A stretch of 64,000 bases of DNA from NCBI GenBank assembly GCA_018402545.1, contig JAGYIL010000001.1, positions 2,356,001-2,420,000 of the forward strand, given 5' to 3'. Positions 1 to 64,000 of this stretch are shown here, piece after piece. The stretch is from Saccharospirillum sp. GTDB lineage: Bacteria > Pseudomonadota > Gammaproteobacteria > Pseudomonadales > Natronospirillaceae. Under the pieces are notes generated by a model. That model did no database searches and was not told where the DNA came from. It saw only the letters and a list, made by a program, of their open reading frames with translations. The position numbers were made by a program, and so were the translations under genes. Within the stretch, counting starts at the first letter, position 1, and every line of letters begins with the position of its first letter.

Positions 1-20
1 CCGAGAGCCCGTGCCAGCAG

Positions 21-113
21 CCGGGTATACCTCTCCGGGGTCGGCGTGAACCCATCCATGGGGCCTAGACCGCAACATCCATGTTGCGGACTTCCCCGGA
101 GAGGTATACCCGG
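21..113. repeat. Palindromic intergenic element, copy A
   Basis: A 20-bp perfect inverted repeat (arms 21-40 and 94-113, CCGGGTATACCTCTCCGGGG and its complement) encloses two smaller perfect hairpins: CCCAT-CC-ATGGG at 51-62 and CCGCAACAT-CC-ATGTTGCGG at 70-89. An imperfect extension (11-20 with 114-123) continues the stem. The whole folds as a three-way junction. Copies B (49242-49334, inverted orientation relative to this one, same 93-bp length) and C (53704-53881) share the interior but have different arm sequences. It lies just downstream of the fpr stop codon. Function unknown. Confidence 0.9.
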
Positions 114-162
114 CAGCCAGCACTCAGCATGTGGTCGCTCCTGGCATACTGACGGCAATAAA

Positions 163-939
163 TTACTTCTCTACAAAAGCCCGCTCAATTACATACTCGC
201 CAATGTGTCCGGCACGGGTTTCGTTGAAGCCCATCTCGTCCAGAATGGCGGTGGTGTCTTTAAGCATGGCCGGGCTGCCGCAGAGCATGAAGCGGTCATC
301 TTCCTTGTTCGGTGCTGGCAGGCCCAGGTCTGAAAACAACTTGCCGCTTTTCATCAGGTCTGTAAGACGACCCTGGTTGCGGAAGGGTTCGCGGGTGACC
401 GTTGGGTAATAGAGCAGTTTTTCCTGAATGACCTCACCGAAGTATTCGTGCTCGTGCAGTTCCTGTTCGATCATGTCGCGATAGGCCAGCTCCGACACGT
501 GGCGCACACCATGGGTCAGAATGACCCGGTCGAACTGCTCATAGATTTCCGGGTCTTTGATGATGCTTAAGAACGGCGCCAGGCCAGTTCCGGTCGACAG
601 CAACCAGAGGTTTTTCCCGGGAAGCAGATGGTCGGTTACCAGGGTACCGGTCGGCTTACGGCCTACATAGATCTGGTCGCCGGGTTTAATGTTCTGTAAC
701 TGGGAGGTCAGCGGGCCGTCGGGAACCTTAATGCTGAAAAACTCGAGTTCTTCTTCGTAGTTGGCGCTGGCAATGGAATAGGCGCGCAGCAGCGGACGGC
801 CGGTGTCCTGTTCCAGGCCGATCATGGTGAAGTAACCGTTCTTGAAGCGAAAACCCGGATCACGGCTGGTCTTGAAGCTGAACAAGGTGTCGTTCCAGTG
901 CTGTACGCTGGTGACCGTCTCTATATTCAAATTAGACAT
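163..939 (-). CDS. fpr: Ferredoxin/flavodoxin--NADP+ reductase (Fpr)
   Basis: A 258-residue cytosolic flavoprotein that moves electrons between NADPH and ferredoxin or flavodoxin, a family linked to oxidative-stress defence and iron-sulphur supply. The FAD-binding RAYS motif is at residues 52-55 and the NADP-binding GTGLAPF at 117-123. The C-terminus ends VIERAFVEK, the extended tail typical of the Pseudomonas/Azotobacter FPR subclass. The start has AAGAGG a few bases upstream. It is divergent from a LysR regulator whose ATG is 105 bp away, the fpr-finR arrangement known in Pseudomonas, which suggests direct control by that regulator. The assignment is firm; the physiological partner is inferred. 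Confidence 0.95.
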   Translation of the reverse strand: MSNLNIETVTSVQHWNDTLFSFKTSRDPGFRFKNGYFTMIGLEQDTGRPLLRAYSIASANYEEELEFFSIKVPDGPLTSQLQNIKPGDQIYVGRKPTGTLVTDHLLPGKNLWLLSTGTGLAPFLSIIKDPEIYEQFDRVILTHGVRHVSELAYRDMIEQELHEHEYFGEVIQEKLLYYPTVTREPFRNQGRLTDLMKSGKLFSDLGLPAPNKEDDRFMLCGSPAMLKDTTAILDEMGFNETRAGHIGEYVIERAFVEK

Positions 940-996
940 ATAAACCTCTTAAAAAAGAATAATAAGTTATATAACACTACTATACCGAGACCGCCC

Positions 997-1041
997 TTAT
1001 CGGCAAAATGCCTATTATCAATATACGTTATCGGTTTTGCC
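997..1041. promoter_or_regulatory. Candidate FinR-type binding sites in the fpr/finR spacer
   Basis: Two direct TTATCGG motifs at 997-1003 and 1028-1034 lie 31 bp apart, about three helical turns. They are followed by GGCAAAA (1002-1008) and TTTTGCC (1035-1041), which form an inverted repeat. An AT-rich palindrome GTTATATAAC (966-975) lies nearer fpr. LysR-type proteins usually bind such dyads between themselves and a divergent target. Binding is inferred from position and symmetry only. Confidence 0.4.
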
Positions 1042-1044
1042 ACT

Positions 1045-1935
1045 ATGAAATTTACGTTGCGTCAATTACAGGTCTTTCTGGCCACGGCTCACTACGAAAA
1101 CATCAGCCGGGCGGCCACCAGTTTGAACATGTCCCAGTCGGCAGCCTCGGGGTCTCTCAAAGAACTGGAGTCACTGTATTCGGTCCGGTTGTTTGAACGG
1201 GCGGGTAAACGCCTGAAGCTGAATGAGCTTGGCAGACAGCTCTGGCCAAGGGCAGAAGCCTTGCTTGCCCAGGCGCTGGAGATGGACCAGGCACTGGCCC
1301 ATCATCAGGATCTGGGCTTGCTCAAAGTCGGGGCGACGCTGACCATCGGCAACTACCTCGCTGTCGGGTTGATGGCTCAGTTCAAGGCTCGCCAGTCCTC
1401 GGCGCGGGTGCAGCTCAAGGTTGCCAATACCCAGACCATTGTCGACCAGGTGCTTAACTTTGAACTGGATCTGGGCATGATCGAGGGCGAAATCAACCAC
1501 CCCGATCTGGATATTCAGCGCTGGCGCAGCGATACCCTGGTTGCGTTTTGCGCTCCGGATCACCCGCTCGCAAATGTTCAAACCCTGAACGACCAGCACC
1601 TGCTGGATGCGAACTGGATTGTTCGTGAGTCCGGTTCAGGTACCCGGCAAACGTTTGAGCGTGGCATGCACGGCATCTGGTCTGATCTGACCATTGAGTT
1701 GGAGCTGGAACACACCGAAGCAATTAAACGCGCCGTTGAAGCTGGGCTGGGCATCAGTTGCCTGTCACACGTCTCGCTGAAAGAGGCATTCAGGCGCGGC
1801 ACCCTTGTGCCGCTTAGGCTTCCCCACCGGGATTTCAGCCGGGACTTTTATTTGGTGTTGCACCGCCAGAAGTACCGCAGCCCCGGTATTCAGGCCTGGC
1901 TTGAGTTGTGCCAGGCCGGTGTTGACCAGATTTGA
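1045..1935 (+). CDS. LysR-family regulator, FinR/YeiE-like
   Basis: A 296-residue LysR-type transcription factor. Residues 1-60 form the winged helix-turn-helix (LRQLQVF then ISRAATSLNMSQSAASGSL), followed by the two-lobed effector-binding domain from about residue 90. The ATG at 1045 is chosen because it begins the family's conserved N-terminus; in-frame codons upstream extend into the intergenic region and do not look like protein. Sequence is closest in my reading to YeiE, and the divergent position next to fpr matches FinR of Pseudomonas putida, which activates fprA under oxidative stress. Which of the two it corresponds to functionally is not certain. Confidence 0.85.
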   Translation: MKFTLRQLQVFLATAHYENISRAATSLNMSQSAASGSLKELESLYSVRLFERAGKRLKLNELGRQLWPRAEALLAQALEMDQALAHHQDLGLLKVGATLTIGNYLAVGLMAQFKARQSSARVQLKVANTQTIVDQVLNFELDLGMIEGEINHPDLDIQRWRSDTLVAFCAPDHPLANVQTLNDQHLLDANWIVRESGSGTRQTFERGMHGIWSDLTIELELEHTEAIKRAVEAGLGISCLSHVSLKEAFRRGTLVPLRLPHRDFSRDFYLVLHRQKYRSPGIQAWLELCQAGVDQI

Positions 1936-1961
1936 CGTTTAATCCAATCAGGAATACTGGC

Positions 1962-3140
1962 TTATAGACGCTCCAGACACATGGCTGTGCCTTCGCCACC
2001 ACCAATGCACAACGCAGCCATGCCCTTCTTCCTATCCAGCCGGATCATGTTGTGCAGTAAAGTCACCAGTATGCGAGCGCCTGAGCAACCCAGTGGATGA
2101 CCCAGCGCACAGGCACCACCGGTGACGTTGGTAATCTCCGGGCTTAAACCGACTTCCTGCATGCCCAGCATGGTAACCATGGCGAAGGCTTCGTTGATTT
2201 CGGCCACTTCGATGTCTTCTGCTTTCCAGCCAGCCTGTTCCAACGCCTTGTTCATAGCGCCAATGGGGGCACAGGTAAAGGTGCTGGGCGCCTGGGCATG
2301 GCTTGCATAGCTACGAATGACAGCCAGTGGCTTAAGGTCCAGCGCTTCGGCCTTGCTGCGACTCATCAGCGTCAGCGCGGCGGCACCATCGCTGATCGAG
2401 CTTGAATTTGCGGCGGTTATGGTGCCGTCTTTGGCAAAGGCGGGGCGCAGTTGTGGTATTTTATCCGGACGGGCCTGGCCGGGTTGTTCATCGTGTTCCA
2501 CCAGGGTGTCGCCCTTACGCGAACTGACCGTTACCGGAACGATTTCGGCTTTAAAGTAGCCCTGTTCAATTGCGGTCTGGGCGCGACTCAGGCTGCGCAG
2601 CGCAAACTCATCCATGGCTTCACGGCTGATCTTGAATTCGTTGGCGGTCGTCTGGGCATGCACGCCCATGGCATTGCCGTCGTAGGCGTCTTCCAGGCCG
2701 TCCAGAAACATGTGGTCGTAGACCTTCTGGTGACCCATGCGGTAGCCGGAGCGTGCCTTGTCCATCAAATAAGGCGCATTGGTCATTGATTCCATGCCGC
2801 CGGCGATGGCGATGTCGATCTGGCCGGTGCGAATCTGGTCGGCGGCCATCATCACGGTTTTCATGCCGGAGCCACAGACTTTGTTGACCGTGGTTGCCGG
2901 TACCGATTCCGGCAAACCGCCGCCAAGAGCGGCCTGGCGCGCCGGTGCCTGGCCCAGGCCGGCGGGCAGTACACAACCCATCAGCAATTCCTGCACCTGA
3001 TCCGGCGTTACACCGCTGTCGCTCAGGTTGGCGGCAATCACGGCTGCGCCCAACTCGGTTGCTGAGAGGCCACTCAGCGAGCCCTGGAAGCCGCCCATGG
3101 GGGTACGTTTGGCGGCGACAATTACGATCTCTGTGGTCAT
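1962..3140 (-). CDS. Acetyl-CoA C-acyltransferase (thiolase)
   Basis: A 392-residue thiolase, which condenses two acetyl-CoA or cleaves 3-ketoacyl-CoA. The nucleophilic Cys89 is in NKVCGSGMK, His348 in GHPLGCSGAR and the second Cys378 in CIGGGEG, so all catalytic residues are present. The ATG at 3140 is preferred over an upstream in-frame codon because AAGAGGA lies at correct spacing. It is the last gene of a minus-strand set with an SDR (55 bp upstream) and a hydratase-family protein, suggesting fatty-acid or branched-chain acyl-CoA degradation, or acetoacetyl-CoA formation. The biosynthetic versus degradative role cannot be settled from sequence. Confidence 0.93.
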   Translation of the reverse strand: MTTEIVIVAAKRTPMGGFQGSLSGLSATELGAAVIAANLSDSGVTPDQVQELLMGCVLPAGLGQAPARQAALGGGLPESVPATTVNKVCGSGMKTVMMAADQIRTGQIDIAIAGGMESMTNAPYLMDKARSGYRMGHQKVYDHMFLDGLEDAYDGNAMGVHAQTTANEFKISREAMDEFALRSLSRAQTAIEQGYFKAEIVPVTVSSRKGDTLVEHDEQPGQARPDKIPQLRPAFAKDGTITAANSSSISDGAAALTLMSRSKAEALDLKPLAVIRSYASHAQAPSTFTCAPIGAMNKALEQAGWKAEDIEVAEINEAFAMVTMLGMQEVGLSPEITNVTGGACALGHPLGCSGARILVTLLHNMIRLDRKKGMAALCIGGGEGTAMCLERL

Positions 3141-3195
3141 GACGGGAATCCTCTTGTGACGCACTATTCGTTACTGGGTAAAGACAGTGGGCGCG

Positions 3196-3966
3196 TTAAA
3201 TGCGTAACCCGCCGTCCACTTCCAGAATTCGTCCCGAATAGTAATCGTTCGTCAGAATAAATGTGACTGCCCGGGCGATATTGTCCGGCTGCCCTACCCG
3301 GTTCAGGGGTACAGACTGCTTGACACGCTCCAGCGCCTCCGGCTTCATGCTGCCGGTCATTTCGGTCTCGATGAAACCCGGAGCAATGCCCGCCACGCGA
3401 ATGCCGTAACGGGCCAGTTCTTTCGCCCAGGTGACGGTCATGGCGGTAACGCCCGCCTTGGCCGCGCTGTAATTGGTCTGCCCCATGTTCCCGGCCTGCG
3501 AAATGGAGCTTATATTGATGATAACTCCCGGTGTCTCGCCAGCCACCATCCAGGCGGCGGCCTCGCGTCCACATAAAAAGACACCGGTCAGGTTAACGTC
3601 GATCACCGCCTGCCATTGAGCCAGGGTCATGGTCTGGACCTCACCGTCTTTCACCCTGACCAACAAGCCATCGCGCAAGATACCGGCGTTGTTGACCAAC
3701 CCGTCCAACTGGCGCTCGTCTTGTTTGAGTTGCGCAAACAAGGCCTGCACCGAGGCTTCATCGGCGACATTGCAGGTATAGCCCCGGGCGGCATGGCCCT
3801 GGTCCCTCAACTGTGCCGCCGCCTGTTCGACCAATGCCTGGTCGATGTCGATCAGCGCCACCCGGGCACCAGCCTCGACCAGTGATGTGGCCATTTGCAG
3901 CCCAAGGCCACGACCACCACCGGTGATGGCAATGTGTTTTCCGGCCAGAGTTTGAGGAGTCGTCAT
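3196..3966 (-). CDS. Short-chain dehydrogenase (3-hydroxyacyl-CoA dehydrogenase/FabG-like)
   Basis: A 256-residue Rossmann-fold SDR. The cofactor motif TGGGRGLG is at residues 15-22, NNAG at 92-95, and the catalytic set is Ser153/154, Tyr166 and Lys170 (YSAAK). The C-terminus [15 protein letters not shown] is standard for FabG-like enzymes. Asp40-Asp42 at the end of beta-2 suggests an NAD preference. It starts 2 bp after the stop of the upstream hydratase-family gene, so the two are translationally coupled, and the thiolase follows. The context favours oxidation of 3-hydroxyacyl-CoA in the same pathway rather than fatty-acid synthesis; this is inference. Confidence 0.85.
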
Positions 3967-3968
3967 CG

Positions 3969-5090
3969 TTAGGTCCTGTGCTTGGTTACTGGAAAAGGGT
4001 TACTGTTTTTATCAGTTGTCCGAATCGGATCGGCTGAAATCACCGGCGCGCCTGGAATTGGACGGTAAAACCGGTCGATCAGGTTCATGGGCACAGAAAT
4101 CACACTGGGGTAAAGCCAGGCCGGTGATTTGTCTTTATCGACCAGCAAGGCGCGCACCCCTTCAAGGAATTCGCGCTCTGCAACAGCATGGGCACCCACC
4201 ATCAAATCCTGATTCAGCGCCTCGACCCGGCTGGCACTCCGTAAACGCCGAAAATGGTGCCAGGTCAGTGCAACACTCAATGCAGAGCCGCTTTGCCATT
4301 GCCGGGCAGCCTGCTTAAAGGGTTCAAATTCTGAGCGTGACACCTGCGCCATCCAGTCACTGAGGCTGGGCTCGGGCAGGGTATCCAGCGCGGCCTGCCA
4401 GCCTTCCCGGCTTTGGCGAACAGAGTTGTCCTCTACGTCATTGATTGGCAGTTCGGCCAAGGTGCTGCCACTGGCCAGCCGGTGCTTCAGGTTCGCTGCC
4501 GTCGGCTCATCGACACAGCGGTCGGCATAACCGAGCGCAACCACGTCGCTCGCCGTCAGGTGAATGCCCGAGCAGCCAATCAGGGTCCCCGCGCGCCAGT
4601 CTGGCTTCTGCAGAAAGTGAGCCGCCCCGACATCGGGAAACAGGCCGATTTGCAATTCAGGCATGGCAAAGCGGGCTTCGGCATCCACCAGTTTCAGATC
4701 GCCTCCGGCAAACAGGCCCCAGCCACCACCCATTACCAGGCCGCGCCCCCAAACCACGATGGGTTTGGGACTGTGTTCAATTTTTGCGTCCAGTTGATAC
4801 TCCGCCGCAAAATAGCGGAGGGCTTCAGCTCGCTGAACGTCGGCGGGTTGATTGACTGACGCTTGATACAGGGCTTTCACATCACCGCCGGCACAGAATG
4901 CCCGGGCCTGGGAGCTCTGCAACCAAATGCTGCTGACGGTTTCGTCGGCAAAGGCATCGGTCAGTGCTGCATCCAGTGTCTCAATCAAGCTCAGATCCAA
5001 GGCATTCAGGGCTTGGGGACGGTGCAGGCTGATCACTCGCAATGCACCTTCCTGCTCGGTCTGCAACGGTGAAACGGGGATCTCAGTCAT
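3969..5090 (-). CDS. Enoyl-CoA hydratase/isomerase family protein, 3-hydroxyisobutyryl-CoA hydrolase-like
   Basis: A 373-residue crotonase-fold protein. Oxyanion-hole segments are [14 protein letters not shown] (about residues 62-75) and [16 protein letters not shown] (about 117-132). The pattern [20 protein letters not shown] and the length above 350 residues match the ECH_2 group that includes 3-hydroxyisobutyryl-CoA hydrolase of valine degradation, rather than the 260-residue hydratases. First gene of the minus-strand acyl-CoA operon. The specific substrate is inferred. Confidence 0.82.
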
Positions 5091-5259
5091 GGGGCTACCT
5101 TAGCAATGCGGGCTCTGGAGGTGCCATCCTGCATTGGTACGACGCGCTTCTCAAGCATCAACCCGGACTCTGCAATTCAAGGGCGTCCAAACCCCGGGAT
5201 TACGCGTAATTTGTTATCAACGGTCACTGATAGCCGTCCTCCGGGTTGGAAAAACAGAT

Positions 5260-5271
5260 TTGACTGGTCAA
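5260..5271. promoter_or_regulatory. Palindrome upstream of the betaine importer
   Basis: TTGACTGGTCAA is a perfect 12-bp dyad, 82 bp upstream of the ATG of the substrate-binding gene and within the only intergenic space (262 bp) available for its promoter. The shape resembles TetR-family operators such as BetI's. No regulator gene is adjacent, so the binding protein is unknown. Confidence 0.35.
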
Positions 5272-5352
5272 TACTGTGTGCAGATTACGTCACTGTGGCC
5301 TGCATACTGGCAACACAGCCTTCATCCAATAACACTGAAAAAGGAATCACCC

Positions 5353-6330
5353 ATGAAATACCTCACCTGGTTGGGGCTTGCGATCGTTAGCCTGATTGGA
5401 ACGGCTCAGGCCTGTGAACTGGACCGGAATGTGCGTCTGGCGGGCATGAGCTGGATGTCGAACCTGATGATGGTCGAAATCGAAAAAGCCATCCTTGAAG
5501 ACGGTTACGGGTGCGACGTTGTAGTTGAATCCGGCGACACGGTGCCGATGATCGCCGCCCTTGTGCGAGGCGATGTAGACCTGTACAACGAATTGTGGAT
5601 CGATTCTGCGCCACAGGAATGGGTCAACGCCAATGAATCCGGTGACGTTGTGTCTCTGGGCGATGTGTATTCCGGCGGTGTGGAAAGCTGGTGGATTCCC
5701 CGTTATGTCGCTGATGAAAACCCGGGCCTTACCTCGGTGTATGATTTGCCAGACTACAAAGAACTGTTCGAAGACCGCGAAGAACCAGGTATGGGCCGAA
5801 TCTACAATTGCCCGGAAGGCTGGGTATGCGGTGCCATCAACAACAACCTGTTGCAAGCCTTTGGCCTGGAAGACGATTACATCATGTTTTCGCCGGGCAG
5901 TGGCGCTGCACTCGATGCTGCCATAGCCTCTTCCTACGCTCGCCAGCGGCCATTTGTAACCTATTACTGGTCTCCAACGGCGGTGCTCGGCAAATATGAC
6001 ATGGTCGAACTCGAGATGCCCGCCTACGACCCTGAAGGCTTCCGCTGCAACATGGACCCTGAATGCGAAGCGCCTGTGGCCAGTGCGTTTCCAAAGGCAA
6101 GCATTCAAAAGACCATTCCGACCACCCTGCAGAAAGACGCCCCCGAAATTGCCGCCTTCTTTGCTGACATCAACATCCCGACCAATGATGTAAACAACCT
6201 GCTGGCCTGGGCCGATGAACAGGGCGCCGAGCCCGACCAGGTTGCAGAGTACTTCCTGGCCAACTACGAATCACTCTGGACTCAGTGGGTACCGGCCGAC
6301 GTGGCTGAAAAAGTAAAAGCAGCCCGTTAA
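5353..6330 (+). CDS. Glycine betaine/quaternary amine ABC transporter, substrate-binding protein
   Basis: A 325-residue periplasmic protein of the OpuAC/ProX family. A signal peptide is clear at the ATG at 5353 (MKYLTWLGLAIVSLIGTAQA, cleavage after about residue 20), with AAGGA upstream; in-frame codons further upstream are not supported. Conserved features are AALVRGDVDLYNELW, and several tryptophans (WWIPRYV, YYWSP) that could form the cage binding a trimethylammonium group. First gene of a three-gene importer with the permease 71 bp downstream and the ATPase after it, giving osmoprotectant or nitrogen uptake. Whether the ligand is betaine, choline or carnitine cannot be read here. Confidence 0.92.
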   Translation: MKYLTWLGLAIVSLIGTAQACELDRNVRLAGMSWMSNLMMVEIEKAILEDGYGCDVVVESGDTVPMIAALVRGDVDLYNELWIDSAPQEWVNANESGDVVSLGDVYSGGVESWWIPRYVADENPGLTSVYDLPDYKELFEDREEPGMGRIYNCPEGWVCGAINNNLLQAFGLEDDYIMFSPGSGAALDAAIASSYARQRPFVTYYWSPTAVLGKYDMVELEMPAYDPEGFRCNMDPECEAPVASAFPKASIQKTIPTTLQKDAPEIAAFFADINIPTNDVNNLLAWADEQGAEPDQVAEYFLANYESLWTQWVPADVAEKVKAAR

Positions 6331-6401
6331 TCGCCCACCGCCGGGCGGCTGTGCACAGCAGCCGCCCACTTTCCTGCCCGCCGTAACCAAAGGACGCATG
6401 T

Positions 6402-7268
6402 GTGGCCTTCCCCGAGATTCTTGATGCACGTTCCCTGCGCCAGGGCATCGATGGTTTTGTTAATCAACTGGTGATTGACTATGCCGATTCACTGGAAAGA
6501 TTAAGTCAGCCATTGCTGACCTTTCTGGTATCTGTCGAACAACTGTTGCGCAATTCACCCTGGTACCTGGTCATTGCCGCCCTGGCGGCCATCGCCTGGT
6601 TTGGCAGTCGTCGCTGGCCCCTTGTGGTCGGGGTGACTCTGTTGATGCTGTTTATCGGCGTCATCGGGCAATGGGATCGAGGCATGCAAACGCTGGCGCT
6701 GATGATTGTTGCCCTGATCATGTGCCTGATTGTCGGCATACCGGTCGGTGTGCTGATGTCGTTGTCCGAACGGTTTCGCAAAATAGCGCTGCCCATTCTC
6801 GATGTCATGCAAACCATGCCCAGCTTTGTCTACCTGATTCCGGTGGTCATGCTGTTTGGTCTGGGCAAGGTACCCGCTCTGATCGCCACAATTGTCTATG
6901 CTGTACCACCGCTGATTCGCCTCACTGATCTCGGCATTCGCCTGGTGGATCATTCGGTCATGGAAGCGGCAACGGCGTTTGGTGCAACCCGCCGCCAGAA
7001 GCTGCTCGGCGTGCAATTGCCGCTGGCCCTGCCCAACATCATGGCGGGCATTAACCAGACGACGATGATGGCCCTGTCCATGGTGGTCGTCGCCTCAATG
7101 ATCGGTGCGCGCGGTCTCGGGCAGGAAGTATTGGCCGGCATAAACCGGCTTGAGGTAGGTCGTGGCTTACTGGCAGGGCTGGCCATTGTTGCGCTGGCCA
7201 TTCTGTTCGATCGTGTCACCCAGGCTTATGGCAAGCGCCTGCAATACCCGAAGCAGGGAGACAAGTAA
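6402..7268 (+). CDS. Glycine betaine/quaternary amine ABC transporter, permease (ProW/OpuAB-like)
   Basis: A 288-residue inner-membrane permease. The start is GTG at 6402 with AAAGGA nine bases upstream; an ATG four bases earlier is out of frame. There are about seven hydrophobic segments, and the binding-protein-dependent transport EAA-type loop is seen as EAATAFGATRRQKLLGVQLP (about residues 187-206). It begins with an extended N-terminus that may be periplasmic, as in ProW. The gene ends in TAATG, overlapping the ATPase start by one base, so the two are coupled. Confidence 0.93.
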   Translation: MAFPEILDARSLRQGIDGFVNQLVIDYADSLERLSQPLLTFLVSVEQLLRNSPWYLVIAALAAIAWFGSRRWPLVVGVTLLMLFIGVIGQWDRGMQTLALMIVALIMCLIVGIPVGVLMSLSERFRKIALPILDVMQTMPSFVYLIPVVMLFGLGKVPALIATIVYAVPPLIRLTDLGIRLVDHSVMEAATAFGATRRQKLLGVQLPLALPNIMAGINQTTMMALSMVVVASMIGARGLGQEVLAGINRLEVGRGLLAGLAIVALAILFDRVTQAYGKRLQYPKQGDK

Positions 7269-8473
7269 TGGCCAAGATCGAAATTTCCGGGATCTACAAA
7301 ATATTCGGGCCGAACCCAAAGCGTCATCTCCAGGCGATTAAAAAAGGGCTTTCAAAAGACGAGCTACTTGCCGATTCCGGTCATACCCTGGGCTTGCAGG
7401 ATGTCAATCTGTCCATCGAAGAAGGTGAGCTCTTTGTCATTATGGGCTTGTCGGGTTCCGGCAAATCAACACTGATACGGCACATTAACCGGTTAATAGA
7501 CCCGACTTCAGGCAGCATTCGCATAGACGGCGAGAACGTACTGAATCTGCGCCAGGATGAACTCATTCAACTGCGCCGGCACAAGATGTCGATGGTGTTT
7601 CAGCGTTTCGCCCTCTTCCCGCACAAAACCGTGCTCGACAACGTTGCCTATGGGTTGACGGTACAGGGCATCGATAAAAAAAATGCACGCGTCATCGCAA
7701 CAGACTGGCTCGAGCAAGTTGGTTTGCAGGGCTTTGGTGATCAGCACCCTCATGAGCTGTCAGGCGGCATGCAACAACGCGTCGGCCTGGCCCGGGCATT
7801 GGCTACCAACCCGGATATTCTGCTGATGGACGAAGCCTTTTCAGCCCTCGACCCGCTGATCCGAAAAGAAATGCAGGATTTGCTGATGAAACTTCAGCAA
7901 CAATTGCATAAAACCATCGTCTTTATCACTCACGACCTCGACGAAGCCCTGCGGTTGGGCAACCGCATTGCCATCCTCAAGGATGGAGCCCTGGTGCAAC
8001 AGGGTGATCCGCAGGACATTCTGCTGTCTCCGCAAACTGACTACGTCGCCGACTTCGTCAAAGACGTGAACCGGGGAAAGGTACTGAAAGCGCGTCACGT
8101 GCTGGCCAAACCGGTGTCGACGCTGAGCACCGGCACAACCGTCGCCAAAGCCAGAGACTGGATGATGCGCCACGGATTCGACTACGCCACGGTACTGGAA
8201 GGCAACTACCTGAAAGGCATCGTCACGCTGAATAATTTGCAATCGGCAACGCAGGAAACCCTGCGGGAAAGCGTGTCACCGGTAACCAGCGTGCTCGAAT
8301 CGGCCGATCTTGAAAGTCTGATGCCCCGGATGATTCGTGACACTGCACCCATTGCAGTAACGACAGACACCGGCGAGTTCGTTGGCTGGGTTTCTCGCAC
8401 CAAGGTGATCCGACTGATTAGCCCGGCGCAAGCGATAGACCGTGAAGCATCCTTAACTGAACCGGTTGAGTAA
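7268..8473 (+). CDS. Glycine betaine/quaternary amine ABC transporter, ATP-binding protein with CBS domains
   Basis: A 401-residue ATPase of the ProV/OpuAA type. The Walker A is GLSGSGKST at residues 60-68, the signature is LSGGMQQR, Walker B is ILLMDEAFSALD, and the H-loop is ITHDLDEA. The C-terminal 120 residues hold a tandem CBS module (STLSTGTTVAKARDWMM onward), which in OpuA senses ionic strength or nucleotides and gates transport in response to osmotic stress. Together with the two upstream genes it forms a complete importer. Confidence 0.95.
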   Translation: MAKIEISGIYKIFGPNPKRHLQAIKKGLSKDELLADSGHTLGLQDVNLSIEEGELFVIMGLSGSGKSTLIRHINRLIDPTSGSIRIDGENVLNLRQDELIQLRRHKMSMVFQRFALFPHKTVLDNVAYGLTVQGIDKKNARVIATDWLEQVGLQGFGDQHPHELSGGMQQRVGLARALATNPDILLMDEAFSALDPLIRKEMQDLLMKLQQQLHKTIVFITHDLDEALRLGNRIAILKDGALVQQGDPQDILLSPQTDYVADFVKDVNRGKVLKARHVLAKPVSTLSTGTTVAKARDWMMRHGFDYATVLEGNYLKGIVTLNNLQSATQETLRESVSPVTSVLESADLESLMPRMIRDTAPIAVTTDTGEFVGWVSRTKVIRLISPAQAIDREASLTEPVE

Positions 8474-8479
8474 GCTGAA

Positions 8480-8971
8480 TCACTCTTCCAGCCATTTGTA
8501 CATGACGAACGAATCGATGTAGCCGTGCTCCGGGTGCTTGAAGGCCCGGGGCAAAATGCCCACTTTGCGAAAACCCAGTTTTTCCCAAAGGGTGACCGCC
8601 ACCCGGTTGGTGGACACCACTGAATTGAATTGCATCGCCTTGTATCCGAGCTCTAGCGCCCGTTGCTGGGAATGCTCGCACATCATTCGCGCCAGCCCCT
8701 GGCCCCGCGCCGACAGACTGACCATATAGCCACAGTTGCATACATGAGCACCCGGCCCGGTGGCGTTGGCTTTCAGGTAATAAATCGCCTTGATCTTGCC
8801 TTCCTGCTCAACCACCCAGGATTCATCGGGATACTCGAGCCAGTCACGCAGGCCTTGCTCCAGCGGCAGGCCTGGGTCCAGTGAATAGGTTTCACGGCGT
8901 TGCAGTATCTTGGTAAATACTGGCCAGAACGCTCTGAAATCCGCTTCCTGCATGGGTCTGAGTAGGCTCAC
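8480..8971 (-). CDS. GNAT-family N-acetyltransferase
   Basis: A 163-residue acyltransferase of the GNAT fold. The acetyl-CoA pyrophosphate loop is SARGQGLARMM (about residues 87-97), followed by the beta-strand AMQFNSVVSTNRVAVTLWEKLGF, the typical C-terminal half of the family, and the end HGYIDSFVMYKWLEE. The substrate is not known. It is convergent with the importer (6 bp apart) and just 15 bp downstream of the Atm1-type exporter gene, so it may be read through from it. Confidence 0.85.
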   Translation of the reverse strand: MSLLRPMQEADFRAFWPVFTKILQRRETYSLDPGLPLEQGLRDWLEYPDESWVVEQEGKIKAIYYLKANATGPGAHVCNCGYMVSLSARGQGLARMMCEHSQQRALELGYKAMQFNSVVSTNRVAVTLWEKLGFRKVGILPRAFKHPEHGYIDSFVMYKWLEE

Positions 8972-8986
8972 GGCCAGGCCTCCAAG

Positions 8987-10795
8987 TTAACTGCTTTGTG
9001 AATCGAGCTGGGTACGCCATAGGCTCGCATAAACGCCATCGGCCGCCAAGAGTTTCGCATGGGTTCCGCTCTCAACCACCTGCCCGCCCTGCATCACCAC
9101 GATGGCATCAGCGTCGATGACCGTCGACAGACGGTGCGCTATAACGATGCTGGTGCGGTTACGGGAAACCTCATTCATCGCCGTCAGAATCGCCTGCTCG
9201 GCTTGTGAATCAAGCGCCGAGGTGGCTTCGTCGAACACCAGAATAGGCGGGTCTTTTAGCAGCACCCGGGCAATGGCAATTCGCTGCTTCTCTCCGCCGG
9301 ATACTTTCAACCCGCGCTCACCAACCTGGGTATGCTCCCGCTCGGGCAGGCTGTTGATGAAGTCTTCCAGATGCGCCATACGGATGGCGCGCCAGACGGC
9401 ATCGTCCGGGGCATCGGGGTTGCCATAGCGTACATTGTTAAACAGGGAGTCGTTGAACAGAACGGTATCCTGTGGAACGACGCCGATGGCCTGGCGCAAA
9501 CTGTATTGCGTAACCGAGCGAATTGACTGACCATCGATGCGGATATCACCGGCCTGAGGATCATAGAAACGAAACAGCAGCCGCCCGACGGTGGATTTGC
9601 CGGCGCCGCTGTTCCCCACCAGGGCTACTTTCTGACCGGCTTCAATGGTCAGGCTGAAGTGATGCAAAATAGTGCGATCGGCATGGTAGCCAAAGTCGAC
9701 CTGGTCAAACTCTATACGGCCTTCCGGCACGGCCAGTTCGGTGGCATCTTCGGGGTCGGTTATGGCTGCCGGGCGCCTGAGCAAACCAAAGAGCTTTTCA
9801 ATATCGGTCAGGGCCCGTCGAATCTCCCGGTACACGAAACCCAGAAAGTTCAGGGGGATGAACAGCTGAATCACATAAGCATTCACCATTACCAGATCGC
9901 CAAGGGTGATCGTACCGCTGACGACATCCCTGGCGGCCAGCCACATCATGAGCGTCAGCGACGCTGAAACAATCAGTGCCTGACCGGTGTTGAGCATCAG
10001 CAGAGACATCCGGTTTTTCAGCCGGGCGCCTTCCCATTGCTCAAGGTTCCGGTCGTAGTGTTTTGCTTCCCAGGCTTCATTGCCGAAGTATTTAACCGTT
10101 TCATAGTTCAACAGCGAATCGATGGCGCGTGTGTTTGTCTGGCTGTCGAGCGTATTGGCCTCGCGCACGAAGCGGTTGCGCCACTCGGTAATTACCACGG
10201 TGAACAGCACGAAAACCACCACAGCAAACAACGTAATCAGCGCAAACCAGACATTGAAATTGATGATCAGAATGGCCGCGACCATCGACAGTTCCAGAAC
10301 CGTCGGCACAATATTGAACACCAGAAACCGCAACAGAAAGTGAATACTGCTGGTACCGCGTTCAATGTCGCGGCTCAACCCACCGGTCTGGCGGCTCAGA
10401 TGGTAGTCGAGCTCCAGTTGATGCAAATGTTCAAACACTTCCAGCGATGCCAGTCGCATGGCGCGCTCGGTCACGCGCGAAAAAATAGCATCGCGCAGCT
10501 CGCCAAATGCCACCGAGGTAAAGCGAAAAAAACCATAGGCGAACAAAAACGCCAGTGGCACGGCAACCACCTGGGCCTGTTGAGAATCGAGCCCGTCAAC
10601 GATGTGCTTCAGTGCCCAGGGCATGGCTACCGCCACCCCTTTGGCGGCTACCAGAAACACCAGGGCGATGGCCACTCGCCCGCGGTAGGCCCATAAATAC
10701 GGCCAGAGTGATCGGGCGATGAACCCGAGGTCGAGATCGGAAACCGTCTTGGCCGGGGTTTCTGTCGACTGTTTTTGAGCGTTACCGGGGCGCAT
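8987..10795 (-). CDS. Atm1/HMT1-type ABC exporter (fused permease and ATPase)
   Basis: A 602-residue half-transporter. Residues about 25-310 form a six-helix membrane domain and 345-590 an ATPase with Walker A GNSGAGKST, signature KVSGGEKQR, Walker B ILVFDEATSALD and H-loop IAHRLST. Motifs such as ELDYHLSRQTGGLSRDIERGT and LLNYETVKYFGNE are typical of Atm1, which exports glutathione-linked sulphur or metal conjugates and is tied to iron-sulphur homeostasis or heavy-metal tolerance. Its ATG directly follows the truC stop (TGAATG), so it is coupled to truC. Substrate is inferred from family only. Confidence 0.88.
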   Translation of the reverse strand: MRPGNAQKQSTETPAKTVSDLDLGFIARSLWPYLWAYRGRVAIALVFLVAAKGVAVAMPWALKHIVDGLDSQQAQVVAVPLAFLFAYGFFRFTSVAFGELRDAIFSRVTERAMRLASLEVFEHLHQLELDYHLSRQTGGLSRDIERGTSSIHFLLRFLVFNIVPTVLELSMVAAILIINFNVWFALITLFAVVVFVLFTVVITEWRNRFVREANTLDSQTNTRAIDSLLNYETVKYFGNEAWEAKHYDRNLEQWEGARLKNRMSLLMLNTGQALIVSASLTLMMWLAARDVVSGTITLGDLVMVNAYVIQLFIPLNFLGFVYREIRRALTDIEKLFGLLRRPAAITDPEDATELAVPEGRIEFDQVDFGYHADRTILHHFSLTIEAGQKVALVGNSGAGKSTVGRLLFRFYDPQAGDIRIDGQSIRSVTQYSLRQAIGVVPQDTVLFNDSLFNNVRYGNPDAPDDAVWRAIRMAHLEDFINSLPEREHTQVGERGLKVSGGEKQRIAIARVLLKDPPILVFDEATSALDSQAEQAILTAMNEVSRNRTSIVIAHRLSTVIDADAIVVMQGGQVVESGTHAKLLAADGVYASLWRTQLDSQSS

Positions 10796-11560
10796 TCAAT
10801 CGGGTTCCAGTTCTGTCAATACAGTGCTTTGCAGGCTATACCAGCCAAGTAGTCGAAGCAGATCAGCCCAATCGTCACTCAGCCCGGCACGTAGGCGCAG
10901 TCGCTCGCCTGTCTCCGGGTGAGACAGACTCAATTCCATGGCACGCAGGGCCAGCGAGCTCAGCACCCGATGCTGTAAAGCCCAGTGATTGTGGTGCCGG
11001 TCGCCGTAACGTGTATCACCGACAATTGGGTGGCGCAGGGTTTTAAGATGGCGGCGTATCTGGTGCTTGCGCCCGGTTTGCGGGTGACACTCGAGCAGGC
11101 TGAGCCGCGTCTTGGGATAACGGCTGACGGCCAGACCGACTTCGGCAATGGCGAGGCGCCGAAACCGGGTTTCTGCTGACTGAGCGGCCTTGTTTTGCTG
11201 CGCTTTACGGTCTGAGATGGCATCGGGTTCTTCCACCAGAGGCCGGTCACACGCAAAGGCTTCAGCAGTGAAACCACGGGCCAGTGCCCAGTAGGTTTTG
11301 GTAACGGTGCGGCTGGCAAACTGGTCCGCCAGGTGGCGCGCCACATCGGCAGTTTTGCCGATCAGCACAATGCCCGAGGTGGGCCGGTCGAGTCGGTGCA
11401 CGGTATGGACCGGCGCCCCTTGCAGGTAGTGTTTTACCCGGCCTGCCAGCGTGTCGGTGGCGGACCGGTCAATCCAGCTGGGGTGCATCAGCAAGCCAGC
11501 GGGCTTGTCGACGGCCAGCAACCAGTTATCTTCATAGAGAATGCGCAGTGGCTCAGCCAT
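10796..11560 (-). CDS. truC: tRNA pseudouridine(65) synthase TruC
   Basis: A 254-residue RluA-fold pseudouridine synthase without an S4 domain. The catalytic aspartate is in HRLDRPTSG (about residue 57), and RLSLLECHPQTGRKHQIRRHL and HPIVGDTRYGD are the other conserved segments. The length and N-terminus (LRILYEDNWLLAVDKPAGLLMHPS) match TruC, which modifies U65 of tRNA-Ile and tRNA-Asp. It overlaps the small zinc-ribbon gene upstream by 8 bp, an arrangement like yqcC-truC in enterobacteria. Confidence 0.88.
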   Translation of the reverse strand: MAEPLRILYEDNWLLAVDKPAGLLMHPSWIDRSATDTLAGRVKHYLQGAPVHTVHRLDRPTSGIVLIGKTADVARHLADQFASRTVTKTYWALARGFTAEAFACDRPLVEEPDAISDRKAQQNKAAQSAETRFRRLAIAEVGLAVSRYPKTRLSLLECHPQTGRKHQIRRHLKTLRHPIVGDTRYGDRHHNHWALQHRVLSSLALRAMELSLSHPETGERLRLRAGLSDDWADLLRLLGWYSLQSTVLTELEPD

Positions 11561-11783
11561 CTACGTCATCGTCGTCTTCAACCAGTTCAGTGGTGACTGT
11601 CTCGCCACACACCCGGCACTGCCCCTCAATGAACAACCGCCCTTTCAGGGTATATTCAACCGGGTCCGTCATGCCCAAATCCACTTGCTGGCAGTGGTTA
11701 CACCAGGTATTTTCCAGAAAAGCGTTTTGTTCTTCAGCATCCCGGTCGTAAAAATTACGGAGCTGGCGTTCATCACTCATCAA
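11553..11783 (-). CDS. Small CxxC zinc-ribbon-like protein
   Basis: A 76-residue acidic protein. Two pairs of cysteines, WCNHCQQ (about residues 27-31) and CRVCGE (about 56-59), are spaced as in a zinc ribbon; the C-terminus is a run of aspartates. It precedes and overlaps truC by 8 bp, so the two are co-translated. No family name is recognised with certainty; a role in RNA or protein contact is only a guess. The start is one of two adjacent ATG codons. Confidence 0.7.
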   Translation of the reverse strand: MMSDERQLRNFYDRDAEEQNAFLENTWCNHCQQVDLGMTDPVEYTLKGRLFIEGQCRVCGETVTTELVEDDDDVDG

Positions 11784-11885
11784 TCCGACACCCTTTCTTT
11801 AGTACAAAGCCGCCAGTATAGGGGATGCCTTGTCCGGTGTCCTGTGCCTCGGGCCTTGTGACCGTTATACTGCGCGCCTTTACTG

Positions 11886-12464
11886 ATGACGGAAACGAAC
11901 CCGATGCAATTACCGGTTTTTATCGCCTTTGAAGTGACGGATGAAGATCAGGGGTACCCCTATTCGGTCGCCTGGAGCCTGAAAAACGGCCAGTACAAAA
12001 GTGTTCTGCTCAAGCCGGAAGACGCCTGGCTCATCGACTGGGACAGCGGGCAGAATGCCGCCGGCGCCCCGCCCCTGCAAGACTTGCTGGATCGCGGCGA
12101 AACCGTGCTGGATGTGTTGAAAGAATGGGCCGAAGACCTGAACGATGGCGAGGTCTACTGCGAAGACCCGGCCCTGGTCGAATACTGCCTCGACATGATG
12201 TACGACGCCTACGACAAAGAGGTCGCCGCCGAGGTCGTTCCGGTTAGCGAGCTGTTTACCGACATCGACCCTCTGGATCTGGATGATCAGCGCCGCTGGA
12301 TCATGGATACCGAAGGCTTGATGGCGGTTCAGGCTGAAGACTCGGTGCGAACCTTCATTCATCTCTACGCACAGGTACATGGTTTGGAGCCTGAACCGGC
12401 AGAAGACGAGTCAGACCATGAAGAAGAAGCCCCGCGGGACCCGGAAGAGGAAGACGGGCTCTAA
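11886..12464 (+). CDS. Acidic protein of unknown function, possibly exonuclease-fold relic
   Basis: A 192-residue acidic soluble protein. The opening VFIAFEVTDEDQGYPYSVAWSLKNGQYKSVLLKPEDAW has the layout of an RNase H-like/DEDD exonuclease first strand (compare FxDxE-type motifs followed by a hydrophobic strand), but the acidic pair expected there is not conserved, so if related it is probably inactive. The last 25 residues are mostly Glu and Asp. It stands alone on the plus strand, with the five-hairpin array beginning immediately after its stop codon. No firm function. Confidence 0.65.
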   Translation: MTETNPMQLPVFIAFEVTDEDQGYPYSVAWSLKNGQYKSVLLKPEDAWLIDWDSGQNAAGAPPLQDLLDRGETVLDVLKEWAEDLNDGEVYCEDPALVEYCLDMMYDAYDKEVAAEVVPVSELFTDIDPLDLDDQRRWIMDTEGLMAVQAEDSVRTFIHLYAQVHGLEPEPAEDESDHEEEAPRDPEEEDGL

Positions 12465-12626
12465 CAGGCTGTTGAAATTCAAAGAATTTCAGCGGCCTGT
12501 TACCGGAACAAGGATGTTCCGGCAAAATCAATGACGATTAAGTCATTGATTTTGTGAGAGAAGCAAAAATCGTAATTTTTGTTTCTCGTGTGTTGAAAAA
12601 GGCAGGAAGCCTTTTTCAACAACCTG
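12465..12626. repeat. Five consecutive hairpins inside an outer inverted repeat
   Basis: Hairpins: (1) 12465-12499, CAGGC and TGAAATTC arms, internal loop, AAA loop; (2) 12503-12522, CCGGAACA-AGGA-TGTTCCGG; (3) 12523-12554, 13-bp arms CAAAATCAATGAC, loop GATTAA; (4) 12558-12587, 13-bp arms with one wobble, loop CGTA; (5) 12591-12621, 13-bp arms TGTTGAAAAAGGC, loop AGGAA. The ends CAGGCTGTTG (12465-12474) and CAACAACCTG (12617-12626) can also pair (9 of 10), closing the array. It starts directly after the stop codon of the upstream gene and ends 6 bp before the hda stop codon, so it lies between convergent genes and may act as a terminator, but the structure is far larger than a terminator needs. 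Confidence 0.88.
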
Positions 12627-12632
12627 ATAAGC

Positions 12633-13328
12633 TCAGAGCCCGAGTTCAGATTTCACAAAGGGAATGGTCAGCCGGCGCTGCTGAGCGAGAGAGCCGTGAT
12701 CGAGCCGTTCGAAGGCATCCACCAGTGCGGTCATCGAGCGCGCCGCCCGGTTGATCAGAAAAGCCGCCACATCCGGTTCCATTGTTAGCCCCCGGCGCCG
12801 CGCCTTCCAGATCAGCCAGTCGGTTTTCTGTTCATCGGTCAGCGGCTGAATGTGAAAGGTTAAACCCCAACTAAGACGCGAGGCCAGATCGGGCAAGGCG
12901 ACGGTGGGGTTTAGCGGGCTGGTGTGGCTGGTGACCAGCAGTACGCGGCCACTGTCTCGCATCCGGTTGAACAAATGAAACAGGGCCTCTTCCCAGTCGG
13001 GCAGACCCGCAATGCTGTCGATGTCATCGAGTGCCAGCACCGCCATTTCATCCAGCCCTTCCAGGGCGTCCGGGCCGTATTGCACACAATCGGCCAACGG
13101 CAGATAAAGACTCTCCAACCCCTGCGATTGCAGGTCGTGAACACAGGCCTGCAGCAGGTGGGTGAGGCCGGAGCCGCTCGCACCCCAGAGATAGATCAGG
13201 GTTTCATCCAGACGCGCAAGAGCGTGGCGCAAAGCGCCCAGCGTTTGGGCGTTGTCACCGGGCAGATAGTCCTCAAAAACGGCATCTTCCCGAAAGGTGA
13301 CGCCAAGAGGGAGTTGTTGAATCGCCAC
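12633..13328 (-). CDS. hda: DnaA regulatory inactivator Hda
   Basis: A 231-residue AAA+ protein related to the DnaA ATPase domain. It works with the DNA-loaded sliding clamp to stimulate DnaA-ATP hydrolysis and so stops re-initiation. The N-terminal IQQLPLGVTFREDAVFEDYLPGDN carries the clamp-binding QLPLGV motif (residues 3-9), which is diagnostic. The nucleotide loop is GASGSGLTHLLQA, Walker B VLALDDIDSI, and sensor region LLVTSHTSP. Located after the DUF2066 gene, as in many gammaproteobacteria; an inverted repeat CCGGCAG/CTGCCGG (13346-13370) lies between the two. Confidence 0.95.
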   Translation of the reverse strand: MAIQQLPLGVTFREDAVFEDYLPGDNAQTLGALRHALARLDETLIYLWGASGSGLTHLLQACVHDLQSQGLESLYLPLADCVQYGPDALEGLDEMAVLALDDIDSIAGLPDWEEALFHLFNRMRDSGRVLLVTSHTSPLNPTVALPDLASRLSWGLTFHIQPLTDEQKTDWLIWKARRRGLTMEPDVAAFLINRAARSMTALVDAFERLDHGSLAQQRRLTIPFVKSELGL

Positions 13329-13414
13329 TCAGAATCTCCTGGCGGCCGGCAGATTATTTAGACCTGCCGGGTCGTTGAAATCAGTCAGCGTTACCCCGGG
13401 GAAAAGACGGGTAA

Positions 13415-14488
13415 TCATTGCCAGCGATACACCAGTTCGCTATCGAGCTGGGCTTCCAGGGTGAGCTCCTCCACCGGCAGAATCCGGCGGTCCAGCGCCA
13501 ACACGTCCCGTAGCTGGTTGCGGTCACCACTGATCTCAAGATCAAATTGCACCGAGTCAGCCTCAACCTGGCGCAGGGTGATCTGGGAGACCACATTCAA
13601 GGATTCGAGATAACGTTCCACGGCGGCCAGTGTCGACAGTTCACTGACGTTATTCACCCGCAAGGCCAACTGCCCGGCCATTGCCGGATCCCGCAATACA
13701 GCGTATTGATCGGCAATTCGGTTCGACAGTTCATCGGCCAGTGTTTGCATCAGTTCCGCTTCAGTCTCTCCGGTGACTTGCAAGCGCTCACGGTTGTCGC
13801 GCACCAGAAACACCAGGTCGGCCTGAAAGCCGCCACTTTGTTGCGCCACCCGGCCAACCGCAATGGCATCGCTCGGGTATCGCTCCGATGCGGCTTCAAT
13901 ATCGCCAGTAAACAGCCCATAGACATCGGTAAAAGAGACATTAAGGGTATCGGTCAGGTCCATGATCGGCAGCAAGACCGGCAGCCCGCGCTCCTCGAGC
14001 CGGTTGCCCAGCGCCACCGCCATTTCATGGTTGTCGCCATCGGTCAGTATACGGTCTCGCCCTTGCAGACGGTCGCCCAGCCACAGCAGCACTTCCGGGC
14101 GGCGCGTACCCCAAACCGGCAAACGCTGGTTCACCAGCCATTGTTCAATGGCCTGCTGGTCAAACTGCATGACCATGCGCTTGGTTGCTACGGATTCACC
14201 GAGCACATTGGTCAGCAGGGTATCACTTGCCTGGAAGCGGAAGGTCGACAGGTAATCGGTTGCGTTGCGCAGCAAAGGTTCTGTACGCCCCTGGCTTGCA
14301 ATGTCAGCATCACCGGTCGCCCGAATCAATACCCGGCCCAGTGCTTCCCGTACTGCCTGATTCTGATCCCGGTCGGATGCATTCTGAGCAAGAATGGCTG
14401 AATCGGAATAGACATCCACCGTCCGGGCCGCCCAGACAGGCAGTGCCAGCAACAGCAAACAGGCAAGGGAGACAGTTCGAAAAAGCAT
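13415..14488 (-). CDS. DUF2066 domain-containing periplasmic/membrane-associated protein
   Basis: A 357-residue protein with a signal peptide (MLFRTVSLACLLLLALPVWA) and the DUF2066 layout: a charged helical N-terminal part (DQNQAVREALGRVLIRATGD), then RFQASDTL, a central segment LLWLGDRLQGRDRILTDGDN, and a C-terminal part on VERYLESLNVVSQITLRQV. The function of the family is unknown. The neighbourhood hda-DUF2066 divergent from purM is conserved in Pseudomonas and relatives, supporting the assignment. Confidence 0.82.
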   Translation of the reverse strand: MLFRTVSLACLLLLALPVWAARTVDVYSDSAILAQNASDRDQNQAVREALGRVLIRATGDADIASQGRTEPLLRNATDYLSTFRFQASDTLLTNVLGESVATKRMVMQFDQQAIEQWLVNQRLPVWGTRRPEVLLWLGDRLQGRDRILTDGDNHEMAVALGNRLEERGLPVLLPIMDLTDTLNVSFTDVYGLFTGDIEAASERYPSDAIAVGRVAQQSGGFQADLVFLVRDNRERLQVTGETEAELMQTLADELSNRIADQYAVLRDPAMAGQLALRVNNVSELSTLAAVERYLESLNVVSQITLRQVEADSVQFDLEISGDRNQLRDVLALDRRILPVEELTLEAQLDSELVYRWQ

Positions 14489-14734
14489 AAGTCCGGCTTC
14501 TATTAGGTGATGATCGACTATTGTGACAGAGCGCGCTGCGAAAATCAGGTCGTGTCGTCGATATTATTGTGCAAAGCGACCGTCATTTCCTGACCGAACA
14601 GACAAGCTGATTCCCGGCACAGGGCCTGCTACAATCCGCGCGCCCAAGAGGGCTGTGGCCAGGATCGTCATCCGCTGACGCAACGGTATTGGCCAGACCC
14701 TTCTTTTATCCGATTTACCGCAATGGAGCCAGTG

Positions 14735-15775
14735 ATGTCAGACGCGCCCAAACCCCTGAGTTACAAAGACGCCGGTGTTGATATCAACGCTGGCAATGAA
14801 TTGGTGGAACGCATCAAAGACACAGTTAAACGTACCCGACGCCCGGAAGTCATGGGTGGCCTGGGTGGTTTTGGCGCCCTCTGTCGTATTCCCAGCCACT
14901 ATAAAAAGCCAGTTCTCGTCTCTGGCACCGATGGGGTTGGCACCAAATTGAAGCTGGCCATGGAACTGGGACGACACGACACCATTGGGATCGATCTGGT
15001 CGCCATGTGCGTGAACGACCTGATCGTCTGCGGCGCCGAGCCGCTGTTCTTTCTCGATTACTACGCCACCGGCAAACTGTCGGTCGATATCGCCTCCCGG
15101 GTGGTGCAAGGCATTGGTGAAGGCTGCCAGCAGGCGAACTGCTCGCTGGTCGGCGGCGAGACTGCGGAAATGCCCGGCATGTACCAGGGTGACGACTACG
15201 ATCTGGCCGGTTTCTGCACCGGCGTGGTCGAAGAAGACAACATCATCGATGGCACTCGGGTGCGCGTTGGCGACAGCGTGATCGGCCTGCCCTCCTCTGG
15301 CCCGCATTCCAACGGCTATTCGCTGATTCGCAAGGTCATCGAGATCTCCGGCGCTGACCTGCAACAGCCTATGGGTGAGACCACCCTGGCCGATGCGCTG
15401 ATGGCCCCCACCCGCATTTACGTAAAATCGGTGCTGCGTTTGCTGGCCAACCAGTCCGTTCATGCCATCTCCCATATCACTGGCGGCGGTTTCTATGAAA
15501 ACCTGCCAAGAGTGGTACCCGAGTCGCTGGCAATCCGCCTGAACGCCCACAGCTGGACTCAGCCACCGGTTTTCGACTGGCTGAAAAAAGCAGGCAACAT
15601 TGATGCCCATGAAATGTACCGCACCTTCAACTGCGGCATTGGCCTGGTGCTGGTTGTGCCCGCCAGTGAACAGGAAGACATTCTCAGCCAGCTCAAAGCC
15701 AGCGGTGAAAGCCCGGTAGTGATGGGTCAGGTTGAGCAACGCACGGGCGACGCTGTCATCATCGACGGGGTTTAA
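14735..15775 (+). CDS. purM: Phosphoribosylformylglycinamidine cyclo-ligase (PurM)
   Basis: A 346-residue AIR synthetase, the fifth step of purine synthesis. Conserved segments are [16 protein letters not shown] at the N-terminus, [23 protein letters not shown] (ATP/substrate loop), [12 protein letters not shown] and [14 protein letters not shown]. The ATG at 14735 is chosen because GGAG lies just before it and it gives the family's MSD/E start and E. coli-like length; an in-frame ATG 12 bp upstream contains that ribosome site. purN follows after 2 bp. Confidence 0.96.
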
Positions 15776-15777
15776 CC

Positions 15778-16428
15778 GTGACTCGCATTGTTGTGCTGAT
15801 CAGTGGCGGGGGCTCCAATCTGCAATCACTGCTCGACCTGTGCCAAACAGGCTCGCTGGATGCCGACATCGTCGCGGTGATTTCAAATCGTCCTGATGCC
15901 TTTGGTCTGTCAAGGGCACGTCAGGCAGGCGTAAAGGCGCTGACGATCGACCACACCGGCTTTGCCGAGCGGGCAGCCTTCGACGCTGCCCTGGCTGAAC
16001 TGATTGAAGCCCAGCAACCCGATCTGATTGTTCTGGCAGGTTTCATGCGCATTCTCACCGACGACTTCGTCAGACGGTTTCCAGGGAAGATGATTAACAT
16101 CCACCCTTCTCTGCTGCCCCGCTACCCCGGCCTGAATACCCACCAGCGTGCGCTCGACGCCGGCGATTCAAAAGCTGGCGCTACCGTGCATTTTGTAACC
16201 GCCGAACTCGATGGCGGCCCGCCCATTGCCCAGGTTGAAGTGCCTATATCGGAGCAGGACGATGCCGACTCGCTGGCCCGAAAAGTACTGGCGCAGGAAC
16301 ACAGACTCTATCCGACGGTCGTAGACTGGTTTGTAAAGGGGCGGCTGCGCCTCGACGCCAACCAGGTACTACTGGACGGCCACCCCCTTCCCAAAGGCGG
16401 GCGTCTGCTGGATACTGCATCGCTATGA
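15778..16428 (+). CDS. purN: Phosphoribosylglycinamide formyltransferase (PurN)
   Basis: A 216-residue GAR transformylase using 10-formyl-tetrahydrofolate. GTG start. The substrate loop ISGGGSNLQSL is at residues 8-18, and the catalytic signature GKMINIHPSLLPRYPG provides Asn and His; Asp in TAELDGGPPIAQ completes the triad. It is coupled to purM (2 bp) and overlaps the DUF3108 gene by 4 bp (ATGA). Confidence 0.95.
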   Translation: MTRIVVLISGGGSNLQSLLDLCQTGSLDADIVAVISNRPDAFGLSRARQAGVKALTIDHTGFAERAAFDAALAELIEAQQPDLIVLAGFMRILTDDFVRRFPGKMINIHPSLLPRYPGLNTHQRALDAGDSKAGATVHFVTAELDGGPPIAQVEVPISEQDDADSLARKVLAQEHRLYPTVVDWFVKGRLRLDANQVLLDGHPLPKGGRLLDTASL

Positions 16429-17144
16429 AACGATTGCTCATCAGCTCACTCATCTATGCTCTATCCCTGACGGCCCTGGCCGAGGGCATGCAACCGTTCA
16501 CGGCCGAAATGGAAGCCATACGGCATGGCACCATCGACATTAAAGCCCGCGGTACGCTTCAATTGCGGGAAACCGCGCCCGATGAATGGCACTATCGCCT
16601 GAGTACCGATGGCCGCACCCTGTCACTTCGCGAAGAGAGCTGGCTGACGGTTGTAGACAACCAGATTCGGCCGACGCGCTATGAATTCGAAAGCAAGGTG
16701 TTCTGGGTCAAGACCACCAAGTCATTGCGTTTCGACCATGAACGCCAGCGTGTCACCGGGCGTGTGGAAAAAGACCGTATCGACGAACGTTTCGCAGCCC
16801 CCATTTATGATGCCATCGGCTACCAGCTGGCGTTGCAACAGGCTCTGGCTCGCGGTGAAGAATCCATCACGCTGAATGTGCTGCGCCACAAGCGGCCTGA
16901 CGACATGTCGTTTCGGGTTATCGGTGAAGAGATGCTGCAACTGCCGCAGGGAGAAATCTACACCTGGATCGTTGAACAGACCGAGCCGGTTAGCCGCGAT
17001 GAACGCAAACTGATCTGGATCGCGCCCGGCCTGGGCTACACTCCCATGCGCTTCGGACGCTATGAAGACGGCGACCTGAAAGAGGAAATTCGGGTTTTGT
17101 CACTGCAGTTGAATGGCCAGCGGGTTGATTTCAGCCAGCAATAA
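16425..17144 (+). CDS. DUF3108 domain-containing exported protein
   Basis: A 239-residue protein with an N-terminal signal peptide (MKRLLISSLIYALSLTALA). It matches the DUF3108 layout: repeated beta-strands such as FTAEMEAIRHGTIDIKARGTLQL, a central YDAIGYQLALQQAL, and a C-terminal RKLIWIAPGLGYTPMRFGRYEDG. Function unknown. The purM-purN-DUF3108 order is common in Pseudomonas and relatives, and the ATGA overlap with purN implies co-translation. Confidence 0.82.
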   Translation: MKRLLISSLIYALSLTALAEGMQPFTAEMEAIRHGTIDIKARGTLQLRETAPDEWHYRLSTDGRTLSLREESWLTVVDNQIRPTRYEFESKVFWVKTTKSLRFDHERQRVTGRVEKDRIDERFAAPIYDAIGYQLALQQALARGEESITLNVLRHKRPDDMSFRVIGEEMLQLPQGEIYTWIVEQTEPVSRDERKLIWIAPGLGYTPMRFGRYEDGDLKEEIRVLSLQLNGQRVDFSQQ

Positions 17145-17231
17145 AGCAATGCTGGCGTCAGCCGGGCCAGTCACTCTGTATCGCGCCCTGCACTAACACA
17201 CCCACGGACCGGCACAGGGAGCTCGCTAACC

Positions 17232-18230
17232 ATGAAAGTCGCCGTATTCAGTAGCAAACCTTATGACATTCGATTCTTTACCCAGGCCACCCAGTCACAG
17301 CACCAGTTCACCTTTCTCGAACCCCACCTGAATGCCCAGACGGCAGCGCTCAGCCAGGGGCACGATGCGGTCTGCTGCTTCGTCAACGACAGTGTCGACC
17401 GACCAACGTTGGAACAACTGCGCAAGCATGGCATTTCACTGGTGGCGCTGCGCTGCGCGGGGTTCAACAATGTGGACCTGCCAGCCGCTGTTGAGCTGGG
17501 TATCACCGTTGCCCGGGTGCCCGAATACTCACCCTTTGCCGTGGCCGAGCATGCCGTCGCGTTGATACTGGGACTCAACAGGAACTCGCACCGTGCCTAT
17601 AACCGGGTTCGCGAAAACGACTACAGCCTGCACGGCCTGCTCGGTTTTGATGTGCATGGTAAAACCGTCGGTGTAATCGGTACCGGTAAAATCGGCCAGG
17701 CATTTATTCGCATCATGCGTGGTTTCGGGTGCCGGGTGATCTGCTACGACCCCTACCCCAGTGAAGCGGCGGTCACCGCCGGTGCCGAATACGTTGAACT
17801 GGATGAGCTCTGGGCACACAGCGATATTATTTCACTGCACTGCCCGCTGGTTGCTTCAACCCGGCACATCATCAACCAGAACACCCTGGCGAAAATGAAG
17901 CATGGCGTCATGGTGATCAACACCAGCCGCGGCGCGCTGATCAACACCAGCGATGTGATCACTTCTCTGAAAACCGGTGCTGTGGGTTACCTGGGGCTGG
18001 ATGTCTACGAAGAAGAAGCCGACCTGTTCTTTGAAGACAATTCCGACGACATTTTGCGCGACGATGTGTTTGCCCGTCTGCTGACCTTTCGCAATGTGCT
18101 GATCACCGGCCACCAGGCGTTCTTTACCAAAGAAGCACTGGAAGCCATCACCGCGGTCACGCTGGCCAACCTGGATGCCTTTGAGCGTAGTGACCTGACC
18201 GCATTGCATCAGGTATTGCCGCCGGCGTGA
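17232..18230 (+). CDS. ldhA: D-lactate dehydrogenase (D-2-hydroxyacid dehydrogenase)
   Basis: A 332-residue NAD-dependent dehydrogenase that reduces pyruvate to D-lactate. The nucleotide motif GVIGTGKIG is near residue 150; the catalytic Arg is in INTSRGALINT (about 235), Glu in LDVYEEEADLFFED (about 261), His in LITGHQAFFTKEAL (about 294). These segments, notably YEEEADLFFED, are diagnostic of LdhA rather than other 2-hydroxyacid dehydrogenases. It converges on rplT with a shared terminator. A fermentative role is inferred; L-lactate oxidation is encoded separately at 39-42 kb. Confidence 0.93.
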   Translation: MKVAVFSSKPYDIRFFTQATQSQHQFTFLEPHLNAQTAALSQGHDAVCCFVNDSVDRPTLEQLRKHGISLVALRCAGFNNVDLPAAVELGITVARVPEYSPFAVAEHAVALILGLNRNSHRAYNRVRENDYSLHGLLGFDVHGKTVGVIGTGKIGQAFIRIMRGFGCRVICYDPYPSEAAVTAGAEYVELDELWAHSDIISLHCPLVASTRHIINQNTLAKMKHGVMVINTSRGALINTSDVITSLKTGAVGYLGLDVYEEEADLFFEDNSDDILRDDVFARLLTFRNVLITGHQAFFTKEALEAITAVTLANLDAFERSDLTALHQVLPPA

Positions 18231-18270
18231 ACCCCGGCAAACCTTGTTCGCTTATGCAATTCAGAGCCAT

Positions 18271-18300
18271 AAAAAAACCCGCCATTCGGCGGGTTTTTTT
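18271..18300. terminator. Bidirectional rho-independent terminator
   Basis: AAAAAAACCCGCC-ATTC-GGCGGGTTTTTTT: a GC-rich stem with A and T runs on both sides, so it serves ldhA on the plus strand and rplT on the minus strand. Confidence 0.93.
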
Positions 18301-18314
18301 CTAACCAGTCAGTC

Positions 18315-18671
18315 TCAAGCCAGCTTGGCTTTTGCCTGCTCGGTCAGTGCAGCAAAGGCAACCTTGTCGTGCACCGCCAGATCCGCCAGGATCTTACGGT
18401 CGATTTCGATCGCTGCTTTCTTCAAGCCGTTGATGAACTTGCTGTAAGACAGACCGTTCACCCGGGCTTCGGCATTGATACGGGCAATCCACAAGGCGCG
18501 GAATTGACGCTTACGCTGACGACGGTCGCGATACGCATACTGTCCTGCCTTGATGACTGCTTGCTTGGCAACACGGAATACTCGTGAACGAGCACCATAA
18601 TAGCCTTTAGCCTGGTCCAGTACCTTCTTGTGGCGACGACGAGCCACTACACCACGTTTTACACGTGCCAT
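18315..18671 (-). CDS. rplT: 50S ribosomal protein L20
   Basis: A 118-residue ribosomal protein starting [16 protein letters not shown], the family hallmark, with full usual length. L20 is needed early in large-subunit assembly and in other bacteria represses its own operon by binding the mRNA leader of rpmI. Last gene of thrS-infC-rpmI-rplT on the minus strand; AGGAGGAAAG upstream is a strong ribosome site. Confidence 0.98.
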
Positions 18672-18730
18672 ATTTCTTTCCTCCTAATCCTGTTTTTCAG
18701 CCTGCTGCTTTTTAACAGCAAGGCCAGACC

Positions 18731-18925
18731 TTAAATGTAGGGCAGCATGCGCTTGATCAGCGCTACGTCGGACTCAGCAATAAGCTGGGTACCGCGCAGA
18801 TGACGCTTACGCTTGGTGCTCTTCTTGGTCAGGATGTGGCTGCGGAAAGACTGCTTGTGCTTAAAGCCGTTGGCCGTCTTCTTAAAGCGCTTTGCAGCGC
18901 CAGAGTTGCTCTTGATCTTAGGCAT
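18731..18925 (-). CDS. rpmI: 50S ribosomal protein L35
   Basis: A 64-residue ribosomal protein. The correct start is the ATG at 18925 ([14 protein letters not shown]), not a TTG six bases upstream, because GGGAG lies at good spacing and the family begins MPKIK. The GGGAG ribosome site is part of ATCGGGAG (18933-18940), which is perfectly complementary to CTCCCGAT further upstream in the mRNA (18991-18998), so it could be masked. Confidence 0.97.
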
Positions 18926-18931
18926 TTTCAA

Positions 18932-19086
18932 TCTCCCGATCTACTTCCAATAACCGTGTCGCATCCCCGGTGATGCCTGGTAAACCCGGCATCGGGAGCT
19001 AACGGTTGCCATGTCGCCCGGTAATGAACCTCACCCCGAGCCCCTTCAACGATGGTCTAACCGGCCAAAAGCCACTTAACCCACCA
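18932..19086 (-). promoter_or_regulatory. Candidate L20-responsive leader of rpmI-rplT
   Basis: The infC-rpmI spacer is 253 bp, longer than the roughly 100 bp of E. coli. In the mRNA, CTCCCGAT (18998 down to 18991) can pair perfectly with ATCGGGAG (18940 down to 18933), the latter including the rpmI Shine-Dalgarno. Between them lie short complementary stretches, GCATC and GATGC, able to form a local hairpin. In E. coli, L20 represses rpmI translation by stabilising a long-range structure that hides the ribosome site; this layout is analogous. Pairing is seen, the control is inferred. Confidence 0.5.
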
Positions 19087-19112
19087 TAAAAAACGACGGC
19101 TCAAGGCCGTCG
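19087..19112 (-). terminator. Terminator/attenuator after infC
   Basis: On the minus strand, CGACGGC-cttga-GCCGTCG is followed by a run of six T. It lies 67 bp beyond the infC stop and ahead of rpmI, so it ends part of the thrS-infC transcript or attenuates the ribosomal protein genes. Confidence 0.8.
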
Positions 19113-19178
19113 ACGCGCGCAGGATACCAGACCCTGCACGAATAACCAGCTGTAAAGCTGATTATTCGTGTAAACGCA

Positions 19179-19721
19179 TTATTTCTTCTTGATCGGCGCC
19201 ATGACCATGGTCAGCTGACGGCCTTCCATCTTGGGCCGCTGCTCGACTGTTGCCAGATGCTCAAGATCTGTCGCAACGCGAGCCAGCAATTCCATACCCA
19301 GCTCCTGGTGAGCCATTTCCCGGCCCCGGAAGCGCAGGGTAACCTTGGTTTTGTCACCGTGCTCAAGAAAACGAGTCAGATTACGCAGCTTGACGTTGTA
19401 GTCACCAATGTCGGTGTTCGGCCGGAATTTGACTTCCTTGACTTGCACCTGGACCTGGTTTTTCTTGGCCACTGCCTTGGCTTTCTTCTCTTCGTAGAGC
19501 TTCTTGCCGAGGTCCATGATCTTGCAGACCACTGGATCGCCGTTCGAAATTTGCACCAGTTCCAGGCCTTCCTGCTCAGCTTTCTGCAGGGCCTCTTGCA
19601 AGGGAACCACTCCGATTTGCTCACCGCCGGAACCGATCAGGCGAACTTCGTCCGCCTTGATCTGCTCATTTACGACATGACGGTTAGCCGCCGCTTTTGC
19701 ACCTTTCGCGTTGCGTTTTAT
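19179..19721 (-). CDS. infC: Translation initiation factor IF-3, apparent AUA start
   Basis: IF-3 of 180 residues, exactly the E. coli length, if the start is ATA at 19721-19719. Reading from there gives [20 protein letters not shown] and then [18 protein letters not shown], the conserved IF-3 N-domain; the first internal GTG would remove 37 residues of that domain, and no ATG, GTG or TTG lies in frame between the thrS stop and it. The C-domain has [20 protein letters not shown] and the end MVMAPIKKK. Family members use AUU and other rare starts, by which IF-3 represses its own translation. The ATA overlaps the thrS stop codon (ATAA), with GGAGAG five bases upstream. Confidence 0.93.
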
Positions 19722-21655
19722 AACTCACTCTCCATTTCTACCAGACGGCCTTTTCGGGCGTTATCCGCGCTGAGTATCTCGATGAACGCGTCAATGGACA
19801 TGACACCAAGATCTTTGCCCTCTCGGGTGCGGACCGCTACGGCCTCGTTTTCGACTTCCTTATCACCAATAACCAGCAAATAAGGAACCCGTTGAATTGT
19901 ATGCTCGCGGATTTTAAAGCCGATCTTCTCATTTCTCAAGTCGGCTTTGGCTCTAAACCCTTCAAAAATCAAGCGATTTTGCACTTTTTGTACGAAATCG
20001 GCCTGCGCATCGGTGATGTTGCACACCATGGCCTGAACCGGTGCCAGCCAGGGTGGCATTGCCCCGGCGTGCTGCTCGATCAGGATGCCGATGAAGCGTT
20101 CAAAGCTGCCCAGTGTCGCCCGGTGCAGCATTACCGGTGTCTGCCGGTCGCCATGTTCATCCACATACTGGGCGTCCAGACGACCCGGCATCGAGAAGTC
20201 GACCTGGATGGTACCACACTGCCACATCCGACCGAGACTGTCTTTGAGGGTGAACTCGACTTTAGGGCCATAAAAAGCCCCCTCTCCCGGCAACAGCGAC
20301 CAGGGTTTGCCATAGGCATCCAGTGCCGAGGCCAGTGCCTGCTCCGCACGATCCCAGTCTTCATCGTTACCGACGCGTTTTTCAGGGCGAGTCGACAGCT
20401 TCAGAATAACTTCATCGAACCCGAAGTCGTGATAGACCTCGTTCAACATCTCGATGAACTGAGCCACTTCTGACTGGATCTGGGATTCAGCACAAAAAAT
20501 GTGCCCATCGTCCTGGGTAAAGCCGCGCACCCGCATAATGCCATGCAAGGCACCGGAGGCTTCGTTACGGTGGCAGCTGCCGAATTCGGCCAGTCGCAAC
20601 GGCAGGTCACGGTAGCTTTTAAGGCCCTGATTGAACACCTGAATGTGGCAGGGGCAGTTCATCGGCTTGACGGCGTTATCCCGGGATTCACTGTGGGTGG
20701 TGAACATGTCGTCACCGAACTTGTCCCAGTGGCCCGACTTTTCCCACAACGACCGGTCAACAATCTGCGGCGTGCGAATTTCCTGGTAGCCATGCTCGCG
20801 CTGTTTCTGGCGCATGTACTGTTCGATCACCTGATACAGCGTCCAGCCGTTGGCGTGCCAGAACACCATGCCCGGCGCTTCTTCCTGCAGGTGAAACAGG
20901 TCGAGTTTTTTGCCAATCTTGCGATGGTCGCGCTTGGCCGCCTCTTCCAGAAAGTGCAGATGCGCCTTCAGTTGCTTCTTGTCGGCCCAGGCAGTGCCGT
21001 AGATCCGCTGCAGCTGGGCATTGTTGCTGTCGCCACGCCAGTAGGCACCGGACACCCGCATCAGCTTGAAATGGTGACAGAACTTCATGTTCGGCACGTG
21101 CGGACCGCGGCACATGTCGACGTATTCTTCGTGGTGGTACAAGCCTGGCCGGTCATCCCGGGCGACGTTTTGCTCCAGAATCTCCAGCTTGTAAGGCTCA
21201 TTGCGTGCCTTGAAAGCGTCTACCGCTTCCTGCCAGCTGACCTTGTGGCGCACCACCGGGTAATTGGTTTTTGCCAGCTCCAGCATGCGTTTTTCCAGCG
21301 CGACCAGATCGTCTTCGGTCAGCCGGTGCTCCATATCGATGTCGTAATAGAAGCCGTTTTCAATGGTCGGACCGATCGCCATGCGAGCATCCGGCCACAG
21401 TTGCTTGACGGCATGGCCAAGCAAGTGAGCGCAGGAGTGCCGGATAATTTCCAGACCGTCGTCGTCTTTTGGCGTGATAATCTCTACCGCTGCGTCACTG
21501 CTGACCACATCGACCAGATCGACACGGGCGCCATCAATACGACCGGCTACCGCGTTTTTGGCAAGGCCAGGGCCGATGTCTTCGGCAATTTGCAAGATGC
21601 TGACGGGTTGTTCGAACGAGCGCTGGGAACCGTCTGGAAGGGTAATAACAGGCAT
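19718..21655 (-). CDS. thrS: Threonyl-tRNA synthetase
   Basis: A 645-residue class II synthetase. Order of parts: TGS domain (residues 1-61), editing domain with [16 protein letters not shown] and the zinc-type [19 protein letters not shown] pattern, catalytic core with [10 protein letters not shown] and [31 protein letters not shown], and anticodon-binding domain from about 540. Zinc ligands Cys in MNCPCH and the two histidines are present. Stop overlaps the infC start, giving coupling; in E. coli thrS is also autoregulated by operator stems in its leader, which I could not demonstrate here. Confidence 0.97.
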
Positions 21656-22005
21656 TGTGGTGCTCCTTCAGTGGTGACCCCTACCATGGGCCACGTGTTG
21701 GATGTCAAAATCACCCGGCGGGTGAACAGGACACATACGTTGAGTCGAACTGTTAACAGGCATCTCACCCGAACCTACCCCTACCAAGGGACCGTATTCG
21801 AGCGGGCGGCACGCGCCGCCAACCAGCCAACAGAGCACCGCAGTCTACCGGAAAGCGAACGCCGGTCATACTATTGAGCCGACAGGAAATCCGGTATTTG
21901 AAAAAAACGTCACCGGGCGTTTACCGAACATTGACCGGCCAGTGCACATTTGCTTCACGATTCATGCGTAAACTTCGAGTCAATTACATAACTGGAACTG
22001 TCAGA

Positions 22006-23271
22006 ATGTGGAAGAAAGGCGTGGTCGTTGTGGCCCTGTTAGCCATTGGTTTTGCCGGCTATCGCTGGATGAACGCACCGGAAGAATCAACCGCCAGCGA
22101 GCAACGCCGCGGCAACGCTGCCATGTCAATGCGGGCCGGCATTACCGGGTCGCGCTGGGGACGCGACGGCGTGGACAGCTCGGCCATTCAGGTGGAAGCT
22201 CTGGACGTATCCAGAGCCGCCCATGCCCCACAGATTCCCCTGCTGGGAACCGTTCAGGCAAAACGCCAGGAAACCATTACCGCCTCCCAGGAGGGCCGGG
22301 TCACTGACATTCTGGTCCGGTCCGGTGAGTCGGTCGCCGAAGGTCAGCCTCTGTTGCGCATTGACGCCCCAGCGATGGACTGGGCGCTGCGCCAGCAACA
22401 AGCCAACATAGACCAGCAACAGGCGGGCATTCGCATCGCCGAGCGTCAGCATGAACGCAACCTCGAAGCACTGGCCATTGCCGAACGGGATCTGGCGCGC
22501 GAACAAAACCTGCTGGAACAGGGCTTTTCCAACGAAACCAATGTCGCCGCCGCCCGGCAAACCTGGCGCAGCGCTGAACTGACCGTGGCCAACTACGACG
22601 ATGAAGCCGCCCAGCGTCAATCGCAACTGGAGCAGGCGCTGATAGAACTTGAACAGGTACAAGACCAGCAACAGGACCTCACCCCTACAGCGCCGTTCAG
22701 CGCCGAGGTTGTGTCCGTCGACACCGCGGTTCAGGTTCAGGTAGATGCCGGTGAAACCCTGCTCAGCCTGGTCGACCGGTCTTCGCTGTTTGTGCGCACC
22801 CAGGTCCCCCTGCGGGTTTATAGAAGCATCGCCGGAACCGACATCGAAGCTACGGCGTGGCTGAACAATTCGCCCTACCCGCTGACCCTCGACAATCTGG
22901 CCGCGACGTCCAACACCGGTTCAGTAGACCTGACTCTGAACCTGCCAGAGGACATCCCGGTGCTGATCAACGAAACCCTGGAAATCAGTCTGACGTTGCC
23001 CGCCATCGAGAGTTTTGCCATTCCTCAGGATGCCGTTTATTACGGCGACCAGATTTACCAGATTACCGATGGCGTGTTGCAAGCCCTGCCCATCCGCATA
23101 CTCGGCTACCAGCAACGCGACGGCGAACAATGGGCTCTGATTGACAGTGACGCGCTGAACACCGACGCCACCATTCTGATTACCCGGCTGTCGCAGCCGA
23201 CCAACGGCACTCCGGTAACGGTGCTCGAACCAGGCACCACGGCCGCCTTCAGCAGCGGAGACAGCAACTGA
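22006..23271 (+). CDS. RND efflux periplasmic adaptor (membrane fusion protein)
   Basis: A 421-residue HlyD/AcrA-family adaptor. An N-terminal membrane anchor (VVVVALLAIGFAGYRWM) is followed by a lipoyl half (QEGRVTDILVRSGESVAEGQPLLRID), an alpha-hairpin rich in Gln/Glu/Ala (about residues 115-225), the second lipoyl half, beta-barrel and membrane-proximal domain. The ATG at 22006 places the anchor at the N-terminus; an in-frame ATG at 21964 is possible, but codons further upstream are not plausible. Stop overlaps the pump start (TGATG), so the two are coupled. No outer-membrane partner is encoded nearby. Confidence 0.88.
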   Translation: MWKKGVVVVALLAIGFAGYRWMNAPEESTASEQRRGNAAMSMRAGITGSRWGRDGVDSSAIQVEALDVSRAAHAPQIPLLGTVQAKRQETITASQEGRVTDILVRSGESVAEGQPLLRIDAPAMDWALRQQQANIDQQQAGIRIAERQHERNLEALAIAERDLAREQNLLEQGFSNETNVAAARQTWRSAELTVANYDDEAAQRQSQLEQALIELEQVQDQQQDLTPTAPFSAEVVSVDTAVQVQVDAGETLLSLVDRSSLFVRTQVPLRVYRSIAGTDIEATAWLNNSPYPLTLDNLAATSNTGSVDLTLNLPEDIPVLINETLEISLTLPAIESFAIPQDAVYYGDQIYQITDGVLQALPIRILGYQQRDGEQWALIDSDALNTDATILITRLSQPTNGTPVTVLEPGTTAAFSSGDSN

Positions 23272-26200
23272 TGAACGGTTTCTACGCCAAGCTGCTCGAC
23301 CATCGCCTCGCGGCTAACCTGTTGATGATGGTCGTGATCGGTGCCGGTATCTGGGGGTTGCAACAGGTCCGTTCGCAACTGTTTCCCGATACCGAACTGC
23401 CCATCGTACGCGCCAGTATCGACTGGCCGAATGCCGATGCCGAGGCGGTACGCACCGGCATCGCCGAACCACTGGATCGCGCCATACAGGATTCGCGGCG
23501 GTTCGATTTTGTACGCTCAACGGCGCGTGAGGGCGGGGTCAGTCTGTTCGCCCGTGTTTCCGACAACTATACCGCTGCCGAGGGCCTGACCGCCCTGGAA
23601 GAAGCCATCGATGGGCTGAATTTGCCCGACGGGGCCGAGGTGGATGAAGTTGAAGCCATCGAGATTACCGAACCCGTCGCCAGTGTACTGATTTACGGCG
23701 ACGTGCAACGCAGCGAGCTCACCGCACTCGGCTATGAAGCCCGGCAATCGTTACTGAACCGGGGCATGGCGACGGTTGAACTGGATGGCGTGCCCGGCCG
23801 CGAACGGCTGATCACCATTGACCTTGCCGCCCTGAACTCGCTCGGTATAACACTGGACACCCTGGCCAGCCGCCTGAGCACCCAGTTTGCTGTCTCCACC
23901 GCTGGCTCAGTCACGGTCGGCCAAAACACCACAGCACTGGTCACCGACGCCCCCGACTGGACCGTCTCTGATTTGCAAGATGCCATTGTTGCCCAGAATG
24001 CGGACGGTGGTGTGGTGCGTCTATCACAAGTGGCCAGCGTGGAGGAGCGGTTCGACACCGCCGACATTCTGCGTTACCAGGGGTTGCCCGCCATCAAGCT
24101 CGAGATCGAACGTGTCGCCGGAGAAGACACCCTGGAAAACGCGGAACTGCTTGAGCAATGGATGAGCGACTTCGCACTGGAGCTGCCCTATGGCGTTGGT
24201 TTTCACGCCTATAACGAAGTCTGGCGCGTGGTCGAAGCTCAGTTGAATCTGGTGCTGACCAACGGCATCGGCGGCATGATTCTGGTCATACTGGTGTTGT
24301 TTATATTCCTGCGCACCCGCCTGGCCGTCTGGGTCGCAGCGGGCATTCCCATTTCGTTCATGGGTACCCTGGCGTTTATGGGGTACACCGACACCACCAT
24401 TAATACCATCAGTCTGTTCGGGTTCATCATCGCCATTGGCATTATCGTCGACGATGCCATTGTCGTGGCCGAAGACACGGCAGCACTGGAATCTGAAGGG
24501 CTGGCCCCCAGGGAAGCCGCCAAAACGGCAGCATTGCGGATGATGCCCGCCGTGGTGGCGTCGAGCCTGACGACCATTGCCGCTTTCTTACCGCTGATGC
24601 TGATTGGCGGCAGCTTTGGCAACTTCCTGATCGACATTCCCATCGTCGTCACTGCCGCCATTGTCGCGTCTCTGATCGAGTGTTTCATCATTTTGCCCGG
24701 CCACCTGGGCCACCACAAACGCATGCGTGAACCCAGTGCCTGGCGGGCGGGGTTTGACACAGCCTTCGGAAAATTCCGCGACGGGCCTTTTCGCTCTCTG
24801 GTCGCCTTGTCGATCAGCAATGGCGCCATCTTTATCGCGGCGCTGGCAATGATCAGCCTGATCGCACTCGGGGCAGTCACCAGCGGCAAAATTGCGTTCG
24901 AGGCATCGCCGTCTCTGGACCAACCGACCATGAGCGTCTCGCTCGACCTGCTCGATGGCACCAGCCTCGCAGAGGCAGAACAGGCACTGGATGAACTTGA
25001 AGCCATGGTTCAGTCCATCGACTCATCCGTCGGTGGCGGCCTGATCGATACCATGGTCCACGAGTACAACCAGCTCGATGAACCCAGTCGCGCCGAGTTG
25101 AACATTTCACTGACCAGTGACACCGACCGGCCACTAACCAACGCTCAGATCCTGCAACGTGTTCAGCAGAACTATGAACTGCCCGCCGTCGTACGCAGCT
25201 TTTCCACAGGTCGGTCGTTTCGGGGCCCGGGCGGTGGCGGTGACCTGTCGATTCGGCTGGAAGGCAACGACATCGACGAGTTAAAAGAAGCGTCCCTGTT
25301 GCTGCAGGCACAACTGCAAACGCTGTCGAACCTCAGCGACGTGACCGATGACCTCCCCTTCGACGCCCAGCAATATCAGCTGACACGAACCCGCGCCGCC
25401 GAGGCCGCTGCCATAGAAATCAGCGATGTGGCGCGTCAGGTCTCGTCACAACTGTCCGGCCTCAACCTGTACACCGTTGAAACCGGCTTCGAACAAATCC
25501 CGGTTCGCCTGCAACTGGAGGACCGACAGCGTGAAAGCGAAAGCTGGTTGCAATCGTTGCCGATTCAGGTGAGCGACGGCAGTACCCTGCCACTGGGCAG
25601 CCTCGTTGATTTTTCCTATCAGAAGGGGCTCGACCGCATCAGTGCCCGCAACGGTGTCCTGTCGGTTACCGTCTCCGGCAGTTACAGCGGCGATCAGTTA
25701 TCGGATCTGTATGGCGTACTGGAGGCTGACATCATGCCGATGGTCACTTCGCAGTTCCCGGTTGATTACGCCATCGAAGGCCAGGCCGAAGAACTGGATG
25801 CGTTCTTCAGCGACACCCTGGTCTCGGTGTTGATATCCATCATTCTAATCTACTTTATTCTGGCCTGGGTGTTTGAATCCTGGCTCTGGCCTTTTGCGGT
25901 GCTGATTACCGTGCCTTTCGGGTTGATTGGTGCGGTAGCCGGCCACTGGATCATGGACATGCCGTTGTCCACGATTTCGATCTTCGGGCTGATCGGCCTC
26001 TCCGGCATCGTGATTAACGATTCGATTATTCTGGTAGCGGTGTTCCGCCGCTTGCACGCCCAGGGTCAGTCTCTTTACGAGGCCACCGTGGCCGCAGCAA
26101 CGTCGCGCTTGCGCCCGGTCATCCTGACGTCAATCACCACCATGGCCGGCCTGTCACCACTGCTGTTCGAAACCAGCATCGATGCGGCCCTGCTCAAACC

Positions 26201-26351
26201 CATTGCCGTGGGGCTGGTGTTTGGTCTGGGTTTTGGCACCCTGCTGATTTTACTGATGGTGCCGGTGCTGCTTTACAAGATCGGGCAGCTCACCGACTGG
26301 GCCAGCCGCCGCAACGACGATCCGCCCGCAACCCGGGCGGTAAATGTCTGA
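23271..26351 (+). CDS. RND-family multidrug/solute efflux pump
   Basis: A 1026-residue inner-membrane proton antiporter with the AcrB plan: twelve membrane helices in two halves with large periplasmic loops. TM4 carries the proton-relay aspartates in GIIVDDAIVV, and the second half has FGLIGLSGIVINDSIILV. The N-terminus RLAANLLMMVVIGAGIWGLQQVRSQLFPDTELP is typical of the less studied branch close to VC/YegN-like pumps found in marine bacteria. With its adaptor it should export amphipathic compounds; substrates are unknown. Confidence 0.93.
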   Translation: MNGFYAKLLDHRLAANLLMMVVIGAGIWGLQQVRSQLFPDTELPIVRASIDWPNADAEAVRTGIAEPLDRAIQDSRRFDFVRSTAREGGVSLFARVSDNYTAAEGLTALEEAIDGLNLPDGAEVDEVEAIEITEPVASVLIYGDVQRSELTALGYEARQSLLNRGMATVELDGVPGRERLITIDLAALNSLGITLDTLASRLSTQFAVSTAGSVTVGQNTTALVTDAPDWTVSDLQDAIVAQNADGGVVRLSQVASVEERFDTADILRYQGLPAIKLEIERVAGEDTLENAELLEQWMSDFALELPYGVGFHAYNEVWRVVEAQLNLVLTNGIGGMILVILVLFIFLRTRLAVWVAAGIPISFMGTLAFMGYTDTTINTISLFGFIIAIGIIVDDAIVVAEDTAALESEGLAPREAAKTAALRMMPAVVASSLTTIAAFLPLMLIGGSFGNFLIDIPIVVTAAIVASLIECFIILPGHLGHHKRMREPSAWRAGFDTAFGKFRDGPFRSLVALSISNGAIFIAALAMISLIALGAVTSGKIAFEASPSLDQPTMSVSLDLLDGTSLAEAEQALDELEAMVQSIDSSVGGGLIDTMVHEYNQLDEPSRAELNISLTSDTDRPLTNAQILQRVQQNYELPAVVRSFSTGRSFRGPGGGGDLSIRLEGNDIDELKEASLLLQAQLQTLSNLSDVTDDLPFDAQQYQLTRTRAAEAAAIEISDVARQVSSQLSGLNLYTVETGFEQIPVRLQLEDRQRESESWLQSLPIQVSDGSTLPLGSLVDFSYQKGLDRISARNGVLSVTVSGSYSGDQLSDLYGVLEADIMPMVTSQFPVDYAIEGQAEELDAFFSDTLVSVLISIILIYFILAWVFESWLWPFAVLITVPFGLIGAVAGHWIMDMPLSTISIFGLIGLSGIVINDSIILVAVFRRLHAQGQSLYEATVAAATSRLRPVILTSITTMAGLSPLLFETSIDAALLKPIAVGLVFGLGFGTLLILLMVPVLLYKIGQLTDWASRRNDDPPATRAVNV

Positions 26352-26359
26352 CCCGGTGC

Positions 26360-28165
26360 TTACCGGTCCAGCTCCACCTGGGCCAACTGTCCGGTCTGTA
26401 CCTGCCACTGAGACCAGTACGCACCCTCACCCGTCAGCAGACTGGTGTGGGTACCCTGCTCCACAATGCGGCCGTGCTCGAGCACCACGATCTGATCGGC
26501 ATGCACAATGGTCGACAGGCGGTGCGCGATCATAATAACGGTGCGGTCTTCAGCGATGTGGGCGAGTGACCGTTGTATCGCGGCTTCGGTTTCATTGTCG
26601 ACCGCACTGGTCGCTTCATCCAGCACCAGCACCGCCGGGTCTTTTAACAATGCCCGCGCCAGCGACAAACGCTGACGCTGACCGCCGGACAGTTTAACCC
26701 CGCGTTCACCCACCTGGGTATTGAACCGGTCGGGCAGTCGTTCAATGAATTCCAGCGCTTCGGCTGTTTTGGCAGCGGCCTGAATGTCTTCGAGGCTGGC
26801 ATCGGGCCGGCCATAGGCAATGTTGTCGGCTATCGTGCCATCGAACAGGAACACATCCTGACTGACCAGGCCAATGTGGGTGCGCAGATCGCGCAATGAC
26901 AGTTGGTGGATGGGGATACCATCGAGTTCAATCTGCCCTTCGCGGGGTTCGTAAAAGCGCAGCAGCAGTTTCATCAGCGTCGATTTGCCGGACCCGGTTG
27001 CCCCAACCAGGGCCAGGGTTTTGCCGGCGGGCACCTCAATGCTGACGTCATGGACACCGGCACCACTCTGACCATATTCGAAGGACACTTGCTTGAACTG
27101 AACCCGGCCCGCTACCGGGCCATTGAATACCTGGTCGCCATCGTCGGGAACCGATACTTCGGTGTGAATCAGCACCAGAATGCGGCGGGTGCTGGCCATG
27201 GCACGTTCAAACAAATCAATGGTTTGTGCCAGTTCAGTCAGGGGCCACAACAGACGCTGGGTCAGAAACACCAGTACGCCGTAGGCACCCACACCGAGCA
27301 CACCGTTCAATACCTGAAAACCACCAACGACGAAGGTAAACAGAAAACCGGTTAGAATCGCCATACGGATAATCGGAATAAACGCCGAACTGATCGCAAT
27401 GGCACGACGGTTTGCTTCGGCATAGGCATCGCTGTCGGCGCGAATCTGTTTTGCCTCCCGCTCTTCGGCGGTAAAGGATTTGATGGTCGCCATGCCGCCA
27501 ATGTTGTTGCTCAGGCGGGTCGCCAGCACACCGACCCGTTCACGAACATCCGCATACAGGGGCATGGCTCTTTTCTGAAAGTAGAACGCGCCCCAGATGA
27601 TCAGCGGGATCGGCGTGAACGCCAGAAACGCAATGAGCGGTGACAAAATGAAAAAGACGGCACCGACGGCCACAACGGTCACCAGGACCTGAATAATGTC
27701 GTTAGCGCCGCCGTCGAGAAATCGTTCAAGCTGGTTGACGTCGTCGTTTAGAACCGAAATCAGCTGACCACTGCTGCGCGATTCGAAGAAACTCATGTCC
27801 TGCTTTTGAATGTGCTCGTAGGCATCCTGTCGAATGTCGGCCTGCAGATGCTGTGCGAGGTTACGCCACAGAATCATGTACAGGTATTCGAACAGCGACT
27901 CCCCGGCCCAGATCACGAACGTCAGCACCGCCAGCGCAATGATTTGCGACTGGGGTGTAACCAGGCCAAGCTGGGCGACAAAACTGGCTTCCTGATTCAC
28001 CACCACATCAATGGCAATACCAATCAGAATTTCCGGTGCGATATCAAACAGTTTGTTCAGCGCGGAACACACCGTCGCGGCAATAATGCGTCGCCGGTAA
28101 CCGCGCGCGTATTTCAACAGTCGAATCAGCGATTGAAAACTGGTTGCCGGTGCAATATAGGTCAT
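26360..28165 (-). CDS. MsbA-like ABC exporter (fused permease and ATPase)
   Basis: A 601-residue half-transporter: membrane domain about residues 15-320, ATPase 340-590. Walker A is GATGSGKST, signature KLSGGQRQR, Walker B VLVLDEATSAVD, H-loop IAHRLST. ATG at 28165 is preceded by AAGGAAG at correct spacing. It ends 8 bp before the pump stop in a convergent arrangement and starts 15 bp downstream of an MFS gene. A lipid or drug export role is possible; it is not the housekeeping msbA by context because no lpxK is near. Confidence 0.88.
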   Translation of the reverse strand: MTYIAPATSFQSLIRLLKYARGYRRRIIAATVCSALNKLFDIAPEILIGIAIDVVVNQEASFVAQLGLVTPQSQIIALAVLTFVIWAGESLFEYLYMILWRNLAQHLQADIRQDAYEHIQKQDMSFFESRSSGQLISVLNDDVNQLERFLDGGANDIIQVLVTVVAVGAVFFILSPLIAFLAFTPIPLIIWGAFYFQKRAMPLYADVRERVGVLATRLSNNIGGMATIKSFTAEEREAKQIRADSDAYAEANRRAIAISSAFIPIIRMAILTGFLFTFVVGGFQVLNGVLGVGAYGVLVFLTQRLLWPLTELAQTIDLFERAMASTRRILVLIHTEVSVPDDGDQVFNGPVAGRVQFKQVSFEYGQSGAGVHDVSIEVPAGKTLALVGATGSGKSTLMKLLLRFYEPREGQIELDGIPIHQLSLRDLRTHIGLVSQDVFLFDGTIADNIAYGRPDASLEDIQAAAKTAEALEFIERLPDRFNTQVGERGVKLSGGQRQRLSLARALLKDPAVLVLDEATSAVDNETEAAIQRSLAHIAEDRTVIMIAHRLSTIVHADQIVVLEHGRIVEQGTHTSLLTGEGAYWSQWQVQTGQLAQVELDR

Positions 28166-28180
28166 GTGCTTCCTTAACAA

Positions 28181-29398
28181 TTAAGTCGATGCCTGCTGAA
28201 TGCGAGCGATGGAATCTTTCTCTTCAATGGGCCAGTGGAGCCAGGCGGCAATAAGGCCGAGCACAATACCGGCAATCCAGATGCCGTCGTAACTCTGATA
28301 ATTTTTATACAGCCAGCCCCCCAACCAAACGCCGCTGAAACTGCCGACCTGGTGACTGAAAAACACAACACCGTACAGAAAGGTCATGTAACGCGTACCA
28401 AACAATACGGCAACCAGGCCTGAGGTCGGAGGTACCGTCGCCAGCCATAGGAAGCCCATGGTGGCACTGAACACCAGTATGGTCACCAGAGACACTGGAA
28501 TCAGCAAAAAGGCGGTAATGGCCACCACGCGTCCCAGATAAATAAATGCCAGAATGGTTCGCTTTGGACGCAGGCTACTTTGCACACCAGCCACGTAGGC
28601 GCCAACGACGTTACACAGACCGATCAGACTGATACTCCAGGCACCGACCTTGGCATCGAAGCCAAGGTCAACCACATAGCCCGGCATGTGTACGGTGATA
28701 AAGGCAACGTGAAATCCACAAACGAAAAAGCCCAGCACCAGCAAGGTGTAGGAGCGAACCTTCAAAGCCCGCTTGAGAATGGTCCAGAGCGAGGCGTCGA
28801 TTTTGGGGCTCGAGGTGTCGTTGGCACCTCCGTAAGGCGCCAGCGGCAACGCCAGTACGGCCATGATGAAAGCCGATGCACTCAGCCACTGCAAGGCACG
28901 GAACCAGCCAGCCAGATCGACCAGTTCCTGCATCAGCGGCACCACCAGAAATTGACCAAAACTGCCGGCCGCGGTACCAACCCCCAACGCCCAGCCCCGG
29001 CGGTCTTCCGGAACCGCGCGCGCCAGCGCCGGCAGGACAATGCCAAAGGCAGTGCCCGCCACACCGGCACCCACCAGCAATCCCGCGGTGGAGACCATGG
29101 CCAGTTCAGTGGTCGAATACGACATGCCCCACATGCCAGCGGCGTAACACAATACGCCGGCCAACAGCACCTTAAGATTGCCAAACCGGTCGGCCAGGCC
29201 ACCGGCAAAAATGGCAATGACACCCCAGGCGAGGTTCTGCACCGCCAGCGCCAGTGACAAAACGTCACGGCCCCAGCCCCGCGCCTCGGAAATGGGCTGC
29301 ATAAAGAGCCCAAACCCGGCCCGGTACCCGAACGACAGCATCAACAGCAAGCACGCACTGATCAGTACCGGCAACACCGGCATCAAACGACCTTTCAT
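28181..29398 (-). CDS. MFS transporter, OFA/monocarboxylate-like
   Basis: A 405-residue major facilitator with about twelve membrane helices. The loop GGLADRFGNLKVLLAG is the MFS signature after TM2, and the opening FGYRAGFGLFMQPISEARGWGRDVLSLALAVQNLAWG resembles the oxalate/formate and monocarboxylate antiporter branch. Substrate unknown. The gene is followed after 15 bp by the ABC exporter. Confidence 0.87.
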   Translation of the reverse strand: MKGRLMPVLPVLISACLLLMLSFGYRAGFGLFMQPISEARGWGRDVLSLALAVQNLAWGVIAIFAGGLADRFGNLKVLLAGVLCYAAGMWGMSYSTTELAMVSTAGLLVGAGVAGTAFGIVLPALARAVPEDRRGWALGVGTAAGSFGQFLVVPLMQELVDLAGWFRALQWLSASAFIMAVLALPLAPYGGANDTSSPKIDASLWTILKRALKVRSYTLLVLGFFVCGFHVAFITVHMPGYVVDLGFDAKVGAWSISLIGLCNVVGAYVAGVQSSLRPKRTILAFIYLGRVVAITAFLLIPVSLVTILVFSATMGFLWLATVPPTSGLVAVLFGTRYMTFLYGVVFFSHQVGSFSGVWLGGWLYKNYQSYDGIWIAGIVLGLIAAWLHWPIEEKDSIARIQQAST

Positions 29399-29679
29399 GA
29401 CACGTCTCCGACAGGTACCAGACTGGCAGATGGAAAGAAAACAGGCCCGGAACGATACTCCGACCCGGGCAGGAGAACAACGTTCAGAACGCTTCGTCCC
29501 AGCAGGACAGGTGTCGCGATACAGCCGCCTCAGGCCTCATAGCCCCGATGATGACGGGAAGACAGACCGCGCTGGCGTGGATTGCTGGCGGGTTTCTTAA
29601 TCGATATAGTCAGTGGCCCGTTAGCGTCTTCAGGGAGTCGACGGCCTGACCTGGTGTCTCCCCTGTTTTGGAGTGAAGC

Positions 29680-30939
29680 ATGACCGACCGCCGCCGTTTG
29701 ATTCTTATCTGCCTGTGCTTCATTGCCTTTATTTCGCTGGGCTTGCCCGATGGCTTGCTGGGCGTTGCCTGGCCCGGCATCCGAGCTGATTTCGAGCAGC
29801 CTCTGGATGCCCTGGGCTGGCTGCTGGTTGCCACCACGGCCGGCTATATGATCAGCAGTTTTTTCAGCGGCGCGGTCAGTCGCTTTTTCGGCATCGGGCG
29901 GCTGTTGGCCATCAGTTGCACTCTCACAGGCGCTGCCTTGCTGGCCTTTACGCTGGTTCCATTCTGGGCAGCCTTCGTGTTGCTTGGCACGCTGGTGGGC
30001 GTGGGCGCCGGGGCCATCGATGCAGGCCTGAATACCTACGTTGCCGAGCATTACAGCGAGCGGCTGATGCAGTGGTTGCACGCCAGTTTTGGCGTCGGCA
30101 TTACGCTGGGTCCGCTGATCATGACGGCCATGCTGAATCTGACCGGGCAGTGGTCGCCCGGCTATTGGCTGGTCGGCAGTGCCCAGATCTTTCTGGGCAT
30201 CTGTTTCTTCGTCTCTGCGACGCTGTGGGAAACACCGCTACCGGCAAAGACTGAGCCCTCCCTGACCGAAGATGCCGGCAAAGTCGCTCTGACACACCCG
30301 ACAATAGACGCTGAACCACAGCCGGTGAGAGCACCAGCCAGTTTCGCCGCCTCCCTGACAACGCCAGCAGTCTGGCTGAGCATGGGTCTGTTCTTCGCCT
30401 ATACCGGACTGGAGTTGACACTGGGTCTGTGGGGGTATTCTCTTTTAACCGAATCACGCGGAGTAGAGGCGGCGGCGGCAGGGCTGTGGATCGCTATTTA
30501 CTGGGGCATGTTTACGCTAGGCCGCATGGTCGCCGGCGTTTTTGCCAATCACCTGGGCAACCACCGCCTGGTCACTTACAGCCTGATTCTAGCGCTGGCC
30601 GGCGCAGCTCTACTTGCCTGGAATCCGGTAGCCTGGGTGGGTTTAATGGCCATAGGCGTGGTCGGCTTTGCCTTCGCTCCGGTGTTTCCCGGCCTGGTGT
30701 CCGGCACCCGCTTGCGGGTTGGCGAGGCCCACCTGGCAAACACCATGGGCATGCAGATCGCGGCTGCCGGCATTGGTGCTGCCAGCCTGCCCGCTCTGGC
30801 GGGCGTATTGGCCGACCGCATCTCGCTGGAAATTGTGCCGGCCTTTCTGATCGTCTTTATCGTGGTGTTGAGCCTGTTATACGGTGCCTCCCGGCGTCTC
30901 GGGCGGCGCCAGATCAACATCGACCCGATTGATCACTGA
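29680..30939 (+). CDS. MFS transporter, FucP-like
   Basis: A 419-residue membrane protein with two six-helix halves separated by a hydrophilic loop (about residues 190-225, KTEPSLTEDAGKVALTHPTI). Features such as FISLGLPDGLLGVAWPGIR, VGAGAIDAGLNTYVAEH and GFAFAPVFPGLVSGTR resemble sugar/fucose-permease-type MFS proteins. Substrate is unknown. Its last 63 bases overlap the 3' end of the opposite MscS-like gene. Confidence 0.85.
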   Translation: MTDRRRLILICLCFIAFISLGLPDGLLGVAWPGIRADFEQPLDALGWLLVATTAGYMISSFFSGAVSRFFGIGRLLAISCTLTGAALLAFTLVPFWAAFVLLGTLVGVGAGAIDAGLNTYVAEHYSERLMQWLHASFGVGITLGPLIMTAMLNLTGQWSPGYWLVGSAQIFLGICFFVSATLWETPLPAKTEPSLTEDAGKVALTHPTIDAEPQPVRAPASFAASLTTPAVWLSMGLFFAYTGLELTLGLWGYSLLTESRGVEAAAAGLWIAIYWGMFTLGRMVAGVFANHLGNHRLVTYSLILALAGAALLAWNPVAWVGLMAIGVVGFAFAPVFPGLVSGTRLRVGEAHLANTMGMQIAAAGIGAASLPALAGVLADRISLEIVPAFLIVFIVVLSLLYGASRRLGRRQINIDPIDH

Positions 30940-31431
30940 GGTTTTACTGCCTGCGAGCTTGATGACCGGCGTCTGCAGCATCAGCGAATTCGGAAAGGTC
31001 ATCAAGTCGCCTTTATCATGCCGGATCATGACGTGAAAAGAAGAGATCTCCTCGATCTCACCGGTCAGATCAAAATCGGCATTGAGAATCCGGACCCGGT
31101 CGCCAATCCGGTACGGAAACTGGAAAAAGATGATCATGCTGGCGGTCAAATTGCTGAGAATTGACCATTGAGCGAACATCGCAATGCCGATAACCGCAAA
31201 CAGCGACGACAGAAATACCGTGAGCTCGCCGTATTCAATGCCAAACGTCAGCCCCACAGCGATCAGGTAGCTGACGGCATGCACCGTTCGCAGCAATTTA
31301 CGCACCAGCGCCTTGCGTTGAACCGGTACGTCCTTGGTCTCGACCCAGCGACGAATGAAATAGTTCAGGGACTTGTGGGTGATGAAAAAGCCAACTAACA
31401 GTGCAAGAAAAACCACGTATTGCCAGGACAC
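30877..31431 (-). CDS. Small MscS-family mechanosensitive channel-like protein
   Basis: A 184-residue protein, shorter than MscS (286). Two or three N-terminal membrane helices, then a pore-like helix (FLSSLFAVIGIAMFAQWSILSNLTASMIIFF) and the beta domain (FPYRIGDRVRILNADFDLTGEIEEISSFHVMIRHDKGDLMTFPNSLMLQTPVI) follow. The C-terminal alpha/beta vestibule of MscS is missing. Its 3' end overlaps the convergent MFS gene by 63 bp, so the last 20 codons of each use both strands. Confidence 0.82.
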   Translation of the reverse strand: MSWQYVVFLALLVGFFITHKSLNYFIRRWVETKDVPVQRKALVRKLLRTVHAVSYLIAVGLTFGIEYGELTVFLSSLFAVIGIAMFAQWSILSNLTASMIIFFQFPYRIGDRVRILNADFDLTGEIEEISSFHVMIRHDKGDLMTFPNSLMLQTPVIKLAGSKTSVINRVDVDLAPPETPGGTV

Positions 31432-31552
31432 TCGCGAAGACTCCTTGCCGGAACGATGAGAGTTTACGACCTTCAGACCCGATATCGGGTGCCTCGGGCT
31501 TGTTAATTGCTTACACTTTACCGCAAATCATCAGTACGTCGAGAGATAGGCT

Positions 31553-32287
31553 TTGACTCAGCAACCACAGCGCGGCGGATTTTTCAGTAATCTGCTGTTC
31601 AACATCATTATTCCCGTCGTGATACTCAGTAGGTTCAGCGGGCCAGAGCGGCTCGGCCCAGCCTGGAGCATCGTAGTCGCCCTGGCCTTTCCAATTGGCT
31701 ATGGCCTCTGGGAAATGCGCCAGACCGGAAAACTGAACGCCATGTCGGTTATCGGTGTGATCAGCGTGTTTCTGACCGGCGGCATAAGCCTGCTGCAACT
31801 GGATCCGAAATACATTGCCATCAAGGAAGCCGCTATTCCCGGACTGCTGGGCCTGGCGGTGCTGATCAGCCAGAAGACCCGCTGGCCGCTGGTGCGCACG
31901 CTTATCTTCAACGCTCAGCTGATTGCCATAGATCGCGTCAATCAGGCACTGGACCAACGCGGCACCCACCAGCAACTTGAACAAAGTCTGTCGCTGGTAT
32001 CCTTCATTGTTGCCGCCTCTTTCTTTTTGTCATCGGTACTGAATTATGTGCTGGCCAGAATAATCCTGGTCAGCCCACCCGGAACCACGGCTTTCAGCGA
32101 AGAGCTGGGTAAAATGACGGCCCTGAGTTATCCGGTTATCGCCTTGCCAAGCACCATTGTGCTGATGGGCGCCATCTTTTTCCTGCTGTACCGACTCAAG
32201 AAACTGACCGGGCTGGATCTGGAGTCCCTGTTGGTTGAACAAAATGCAACCAAAAAGGACGACAAAGAAGCCACGGAGACCAAATAA
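31553..32287 (+). CDS. VC0807-family membrane protein
   Basis: A 244-residue protein with about six membrane helices and a charged C-terminus. The start is TTG at 31553 with GAGAGA upstream. FNIIIPVVILSRFSGPERLGPAWSIVVALAFPIGYGLWEM and QKTRWPLVRTLIFN are the segments I associate with the VC0807 group, seen in Vibrio and other marine bacteria. Function unknown. Confidence 0.72.
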   Translation: MTQQPQRGGFFSNLLFNIIIPVVILSRFSGPERLGPAWSIVVALAFPIGYGLWEMRQTGKLNAMSVIGVISVFLTGGISLLQLDPKYIAIKEAAIPGLLGLAVLISQKTRWPLVRTLIFNAQLIAIDRVNQALDQRGTHQQLEQSLSLVSFIVAASFFLSSVLNYVLARIILVSPPGTTAFSEELGKMTALSYPVIALPSTIVLMGAIFFLLYRLKKLTGLDLESLLVEQNATKKDDKEATETK

Positions 32288-32301
32288 CCCGTGCTTGGGC
32301 C

Positions 32302-32328
32302 ATAAAAAAGGCGGGGAACCCCCGCCTT
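32302..32328 (-). terminator. Rho-independent terminator
   Basis: AAGGCGGGG/CCCCGCCTT stem (32308-32316 and 32320-32328) with a T run on the minus strand (A at 32304-32309). It ends the small minus-strand gene at 32452-32766 and lies just after the convergent VC0807-type gene. Confidence 0.8.
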
Positions 32329-32451
32329 GAACATATCGAATGTATGAGTGGTGCTTCCGGGTCAGCCATCAACCGGCAGACGCAGCACCTCCTGACTCAC
32401 TATCCCCTGACTCACTATAGGTCAGTGGACAACCCCCCCGATACTGATCTA

Positions 32452-32766
32452 TCAGTGCAAGGTCGCACTGCCGACAACGCCGGCGCGACCGTACTCCTGT
32501 GTTGCTTCCTGAACGGCACGGAAACGCTCAATTTCGAGGTCAGCCGGGCCACCATTCTGCAAATGAAAATCGTACAGAGTGCTGATCAACGTTGATAACA
32601 CGTCGTTGTTGTTCAGCAACCCTTCTTCAATGCCCGAGGCCGACAGGATATCGGCAATAGGCTCCAGGTTAGCTTGCAATTCGCCCTCTTCATCACGACT
32701 TATTTCCAGGGCGCCGAAATCAAACGATTCAGAAACGATCAGCTCGAACTGTCTTACATCATTCAT
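32452..32766 (-). CDS. Small acidic protein of unknown function
   Basis: A 104-residue acidic, soluble protein with no signal peptide or cysteine. It is mostly helical by composition (ANLEPIADILSASGIEEGLLNNNDVLSTLISTLYDFHLQ). The ATG is preceded by GAGGTAAGG, a good ribosome site, and a terminator follows on the same strand, which together support a real gene. No family recognised. Confidence 0.62.
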   Translation of the reverse strand: MNDVRQFELIVSESFDFGALEISRDEEGELQANLEPIADILSASGIEEGLLNNNDVLSTLISTLYDFHLQNGGPADLEIERFRAVQEATQEYGRAGVVGSATLH

Positions 32767-33029
32767 AGCCTTACCTCGCTCTTAAGAGCCTCGATCGGAA
32801 GCAGCGTGCAGAACCACCCGAGGCTCTCAGGGTGGCTGCGTGGATAGACCGATTGCGAACGCAATCCCCTACACCATACTAGAAAGCGGCGCATCCGCCA
32901 AATAACGGGGCCTGGAGCCCAGAAACCGCACCGCCCAACACCCTTCACAACCAAACGGGTCATGGTTCACCCTTCGTTCAGCCAGTGGGGTCTAAACTGA
33001 GCACAACTGTCTGCCAATGGAGTCGTTTT

Positions 33030-33554
33030 ATGATACTAACCAGCTTGCCAAAAGGCGCCTGGCGCCTGGCTGCATGCCTGCTACTGGCGGCCAGTGTCAA
33101 TGCCGGAGACACCGGCACCACCACGACACCGGCCGAATCGACAATCGATACCCGGCCGACCGAACCGCAATCAGTCCACCCCCTTATCGGCCGGGTCTTT
33201 CAGTGGCAATACAGCCTTAATGAAGACGGTACCCGGGTGCAACCAGACACCCCGGACCGGTATCTGCTCCGATTCAACAGCGAAGGACGAATCAGCCTGA
33301 AAGCTGACTGCAATAACTATGCGGCTTCCGTTCGGCTGACTGACACCGTGTTTGCGACCGGTCCCATGATCGGCACACGTGCCCTGTGCCCGAAAGGTAG
33401 CCTGGAGCGACCCTACATTAACGCCATTGAATCAGCCGCACAGTGGTCGTTCGACGGTGAACAGCTGATGCTCAGACAACCCCATGATGGTGGCGTAAGT
33501 GTCTTTATCGCTGTATTGGAGGAAGAAAGCGATGGAAACGGCGGGCTAGACTAG
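33030..33554 (+). CDS. META-domain (HslJ-like) exported protein
   Basis: A 174-residue protein. The ATG at 33030 begins a signal peptide (MILTSLPKGAWRLAACLLLAASVNA); LAAC within it could be a lipobox, but cleavage after VNA is equally possible. The mature part contains the META pattern: VFQWQYSLNEDGTRV, YLLRFNSEGRISLKADCNNYAASV and IGTRALCPKGSLERPYINAIESAAQWSFDGEQLML, with the two conserved cysteines. Related HslJ is a heat-shock envelope protein linked to novobiocin resistance. Function here is unknown. Confidence 0.8.
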   Translation: MILTSLPKGAWRLAACLLLAASVNAGDTGTTTTPAESTIDTRPTEPQSVHPLIGRVFQWQYSLNEDGTRVQPDTPDRYLLRFNSEGRISLKADCNNYAASVRLTDTVFATGPMIGTRALCPKGSLERPYINAIESAAQWSFDGEQLMLRQPHDGGVSVFIAVLEEESDGNGGLD

Positions 33555-33576
33555 GCGCTAACCGGCCAGCCCAATA

Positions 33577-33604
33577 ATAAAAAAAGGGCCCGTGAAGGGC
33601 CCTT
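33577..33604 (-). terminator. Rho-independent terminator for the S8 protease gene
   Basis: AAGGGCCC-ttcac-GGGCCCTT followed by a T run on the minus strand (A at 33578-33585), 22 bp beyond the protease stop codon. Confidence 0.88.
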
Positions 33605-33626
33605 GAAACTGCAGTTGAACCAGCCG

Positions 33627-36600
33627 CTACTGGCGAACCAGATCCACCAGGACCGTCCCCAGATTTCCGGGGTTCGAGCCGTCCGTTCCGAGACTGAATG
33701 AGCCGTAATAACGCTCGCCCGCAACCGAGTCTGGCAGGTTGAAGCCCAGGTCCACACTAAAGGTTTCACCGGCCGGTACAGTGACTGGTACATCCACGGT
33801 GAGGTTACCCTCATCGCCCGTCACAGCGGCGGTGTGAATCGTCAGTGCCTGGGGCTCGGTATGCCCGGCTTCCCAGTTCTGCACGACCACCCACAGAGTG
33901 CCCGCTGGCGGGTTCTCAATGTTGATGTACTCAAGCGCTGACCCGGTGGCAGCGTAGTCGATCATGCTACCAAAGCCCGGGGTGTCGCCAGAGCCAACGA
34001 AGACATCCAGATCACCGGACTCCGAAGCAGACACCTCTGCCACAAACCGCGTGGCATTTTCCGGCACTTCCAGCGTGAAGAAGAAGGTGCCATCGACAGC
34101 GGGGTCAAACCCGTCGAAGGGGTTGTCGTTGGTTGGATCCGATACCAGGGCTGCCTCAGTAGCGGTCGACTGGGCCAGGCCGGTCATGCTGACCTCGGCC
34201 GAGCTGATTTCCACCGCTTTCAACCCATCAAGGCTGACGACATCACTGGCAAGCGGCGCTGTGATGGTAATAGCGCCGGGCAGATTGCTAAGTGCTGGTT
34301 GAATCGCAACCGGAAAATGAACATCAGGGACATTGCGGGTCAGCGATTTAAGCCCCAACTGGGCAAATTGCCACTCGCCGACCGGGGCGTCCGATGCATC
34401 CGCTTCAATGGTCAATTCCTGACTTTCGCCCGGAGCCAGACGGAACCGTTGCGGCGAAACGCTAAGGCCAGGCTGACGCAGGGTGCGCCAGTGTGTGCTC
34501 TGATTCGATACGTTGGTAACGGTGCGAGTCCACTGGCAATTCACCACACACCGCGCCTGCCCGAGCCCGGTCAGGTTCAGCACAGAGGGTTCGCCCCCCA
34601 CGAACGGGTCGGCTGCCAGAAAGGCATCGAGCTGCTCATCGAGAACCAGGGCGGCCTGTGCGGCGCGCGGCAAATCAATACGGCCGCCGCCCATGTCAAA
34701 CGGATCGGCCTGGCGAGTTCCATCCTCCTTAAAGTGCTCTTTAACGGCGGTTGTCATCATCGCAGACTGAATCTGCATTGGTGACCAGTCCGGGTGCAGG
34801 GCGGTCAGCAAGGCGCCGGCGCCAGCTATGTGCGGGCTCGACATCGAGGTGCCCTGGATGACGTTATAATCCTGGTCCGCATCGCTGTAGCCTTCGTGAA
34901 AGGCCGCAAAAATGGCTCGGCCCGGTGCTGTGATATTGGGCTTGACTACACTGGGCACCGAAGGGTTTACCCCGCGCGAACTGAAATAGGCCAGCACATC
35001 GGCCGTTTCCGGTTCATACACCATCTCGGTACCCGTCAGTCGGCCCTGGTGATCGTGCCCAGAGGCCAGCCACTCCCGCAACTGGGTTGCATCGGTGAAG
35101 GTGATGTGGGTCGCCGGCAAGGCATGTGAATCGGTCTCCAGATAGCCCGACCCATCCGGAGTGGTGGGTTCCCGCGTGAGAATCATGGCACCGCCGCCAT
35201 TGGCAGCAACATGCTCGCCCTTGGCCACCCGGCCGATTTCACCCGCCTCGCACAGAACGATTTCTGCATTGAACCGGGCGCTGAACTCATCGGCCAGACA
35301 CAGGGGGTTGCCGTAGTCGGCCGCGTCGATGATGGGCGCCGGGCCGTACCCCGGTGAAATACCCTGCCCCACAATCTCTACCGGCGGCGGCTCCAGCCCG
35401 CCGCTCAGATCCACCAGGGTGTTTTTGTAGAATAGGGGGTGTGCGCTGGCTGCTACCGAGGTGACCCAGGGGGCATCGGCCGGGTTACCCAGGGTCGCGA
35501 AATCCGGCCCGGAATTGCCTGCGGAGGTAGCCACAAAAATACCGGCGTCCATCGCGGCCAGAAAGGCCAGGGAATCCGGATCGCCCCAGGGGTCGGAAGC
35601 CCCGCCGCCAATGGAGTAGTTGATCACATCAACACCATCGGCAATGGCCTGGTTGATCGCGAACAAGATGGCGCTCAGGTAACACCCGGCTTCTCCGCAC
35701 ACGCTGTAGGCAACCACATTGGCGCGCGGTGCCACCCCGGCAATGTGCTTGGTCAGGGTAAAACCGGTGGGGGCCGTAACCGCTGCATTGTACACCAGGT
35801 TTCCGGCTGCGGTTCCGGCTGTATGCGAGCCGTGACCGTCGGTATCGCGCGGGCTGCCTTCGTTGATCAGCTCATATCCCCAGGCGCCAATCAGCTTGTC
35901 GTTACAGGGAAAGTCGGGATCAAACACCCCGGAATCCGGATCGCAGACGCCCAGATAACCGCTTTTCGGGTTGCGATGCCGGTAACCGTCGCCATCAACC
36001 TCGGCAAAGGAATCACTGACCGGGTTGATCCCGGTATCAATAATACCAACCACCACGCCTTCACCCCGGGTACCGGCCTGGCCTGCCACACCACGCCAGA
36101 CTTCGGGTGCACCAATCCAGGCAAACCCGCCTTCCCACAGACACCCGGCGAGACCCAGCGTGGCCAGCAAGGAGGCCGCCAGGCCATGGCGGCGATTCAG
36201 TCGCCCGGTTGCCAGCGCCCAGACCAGCGTTGCCAGCACCAGGCTCAGTGCAACCACCACAGACCACCACAGCCAGGCCGTCGAGCCAGTGTCATCAGTA
36301 CCGGGCAAGGCATAACCGTATGCATCGCCGGGTGTTCGTGTCAGTTGTCTCAGTTCATCTTTGTGAATGCTGCGAATGCCCGGCAAGCTTGCCAGTTGGC
36401 TGGCCTCAGTTTCGGTCAATTCCACCACCACCGCGTTGACGGCCAGGTGAAACTGGTCGATGACCTCAACAGAACGACCCAGGCGCAGGGAGATTTGCTG
36501 CAGCAACTTGGCCTGCTGAGACTCCAGGTACTGCCCGTAGGCCCTCACTTCGGGAGTATGCACATCCAGCGAAGCGCGGCCTTCCGGGCTGGTCGCCTGG

Positions 36601-36896
36601 TAGCCGGATACTTCACCGCGATACCGCGCCACGGCAGCAGCATCGCCGGTGATGATGTATCGGTTCATGGGTGCGGCAAAACGGCTGAACGGCTGAATGC
36701 CTGCTGCATTGTCCGATGCTGACGGGGGTGTTTTTTCCAGCACATTTCGCTGGCCTGAGAGGTTGCGTTCGGAAATTTCAGATTCGGCCAGGGCAGTTGC
36801 CGCGACCAGTGACAGGCAGAGCCCCGCTATCACTGCATACAGCGAGGCCCCAGACCATCTGCGGCTGTGCCGCAGGGTAAATTGAGACAGGGTCAT
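33627..36896 (-). CDS. Large S8 (subtilisin-family) protease with internal membrane segment
   Basis: A 1089-residue serine protease. ATG at 36896 has AAGGAA upstream. Order: signal peptide 1-37; I9-like inhibitor propeptide about 76-186 (RYIITGDAAAVARY to LPGIRSIHKDEL); a membrane-helix-like stretch 207-229 followed by basic residues, then a second hydrophobic stretch 238-254 with LAGC (249-252); catalytic domain from about 265 with Asp287 (GIIDTGI), His355 (DGHGSH), Asn461 (SAGNSG) and Ser684 (GTSMSSP); an inserted PA-like domain about 535-620; C-terminal beta domains including a PPC-like segment (about 930-1010). All catalytic residues are present, so it should be active outside the cytoplasm. 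The internal hydrophobic pair is unusual for the family. Confidence 0.9.
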   Translation of the reverse strand: MTLSQFTLRHSRRWSGASLYAVIAGLCLSLVAATALAESEISERNLSGQRNVLEKTPPSASDNAAGIQPFSRFAAPMNRYIITGDAAAVARYRGEVSGYQATSPEGRASLDVHTPEVRAYGQYLESQQAKLLQQISLRLGRSVEVIDQFHLAVNAVVVELTETEASQLASLPGIRSIHKDELRQLTRTPGDAYGYALPGTDDTGSTAWLWWSVVVALSLVLATLVWALATGRLNRRHGLAASLLATLGLAGCLWEGGFAWIGAPEVWRGVAGQAGTRGEGVVVGIIDTGINPVSDSFAEVDGDGYRHRNPKSGYLGVCDPDSGVFDPDFPCNDKLIGAWGYELINEGSPRDTDGHGSHTAGTAAGNLVYNAAVTAPTGFTLTKHIAGVAPRANVVAYSVCGEAGCYLSAILFAINQAIADGVDVINYSIGGGASDPWGDPDSLAFLAAMDAGIFVATSAGNSGPDFATLGNPADAPWVTSVAASAHPLFYKNTLVDLSGGLEPPPVEIVGQGISPGYGPAPIIDAADYGNPLCLADEFSARFNAEIVLCEAGEIGRVAKGEHVAANGGGAMILTREPTTPDGSGYLETDSHALPATHITFTDATQLREWLASGHDHQGRLTGTEMVYEPETADVLAYFSSRGVNPSVPSVVKPNITAPGRAIFAAFHEGYSDADQDYNVIQGTSMSSPHIAGAGALLTALHPDWSPMQIQSAMMTTAVKEHFKEDGTRQADPFDMGGGRIDLPRAAQAALVLDEQLDAFLAADPFVGGEPSVLNLTGLGQARCVVNCQWTRTVTNVSNQSTHWRTLRQPGLSVSPQRFRLAPGESQELTIEADASDAPVGEWQFAQLGLKSLTRNVPDVHFPVAIQPALSNLPGAITITAPLASDVVSLDGLKAVEISSAEVSMTGLAQSTATEAALVSDPTNDNPFDGFDPAVDGTFFFTLEVPENATRFVAEVSASESGDLDVFVGSGDTPGFGSMIDYAATGSALEYINIENPPAGTLWVVVQNWEAGHTEPQALTIHTAAVTGDEGNLTVDVPVTVPAGETFSVDLGFNLPDSVAGERYYGSFSLGTDGSNPGNLGTVLVDLVRQ

Positions 36897-37273
36897 GTCA
36901 GTTCCTTGTTTGTCGAAGTTGAGAAACACGGAGCCCTTCCAGGTACACCGCATTCACAGGCCTGGAGACAACATGACCCAGCCATGCGCTGCCCTGGCGC
37001 CCTTTCGGGAACCAGATCAGTCGCGCGCTGAAGCGCCACCTTCCGACAAAACGCCTGCATCCTTGCCCGATTTACGCAACAATCCGTCAATGGATTGAAG
37101 ACAGGCCGTAAAACGGATGCCTCAGGCACGCTAGCAGCTCCCGGGGTGTTGCGGAAACCTTAGTGGTGAAACTGAGACCGAATTAGCACAATAAATCTCC
37201 GGGTGGTTTGTAAAGGGGTGCTTACAGAGAGGATTGATGACGCCCGTTTAACAGCGGCGTCACCGGTCGGCCG
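36897..37273. other. Intergenic region without recognised content
   Basis: A 377-bp space upstream of the S8 protease and downstream of the VasI-like gene. It must contain the protease promoter, but I could not identify a convincing one; short reading frames here have no ribosome site or family resemblance. Confidence 0.5.
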
Positions 37274-37942
37274 TTAAAACTGGCAGGACGTTCGCATGGG
37301 CTCAATGACCTCGGTAAAACCGGTCATATCAAACACCGCAGTGATGGCGCTGTAGTTATAGGGTGTGGTTCGAAACACCAGAGTGGCATTACCCGCCTCG
37401 GTTTCGGTTTCAAGTTGATCAACCAGTTCGATCTTGGAAAACCCCGATGCAGCGCCAGGGAAGATAGTGCGCTCACGAAAACGATCAGTTTGCCAGGTAC
37501 CGGTAACCGATTCGCCCTGGCCAATACGGGTGGTTACCTCGGGCTCGGTGCTGGGCAGGAACTCTCCCCAATTGAGCACCAGCTGGTAGTCGCCTGGCTG
37601 GGTTGAATCGCAGGTGAGCTCCAGCTCGATCGGGTTGCGTCGGCGGTTCAGGCCACGATCCGATCGCAGGAACACTGAGTGCTCGGTTTGCCCGGTGATG
37701 GGGTCGGAAATGGATTCGTAATCGAACTTGCCAATATCGCGCGTTACGCTCTGCGCCTCGGCGAGCACCTGCTCAGCGTCATCGTAACACTGGTAGCGTT
37801 GCTGCTGGTCCGTCAGTGAACGGCATTCCTGAATAGATTCGGCAAAGGTTTCAGCCTGGCTAACGGTTGCGATTGTCAGGCCGCCGGTAGCCAGACCCAG
37901 AATGAGGGCGGTCTTGTACGAATACGATACACCAACGGTCAT
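37274..37942 (-). CDS. Exported protein resembling VasI/TagO (type VI secretion-associated family)
   Basis: A 222-residue protein. ATG at 37942 has CAGGAG upstream and starts a signal peptide (TALILGLATGGLTIATVSQA). The mature part opens ECRSLTDQQQRYQCYDDAEQ, the C-x(12)-RYxCYD motif of VasI/TagO proteins, then GKFDYESISDPITGQTEHSVFLRSDRG and a beta-rich segment with a Cys near position 120 and another at the end (RTSCQF). No other type VI gene is in the window, so its role is uncertain; such solitary homologues occur outside secretion clusters. Confidence 0.6.
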   Translation of the reverse strand: MTVGVSYSYKTALILGLATGGLTIATVSQAETFAESIQECRSLTDQQQRYQCYDDAEQVLAEAQSVTRDIGKFDYESISDPITGQTEHSVFLRSDRGLNRRRNPIELELTCDSTQPGDYQLVLNWGEFLPSTEPEVTTRIGQGESVTGTWQTDRFRERTIFPGAASGFSKIELVDQLETETEAGNATLVFRTTPYNYSAITAVFDMTGFTEVIEPMRTSCQF

Positions 37943-38103
37943 GTGTGCGTGAAACTCCTGTTCTTTGGCATTGTACGACTGATATTGCAACCTGAGGTGG
38001 GCTGCCCTGACGCTTAGTGTATAAAACGGCGTCTGTGGCACACTGACTGGCCAGCAGCCAGAGGCCCATCATGCCCGAGGGCTACTAAAAGCGAAACCGC
38101 CGT

Positions 38104-38853
38104 TTAGCCAGGCATCACTTTAAAGGCCTGTAACCCACGCTGGCGCTGGCGCCCCTGGCGGTGCGATTCATTCAAACAGGATTCTACGAACCCCAGGTGC
38201 GTTTGCGAAGCCTGCTGCGCTGCCACAGCGTCACCACTCATAATAGCCTCAAGTAAGCGCTGGTGTTGCTCCAGCAAACGATCAGCGGTATCCCCCTGCC
38301 CGGCAATCTGAAAAACACTCTCGGCAATGGACGATGCCAGCACTTTGAATAACGCCTTCATGTTGTGCAACAAGACCGCATTGTGACTTGCCTCGGCGAT
38401 CGCCAGGTGAAATTCAGCATCGGCTCTTGCCTGCTCTGCTGCGTTGCCTGCCTGATGGCTCCGCTCCAGCTCAGCCACACAGGCCCGAAGCCGGTGACGG
38501 TCTGCATCTGTCGCCCGCAAGGCAGCGTACCAGGCAGCCATGCCTTCCAGAGCGTTCCGATATTCCAGAATATCGTACTGGTAGTCTTTATCGGTACTGA
38601 GCAAGGCCAGTAACGGATCACTGAAACCATCGCCCAGGTGCTGGCACACGCGGTGTCCACCGCCCTGTCGACTCTCCAGCCAGCCCCGAGCGGCCAGGGT
38701 ACCCAGCGCCTGTCGCAGCGTCGGGCGAGATACGCCCAGCTTAACGGCCAGTTCGCGCTCGGGCGGTAACTGACTCCCCACCGGGTATTGCCCTTCGGTG
38801 ATGGCTTTCTCCACCACACGGGCAACCTGGTCTGACATTCGCTCTGCTTTCAT
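38104..38853 (-). CDS. lldR: GntR/FadR-family regulator of lactate use (LldR-like)
   Basis: A 249-residue transcription factor: winged helix residues 1-70 (GSQLPPERELAVKLGVSRPTLRQAL) and an FCD effector domain from about 90 with metal-binding histidines (EFHLAIAEASHN, TADRLLEQHQRLLEAI, THLGFVESC). It is divergent from lutABC with a 170-bp spacer that holds a perfect 17-bp GntR operator. LldR-type proteins repress lactate genes and release on binding lactate. The function is inferred from the strong context. Confidence 0.88.
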   Translation of the reverse strand: MKAERMSDQVARVVEKAITEGQYPVGSQLPPERELAVKLGVSRPTLRQALGTLAARGWLESRQGGGHRVCQHLGDGFSDPLLALLSTDKDYQYDILEYRNALEGMAAWYAALRATDADRHRLRACVAELERSHQAGNAAEQARADAEFHLAIAEASHNAVLLHNMKALFKVLASSIAESVFQIAGQGDTADRLLEQHQRLLEAIMSGDAVAAQQASQTHLGFVESCLNESHRQGRQRQRGLQAFKVMPG

Positions 38854-38890
38854 GTCACCCCTCTCGCATGACTGGCCCTCACATGGCGGA

Positions 38891-38919
38891 TTGACAGCCC
38901 TGTGAAGTCAGCCTATTCT
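38891..38919 (+). promoter_or_regulatory. Sigma-70 promoter of lutABC
   Basis: TTGACA (38891-38896), a 17-bp spacer, and TATTCT (38914-38919). The expected start, near 38926, lies just upstream of the LldR operator. Confidence 0.75.
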
Positions 38920-38937
38920 CACCCAAAACATTTGGTA

Positions 38938-38954
38938 AATTGGTATTACCAATT
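38938..38954. promoter_or_regulatory. LldR-type operator
   Basis: AATTGGTATTACCAATT, a perfect palindrome of the GntR/FadR lactate class (core TTGGT-N3-ACCAA). It sits immediately after the expected transcription start of lutABC and 84 bp upstream of lldR, so repressor bound here would block the lut promoter. A further half-site TTTGGTAA lies at 38931-38938. Confidence 0.88.
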
Positions 38955-39023
38955 AACAGAGCATCGTACCCCAGCCATGGCGAGCGATGCAACCGTGCAC
39001 ATCCTTTTAATGCTGAGGTTCCG

Positions 39024-39797
39024 ATGTCACAGCCCGTTCTGCTCTACCCGAGCAAACCCGAGAAGGTCTATTTGTTTGGCACTTGCCTGGTCGACCTGTT
39101 TTACCCGGAGGCCGGCCTTGCCGGAGTCGATCTGCTGGAGCGGGAAGGCATTGAGGTGATCTACCCCCAGGATCAAACCTGTTGCGGACAGCCGGCTTAT
39201 ACCTCGGGTCGCAGTGACGAAGCCCGAGCAGTGGCACGAGCCCAGCTGGATTTGTTTCCCGGTGACTGGCCGGTTGTCGTTCCTTCCGGTTCCTGCGCTG
39301 GCATGATGCGACATCACTATCCAAAGCTGTTTGACGGGACGGACGATGCCGACAAAGCCCGCAAGCTGGCAGCCCGAGTCTGGGATCTGGCCGATTTTCT
39401 GGTGAATGTCTGTCAGATCAAACTGACCGATACCGGTGAGCCCGTCACCATCGCCCTGCATACTTCCTGCTCATCGCGGCGGGAAATGGGCGTTGCCGAC
39501 AGCGGCCCGGCCCTCCTGCAGCAATTGAACAACGTCACCCTGGTCGAGCCGGCCAAGGTGACCGAATGCTGCGGATTCGGGGGATCTTTCGCAGTTCGGC
39601 ATGCCGATATCTCCGGTGCCATGGCGAACGATAAGGTCGCTGCTCTGAAGCAGACCGGTTGCGACCGCTTTCTGAGCACCGACTGCGGGTGTTTGATGAA
39701 CCTTACCGGCGTCGCCGAAAAACAAAAGACGGGTCTGGCCGGCGAACATTTGCTGAGCTTTCTGTGGCACCGCACTCAATCAAACCGGGAGGCGTAA
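39024..39797 (+). CDS. lutA: L-lactate oxidation complex, (Fe-S) subunit LutA
   Basis: A 257-residue protein with two CCG domains: DQTCCGQPAY (about residues 51-60) and TECCGFGGSFAVRH (about 185-198), which bind iron-sulphur clusters or heterodisulphide-like centres. The ATG at 39024 has GAGG upstream; codons further 5' in frame are not supported. LutABC (also YkgEFG) oxidises L-lactate to pyruvate as an alternative to LldD. lutB follows after 3 bp. Confidence 0.93.
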   Translation: MSQPVLLYPSKPEKVYLFGTCLVDLFYPEAGLAGVDLLEREGIEVIYPQDQTCCGQPAYTSGRSDEARAVARAQLDLFPGDWPVVVPSGSCAGMMRHHYPKLFDGTDDADKARKLAARVWDLADFLVNVCQIKLTDTGEPVTIALHTSCSSRREMGVADSGPALLQQLNNVTLVEPAKVTECCGFGGSFAVRHADISGAMANDKVAALKQTGCDRFLSTDCGCLMNLTGVAEKQKTGLAGEHLLSFLWHRTQSNREA

Positions 39798-39800
39798 CCG

Positions 39801-41258
39801 ATGACTGAAACCCGGCACGACATCGCGCATCAGGGTCACAACAGCGCCATCAATTTTCAGCCTCAGGTTAAATCTGCACTGGCCAACCGCCAGTTGCGTG
39901 GCAACTTTGATAAAGCCATGACCGGCCTGATGCACAAGCGCAGCAGCGCCTTTGCCGACTGGGATCTGGACGCCCTGCGTGATCTTGGCCAAGCCATCAG
40001 GCAGCGGGCACTGCGGCAGTTGCCCGACTTGCTGGAACAACTGGAGCGCCAGTGCCAGGCCAACGGCATTCAGGTGCACTGGGCCCGCGATGGCGACGAA
40101 GCCTGCCGGGTTATCACCGAGATTTGCCAGCAACGCCAGGCGAAAACGGTGATCAAGGGCAAGTCAATGGTGACCGAAGAGATGGAACTGAACGCCCATC
40201 TGGAGCAACGCGGTTACAGCGTGCTCGAATCGGACCTTGGCGAATACATTGTGCAAATGGCCAAAGAAACACCGTCGCATATCATCATGCCGGCGATTCA
40301 CAAGAACACCGCTGAAATTGCCGAACTGATGCACACCATGACCGGTGTCGAACGGCGCGAAGATGCCCATTACCTGACCGACCAGGCCCGACAGCAATTG
40401 CGTGAGAAGTTCATGCAGGCTGACGTAGGCATCTCCGGTGTCAATTTCGCCGTTGCCGACAGCGGCACACTGTGTCTGGTCGAAAACGAAGGTAATGGCC
40501 GCCTGACTACCACCACGCCGCCCTGCCACATCGCCGTAACCGGCATCGAAAAAGTGGTTCCCAGTCTCACCGATGTTGCGCCCTTGCTGAGCTTGCTGAC
40601 CCGCTCTGCCACCGGGCAGTCCATCACCACCTACGTCAACATGATCAGCCGGCCGCGTCAGCCGGGTGAAAAGGACGGTCCGGAGGCCGTGCATCTGGTG
40701 CTGGTCGATAACGGCCGCTCCGATATTTACCAGGACGACGAACTGGCCCAAACCCTACAGTGTATTCGCTGCGGCGCCTGCATGAACCATTGCCCGGTTT
40801 ATACGCGCATTGGTGGCCATGCCTACGGCACCACCTACCCGGGGCCCATTGGTCAGGTACTGATGCCGCAATTACTGGGGCTGGAGCAAACGCCGGACTT
40901 TGCCAGCGCCTCATCACTGTGCGGTTCCTGCGGAGAAGTGTGTCCGGTGCGCATTCCGCTGCCCAGTCTGCTGTTGCGGCTGCGTCGCGAAGCCGTCGAC
41001 GGCGACAAGACACGCCCCTCAACGGTACCAGGCCACGGCAGCAAACGATCTGGACTGGAGTCACTGATCTGGACTTTCTGGCGCATCGTGCACCGTCACC
41101 CGCTGCTCTATCGTCAGTCAACGCGCCTGGCCAGTCAGTTCAGGGCACTGAGCCCGAAACGACTGGGCGGCTGGACCCGCTACCGCAGTGCGCCAAAACT
41201 GGCCAAAACCACCCTGCACAGCGCCATGAACGCCCGCTCCGGGAGGCAAAAACCATGA
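39801..41258 (+). CDS. lutB: L-lactate oxidation complex, iron-sulphur subunit LutB
   Basis: A 485-residue protein with the LUD domain in the N-terminal part (VTEEMELNAHLEQRGYSVLESDLGEYIVQ, GISGVNFAVADSGTLCLVENEGNGR) and two ferredoxin-like 4Fe-4S motifs, CIRCGACMNHCPVY (about 320) and LCGSCGEVCPVRIP (about 375). It couples lactate oxidation to electron transfer. Its stop codon overlaps the lutC start (ATGA). Confidence 0.95.
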   Translation: MTETRHDIAHQGHNSAINFQPQVKSALANRQLRGNFDKAMTGLMHKRSSAFADWDLDALRDLGQAIRQRALRQLPDLLEQLERQCQANGIQVHWARDGDEACRVITEICQQRQAKTVIKGKSMVTEEMELNAHLEQRGYSVLESDLGEYIVQMAKETPSHIIMPAIHKNTAEIAELMHTMTGVERREDAHYLTDQARQQLREKFMQADVGISGVNFAVADSGTLCLVENEGNGRLTTTTPPCHIAVTGIEKVVPSLTDVAPLLSLLTRSATGQSITTYVNMISRPRQPGEKDGPEAVHLVLVDNGRSDIYQDDELAQTLQCIRCGACMNHCPVYTRIGGHAYGTTYPGPIGQVLMPQLLGLEQTPDFASASSLCGSCGEVCPVRIPLPSLLLRLRREAVDGDKTRPSTVPGHGSKRSGLESLIWTFWRIVHRHPLLYRQSTRLASQFRALSPKRLGGWTRYRSAPKLAKTTLHSAMNARSGRQKP

Positions 41259-41908
41259 CCCCTTCTGCCCGCCAAACCATTTTGAGCCGACTGCGTGAGC
41301 GCAAACCGATTCCTGCAGCGAGCCACCCAGATTTTACAGTCATGGAACAACGTCGCTGGTCGCTGGAAGACGGTATCGAACGATTTATAGCCCAGCAAGC
41401 GGCAGTGCATGGCGAGGTTCACAGGGTGAGTCGGGACGAACTGAGCCGCGCTGTATTGGCACGACTGACGCAGGCAGGCGCTCAACGGGTATTGATCGCA
41501 CCCGACAATCCCTTGCATCACGAATTGACCAGCAACGCGCCCGACCTTCAATTCCACGGGTACGATCAGCCCGTTGAAGCCTGGCAAAGCGAGCTGTTTC
41601 ATCAGACCGATGCCGCGATCACCGGCTGCCATGCGGGCCTGGCCGATACCGGCTCACTGGTCGTCATTACCAGCCCCACTGAACCCAGACTGATGACTCT
41701 GGCACCGCCGCTGCATATCGCCATCCTGCCGGTCAGCCGACTGTTCAGCAGCTGGTACCAACTGATCACGGAAGAAGACTGGACAGGCCCCATGCCGACC
41801 AATACCCTGCTGATCTCCGGGCCCTCCAAGACAGCGGACATCGAGCAAACGCTCGTCTATGGTGCCCACGGCCCCAAGGCGTTAACGGTTTTTCTGGTCG
41901 ATGGTTGA
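41255..41908 (+). CDS. lutC: L-lactate oxidation complex subunit LutC
   Basis: A 217-residue LUD-domain protein. The ATG at 41255 overlaps the lutB stop and has GGGAGG ten bases upstream; a longer frame running back inside lutB is not translated protein. Conserved segments include DAAITGCHAGLADTGSLVVITSPTEPRLMTLAPPLHIAIL and ISGPSKTADIEQTLVYGAHGPKALTVFLVDG, the LutC end. Last gene of the operon; no lactate permease is adjacent. Confidence 0.94.
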   Translation: MTPSARQTILSRLRERKPIPAASHPDFTVMEQRRWSLEDGIERFIAQQAAVHGEVHRVSRDELSRAVLARLTQAGAQRVLIAPDNPLHHELTSNAPDLQFHGYDQPVEAWQSELFHQTDAAITGCHAGLADTGSLVVITSPTEPRLMTLAPPLHIAILPVSRLFSSWYQLITEEDWTGPMPTNTLLISGPSKTADIEQTLVYGAHGPKALTVFLVDG

Positions 41909-41919
41909 TGACAAACGGC

Positions 41920-41946
41920 TAATCTTGAAGGAACGCTGGCCGATAA
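41920..41946 (+). promoter_or_regulatory. Sigma-28 (FliA) promoter of the Aer gene
   Basis: TAAT (41920-41923), 15-bp spacer, GCCGATAA (41939-41946), against the FliA consensus TAAA-N15-GCCGATAA. It lies 47 bp upstream of the Aer start. The 13-bp block CTGGCCGATAACG (41936-41948) recurs identically before cheV. Confidence 0.82.
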
Positions 41947-41992
41947 CGCTCCTATAATGTTTTTGGCCAGCTAATTCAGGAATCCGATTTTT

Positions 41993-43558
41993 ATGCGCAA
42001 CAATCAACCCGTCACTGATCGCGAATATGTCCTGGCGGACGACCAGCAACTGATATCCTCGACTGACCGGAAAGGCCGCATTCAGCATTGCAACCAGGCC
42101 TTTGTTGATGCCAGCGGTTATTCCCGTGACGAACTGATTGGTCAGCCGCACAACCTGATCCGACACCCCGACATGCCACCGGCCGCCTTTGAGAACATGT
42201 GGACCTACCTCAAGGCCGGCAGCCCCTGGATGGGCCTGGTTAAGAACCGGCGCAAAGACGGCGGGTTTTACTGGGTCAATGCCTACGTGACGCCCATCAC
42301 CAAAGGTGGCGAGGTGGTCGGTTATGAATCCGTTCGGGTAAAACCCCAGCGCGAAGACATCGACCGGGCGTTTCGCATCTATCAGCGCATCAACGCCGGC
42401 AAATCAGGCATCGCCCCGCTTCGCCGGTTCCGCGATGCGGCCGTTGCTCTTGGCCCTGCCGCGGTTTTGGTTGCCGCGATGATTGCACTCGGCGCATACA
42501 GCGGGCAATGGCTGGCGGCGCTGTCCGGTGCTGTCGCCGTCGGCGCAGCGTCTCTCTACGGTCGCCAGGTCCAGAAGCGATCACTGGCATCCGTTGCCGG
42601 CAAACTGGAAGGTCGCTTCAACGATGCCCTTATCGCCAGCACCTATTCTGATGCATCGCTGTCGCTGGCTCGGGTGGAACTTGCCGCCAGCGTCACCAGT
42701 GCGCATCTCAATACCGTCCTGACCCGAATAGACGATGCCGCGCGTCAGGTCTTTCAGCAATCGCAAAAGGCGCACGAACTGGCGGGCCAGTCCGAACACG
42801 CCATCGACGAACTGCAAAGCGAGACCACCCAGATTGCGGCGGCCATCAATGAAATGACAGCAACCATTCACGAAGTGTCTGGTAATGTGCAAGTGACTGC
42901 CAATGAAGCCGACACCGCCCACGACCTGGCCGAAAAAGGCACGCGCACCGTTCAGCAAACCCGCGATGAGATTCAACAACTGGCACAGGCCGTACAGTCG
43001 ATCGGCGCCACGGTCAGTGAAGTGGTCGCCCAGACCGATTCAATCTCTAAGGCAGCAGAACTTATTCAGAGTGTCACCGACCAGACCAATCTTCTGGCGC
43101 TGAACGCGGCGATTGAAGCCGCACGTGCTGGAGAACACGGCCGCGGATTTGCCGTTGTGGCGGATGAAGTGCGTTCCCTGGCCGTTCGAACTACCGAAAC
43201 TACTCAACAGATCCAGAACATCATCGACAACCTGAAATCAAAAACCGGTGAGGCGGAATCGGCCGCCGATGCAGGCCGGCATATTGCCGAGCAGGGTGTC
43301 GCGCGAGTGGAAGAAGCCGATCAGGCACTGCATGAAATTGCCAGCGCGGTCAGTCGCATTACCGAAATGACCCACCAGATGGCCACTTCCATCGAGGAAC
43401 AGAGTCAGGTGTCTGAAGAGATCAACCAGCAACTGACTCGCATCAGCGGCCTGGCGGATCACAGTCTCGAGCAGGCACACAGCTCGGTCAGTGGTGCCCA
43501 GGCGATGAACAACCTGTCGACTGAGCTGCATGAACTGGTGGAATTGTTTAGAAAGTAG
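41993..43558 (+). CDS. aer: Aer-like PAS aerotaxis receptor
   Basis: A 521-residue methyl-accepting protein. N-terminal PAS domain, residues 8-115 ([38 protein letters not shown], then [12 protein letters not shown]), as in Aer, which binds FAD and senses redox state. A hydrophobic membrane hairpin lies at about 145-185, then a signalling coiled coil with the hairpin tip [33 protein letters not shown] (about 363-395). A FliA-type promoter is directly upstream, tying it to the motility regulon. Confidence 0.9.
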
Positions 43559-43561
43559 CCC

Positions 43562-44350
43562 TTAAAACAGGCCGTTGTAACTGACGCCCCACACCAGAAA
43601 CACCCGGTTTAAAGCGCCGGTATCCCGCACCAGCGGGCTATCGGCAGCGTCGCCCTGGTATTGGGTCACTGACGTCAGCCAAATCGTCGACCAGCGTTCA
43701 GTATGCTGATAGGAGGCGATCAGGCTGAGACTCAGATTCTTTAAACCCGCTCCGGGCTGGTACGCTCCAACACCAGTATCGGGCGTTGCCTCCACTCCGA
43801 AAAACGTCTCCATATGAGCTTCGGTTCCCCACTGACTGCCGAGTGAGCCGATCAGGGTCAATTGTTCCGTCACCGGGCTTACCCAGCCTACCGAGGGTGC
43901 AACAATGGCCGTCTCATGGCCGCCAGGCAAGGTCGTCACCAGATCCGCCGAAGCCGTCAGCACACCGGGCAAAGGCACGCCAATCACCCGCCAGGGAATG
44001 CCTGAGCCAATAGTGACGCCGATCTCTGCAGAGGCGGGAATGTCGGCCTGCTGCTGATATTTCGCCGGCAGTTCATCGCTCTCCCGCCCCCCTGAATATC
44101 GCACCAGCGGCCCCAGGCTCAGCGCCCGGGAAGGCACCAGGTCAGCCGCCAGCCCCGGGCCCCGGGTTGCCAACCGGTAACCCTCGTACTCGACTGTAAA
44201 ACTCGGTGCCGGCAGTGCTCGCCAGCCCTGTCCGAAGGGCTGCTCACCGGCCGTCACCCCAAGCCCCAGGCTGAATGAGTTTTCAGCCAGACTCTGGCCA
44301 CTGGCCCCAATACACCCCAAAACAACCAACACCCTTGCGGCCATGCACAT
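43562..44350 (-). CDS. MipA/OmpV-family outer-membrane protein
   Basis: A 262-residue protein with a signal peptide (cleavage near SLAEN) and a beta-barrel pattern. MipA/OmpV marks include FSLGLGVTAGEQPFGQG, PAPSFTVEYEGYRLATRGPGLAADLV and a C-terminal aromatic residue (YNGLF) as in outer-membrane proteins. Family members scaffold peptidoglycan synthesis or act as porins. Two ATG codons (44350 and 44344) are possible starts; AAGGAAA lies upstream. Convergent with aer, 3 bp apart. Confidence 0.85.
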   Translation of the reverse strand: MCMAARVLVVLGCIGASGQSLAENSFSLGLGVTAGEQPFGQGWRALPAPSFTVEYEGYRLATRGPGLAADLVPSRALSLGPLVRYSGGRESDELPAKYQQQADIPASAEIGVTIGSGIPWRVIGVPLPGVLTASADLVTTLPGGHETAIVAPSVGWVSPVTEQLTLIGSLGSQWGTEAHMETFFGVEATPDTGVGAYQPGAGLKNLSLSLIASYQHTERWSTIWLTSVTQYQGDAADSPLVRDTGALNRVFLVWGVSYNGLF

Positions 44351-44644
44351 CGCTTACGGTTTCCTTATTATTTCGTCGACAGTATCCGGACAGTGAGCCC
44401 AGGTGGAGGACGCTGCGTCCACCTGCCTGACGCGCGCACTCTGATCCCACACAAATACACCATCCAACCCGGCCTCTGGCAAGACTACCATTACGCAGTT
44501 ACCTGCGTTTTGTACCATACCCGATTTCTGACCAGGCTGATCAGTGGTCAAATACGCCCTTGGGTTTCGTGACGACTGGCCGATAACGTATCATGACAAG
44601 GGTGCCCGAACTGTCGGGTGCCAGGACAGTTTCGCGAGGTTTTT
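44351..44644. other. Divergent mipA/cheV spacer
   Basis: A 294-bp region. It contains the cheV promoter region and a symmetric element TGACCA-GG-CTGATCAG-TGGTCA at 44529-44550 that could bind a dimeric regulator or fold as a hairpin. A reading frame of 65 codons with a TTG start ends 4 bp before mipA; it lacks a clear ribosome site and is not accepted as a gene. Confidence 0.5.
44560..44586 (+). promoter_or_regulatory. Probable sigma-28 promoter of cheV
   Basis: The -10 element GCCGATAA (44579-44586) is exact. The -35 region TTGGGTTT (44560-44567) matches TAAAGTTT at five of eight positions with correct spacing. The block CTGGCCGATAACG (44576-44588) is identical to that before aer. It lies 59 bp upstream of the cheV start. 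Confidence 0.65.
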
Positions 44645-45538
44645 ATGAGCAGTAAGGCAAAGCATGCCCAAAAGTTACTCCTGTTTACACTGACGGGCCG
44701 TCAAACCTTTGCCATTGGCACTCTCAAAGTGCGGGAGATCATCCCGTCTGCCAAGCTCACCAAAATGCCACAGGACCACCCTTCGGTGCTGGGTGTAACG
44801 ACCATACGGGGTAAGACCATTCCGGTCATCGATATGGCCTATGCCGTCGGCTACCAGCCATTGTCGCCAGAAGAAATCGCCTCGGCATCCATCATCATTA
44901 CCGATTGCCAGCGACGTGAAGTCGGCTTTCTGGTTCGAAAGATCGAACGCATTGTCGACACCAACTGGCGCGACATTAAAACGCCGCCCTCCATGCTGGG
45001 GCGCAATGCCTTCCTGACCGGTTTGCTGATGGACGAAAAACAGACCATTCAGCTGCTGGATGTCGAGTTACTGCTATCCATTGTCTACCCGGCACCCGCC
45101 GACAAGAAGTTCACGGTACTGACCGACGTTCAGCGCGAGAAACTCAAACCACTGAACATTCTGCTGGTAGATGACTCTCACGTCGCCCGACGGCAATTGT
45201 CTGATGCGCTCGATAACCTGAACATTACCTATCAGGTGACCAACAACGGCATGGAAGCACTGGAGATTCTCAAAGCCGAAGCCAGCAACGGCCACCCCAT
45301 TGACCTGCTGGTCAGTGACATCGAGATGCCTGGCCTGGACGGCTACGAACTGGCCTTCAATATTCGCGACAACGCTGATCTGGCGGGTGCCTACATCATT
45401 CTGCACACCTCACTGAACAGCGAAATGAGCGTCAGCTACGCCAATCAGGTGGGCGCCAATGAGGCCCTGACCAAATTTGACGCCGAAGAACTGGTTATGG
45501 CGATGTTACGAGGCGCCGAGTCGGTTCAAGCGTCGTAA
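44645..45538 (+). CDS. cheV: Chemotaxis protein CheV
   Basis: A 297-residue adaptor. CheW-like domain residues 8-155 (LLFTLTGRQTFAIGTLKVREI, VLGVTTIRGKTIPVIDMA) and a receiver domain 170-297 with acidic pocket VDD (175-177) and phosphoacceptor Asp225 in LLVSDIEMPG; Lys in LTKFDAEEL completes the site. It links receptors to CheA and is tuned by phosphorylation. The ATG at 44645 has GAGG upstream. Not in a che operon here; it forms a motility-linked single gene. Confidence 0.95.
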   Translation: MSSKAKHAQKLLLFTLTGRQTFAIGTLKVREIIPSAKLTKMPQDHPSVLGVTTIRGKTIPVIDMAYAVGYQPLSPEEIASASIIITDCQRREVGFLVRKIERIVDTNWRDIKTPPSMLGRNAFLTGLLMDEKQTIQLLDVELLLSIVYPAPADKKFTVLTDVQREKLKPLNILLVDDSHVARRQLSDALDNLNITYQVTNNGMEALEILKAEASNGHPIDLLVSDIEMPGLDGYELAFNIRDNADLAGAYIILHTSLNSEMSVSYANQVGANEALTKFDAEELVMAMLRGAESVQAS

Positions 45539-45578
45539 ACTTCATTCCAACAGTTGGCAAACCCGACTGCTTCCACCA

Positions 45579-45598
45579 TACTGTATGTATAAACAGTA
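45579..45598. promoter_or_regulatory. SOS box (LexA site) of the UmuD-like gene
   Basis: TACTGTATGTATAAACAGTA matches the gammaproteobacterial LexA consensus TACTG(TA)5CAGTA almost perfectly, with CTGT-N8-ACAG at 45581-45596. It is 15 bp upstream of the start codon, overlapping any promoter there. Confidence 0.93.
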
Positions 45599-45613
45599 CT
45601 TGGAGGAGTCGTT

Positions 45614-46033
45614 ATGTCAGTACAACTGCTCGGTCGCTGCGAAACAGGCCCGCAACTGAATCTGCCGCTTTTTGTCGAAGGCCAGTCCGTCGATGATGAT
45701 GAAGGGCTCGATCACGATATACCGGGAATTGATTTGGCCAGCCTGTGCATCCGCAATCCGGAATCCAGCATCCTGGTGTCAGTGCACAGTATGGCCATGG
45801 CCGAGGCTGGCATCATCGCGGGCGACACCCTGATCGTTGACCGCAACGCCAGAGCCAGCCAGGGCGATATCATACTGGCTGGCTACAATGGCGAGCTGAT
45901 GGTACGGGAGCTGCAGCTGACCCCAAGCCCCAGGTTACTGCCGAGACACCCGGATTTTGAAATTCTGGTGGTGCCGGAACATGAAACCCTTAGCCTGATT
46001 GGCAAAGTGAGCCATATTATTCGGTCACTGTAA
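45614..46033 (+). CDS. UmuD-like protein with altered protease residues, SOS controlled
   Basis: A 139-residue protein collinear with UmuD (LNLPLF at the start; GDTLIVDRNARASQGDIILAGYNGEL; QLTPSPRLLPRHP; VSHIIRSL at the end). In UmuD, Ser60 and Lys97 form the autoprotease. Aligned without gaps, Ser60 falls on Ala61 (HSMAMAEAGI) and Lys97 on Arg98 (GELMVREL); a two-residue shift could use Ser59, but the lysine is absent in any alignment. The Cys-Gly cleavage site near residue 25 is also not seen. GGAGG precedes the ATG. No umuC follows. It may be a non-cleavable UmuD homologue regulating a polymerase encoded elsewhere. Confidence 0.85.
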   Translation: MSVQLLGRCETGPQLNLPLFVEGQSVDDDEGLDHDIPGIDLASLCIRNPESSILVSVHSMAMAEAGIIAGDTLIVDRNARASQGDIILAGYNGELMVRELQLTPSPRLLPRHPDFEILVVPEHETLSLIGKVSHIIRSL

Positions 46034-46547
46034 GTCTATTACGGCAATTGAAAGCAACTGCGATTTCGACTAATATTCCAGCGGCGTCAATACCGCCTTT
46101 TCGCCCGGCAGACTATTTATTTGTACTATATTATTTCGGGGCGAATTGGATTTGGGTGAACCACCAATCCCAATGCGGATACACCAGAATTATTTGAAAA
46201 CGTCTTTAGAAGAGTCGCTTTAACGGGTTACTGCTCCCGCTTTAAAACCCCTGCTGATTCAATGGCCAGTCATAAAAGCTATATCGCACCATTGATCCAG
46301 TCTGGCAAAAGCAACGGATATAGTCTGTCATTTCTGTTTTTTGCGTTAACTATTGCACTAAAACCCAGGGTGAACGACAGGTCCATTGCCGACTCTGGCA
46401 TTTACTGATGGCGCTACTACCTCAGTTGGTGCCTGCTCAGGCATATGGGGTGTCACAAACACAAAGATTCAACGGGTTTGCCAGCAGATGGTCCGGCATT
46501 CCCATCACACTGTCACTATTGATAATAACCGTGAACATTGGAAGCCT
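46034..46547. other. AT-richer intergenic region upstream of the MvaT-like gene
   Basis: A 514-bp space, visibly richer in A and T than the surrounding genes (for example 46110-46145). It holds no reading frame with a family resemblance or ribosome site. Xenogeneic silencers often bind their own AT-rich upstream regions, so autoregulation is possible. No terminator for the UmuD-like gene was found. Confidence 0.5.
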
Positions 46548-47036
46548 ATGACACAAACACACTCTGCTGTTCGCATCGATGCGCTAAACATTGATGCTGA
46601 AATTCAGAAATACGAATCCGAGCTTGAAAACCTGATTCGCCTAAAAGAAACCGCGTTGAAAAAAGAAGCCGGTTTTAACGCCTACATGGAATATCTGGCG
46701 ACGTTGGAGCGCGAATACGGCATTACCGAAGAAGATTTGTTTTCCCGGCGCAGTGTAAAAATTGGTGACTGGATTACCAAAACCCTGGTTCGCCAAAAAC
46801 AATCGGCGTTGCTAAAACGCCTGGCCGGTTTTTTTGAAGAGTACGCCAAAAAGCAGCCGAAAAAGGTAATTGGCAAGGGCCGTCCACAGCCAGCAAAAGC
46901 GCTGGAGCCCGGTGTTTATCGTCACCCGATGAGCCTGGAAACGGTAGAAAAGAAAACCCGTGCGCCCAAATTGCTGAATACCTGGATACTCGAAAATGGG
47001 TTGGAAAAGGTACAGAGCTGGCGCGTCAGCGAATAA
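46548..47036 (+). CDS. MvaT/H-NS-like nucleoid protein
   Basis: A 162-residue protein. ATG at 46548 has GGAAG six bases upstream. Residues about 10-110 are helical and charged (EIQKYESELENLIRLKETALKKEAGFNAYMEYL), fitting a coiled-coil oligomerisation domain; a basic linker (KKQPKKVIGKGRPQPAK) leads to a C-terminal domain YRHPMSLETVEKKTRAPKLL, NTWILENGLEKVQSWRV. This end resembles MvaT of Pseudomonas (YKNPHTGEVIETKGGNHKTLKEWKAKWGPEAVESW is its layout), which bends and silences AT-rich DNA. The length exceeds MvaT (about 124). Assignment rests on my reading of that C-terminal pattern. Confidence 0.65.
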   Translation: MTQTHSAVRIDALNIDAEIQKYESELENLIRLKETALKKEAGFNAYMEYLATLEREYGITEEDLFSRRSVKIGDWITKTLVRQKQSALLKRLAGFFEEYAKKQPKKVIGKGRPQPAKALEPGVYRHPMSLETVEKKTRAPKLLNTWILENGLEKVQSWRVSE

Positions 47037-47057
47037 CCAACCCCGTTGTACTCATAC

Positions 47058-47096
47058 GAACCCGGATCGCCCGATGCACGGTGTGATCTGGGTTTG
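47058..47096 (+). terminator. Possible terminator after the MvaT-like gene
   Basis: AACCCGGATC and GATCTGGGTT (47060-47069 and 47086-47096 approximately) can pair around a 17-base loop. The tail is followed by a short T-rich stretch and then ten C at 47100-47109. Weak. Confidence 0.35.
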
Positions 47097-47243
47097 TTGC
47101 CCCCCCCCCACCTCCTACATAGCCAACCTCTTGATTTCGATCAGTAAACTTCTAGTCTTCTGCTGATAGCCTACCCGTTCGGCCCGTTGCAAGGACCGCA
47201 AAACGCAAAGGCCACTAACATTGCACTTTCAAGAGGCACCACA

Positions 47244-47642
47244 ATGACGTCGAAAGACAGCGACAGTGTATTTCAAAGCTATGGACGCGTTTGTAACAAA
47301 GACCGGTTCTTCATCGATTTCTACGACCATTTCATGAGCAGCTCAGACGCCATTCGGGCGCAGTTTGTCGAGACTGATATGAAACAACAGCGTCATCTGC
47401 TGCGAAACGGCATCATGCAACTGGTACTGCATGCCCGCGGCATGCCCGACACCAAGTTAAGAGCTCTGGGCAAAAGCCACGACCGCCACGGCTATAACAT
47501 CAAGCCAGAGTGGTATGGCCTGTGGCTAAGTGCCCTGATGCGCACACTGAGAAAGCATGATCCCGAGTTTTCGGATGATCTGGAAGCCAGCTGGCGCCGC
47601 GCCATAGAGCCCGGCGTCCGCCTGATCAAAGACGCCTACTGA
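47244..47642 (+). CDS. Single-domain globin
   Basis: A 132-residue haemoglobin-like protein. ATG at 47244 has GAGG upstream. The globin pattern is RFFIDFYDHFMSSSDAIRAQF (helices A-B), QQRHLLRNGIMQLVLHARG (helix E), and LGKSHDRHGYNIKPEWYGLWLSALM, where His79 corresponds to the proximal haem ligand, as in the KH-x3-(N/G)-I-x-PE-x-Y pattern of flavohaemoglobins. It has no reductase or kinase domain. A role in oxygen or NO handling or redox sensing is likely; the partner is unknown. It is followed 108 bp later by tRNA-Val. Confidence 0.8.
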   Translation: MTSKDSDSVFQSYGRVCNKDRFFIDFYDHFMSSSDAIRAQFVETDMKQQRHLLRNGIMQLVLHARGMPDTKLRALGKSHDRHGYNIKPEWYGLWLSALMRTLRKHDPEFSDDLEASWRRAIEPGVRLIKDAY

Positions 47643-47750
47643 TCACCTGTCTTAACAGGCTCCAAACCCGGTAACTGGTTGAATCCGTTATCTTTTTACC
47701 AAAAAGGCTTGCACTAAAAGCCGGTACAGGTATCATACGCCTCGTTCTTC

Positions 47751-47809
<59 letters not shown>

Positions 47810-47827
<18 letters not shown>

Positions 47828-48176
47828 GATTACATAACGAAAGAAGCCGCCCTCGGGTGGCTTTTTTTGTTATGTCAGTCGGGGCACCCGGCTGCGAACT
47901 GTAAGTTCGACCCGAAGGGCGGTGAGCCGCAGGCGAGCCCATCTGGATAGTCCTACCAGATTACATAACGAAAGAAGCCACCCTCGGGTGGCTTTTTTTG
48001 TTATGTCAGCCGGGAAAACCGGCTGCGAACTTTAAGTTCGACCCGAAGGGCGGTGAGCCGTAGGCGAGCCCATCTGGATAGTCCTACCAGATTACATAAC
48101 GAAAGAAGCCACCTTCGGGTGGCTTTTTTTGTTATGTCAGCCGGGAAACCAGCTGCGAACTGGCAGTTCGACCCAA
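47810..48176 (+). repeat. Tandem 131-bp repeats of the tRNA-Val 3' end plus terminator
   Basis: Unit 1 is 47810-47940, unit 2 47941-48071 (both 131 bp), and unit 3 is partial, 48072 to about 48176. Each opens with ATCTGGATAGTCCTACCA, the last 18 nt of tRNA-Val, then the same terminator hairpin, then a conserved tail with AGTTCGACC and GGTGAGCCG. Units 1 and 2 differ at only about a dozen positions. The array ends 5 bp before the tautomerase stop codon. The layout matches the rtT repeats after tyrT in E. coli. Confidence 0.95.
47833..47875 (+). terminator. Terminator hairpin of repeat unit 1
   Basis: ACATAAC...GTTATGT closes a long stem around AGCCGCCC-tc-GGGTGGCT and a T run (47862-47868). 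It should end the tRNA-Val transcript. The hairpin is repeated in units 2 (about 47964-48006) and 3 (about 48095-48137); unit 2 replaces the G-T wobble by a perfect pair. Confidence 0.88.
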
Positions 48177-48181
48177 AAGAA

Positions 48182-48385
48182 CTACTCGCCGCGCTTTCGC
48201 CGAACCGTGACGGACTCGCCGCCAATTCCCCAGTTGTCGGTCTCGACCTCGTCGATAACGACCACGGTCGTCGCCGGGTTCTTACCCAGCACATCCCTCA
48301 GCAATTCAGTGGTGCCCTGTATCAATTGCTGTTTCTGCTCGGCTGTAGCACCCTCACGGGTGATCTTGATGTTTACATAGGGCAT
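48182..48385 (-). CDS. 4-oxalocrotonate tautomerase-family protein
   Basis: A 67-residue tautomerase. The ATG at 48385 is required because the residue after Met must be the catalytic Pro1 (MPYVNIKITREG); a frame extending 21 bases upstream would bury it. The motif NWGIGGESV near the C-terminus matches the family. Substrate unknown; 4-oxalocrotonate or a halogenated or phenylpyruvate-like enol. It follows the hydrolase gene by 13 bp, so they form an operon. Confidence 0.9.
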   Translation of the reverse strand: MPYVNIKITREGATAEQKQQLIQGTTELLRDVLGKNPATTVVVIDEVETDNWGIGGESVTVRRKRGE

Positions 48386-48398
48386 GGGGTTTCCTCGC

Positions 48399-49190
48399 TT
48401 AGTCATTCAGATGCAACCATCGCTCGATTTGCGTATTCACCGCCGTTTCATGAGTCAGCGGCGCCATATGACCGCCCGGCGTGTTTACTACCCTCGCCTC
48501 CGGCAACCAGTGTTTAAGTTGCTCTATCAGGGCGCGAGCGCTGGCCCGGGTTTGCTCACCATGCAGCAGCGTCAGCCGATAAGCGAGCGGAGCCAGAGCT
48601 TCTGCGGTGAACGTTGGGTGCATCAGCGCCTGAAAATCAAGATCGACTTTCTTAACCTGGTGCGTGAAAAGCTGTTGTAGCCGTTCGGGCATTGCATCAA
48701 AGGCACCCGGGCCATTCCAGTATTCGATAAATCGCCGGGCCTGTGCCGTTGGGTCTGATGCGGTCGGTGCATCATCGAACACATGCAACACCGATTCAAG
48801 ATCCTTCAAGCCCGCATGGCCACTCTCCAGAATGGAAAAACACACCGGCTCAAACAGCACCAGCCGCTCTACTCGATCAGGATGTTTTTGCGCAAAGGCC
48901 AGTGCGACAGCAGCACCGTAAGAGTGCCCAACCAGCCTCACTGTTCCGAGGATCTGCTCTTTTTCCAGCAAGGTTTCCAGCAAAGCCACTTCATGCCACA
49001 GCGTGAATGACTGCGTACTTTCAAGCGCTAGCATCGGCGTTTCGCCGTAGCCGTATAAATCCATCGCCAGGCACTGGGCCCGGTTCCGTAGTTGGCGAAT
49101 AAGATCACGCCACTGGCCTGATGAACTCAGCGAACTGTGAAGCATCACTACTGTGGGCCCCTGCCCTACGCTTAAAAAACCAGGCACCAT
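48399..49190 (-). CDS. Alpha/beta hydrolase
   Basis: A 263-residue hydrolase. The ATG at 49190 has AAGGA upstream; a longer frame running into palindromic element B is not likely protein. Nucleophile Ser in LVGHSYGAAVALAF, oxyanion region VMLHSSLSSSGQWRDL, and catalytic His in GGHMAPLTH. The acid is probably Asp/Glu in LLHGEQTRA. Substrate unknown; linked in an operon with the tautomerase. Confidence 0.85.
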   Translation of the reverse strand: MVPGFLSVGQGPTVVMLHSSLSSSGQWRDLIRQLRNRAQCLAMDLYGYGETPMLALESTQSFTLWHEVALLETLLEKEQILGTVRLVGHSYGAAVALAFAQKHPDRVERLVLFEPVCFSILESGHAGLKDLESVLHVFDDAPTASDPTAQARRFIEYWNGPGAFDAMPERLQQLFTHQVKKVDLDFQALMHPTFTAEALAPLAYRLTLLHGEQTRASARALIEQLKHWLPEARVVNTPGGHMAPLTHETAVNTQIERWLHLND

Positions 49191-49241
49191 AAGAGTCCTT
49201 GATATAATTTTTTGTAGTTGGCACAGAGCTAGCGACGGATG

Positions 49242-49334
49242 CCGGTAATACCTCTGCGGGGGAGTCCGCAACATGGATGTTGCGGTCTAGGCTCCAGGGA
49301 AGGATTTACGCCGACCCCGCAGAGGTATTACCGG
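49242..49334. repeat. Palindromic intergenic element, copy B
   Basis: Arms CCGGTAATACCTCTGCGGGG (49242-49261) and its exact complement (49315-49334). Inside, CCGCAACAT-GG-ATGTTGCGG (49265-49284) is identical to the reverse complement of copy A; the second hairpin is partly degenerate (TCCAG-GG-AAGGA). Total length of 93 bp equals copy A. It lies between uvrB and the hydrolase start. Confidence 0.9.
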
Positions 49335-49381
49335 TAACCGGTGCGACTGCAGCCACCGTTCAACATTCAACCTCGGAGCCT

Positions 49382-51406
49382 TCAGACTGATTTTAAATGT
49401 TCTTTGGCTTCCATCATCTCGTCACGCAAGGCGGCCGCTTTTTCAAAGGCCATGTCTTTCGCCGCCCGGTGCATGTCGTCTTCCAGCCGTACGATCACTT
49501 TCGACAGTTCCGCCGCTGTCATGGTTGCGTAATCGCGAGCTTCGGCATCGATGCGCTCAACCTTCTTGCGGTTGCGTGCAATCTTGCCCTTGCGTCCTGG
49601 CGCCACCGCCCCTTCAAGAATGTCTTGCACGTCCTTGACCAGCGCCTGAGGTGTAATACCCTCGGCCAGGTTATGGGCTATCTGTTTCTCGCGGCGCCGA
49701 TCGGTTTCGCCAATGGCGCGCTCCATTGAACCGGTCATTCTGTCGGCGTACAGAATCGCCTTGCCGTTCAGGTTGCGGGCTGCCCGGCCAATGGTTTGAA
49801 TCAACGATCGCTCGCTGCGCAAAAAGCCTTCCTTGTCAGCATCCAGAATGGCCACCAGCGACACTTCAGGCATATCGAGACCTTCGCGCAGCAGGTTAAT
49901 ACCAACCAGCACATCAAATTCGCCCAGCCGCAAATCACGAATGATTTCCACCCGTTCCACGGTGTCGATGTCCGAATGCAGATACCGTACCTTGACGCCG
50001 TTTTCGTTCAAATAGTCAGTTAGATCTTCAGCCATGCGCTTGGTCAGCGTGGTTACCAGAACCCGCTCACCCACGTTTACCCGCAAGTTGATTTCGTGCA
50101 GCAGATCATCCACCTGGGTGGTTGCCGGGCGAATCTCAATAACAGGGTCAACCAGACCAGTGGGTCGAACCAGTTGCTCAACTACCTGCTGGGTATGTTC
50201 TTCCTCGTATTTACCCGGTGTGGCCGACACATAAATGCCCTGGGGCGCCAAGCGCTCCCATTCCTCAAACCGCATCGGCCGGTTATCGAGTGCCGAAGGC
50301 AAACGAAAACCGTACTCAACCAGAGTTTCCTTGCGTGAGCGGTCCCCTTTATACATGGCACCCAGTTGCGGCAAGGTCGCGTGGGATTCATCGATAAACA
50401 TCAGCGCGTCTTTGGGCAGGTATTCGTACAACGTCGGTGGCGGATCACCCGGGTTGCGGCCAGAGAGATAGCGCGAATAGTTCTCAATGCCGTTGCAGTA
50501 ACCCAGCTCGCGCATCATTTCAAGATCGTACTTGGTGCGCTGTTCCAGCCGCTGGGCTTCGACCAGACGGCGGTTATCCTCCAGTACCGTCAGACGTTCC
50601 TTTAGTTCAACGTCAATCTTATCGACGGCCGCCAGAATGGTTTCGCGAGGCGTTACGTAGTGTGTTTTCGGATACACCGTATAGCGGGTCAGCTTTTGCA
50701 GTACTTCACCGGTGAGCGGATCAAACAGGCTGAGGTTTTCCACTTCGTCATCGAACAGTTCGATGCGCAATGCCTCCAGTTCCGATTCGGCCGGAAATAC
50801 ATCAATGATATCGCCCCGGACTCTGTAGGTGCCGCGACCAAACTCGATGTCATTTCGGCTGTACTGCAATTCCGCCAAACGGCGCAGCACCTGTCGCTGA
50901 TCAACGGCATCGCCTCGCTTCAGATGTAAAATCATTTTCAGGTAGGATTCGGGCGAACCCAGACCGTAGATGGCCGATACCGTCGCAACAATTAGAACAT
51001 CGCGGCGCTCCAGCAACGCTTTGGTGGCTGACAGCCGCATTTGTTCAATGTGTTCGTTCACCGACGCGTCTTTATCAATAAAGGTGTCGGAAGACGGGAC
51101 ATAGGCTTCAGGCTGATAGTAGTCGTAATAGGAGACAAAATACTCGACGGCGTTTTCAGGGAAAAACTCACGAAATTCGGAATATAACTGGGCTGCCAGC
51201 GTTTTATTGTGTGCCAGTACAATGGTCGGGCGTTGTACCGATTCAATGACCTTGGCCATGGTGTAGGTTTTGCCGGAGCCCGTCACCCCGAGCAGGGTCT
51301 GAGCGGTCAGGCCGGCGTTCAAGCCGGTTACCAGTTGTTCGATCGCCTTGGGCTGATCTCCCGCTGGCTGGTACCTGGAATGAACTTTAAAGGGTTTCAT
51401 GGGCAT
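49382..51406 (-). CDS. uvrB: Excinuclease ABC subunit B
   Basis: A 674-residue nucleotide-excision repair helicase. Walker A is [12 protein letters not shown] (about residues 38-49), the beta-hairpin is [25 protein letters not shown]-type box [11 protein letters not shown], motif [13 protein letters not shown], and the C-terminal UVR domain ([24 protein letters not shown]) binds UvrC. The start is one of GTG 51409, ATG 51406 or ATG 51400, none with a strong ribosome site. No LexA box is visible in the 70-bp upstream space. Confidence 0.97.
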
Positions 51407-51477
51407 CACTGGGCTGGGAGCTTGGTTTACCGTAGGGGAACAGAGCCGGTTTACCGATCTGCTCCCGCCCGGTCTGA

Positions 51478-52668
51478 TTACAATACGTCGACGATGGCGT
51501 CACAGACGGCATTGATGTTGGCTTTCGACATACCCGCGACATTAATGCGACCACTGCCGACCATATAAATGCCATAGTCTTCGCGCAATCGGGTGACCTG
51601 ATCACCGGTTAGCCCGGAAAACGAAAACATGCCGTTCTGGCGCTGAATAAAGCTGAAATCGCGCTTAGCACCCTTGGCCTTAAGGGTTGCAACCAGGGCA
51701 TCACGCAATTCATGAATATGATCGCGCATATCCGCCACTTCCTGAATCCACTCGGCACGCAAGGTGTCGTCTTTCAGAATAGCAGCAACCACTTTGGCAC
51801 CATGCGCCGGCGGATTGGAATAATTCCCCCGAATGATGGATTTCACCTGGCTGAAGGCGCTGTCGGCGGTTTCAGCCGAGCTGGCCACCAATGTCATGGC
51901 ACCAACACGTTCGTTGTACAGACCGAAGTTTTTGGAAAACGAATTGGCGACCATAAGTTCCGGTATGCGGTCGACAAAGGCGCGCAAACCAGCGGCGTCT
52001 TCATCCATACCCTTGCCGAAGCCCTGGTAGGCAAAGTCGAACAGAACGACAAAGCCCTTGCGCTTGGCCTGCTCGGCCAATTGTTGCCATTGCTCGCTGG
52101 TCGGGTCGATGCCGGTCGGGTTGTGGCAGCAGCCGTGGTACAGCACCGCGTCGCCGGCATCAACCTGCTCCAGGTCAGCCAGCATGCCGTCGAAATCGAG
52201 CCCTTGCTGTTTGGCATCGTAATACCGGTACTGGCTGATACCGAGGCCAGCGCTCTCAAAAATATTGCCGTGGTTGGCCCAGGTTGGGTTAGACACGTGA
52301 ATGCGGCCCACCCCCAACTGACGTTTCATGAATTCAGCAGCCGTGCGCAAGGCACCGGTACCACCGGGCGACTGCGCGGTGCGGGCGCGCTTCTCCAGGA
52401 TCACCGGGCTATCAGCACCAAACAGTAATGCCTGCACCTGGCGGCCGTACTCAACGTCGCCCGATATGGCCAGGTAGCTCTTGGTGGTTTCGGAATTCAC
52501 CAGCTCGGCTTCGGCTTTTTTAACCGTGTTCAGAATCGGTGTCTGCCCTGCATCGTTCATAAACACCCCGACGCCCAAATTGACCTTGTGCGGGCGCTTG
52601 TCGGCGGCAAAGGCGTCGTTTAACCCGAGAATGGGGTCGGCTGGGGCTGCTTGAACTCGTTCGAACAT
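51478..52668 (-). CDS. Aromatic amino acid/aspartate aminotransferase
   Basis: A 396-residue PLP enzyme of the AspC/TyrB group: length and segments [47 protein letters not shown], and the PLP lysine in [16 protein letters not shown] are diagnostic, as is the C-terminal [11 protein letters not shown]. It transfers amino groups between aspartate or aromatic amino acids and 2-oxoglutarate. AspC versus TyrB is not separable here. Confidence 0.95.
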
Positions 52669-52790
52669 GACAGTCAGGATCCTTTTGTTATGTAGTCGTG
52701 TGGGTTGGGCTCGGTCACCACGGGTGACAGCCGATTATAACGCGGTGTCACAACCCCAGCCACGAAAAAACCGGGGTGCTGCATCAGTCA

Positions 52791-53603
52791 CTACAACAAC
52801 GAAAACACCTGCGTCTCTTTAGTAATTGGGCAGTCGAAGCGCATTTCAACCGCTTTCAATTTCAGGTTCTCGTGACTCTCGTTGTTTTTACCATACCGCG
52901 GGTCGCCCATCACGGGGTGACCAATGCTGTCGAGGTGCCGGCGAATCTGGTGTTTGTTCCGGGTTGTCGGCCAGACATCCAGTACCGACCGGTTCGGATG
53001 GGCTTCATAACGCTGTTTTCTGAACCGGGTCTGGGCTGGCTTGCCGTCCAGTGGGGTATCAATATCCCCGCTTTCAGGTGCATCACCCGCTACTTCGACG
53101 CGAAATTGCTGGCTCACCGCATTAGGCGTATCAAACAACTCGGTTAGCAGCGCCGCGGCCTTGCGGCTATGAGCGACAATGACCAGACCAGAGGCCGCGC
53201 TATCAAGGCGCTGCACAACAAAGACTTCCCGGCGCGGTTTGAAGTAAAGCTCGACCAGCCGGATCAGCGATGCATGGTCACCCCAGTCGGTCCCTTCAAT
53301 CAGCAAGCCCGGCCCTTTGTCCCAGACGCTGTAGTGCGTCAGGTCCTGAACCAGACGGGGCAATGGCGGTCGCAGCGACAACAGGTCTTCATCATAAAAG
53401 ACCTCCAGCCGATCGCCGATTTTCAGATCGGTCATCGCCCGGCGCAGTCGTTGCCGGTTCTCTTTGGCATCAACGTGCCAGACCGCGCCCTTGTTCATCA
53501 TGTCTTTCAGGCGGGATTTCGACAGCTCAATGTTATCGACCAGAAAATCGATGGCGATCAGCGAATCGGTTGCCTCCACCTCGAGTACTACATCTATGCG
53601 CAT
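52791..53603 (-). CDS. RluA-family pseudouridine synthase with S4-like N-terminus
   Basis: A 270-residue RNA-modifying enzyme. Residues 1-75 resemble a short S4 domain (ELSKSRLKDMMNKGAVWHV), then the catalytic aspartate in QRLDSAASGLVIVAHS, and RNKHQIRRHLDSIGHPVMGDPRYG near the end. The target position is not known; it is not TruC, which is encoded at 10.8 kb. Confidence 0.83.
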   Translation of the reverse strand: MRIDVVLEVEATDSLIAIDFLVDNIELSKSRLKDMMNKGAVWHVDAKENRQRLRRAMTDLKIGDRLEVFYDEDLLSLRPPLPRLVQDLTHYSVWDKGPGLLIEGTDWGDHASLIRLVELYFKPRREVFVVQRLDSAASGLVIVAHSRKAAALLTELFDTPNAVSQQFRVEVAGDAPESGDIDTPLDGKPAQTRFRKQRYEAHPNRSVLDVWPTTRNKHQIRRHLDSIGHPVMGDPRYGKNNESHENLKLKAVEMRFDCPITKETQVFSLL

Positions 53604-53670
53604 AGCCAGTTTCCGTTGTTAGATCAGGCCGGCTGTCAACCGGCCGACCTCAGTATTAGAAATCGTGTTT

Positions 53671-53925
53671 CGGAGTTCGCTGGCACAGGACTAGCACCGG
53701 ATGCCAGGTAGGGCTATCGAGGGTGGTCCGCAGCAAGGACTAAAACGCCAGGAGCGTTTTAGCACGAGCGCCGCGAGCCCGAAGGGTGAATCCCATGGAG
53801 GGGATTCATATCCTGCGGTCCAGGCCCCATGGATGGGTTGAGTGGGCGGCACTCCGCCCGACCCTCGATAGCCCTACCTGGTGGCCGGTGCGGGCGACTG
53901 GCAGCGTAGACAGCCGCGAACTCCG
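53671..53925. repeat. Palindromic intergenic element, copy C (expanded)
   Basis: Arms CCAGGTAGGGCTATCGAGGG (53704-53723) plus T pair perfectly with 53861-53881, a 21-bp stem. Outer pairs are GCACCGG (53694-53700) with CCGGTGC (53885-53891) and CGGAGTTCGC (53671-53680) with GCGAACTCCG (53916-53925). Inside are five hairpins: 53728-53733/53813-53818 (CCGCAG/CTGCGG) enclosing 53740-53762 and 53788-53807; CCCAT-GG-ATGGG 53826-53837; and GGGCGG-CACT-CCGCCC 53844-53859. The second and the outer flanks match copies A and B. It occupies the 331-bp space between two minus-strand genes. Confidence 0.88.
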
Positions 53926-53934
53926 TTACTTGGA

Positions 53935-55794
53935 TTAAAAGCTAGGTAACTCCAGGCCGTCCAACGCGTCTTCGGCGCGCCGGCGGGCTTCATCTTCGGC
54001 ACGGCGGCGTTCGGCATCGGCGGCGTCACTCAGGCGATCGCGTTCATCCTGAAGTTCCTGCTCCAGTGCCTCCAACCGGTCCATCACCTGCTGCTGAAAC
54101 TCGTCAGCCTGATCCCGGACGGCATCGCCCTGGGCTTCAATCTCATCAAACCGTGCCCGCAAGGGCGCTATCAAGGTTTCCACTTCGGCATCCAGCTGCG
54201 CTCTGGTGGCCTCCAGCCAGCGGTTGTATTCCGCCTGCAAGGCGGCCGACAGTGCCGAGCGGATCTGATTATCCAGATCGGACGTCAGTTGCAGTTCCGG
54301 CGCATCGATGTCGCCGGTGACTCGAATGCCGATATCGAACGCCGCTATGCTTTCAAGCGCGTTGCCGAGCGTTGTTGCGATCTGGCCTTCGCCGCGGGCT
54401 TCAAATTCTGAGCCGCTGAAGCTCAGTTCGATCAGGCCTTCGACCTGATCACCGGTTACCGTGACTTCACCACCCAAATCAACCGTGCCTGGTGCCCAGT
54501 CGACATCGACGCCGCCCAGGTCCAACGACCGGGGCGAAAAGGCAAGATCACGGCCGAGTAATTCAAAACGATCGACCGTCGTCGCTTGTCGGCGATCCAG
54601 CACCGCATCAATGCGCATGGCCTCATCACCGGCTTCGCCCCGCATTAATTGCAGTCGAACCGGCTCCCCGGTCAGGCGTTGCTGGCCGGTTACCTGACTC
54701 ATGGTCAGTGACCAGGGCCAGTTATCCGCCTCAAAGCTGATCAGCCCCTGACGCAACAGAAAGTTAGGCGTTGGGTTGGGTGTGTCGAACCGGACATAGC
54801 GGCCATCCAGCCGGGCTGGCGCTGCTTCCTCCTGCTCGCCACCCGAAGGCGCGAGTCTGCGTAGCCAGGGAGCGGCCTGGGTATAGTATTTACGGGCCTG
54901 ATCGTAACGGTCGAATATGGCATCACCAAGCAACAACCGACCGGCCCGAACCGCAGAGGCCTGGTTCAGGGGGTAGGCTTCGCGCAATTCAGCCCAGTCT
55001 GCAGCCGGTGCCGCCAACGCGGCTTCCAGTGCCTCCTGGCTATCATTAACAGCCGCATTTGCCGCCTGGCGCGCCGCCGCTACTGACAGTTGATCTTCCA
55101 CGGCCTGACGCTGCAGTGCTTCAAGGTCTGAGCGGGCCGAGCGAATCGCGTCCAATGAGTTCAGTGAGCGGCCACGCAGAGCTTCGATGCGTTCATCGTA
55201 TTGCGCAATGGACTCATCGTCCGGCAGGTTGTTCAGGGCACTGCCAACCTCAGTACGGGAACGCTCAAAGGTGGTGCTGGCCTGGTCTGTGGCTGACCGG
55301 GTTTGGGTCAGTGCCTGCTCGACCGCGTCAGCCGGTTCTGGTAATTCCGCACGAACCGATTCAGCTCTGCTGGCGGCCGCATCCCGGGCTCTCTGAGTCA
55401 CTCCAGGCCCGGAGTCGCTAGCGTCGACCGGAACGATACGCCCGGGCTCATCACGCTCGGTACCGCCGCTCATGCCTGATACGGTGAGATCATCAATGCT
55501 GATTTTACCAAGAAACAACTTGGGCAGATCCATCGCCAGCCGGGCGGTATCCAGTTCAAACAGGTTACGCTCAGGGTTTTCCTTGTCGGTTACCTGGACG
55601 CCGCGAACATCAAACCCAAGCGGGCTGAGTGACAAATCCACCGAGGCGACGTTGACTTCTGCGCCGTGAACCCGGGTACCACCGGCCTCCAGGCCCGATT
55701 TAACCCAGTTGTCCAGAAACAGGACGCCGATCACAATGATCAGTGACAGCACAACCACGAAAGCGATCAGGCCGCTCCATCGAAAAAGCTTCAT
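53935..55794 (-). CDS. TIGR03545-type membrane-anchored protein
   Basis: A 619-residue protein with one N-terminal membrane helix (SGLIAFVVVLSLIIVIGVLFLDNWV), an AsmA-like opening (GAEVNVASVDLSLSPLGFDVRGVQVTDKENPERNLFELD), a long helical middle (about residues 150-260) and a C-terminal coiled coil (EALEQELQDERDRLSDAADAERRRAEDEARRRAED). These and the partner next door match the TIGR03545/TIGR03546 pair. Function unknown; the AsmA-like fold suggests an envelope role. The partner gene is 12 bp upstream. Confidence 0.75.
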   Translation of the reverse strand: MKLFRWSGLIAFVVVLSLIIVIGVLFLDNWVKSGLEAGGTRVHGAEVNVASVDLSLSPLGFDVRGVQVTDKENPERNLFELDTARLAMDLPKLFLGKISIDDLTVSGMSGGTERDEPGRIVPVDASDSGPGVTQRARDAAASRAESVRAELPEPADAVEQALTQTRSATDQASTTFERSRTEVGSALNNLPDDESIAQYDERIEALRGRSLNSLDAIRSARSDLEALQRQAVEDQLSVAAARQAANAAVNDSQEALEAALAAPAADWAELREAYPLNQASAVRAGRLLLGDAIFDRYDQARKYYTQAAPWLRRLAPSGGEQEEAAPARLDGRYVRFDTPNPTPNFLLRQGLISFEADNWPWSLTMSQVTGQQRLTGEPVRLQLMRGEAGDEAMRIDAVLDRRQATTVDRFELLGRDLAFSPRSLDLGGVDVDWAPGTVDLGGEVTVTGDQVEGLIELSFSGSEFEARGEGQIATTLGNALESIAAFDIGIRVTGDIDAPELQLTSDLDNQIRSALSAALQAEYNRWLEATRAQLDAEVETLIAPLRARFDEIEAQGDAVRDQADEFQQQVMDRLEALEQELQDERDRLSDAADAERRRAEDEARRRAEDALDGLELPSF

Positions 55795-55806
55795 CTGTGG
55801 CGCTCC

Positions 55807-56310
55807 TTAGCTCACTCGTTCGTACAGGGAATAGACTTTGCTGGCCTTAACAATTTGCACCAGTTTCAGACGGTTCGCCCAGGGCATCAGCCGGGCACGG
55901 TACTGCACCACCCCGTACCGCATGATCAGCACTACAGGCATAAACAGCAGCACCGAAACCACGACGCTTGCGAGTGTAATGGTGTGATTGAACTTGATGA
56001 TCTGCCAGACGTCACTCTGGTATAGGCTTGTCCAGGTGGTGGTCAGCCCGGGATGCGTCAGCCAGGCGTAACCCCAGGCGTCAAAGACCGGGTCCATCAG
56101 GTAGGCAAACCCGGTGAACACCACCCAAAACACCAGGAAGGTGCCAAAATGCACCCGCAGAATGCAGGCCAGCAGAATGATCAGCAGGTTGTGCACCGAC
56201 CACAGAGGCGTCAGCCCAATAATAAGCGCCAGGCCTACGGCGAAGGATAATTGCCAGGGGCCGGCGTCTGAATTCAACGCTTTAAAAAATTTCAGAAACT
56301 GAGTCAGCAT
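55807..56310 (-). CDS. TIGR03546-type inner-membrane protein
   Basis: A 167-residue protein with about four membrane segments. Segments WQLSFAVGLALIIGLTPLWSVHNLLIILLACILRVHFGTFL and FTGFAYLMDPVFDAWGYAWL are typical of the family, which is always paired with TIGR03545. ATG at 56310 has GAGGG upstream. Function unknown; co-transcribed with the next gene. Confidence 0.75.
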   Translation of the reverse strand: MLTQFLKFFKALNSDAGPWQLSFAVGLALIIGLTPLWSVHNLLIILLACILRVHFGTFLVFWVVFTGFAYLMDPVFDAWGYAWLTHPGLTTTWTSLYQSDVWQIIKFNHTITLASVVVSVLLFMPVVLIMRYGVVQYRARLMPWANRLKLVQIVKASKVYSLYERVS

Positions 56311-56389
56311 GGTGTCCCTCACGCATGGTTGTCTGGTAGCCAGTGTATAGCCCGGACGATGTTAACAACAGCCGTCAGAGTCTTTGGAA

Positions 56390-57196
56390 TCACCCGGCCT
56401 GATCGGCCGGATTATCCAGGCGGTTTTTAATCTTCAGCAACTTGTCGACAAGCCGGCTTGCGGCCACCATGCCGAAGCTGGCCGTCACCATCACGGAGGC
56501 GCCGAAGCCAGTGGCACAGTCGAGACGCCGGCTGCCGTCGTCGCCAGGCTTGGTGGCGCAGACATCACCGTTGGCCTGGGGGTACAGCAGTTGCTGGGTC
56601 GAATAAACACAGTCTACGCCAAATTTTCGTTTCGGATTGCGACTGAATCCATATTCCCGGCGCAACAACTGCCGGGTACGGGCGGCCAGTGGATCCTGCT
56701 CGGTGCGCGACAAGTCGGTCACCTGAATCTGCAGCGGATCCGTCTGGCCACCCGCACCGCCGGTGGTAACCAACGGAATTTTCTGTCGCTGGCAATGATT
56801 GATCAGCGCCGCCTTGACGCGCACGCTGTCGATCGCGTCGAGCACCGCTGAAGGTCGGGGTGTCAGGTGCGAGATCAGATTGTCCGGCGTCAGAAAATCA
56901 TGCCGGGTCTCGACCTCACAGTCGGGGTTAATATCGCGCAAGCGCTGGGCCAGAACATCCACCTTCATCTGGCCAACCGTGCTGCTCATGGCGTGGGACT
57001 GACGATTGGTATTGGACACACAGACGTCGTCGAGGTCGATCAGCGTAATGCGGCCGATGGCAGTGCGCACCAGGGCCTCGGCTGCCCAGCTACCAACACC
57101 ACCCACACCCACAACAATTACGTGCTGCTCACCGAGCCACCGGGTCTGGTCGATGCCATACAACCGCTCAGTGCCCCCAAATCGTTCCGACGCCAT
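56390..57196 (-). CDS. tcdA: tRNA threonylcarbamoyladenosine dehydratase TcdA
   Basis: A 268-residue E1-like enzyme that cyclises t6A37 in tRNA. Nucleotide motif VVGVGGVGSWAAEAL (residues 27-41), LIDLDDVCVSNTNRQSHA, AIDSVRVKAALI and the family-specific tail GASVMVTASFGMVAASRLVDKLL are present. The catalytic cysteine is probably in DVCATKPG or DCATGF. Single gene between the TIGR03546 gene and the divergent lyase. Confidence 0.9.
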   Translation of the reverse strand: MASERFGGTERLYGIDQTRWLGEQHVIVVGVGGVGSWAAEALVRTAIGRITLIDLDDVCVSNTNRQSHAMSSTVGQMKVDVLAQRLRDINPDCEVETRHDFLTPDNLISHLTPRPSAVLDAIDSVRVKAALINHCQRQKIPLVTTGGAGGQTDPLQIQVTDLSRTEQDPLAARTRQLLRREYGFSRNPKRKFGVDCVYSTQQLLYPQANGDVCATKPGDDGSRRLDCATGFGASVMVTASFGMVAASRLVDKLLKIKNRLDNPADQAG

Positions 57197-57382
57197 TACT
57201 GGAATTACCCTCTTGATTGCTGTCAGGACCCGTCTTGACCTGCTCCCGCCCCACTATGGGGCTGGCGGCAGAGTATAACAACTCACGTTTCGGAGTTCGC
57301 GGTTTGCTAGGTTGCCAATCGTCTGCACTGGCCAGCCGGTGCTTGCCACCAGCCAGAACATCGGGCAGCATTTATCAACAAA

Positions 57383-57398
57383 CTGTACTCTTTAACAG
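57383..57398. promoter_or_regulatory. Possible LexA half-consensus site before the C-S lyase
   Basis: CTGT-ACTCTTTA-ACAG fits CTGT-N8-ACAG and lies 23 bp upstream of the ATG at 57421. The central eight bases are not the usual alternating AT, and a match of this type is expected about once per window by chance. Confidence 0.25.
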
Positions 57399-57420
57399 CC
57401 CTCAGGATCCCCTCCCCGCC

Positions 57421-58569
57421 ATGCCGTTTACTTTCGACACCATCGACCGCAGCGATACCCATGCCATCAAACACGAGTTGTACCGCAGCCAACCGGTACT
57501 GCCGATGTGGGTTGCCGATATGGATCTGGCCTCTCCGCCTTGCGTAACAGACGCGCTTCAGTCCCGAGCCGCTCATCCGGTTTATGGTTACAGCCACCCC
57601 TGGCCGGGGCTAAACCAGGCCGTGGTTAACTGGTGCCAGCGCCAGTATGACTGGGCTATTGACCCGAGCTGGATCGTTTGGCTGCCGGGCGTGGTGCCGA
57701 GTTTCAATCTGGTTATCGACACCTTTGCCCGTGGGGGTCGGGTGCTGGTGCAGGAACCCAATTATCCACCGCTGCGCAAAGCCGCCGAATTAAGGGGAGC
57801 CACCGCCGTTAAATTACCAGTGTCTACCCGGTCGCCCGCTGCATGGGACTGGGCGGCGCTGGAACAGTCTCTGGCGGACCCGGACTGCCATCTGATGATT
57901 CTGTGTAACCCAATGAACCCCCAGGGCCTAATGCTTGATCAGCATGCATTGCAGCGTCTGGCTGAGCTGTGCCGCGAGCACCGGGTTATGCTGTGTTCGG
58001 ATGAGATACATTGCGACCTGATTCTGGAACCGGGAGCACGCCACTGCCCGGCCGGTTCCCTGCCCGATATCGCTGACCAGAGTATTACCCTGATGGCAGC
58101 CAGCAAAACCTTCAATGTGGCAGGCCTGGGCTGTTCTTTCGCCATCATTCCCAATGGCGACCTGCGCCGGAAGCTACAAGGAGAAGGTCAGGATCTGATG
58201 CCCCATCCCAATTTTATGGGGCTGGTCGCGACCGAAGCGGCCTTCAGTGAAGGGCACGACTGGCTAATGGCATTGCAGACTCATTTAAAGGCGAATCGGG
58301 ACAGAGTGGCGACTGTCATTAGCGAGCTGGACGGGCTGAATTATGTACCAGCCCCCGCTACCTTCCTCGCCTGGATTGAGAGCGACCTGGCACCTGGCGA
58401 GGCCATGACCCGCTTTAACGAAGCCGGTATCATGCCTAGCGACGGTAAAGACTTCGGCGACCCGCGCAGCGTCAGGCTGAACTTTGGCACCGGTCGAGAA
58501 ACACTCGACCTGGCGCTGGACCGCCTGGACACCTACTGGCGCCAGAACAGGCACAGTTCGTCCCGGTAA
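57421..58569 (+). CDS. MalY/PatB-family PLP-dependent C-S lyase
   Basis: A 382-residue class I aminotransferase-fold enzyme. Segments LPMWVADMDLASPPCVTDAL, VPSFNLVIDTFA, EPNYPPLRKAA, LCNPMNPQG, CSDEIHCDLIL and the PLP lysine in MAASKTFNVAGL are characteristic of MalY/PatB. It cleaves C-S bonds in cystathionine or similar cysteine conjugates. The ATG at 57421 starts the family N-terminus (MPFTFDTI). Its last 37 bases overlap the convergent DUF3024 gene. Confidence 0.9.
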   Translation: MPFTFDTIDRSDTHAIKHELYRSQPVLPMWVADMDLASPPCVTDALQSRAAHPVYGYSHPWPGLNQAVVNWCQRQYDWAIDPSWIVWLPGVVPSFNLVIDTFARGGRVLVQEPNYPPLRKAAELRGATAVKLPVSTRSPAAWDWAALEQSLADPDCHLMILCNPMNPQGLMLDQHALQRLAELCREHRVMLCSDEIHCDLILEPGARHCPAGSLPDIADQSITLMAASKTFNVAGLGCSFAIIPNGDLRRKLQGEGQDLMPHPNFMGLVATEAAFSEGHDWLMALQTHLKANRDRVATVISELDGLNYVPAPATFLAWIESDLAPGEAMTRFNEAGIMPSDGKDFGDPRSVRLNFGTGRETLDLALDRLDTYWRQNRHSSSR

Positions 58570-58880
58570 ACCTTGTTCAACAACGGGGCGGGACTGACGC
58601 TCGGCTCTGCGCCGGGGTAGCGCTGCCACCGCCCCCGGCTGCCACGAAAATATAAGCGCCAGGTTGCATCGCGCCAGTGCAATAACGCCATGGGCAGTAA
58701 CACGGTCTCACCGGTTATCGGATGAGGTTGCTGCTCCTGAATCAACAGGGCGGTTTTCTGAAATCGCCCACGGAACGTCCCGGCAGACGAAGATTCCTGC
58801 AGAAAGCGCCCAAGTGCGACCTGTGCCTGGCGTTGCACAAATTCAGGTAGTGCGTCACTGACGACTAACGAGGTTTCCAC
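58533..58880 (-). CDS. DUF3024-like small protein
   Basis: A 115-residue protein. GTG at 58880 has AAGGACA at good spacing. The C-terminal half WRDATWRLYFRGSRGRWQRYPGAEP follows the DUF3024 plan (WRxxxWxLY...WxxY). Function unknown. Its 3' end overlaps the lyase gene by 37 bp, and its start is only 3 bp from that of the divergent DUF3820 gene, so the ribosome sites lie in each other's upstream coding or leader. Confidence 0.62.
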   Translation of the reverse strand: METSLVVSDALPEFVQRQAQVALGRFLQESSSAGTFRGRFQKTALLIQEQQPHPITGETVLLPMALLHWRDATWRLYFRGSRGRWQRYPGAEPSVSPAPLLNKVYRDELCLFWRQ

Positions 58881-58883
58881 AGA

Positions 58884-59111
58884 ATGTCCTTTCAACACGA
58901 CGATTTACTGGCACTGGCACGCACGGAAATGCCCTTCGGTAAATATAGCGGAAAACCGCTGATCCGGTTGCCCGAAGAATACTTGCTCTGGTTTCAGAAC
59001 AAGGGGTTCCCTCCCGGCAAGCTGGGCGAACTGATGGCGCTGGCACTGCTGATCCGCTCCGAAGGGCTCGAATCCCTTATTGAACCGCTGATGCCCGACA
59101 ACCGCCGATGA
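58884..59111 (+). CDS. DUF3820/QSregVF_b-family small protein
   Basis: A 75-residue protein: MPFGKYSGKPLIRLPEEYLLWF, QNKGFPPGKLGELMALALLI, GLESLIEPL. This is a well-conserved family (quorum-sensing-regulated virulence factor-like in Pseudomonas) of unknown biochemical role. Its stop overlaps the YgjP-like gene by 4 bp (ATGA). Confidence 0.85.
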   Translation: MSFQHDDLLALARTEMPFGKYSGKPLIRLPEEYLLWFQNKGFPPGKLGELMALALLIRSEGLESLIEPLMPDNRR

Positions 59112-59803
59112 CCGAAACACTCAATTGGTCGGGCGGTACCATTCCGGTAAGGCGTTCAAAGCGCAAGACCGTGGCGTTGCATGTGCGGGACGGAGCGCCA
59201 GAACTGCGCGCTCCCTGGCACCTGTCCGATACCGACCTGAAACGCTTTCTGGTCGAACGTGAAGACTGGCTAAACAAGGCGTTGCACAGCCAGGCCGAGA
59301 AGCAATTGCAAAAACCCGACTTCAGCAATCAAGCACACTGCCCGCTGATGGATGAGCAATTGACTCTGACACTGCAACGTGGCGCCCGGTCACAGTGGCG
59401 TCGCGAGCAAGACCGGCTGACTCTGGTCGCACCGGTTCTGGACAAACCCCACGTCCACCATGTACTGGCCGATTTCTATAAGACCCAGGCTAAGCATTAT
59501 TTGTTTAAAAAAACCCGGCAACGGGTGCTGGCTGAAGGCTGGGAAAATCGCCTAACCGATGTCTGCTTGCGCCGTACCAAAACCAAATGGGGGCACTGCA
59601 CCGCTACCGGTCGCATACAGTACAACTGGCTGATCATGCTGGCACCGGAGCGTATTGTCGATTACCTGGTCGCCCACGAGACAGCGCACTTGCTGCACCC
59701 ACACCACGGGGCAACATTCTGGGCCGAAGTGGGCAGATTGCACCCCGGCTGGCAGGCTGATCGACGCTGGCTGCACGACCACGGCCATCGCCTCTGGTTA
59801 TAA
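59108..59803 (+). CDS. YgjP-like zinc metallopeptidase
   Basis: A 231-residue cytosolic protein with the HExxH site HETAHLLHPHHGATFW (about residues 197-212), the third ligand being the downstream His. TKTKWGHCTATGRIQYNWLIMLAPERIVDYLVAHE is the typical YgjP-like core. Function unclear. Coupled to the DUF3820 gene. Confidence 0.85.
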   Translation: MTETLNWSGGTIPVRRSKRKTVALHVRDGAPELRAPWHLSDTDLKRFLVEREDWLNKALHSQAEKQLQKPDFSNQAHCPLMDEQLTLTLQRGARSQWRREQDRLTLVAPVLDKPHVHHVLADFYKTQAKHYLFKKTRQRVLAEGWENRLTDVCLRRTKTKWGHCTATGRIQYNWLIMLAPERIVDYLVAHETAHLLHPHHGATFWAEVGRLHPGWQADRRWLHDHGHRLWL

Positions 59804-59821
59804 CGCAAAATCAGCGACCGA

Positions 59822-61387
59822 TTACAACCGATAACGCCGAATCAGCTCGCTCAACTGCTGCGCCATTTCATCAATGCGTTGTATGCCGGCGACCAGGTGC
59901 TGGGTCTCAGAGGCGTTCGCTTCCGACAGATCGCTGATGCGCACCACGTTGGTGTTCATGTCTTCTGCCACCTTGCTTTGCTCTTCAGAGGTCGTGGCAA
60001 TCAACTCGTTCATGGATGAGATCGCCGATACTGAATCCAGAATGTGCTGCAGACCCTCGCCAATGGCAACGATTGTTTCTCCGTTACTGCGCACCACCTC
60101 GACGCTGTCACGGGCGGAGCTGGCGGCAGCCTCACTGCGCGTTTGCAGCGAGCGAATAACACTCTCGATTTCCTGGGTGGACTGTGAAGTCTTAACCGAC
60201 AGGTTGCGAACTTCATCAGCTACGACGGCAAACCCCCGCCCCTGCTCCCCTGCACGCGCCGCTTCAATGGCAGCATTCAATGCCAGCAGATTCGTTTGTT
60301 CAGCAATGTCGTTAATGGTTTTAACGACGGTGCTAATGGCGTCGGACTGGTCCTTCAATTCCAGAATGTTGTCAGAGAGTGTGCTCATCTGCCCCTGCAT
60401 GGCACGGGCTGAGTCGATTGCCTGCTCAATGTCCTTGCGAGAATGACCAGCATGCTGGTTGGCATCCTGTGCACGATGTGACGTCTCTTCGGCGTTCTGT
60501 GCCACTTCGCGAATCGTCGCTGACATTTCCGTCATCGCCGTGGCAACCTGCTGCGTCTCTTCGGACTGGGCCTGGGAGCGCTCTGCGTAATTGCGACTTG
60601 CGGCGTTGAACTCACCGGACATGTTATGCAGCTCGGTCACAAGCTGCGCGACCTGACCCAGCGTATCGGTCAGGCTCTGCGCCAGATGATTGAAGTGCCG
60701 GGCCAGTTCACCAAATTCGTCTTTGGCATCTGCCTGGGCCCGAACGCTGAGGTCGCCGTTTGCCACTGCGGCAAACGAACTGAGCAGGTTACTCATGCCT
60801 CGCCGTAGTACCCCGCCCAGTGACCAGGCCACCCCCAGAAACACGATCAGGGAGACCGCTGCAATGGCTGCAATCACATTGAGCACCGTGGCCTGTACCG
60901 ACTGAATCTGACCGTCGACAGTGGTAATGATGTGTTCAATCACCGCATCGGCATTGGGCTTGTAGGCATCCCAGGCGTCGATGGCCTGCACCAGCTCCGG
61001 TGTAACCTCGTCACCAGGCGGGTGGGCAACGACCAGCGCTCGCAACCGTTCCAGCCGGCTGACGATTTCATTGATCGGGCCGACCACCTGCTGATCTTCC
61101 TGGAAAGGCCCCTGAGTTGTGGCGGCGGCCAGGCGTTGGGCTGTATCGCGCGCCTGGGCCTCATAGCGGTCTACCGATGCCTCATCACCACTGTAAACTG
61201 CAACCTGCAGCTCCTTAGCCGCCACCCGCATGTCGTTGTACACCTGAATGGCGGGAATCAGACTGCCGGAATAGTAGTTGGCAAGACTGGCAACGACCCG
61301 GGAACCAATAAACCCCGCCAGCGCCACAACGCACAACAGAATAAACAGACCAGAGAGGGAGAACCGGATACGGGATTGAATCGACAT
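59822..61387 (-). CDS. Methyl-accepting chemotaxis protein
   Basis: A 521-residue receptor. ATG at 61387 has AAGGATG upstream. TM1 (residues 10-32), a helical sensor region about 33-175 with few motifs, TM2 (about 176-200), HAMP (205-255), and a signalling domain with tip [48 protein letters not shown]. The ligand is unknown. A FliA promoter lies 80 bp upstream. Confidence 0.92.
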
Positions 61388-61466
61388 GGGGTGACATCCT
61401 TTGATTAATAATACGGCCATTGATTACCAGAGCATTACCTGCGCACCAATGGCCATCTGCCAAAGC

Positions 61467-61493
61467 TAATCGGCAGGTAATCGGGTGACTTTA
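61467..61493 (-). promoter_or_regulatory. Sigma-28 (FliA) promoter of the chemoreceptor
   Basis: On the minus strand TAAA (61493-61490), 15-bp spacer, GCCGATTA (61474-61467): one mismatch to TAAA-N15-GCCGATAA. It is 79 bp from the ATG at 61387. Confidence 0.85.
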
Positions 61494-61521
61494 ATCAGGG
61501 TAGTCGCTTGCAAGGAGGGTG

Positions 61522-62901
61522 TCAGGGCGCCGCAGGCAAAACCAGTCGAAAGCGGGCGCCGCCCAGGGGGCTATCGTCTATGCGCAGCGAAACGCCGTAG
61601 CTGCCCAGAATATCGGTCACCATACTCAAGCCAATACCCTGCCCTGGCTGCAAGGTATCGAGCCGCTGACCCCGGTTGAGTACGGCATGGCGTCGTTCGA
61701 GGTCGATTCCCGGGCCATCGTCATCTATGTCGACCACCCAGCAATCGGGAAATTCTGGCTGGCGCGTCACCGAAACAGTGATGACCGAGCGGGCGTATTT
61801 GAAGCCGTTTTCCAGCAGGTTGCCGAAGACTTCCAGAACATCGTTGACGTCCATGGCCAGTGTCCATTCCTGGTCCGGCTCGGGCAAATCCAGCACCTTA
61901 TCTTCGTGATGAAAGGCTTTGCCCAGCGCCCGACCAAGGCGGTCGAGACTCTGATTCAATGAACTTCTCTGGCCAAGCACCGGGCCCTGCCGGGTTTCCG
62001 TGACAGCCCGCTGCAGCTGGTAGCGTACGATCTGATCCATACGATGCACCTGCTCGTGCAACTCCCGGCTATCGGCTGGCTCCAGCGTTCGAATGACCGC
62101 CAGCGGCGTTTTCAGGCTGTGCGCCAGGTCAGCCATGGCGGTGCGGTAGCGTTCGCGCTGACTTTGCTCGGCATCGAGCAGGCGATTGAGGTTATCCGTC
62201 AGCGGCTGCAGTTCACTCGGGTAGCGCCCCTGCAAGCGCCCCTGTTCGCCGGTGCGGATTTTCTGCAGGTTCTGCGCTAACTGATGCAGGGGCCTCAGCC
62301 CCCAGCGGGCGACCAGCCAGAGCGCCATCAGCAAGGCCAGAGTGACTGCGGCGAGACCACCCCATAATTGCTGCCGAAAGGTTTGAATAATCTGGTTCAG
62401 GGGGGCTGCGGTCTCCAGCACCCAGAATTCATAGCGTTGTTCGCGCCCGTCTGCCGCTTCCCACAACACCGCATAGCGCTCGAAGATATAGTCGCCACGA
62501 AACCCGAAGTCTTCCTGCCCGATGTTGATGTTGGCCTGGGCAACGACCCAGTCGATCTGATCAAACCACTGGCTCGACAGGCTCTGCCAGACCACCTGGC
62601 GCTGTTCATCCAGCACCAGGGCTACCAGCCCCGACTCGGGAGAGTTATAGCGTTCTTCGGCCAGGTAAGCAGGGAGCCAGAGGCCATCGGTTTGATACTC
62701 GGATTCGGCCAGTAACGTCAGAATGCGCAAAAAGAGGCGTTCCGACTGGCCCGACATCTGGCTGCGTTCAAATGCCCGGTCCAGGGCGACACCGGTCACA
62801 CCCAGAAACACCAGAAGCACGAGGCTCGCCGAAACCAGCAAGCGTCGACGCAGTGAAAACGTTGCTCCGGGTCTGGTGCTGCGTGGCGAGAACACAGACA
62901 T
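61522..62901 (-). CDS. PhoQ-like sensor histidine kinase
   Basis: A 459-residue membrane kinase. ATG at 62901 follows the response regulator stop by 7 bp. TM1 (about residues 18-40), a periplasmic sensor domain (about 41-190, with acidic stretches), TM2 (about 190-212), HAMP, H-box MADLAHSLKTPLAVIRTL, N-box NLLENGFKYAR, G-boxes DDDGPGI and GQGIGLSMV. The layout and the PhoP-like partner suggest a PhoPQ-type envelope/metal sensor. Stimulus unknown. Confidence 0.88.
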   Translation of the reverse strand: MSVFSPRSTRPGATFSLRRRLLVSASLVLLVFLGVTGVALDRAFERSQMSGQSERLFLRILTLLAESEYQTDGLWLPAYLAEERYNSPESGLVALVLDEQRQVVWQSLSSQWFDQIDWVVAQANINIGQEDFGFRGDYIFERYAVLWEAADGREQRYEFWVLETAAPLNQIIQTFRQQLWGGLAAVTLALLMALWLVARWGLRPLHQLAQNLQKIRTGEQGRLQGRYPSELQPLTDNLNRLLDAEQSQRERYRTAMADLAHSLKTPLAVIRTLEPADSRELHEQVHRMDQIVRYQLQRAVTETRQGPVLGQRSSLNQSLDRLGRALGKAFHHEDKVLDLPEPDQEWTLAMDVNDVLEVFGNLLENGFKYARSVITVSVTRQPEFPDCWVVDIDDDGPGIDLERRHAVLNRGQRLDTLQPGQGIGLSMVTDILGSYGVSLRIDDSPLGGARFRLVLPAAP

Positions 62902-62908
62902 CAGCTGG

Positions 62909-63592
62909 TCATTCAGCCACGGCGTCCGCGTTGAATCGATAGCCCATGCCCCGCTGGGTCGTGATCGGGTTGCGCTCGTTATCGGGATCCAGCTTCTTGC
63001 GCAGGCGGCGAATAAACACCTCGATGACATTACTGTCCCGATCGAAATCCTGCTCGTACAGATGATTGGTTAGCTCGGTCTTGGAGACGACTTTTTGCCG
63101 ATGCATCATCAGGTATTCCAGGGTGTTGTACTCATAGCTGGTCAACTCGACATCCCGGCCATCGACTCTCACCCGACGCGAAGCGGTGTCCAGCTCGTAG
63201 GGGCCCACCGTCAATGTAGCGGTCGCCATGCCCACGCTGCGACGCAGCAACGCCTTAACCCGGGCCAGTAACTCGGCAAACACAAAGGGTTTGGCCAGGT
63301 AATCATCGGCACCGGCTTCCAGGCCGGCGACCTTGTCCTGCCAGTGGCCGCGCGCCGTCAAAATCAGTACCGGGTACTGTTTGTCGGCGGCGCGTAACTG
63401 GCGGATCAGCTCTATACCATCAAGGCCGGGCAAACCGAGGTCGATAATAGCGACGTCGTAGTCGTTTTCCGTTGCCTGAAACAAGCCGTCGTTGCCATCG
63501 GCCGAGGTGTCGACCGCAAAGCCTTCTTTTTTGAATCCGCCGTGCAGGTGTTCGCGCAAACCGGCTTCATCTTCAACGATCAAGAGTTTCAT
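62909..63592 (-). CDS. OmpR/PhoP-family response regulator
   Basis: A 227-residue regulator. Receiver domain with VEDEAG (7-9 acidic), phosphoacceptor in IIDLGLPGLDG (about residue 51), Lys in DDYLAKPF, and an OmpR winged-helix domain (YELDTASRRVRVDGRDVELTSYEYNTLEYLM, VIEVFIRRLRKKL, GMGYRF). Strongly PhoP-like. Partner kinase gene downstream; the upstream PepSY-like gene overlaps by 20 bp. Confidence 0.93.
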   Translation of the reverse strand: MKLLIVEDEAGLREHLHGGFKKEGFAVDTSADGNDGLFQATENDYDVAIIDLGLPGLDGIELIRQLRAADKQYPVLILTARGHWQDKVAGLEAGADDYLAKPFVFAELLARVKALLRRSVGMATATLTVGPYELDTASRRVRVDGRDVELTSYEYNTLEYLMMHRQKVVSKTELTNHLYEQDFDRDSNVIEVFIRRLRKKLDPDNERNPITTQRGMGYRFNADAVAE

Positions 63593-63917
63593 TCACTTCC
63601 TCCAGCACCGCCGGATTGGTCGGCATGCCCGATGTTCGATTCAAATCCACGGTTCGGACCCGGCCACCATCGAGCAACAAGCGCAGTCGATAGGCCCAGT
63701 CGTTCCCGGCACTGACTCTGTCTACCTTGACCACCCGGCCATCAAACAGGCATTCGGCGGCTTGCACTACCTGGCTCTCTGTCGACAGAGGCAGGCGTTC
63801 GCCGGTACAGGGGTGAGTACCACTCTCAGCCCGGACAGCACCCGAGGTCATCAGCATTAACAGAATTCCGGCGCTGATTCCCAGGCGCCTGAGGCGCACC
63901 GCAGCATTGCTTGACAT
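63573..63917 (-). CDS. PepSY-like periplasmic protein
   Basis: A 114-residue protein with a signal peptide (RRLGISAGILLMLMTSGAVRA) and two cysteines (HPCTGERL, AECLFDG). The pattern GRVVKVDRVSAGNDWAYRLRLLLDGGRVRTVDLNRTSG resembles a PepSY domain, often found near PhoPQ/ColRS-like systems. It overlaps the response-regulator gene by 20 bp, which suggests coupling. Function unknown. Confidence 0.6.
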   Translation of the reverse strand: MSSNAAVRLRRLGISAGILLMLMTSGAVRAESGTHPCTGERLPLSTESQVVQAAECLFDGRVVKVDRVSAGNDWAYRLRLLLDGGRVRTVDLNRTSGMPTNPAVLEEVNETLDR

Positions 63918-63933
63918 GAACGTGCCTCTTCAA

Positions 63934-64000
63934 TTAACGGGGCGTCACCTCCACAGCAAGTTCGACGTAGCGTCCGGGGTGACGGTCCATAAAGGTCATG
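63934..64000 (-). CDS. 3' end of a further gene (partial)
   Basis: Reading the minus strand from the window edge gives TFMDRHPGRYVELAVEVTPR then a stop at 63934-63936. It lies 16 bp upstream of the PepSY-like start and is in the same direction, consistent with an operon whose start is beyond the window. Confidence 0.45.
   Translation of the reverse strand, partial: MTFMDRHPGRYVELAVEVTPR

Follow-up and report, generated by a model that had tools for sequence, protein, structure and literature searches.

What keeps the arms of a palindrome complementary while their letters change? The question is raised by a 64-kb stretch of the genome of a Saccharospirillum sp. (the whole stretch analysed is called the window, and the genome carrying it the host genome), in which three elements, copies A, B and C, have outer arms that differ from copy to copy and yet pair with each other within each copy. 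A sequence-only reading of the window had proposed two causes, selection for the folded DNA or RNA and a copying process that rewrites one arm from the other. We found that the element is widespread and present in many copies, folds in a strand-specific way, keeps two A-N-GGA hairpins at fixed spacing and is mobile in Saccharospirillum. On balance, and with some reserve, we think that it is a structured RNA of a new TwoAYGGAY-like type, carried on a mobile palindromic unit and serving as a platform for a CsrA/RsmA dimer.

Three palindromes and their hairpin core

Read on the strand that carries GGA in the loops (the GGA strand), the element runs from a stem of about 20-30 bp through hairpin 1, a short linker and hairpin 2 to the second stem arm. 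Hairpin 1 has 8 bp and a loop A-N-GGA-U, and hairpin 2 consists of GGC-CCC, a loop A-N-GGA-N and then a UUCAC bulge; the fold of this inner element takes up 112 nt. The features of the window are given below with scores from R1, a covariance model trained on 16 copies, and from the TwoAYGGAY model of Rfam (RF01731).

12-123, minus (GGA) strand: inner element of copy A; R1 131.6 bits, A being one of the 16 training sequences
21-40 and 94-113: arms of copy A, 20 nt each, pairing without mismatch
70-89, minus strand: hairpin 1 of copy A, loop AUGGAU; CCGCAACATGGATGTTGCGG on the minus strand
43-65, minus strand: hairpin 2 of copy A, loop AUGGAU; GGC CCC AUGGAU GGG UUCAC GCC
163-939, minus strand: neighbouring gene with a NAD_binding_1 domain (ferredoxin-NADP-reductase-like)
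49232-49343, plus strand: inner element of copy B; R1 125.8 bits, also a training sequence; RF01731 29.1 bits (cut-off 43)
49242-49261 and 49315-49334: arms of copy B, 20 bp, zero mismatches
49266-49285, plus strand: hairpin 1 of copy B, loop AUGGAU
49290-49312, plus strand: hairpin 2 of copy B, loop AGGGAA
49382-51406, minus strand: uvrB gene, Pfam UvrB domains
53694-53890, plus strand: enlarged inner element of copy C; R1 64.9 bits, outside the training set
53704-53724 and 53861-53881: arms of copy C, 21 nt each, 21 bp, zero mismatches
53662-53679, plus strand: left terminal repeat of copy C, consensus CTCAAGTTTCGGAGTTCG
53917-53934, minus strand: right terminal repeat of copy C, inverted

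As the sequence-only reading had it, the arms match exactly over 20-21 bp (A 20, B 20, C 21) at the positions listed, and A and B both measure exactly 93 bp from end to end. Its statement that the copies share interior hairpins is accurate for A and B, which have the same two-hairpin core; C keeps only the same outline, hairpin 1 being longer by about 72 nt and hairpin 2 by about 14 nt. A similar enlargement of hairpin 1 occurs in another host copy (L212_1978). In copy A the pairing extends to 21 bp and then continues imperfectly to about 30. Copy A, placed past the stop of the NAD_binding_1 gene with its GGA strand on the strand of the gene, is oriented opposite to B and C, and copy B lies past the uvrB stop, antisense to uvrB. 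The three palindromes are far beyond chance: the fold of copy A is more stable than its shuffles (z of -8.7 and -9.0 for the two strands), and the arm of copy C has 2 matches within the 64-kb window where 0 are expected. A simple scan of the three window copies found no sigma-70-like promoter near them. Elsewhere in the window, at 47751-48013, a terminator-like hairpin (CATAACGAAAGAAGCC...GGTGGCTTTTTTTGTTATG) occurs in two nearly identical copies after a tRNA gene.

Copy number and spread of the family

BLAST with copy A returned 43 rows in the host genome, including the self match and at least 2 self-complement rows; of 38 genomes searched, 13 had a match, the host among them. R1 gave at least 150 hits in the host genome, where the 100 retrieved stretches together with the window hold at least 164 distinct copies. 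In a survey of the order that scored the best 15 or fewer candidates per genome, R1 matched 80 of 244 genomes (E 1e-4), which belong to 43 of 112 genera, the carriers among the matches listed including Saccharospirillum impatiens, S. salsuginis, Nitrincola alkalilacustris, Natronospirillum operosum and Marinospirillum alkaliphilum. The covariance-model search that the earlier reading had proposed thus confirmed a family, with at least 164 copies in the host and carriers in 80 of the 244 genomes of the order.

Because R1 rewards paired arms and the host copies are mostly those that it scored best, we also made a check blind to the arms, using a small, hand-picked sample of 16 places that fit the pattern of hairpin 1 (from the best 100 of 174 listed) and were absent from the listed hits of R1. 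Among the 15 places assessed, each in its best-fitting register, nine have an outer stem in which 17 or more of 20 positions form Watson-Crick pairs; the count is 14 in one place and 10-11 in the other five, which appear stemless. The prediction that further copies would also have complementary arms therefore stands as a rule but is not universal.

The loops are kept closely. The A and the GGA of both are unchanged, column by column, in at least 116 of the 118 host copies of standard length, while N varies. Among 59 copies of other genera, A-N-GGA is found in hairpin 1 of 50 (absent in 9) and in hairpin 2 of 56 (absent in 3), and the spacing of the two loops is 23 nt in 44 of the 48 copies that bear both; the arms of these copies outside Saccharospirillum are all different (59/59). 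Across the family N is often G, which makes the loop ANGGAN and not strictly AYGGAY, and a subset of host copies has a tandem G·A step (GA/GA) in hairpin 1. In Saccharospirillum the inner element can be part of a larger unit, about 185-190 bp long, with the CTCAAGTTTCGGAGTTCG repeat and its inverse as terminal repeats. A loose pattern recognised both of these repeats in 47 of the 164 copies; its left half also matches 16 of 473 far control windows.

A 56-nt core taken from L245 had no match on plasmids or phages, a result that the short probe makes less than final, and no match to the core sequence was found in published papers. An informal look at host contig C1 in 400-kb bins gave no clear pattern of replication-strand bias.

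Complementary changes favour one folded strand

Covariation was assessed in an alignment of 65 rows (63 distinct; the congeners G002 and G005 contribute 4), which was fitted to R1 and leans towards pairing. Across these rows, otherwise from other genera, two-sided changes are seen in 34 of the 36 pairs; 98.4% of cells are paired, against 61.8% with letters dealt anew and 37-46% when the arms are slid. Pair counts in the host were restricted to the copies of standard length (118 of 164); their inner-stem pairs are Watson-Crick in 95.6% of cells, a share that falls to 70% with arms dealt anew, host arms being related to one another.

Since an A·C on the GGA strand is a G·U on the opposite strand, the ratio of the two mismatches tells which strand folds. 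On the GGA strand, the departures from Watson-Crick pairing in the inner stem of the 118 host copies comprise 61 G·U, 4 A·C and 39 others, among them 13 G·A, 10 C·T and 9 G·G. Counted per copy, 44 have more G·U, 4 have more A·C and 70 are ties, and the 59 copies of other genera give 20 G·U, 2 A·C and 6 others. The terminal repeats of 40 units, used as a control, have 30 G·U against 24 A·C when their two innermost pairs are dropped, and 49 against 27 with them. Fisher's test of 61:4 against 30:24 gives p = 8e-7, for cells that are not independent. In the outer extension of the stem the counts are 209 G·U and 4 A·C, much of this being fixed wobble at two positions, and in hairpin 1 itself they are 4 and 4, too few to judge. 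The excess in the inner stem over the terminal repeats indicates that one folded strand, RNA or single-stranded DNA, is under selection, and with more than 100 copies in one genome the evidence on the selected traits (one strand, its fold, and two loops at fixed spacing) is strong.

The second cause proposed earlier would be DNA copying alone, with template switching at imperfect palindromes keeping the arms complementary and the fold unused. Several observations fit it: two-sided transversions are frequent (78 of 168 two-sided changes between nearest copies), the pairs L141/L090 and L211_5728/L096 differ in the stem only by two-sided changes, and the palindrome runs into copy-specific flank in some of 48 copies, with a mean within the control range. 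A copying process is, however, blind to the difference between G·U and A·C, and so does not account for 61:4 in the inner stem against near parity in the terminal repeats; it also leaves loops at fixed spacing across genera unexplained. We therefore consider copying as the sole cause highly improbable. Of the two causes, selection for a folded strand is supported, and arm copying does not suffice by itself and is a contributor at most. The frequent two-sided transversions, together with the G·A, C·T and G·G oppositions, mean that the tolerance of the stem is not cleanly RNA-like.

Position relative to genes

With gene calls from a codon-score script and the midpoint of the element as reference, none of 158 host copies and none of 57 copies from other genera fell within a gene (6 host copies at locus edges and 2 of the 59 others were excluded); the suggestion that the elements might always be intergenic thus holds for every copy classified. 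Between tandem genes, 51 host copies are sense and 44 antisense, and 18 and 18 in other genera. A further 43 host copies lie in convergent regions, and in other genera the median distance to the nearest stop is 28-44 nt. The elements are thus often near gene ends, often just after genes, and in either orientation. A fixed direction relative to a regulated gene was found neither in the host nor in other genera, and this lack of gene-orientation bias disfavours a cis-regulatory role.

The excess of G·U over A·C recurs in every gene context (26 stem pairs, 116 host copies): 21:2 in tandem antisense copies, 29:3 in convergent, 42:2 in tandem sense and 9:0 in divergent ones, and antisense copies are as well preserved as the others. 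The choice of strand is therefore independent of the neighbouring genes, which points to action in trans or to mobility.

The placement itself would suit two-way 3'-end structures, that is, terminators, insulators or RNase III sites in which the GGA loops are incidental. The intergenic position of all 158 and 57 classified copies, the 43 convergent host copies and the medians of 28-44 nt to a stop are what such structures would give, and REPs are similarly distributed according to the available part of PMC3733652. On the other hand, the loops and their spacing are among the best-kept features, and a terminator needs no strand-specific tolerance of G·U in antisense copies. Nor was an intrinsic-terminator-like site found at A, B or C, the two hits of the scan falling outside the elements; the scan was limited to loops of 3-8 nt, and the long stem itself would escape it. 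We judge this explanation unlikely, and continue with a structured RNA as the preferred reading.

Relation to TwoAYGGAY and other known elements

The plan of TwoAYGGAY, AYGGAY loops inside an outer stem, is present in the window: copy A has AUGGAU twice, and the second loop of copy B is AGGGAA. None of the window copies reaches the gathering cut-off of RF01731 (43 bits), B scoring 29.1 bits and A and C giving no match at E up to 5. Among 20 loci scanned with Rfam, RF01731 was found only at one place of a relative (L249 = L260), where it matches the same stretches as R1, with 45.6 bits and 41.3 for the neighbour; the host copies in L138, L168, L124, L186 and L201 had no match. In the other direction, R1 at E 0.1 recognised three of four loci picked with RF01731 (L290 with 36.8, L291 with 36.7 and, weakly, L293 with 22.5 bits) and missed the pick L292 and the host places in L192 and L193. 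At E 0.001, RF01731 matches 35 of 244 genomes and exceeds the cut-off in 20 of these. Its carriers overlap partly with those of R1, G002, G003 and G010 having R1 matches without RF01731. The host genome has two RF01731 places (L192 1365-1485 and one in L193), one over the cut-off; the other falls just short of it and stands back to back with an R1 copy (L193 2047-2168 and 2251-2362).

These results suggest that the element is likely a sister type of TwoAYGGAY. Both have a weakly kept outer stem around two GGA-loop hairpins and are gammaproteobacterial. A tandem G·A in a stem, described for TwoAYGGAY in the available text of PMC4333381, occurs here in hairpin 1 of the host subfamily. The present element differs in its hairpin 2 with the UUCAC bulge, in its linkers, in its very high copy number and in the terminal repeats of its mobile unit. 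A listing of 2010 classed TwoAYGGAY as a probable RNA that is probably not cis-regulatory (PMC2864571, in the part available), and CsrA binding was predicted for it (PMC4333381); its function is still called unknown, and CsrA binding a prediction, in the accessible portions of PMC4333381 and PMC11661157. Selection that acts regardless of neighbouring genes, as found here, argues against the cis-regulatory label that Rfam gives RF01731.

Other repeat families resemble the element less closely. ERIC- and YPAL-type repeats are palindromic intergenic units of more than 100 bp, with insertions inside some copies and no known transposase; compared by description, the present element is set apart by its two GGA hairpins and its strand-specific covariation. 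With REP, BIME and REPIN sequences, as described in excerpts of PMC3733652 and PMC8266576, it shares small size, intergenic position near gene ends, opposite-direction pairs and a distinction between strands. It is unlike them in its 112-nt fold with two hairpins, where they have one hairpin of 20-40 bp, and in that neither a constant GTAG or CGTC tag nor a linked RAYT gene was found; no constant tag of either kind was present in the 118 host copies, where the base after GGG before hairpin 1 is T in 64, A in 34, G in 19 and C in 1.

Mobility and turnover in Saccharospirillum

Five host copies at unrelated sites (L168_2432, L138_4844, L214_3335, L133_2214 and L215_8825) are 89.6-94.9% identical over 177-200 nt and diverge beyond their terminal inverted repeats. 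Such near-identical copies with defined ends at unrelated sites are typical of a MITE-like element. No target-site duplication was detected, direct repeats in 48 flank pairs being like those of a re-paired control. Close pairs stand back to back (-,+) in 21 of 21 cases within 200 nt in the host and in 11 of 12 within 800 nt in other genera, and, by reading, in 15 of 16 pairs of RF01731 places among the matches listed.

Sites were compared with those of congeners in the 34 rows (of 42) that passed an anchor filter: a partner copy is present in 27 and missing in 7. A reversed direction was flagged in 7 of the 27 shared sites, five of them clear (L123/L059, L138_7535/L063, L162/L084, L211_9681/L096 and L146/L097) and two doubtful (L125_2054 and L188). 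Eight shared pairs with the same direction differ by 22 two-sided changes, 17 changes that give G·U, 2 that give A·C and 8 of other kinds; one of the eight, L139/L109, has poor anchors (2.9 kb span), and with two doubtful rows (two host L125 copies leading to one partner) the 10 rows of standard length give 32, 22, 2 and 12. Seven of these eight pairs show two-sided changes at the shared site, and in L141/L090 and L211_5728/L096 the stem differences are solely of this kind.

The S. impatiens site orthologous to copy A (L234) was considered as an empty site and rejected, since a shrunken palindrome sits there, with its core missing and matched changes in the remaining arms. The core looks to have been lost between two GGTATACC repeats.

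Smaller rearrangements were also seen. Small modules (CGAGACGTCGGACCG; AGTGGGCGGCACTCCGCCC; GATGTGTCGCACCACCC) recur within the core of L131, L218, L123, L168/L088 and window 53694-53890, and at shared sites they are in some cases present in one species and missing in the other. In L166_5840, L153_2298, L204_2249, L145_2457 and L214_3335 the palindrome extends past the terminal repeat into copy-specific flank, possibly through insertion into older hairpins; the mean of such flank-extended pairing over 48 copies lies within the range of a re-paired control.

Search for a mobilising enzyme

A search of 19 genomes for Y1_Tnp (PF01797) gave a single match in the host, a RAYT-like gene of 147 aa, at L231 1435-1878 (C1 near 1871362). 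Its flanks, up to 1.5 kb a side, contain no element, and none was found in the retrieved flanks of eight Y1_Tnp loci (L225-L232). Conversely, G002, with 12 R1 matches, and G005 bear elements without any Y1_Tnp match. The link to a RAYT-like gene that the sequence-only reading had suggested is therefore not supported, either by the flanks of the host Y1_Tnp gene or by these two carriers. A draft genome of the order, G027, has 49 Y1_Tnp matches, many at contig ends, and R1 found no element in it.

Two further candidates were rejected. A reverse transcriptase (RVT_1, PF00078) as partner was unmatched in the carriers G002 and G010. A search for an autonomous relative sharing the terminal repeat gave, in the best 100 of 105 places, one 1.3-kb pair around a gene, which is not a partner because it is an IS481-family insertion inside a copy. 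This insertion (316-aa transposase; L310 420-1850, host C1 near 2714272-2715585) splits the copy between hairpins 1 and 2 at a CTAG linker, and R1 matches both remnants.

These searches bear on the remaining alternative, that the folded strand is single-stranded DNA of a REP-like or attC-like mobile element whose enzyme reads only the GGA strand. Selection would then act at each mobilisation and direction relative to genes would be irrelevant, in keeping with the lack of gene-orientation bias. Also consistent with it are the five near-identical copies at unrelated sites, which have terminal inverted repeats, the flank pairs, where direct repeats show no excess, and the (-,+) pairs in the host, in other genera and among the RF01731 places listed; TnpA-REP proteins read one folded REP strand according to the text available from PMC8266576. 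Against it, no enzyme of the Y1_Tnp or RVT_1 type is shared by the carriers (G002 has neither, and G010 lacks RVT_1), no element was found in the retrieved flanks of the Y1_Tnp loci, the 1.3-kb repeat pair is an IS481-family insertion, and 7 of 8 same-direction shared sites show two-sided changes in place. We regard this alternative as a serious but minority possibility, and the folded molecule as probably RNA.

A putative platform for CsrA

The preferred reading, a structured RNA that engages CsrA/RsmA, draws on the loops. The Rfam output names the clan CL00106, which we take to group CsrA-binding RNAs. The sequence of the element has hairpin loops with A-N-GGA and sites within the range of 10-63 nt at which CsrA bridges; in the available part of PMC7652899, the SELEX consensus for CsrA is RUACARGGAUGU, the hexaloop is ANGGAN and bridged sites lie 10 to 63 nt from each other. 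Once transcribed, the GGA strand would fold into a long stem holding two GGA hairpins about 23 nt apart, a spacing that would suit one CsrA/RsmA dimer, and selection would preserve this fold and the two A-N-GGA loops while leaving the letters of the stem free. Counting against CsrA, hairpin 1 is longer than most SELEX hairpins, which mostly have at most 4 contiguous pairs in the same excerpt of PMC7652899. All of the 19 genomes tested, the host included, have a csrA gene, so its co-occurrence with the element is uninformative.

In having more than one A-N-GGA hairpin loop per molecule, which one dimer could bridge (PMC7652899, as far as available), the element resembles sRNAs of the CsrB/RsmZ type. 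It differs from them in bearing two loops, on a long stem, where they have many, in occupying more than 100 scattered places and in having a putative transcript. We infer that the many copies may act in trans, as a CsrA sink or an RNA-stabilising platform, and not as switches of single genes. The idea of CsrA binding becomes accessible to simple binding and copy-number experiments.

A bolder extension, which we put forward tentatively and hold to be doubtful, is a "transposable sponge": a mobile DNA family would spread docking sites for CsrA dimers, copy number and transcription would together set the level of free CsrA, and the units would invert or replace one another at their sites and come to lie in back-to-back pairs by the action of an unrecognised class of enzyme. 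If mobile copies did load a global regulator in this way, transposition would alter physiology with genes untouched.

Further CsrA-related RNAs are described in the accessible part of PMC9788540. In P. putida, the RNAs bound by Rsm proteins include intergenic sequences, one of them a "long palindromic region", and ISPpu8 sits in similar regions (both in the available text of PMC7937890). The host copy interrupted by the IS481-family insertion recalls this placement of ISPpu8, as a likeness only. Beside that interrupted copy lies a 90-bp unit with two terminal repeats, from which the core is absent.
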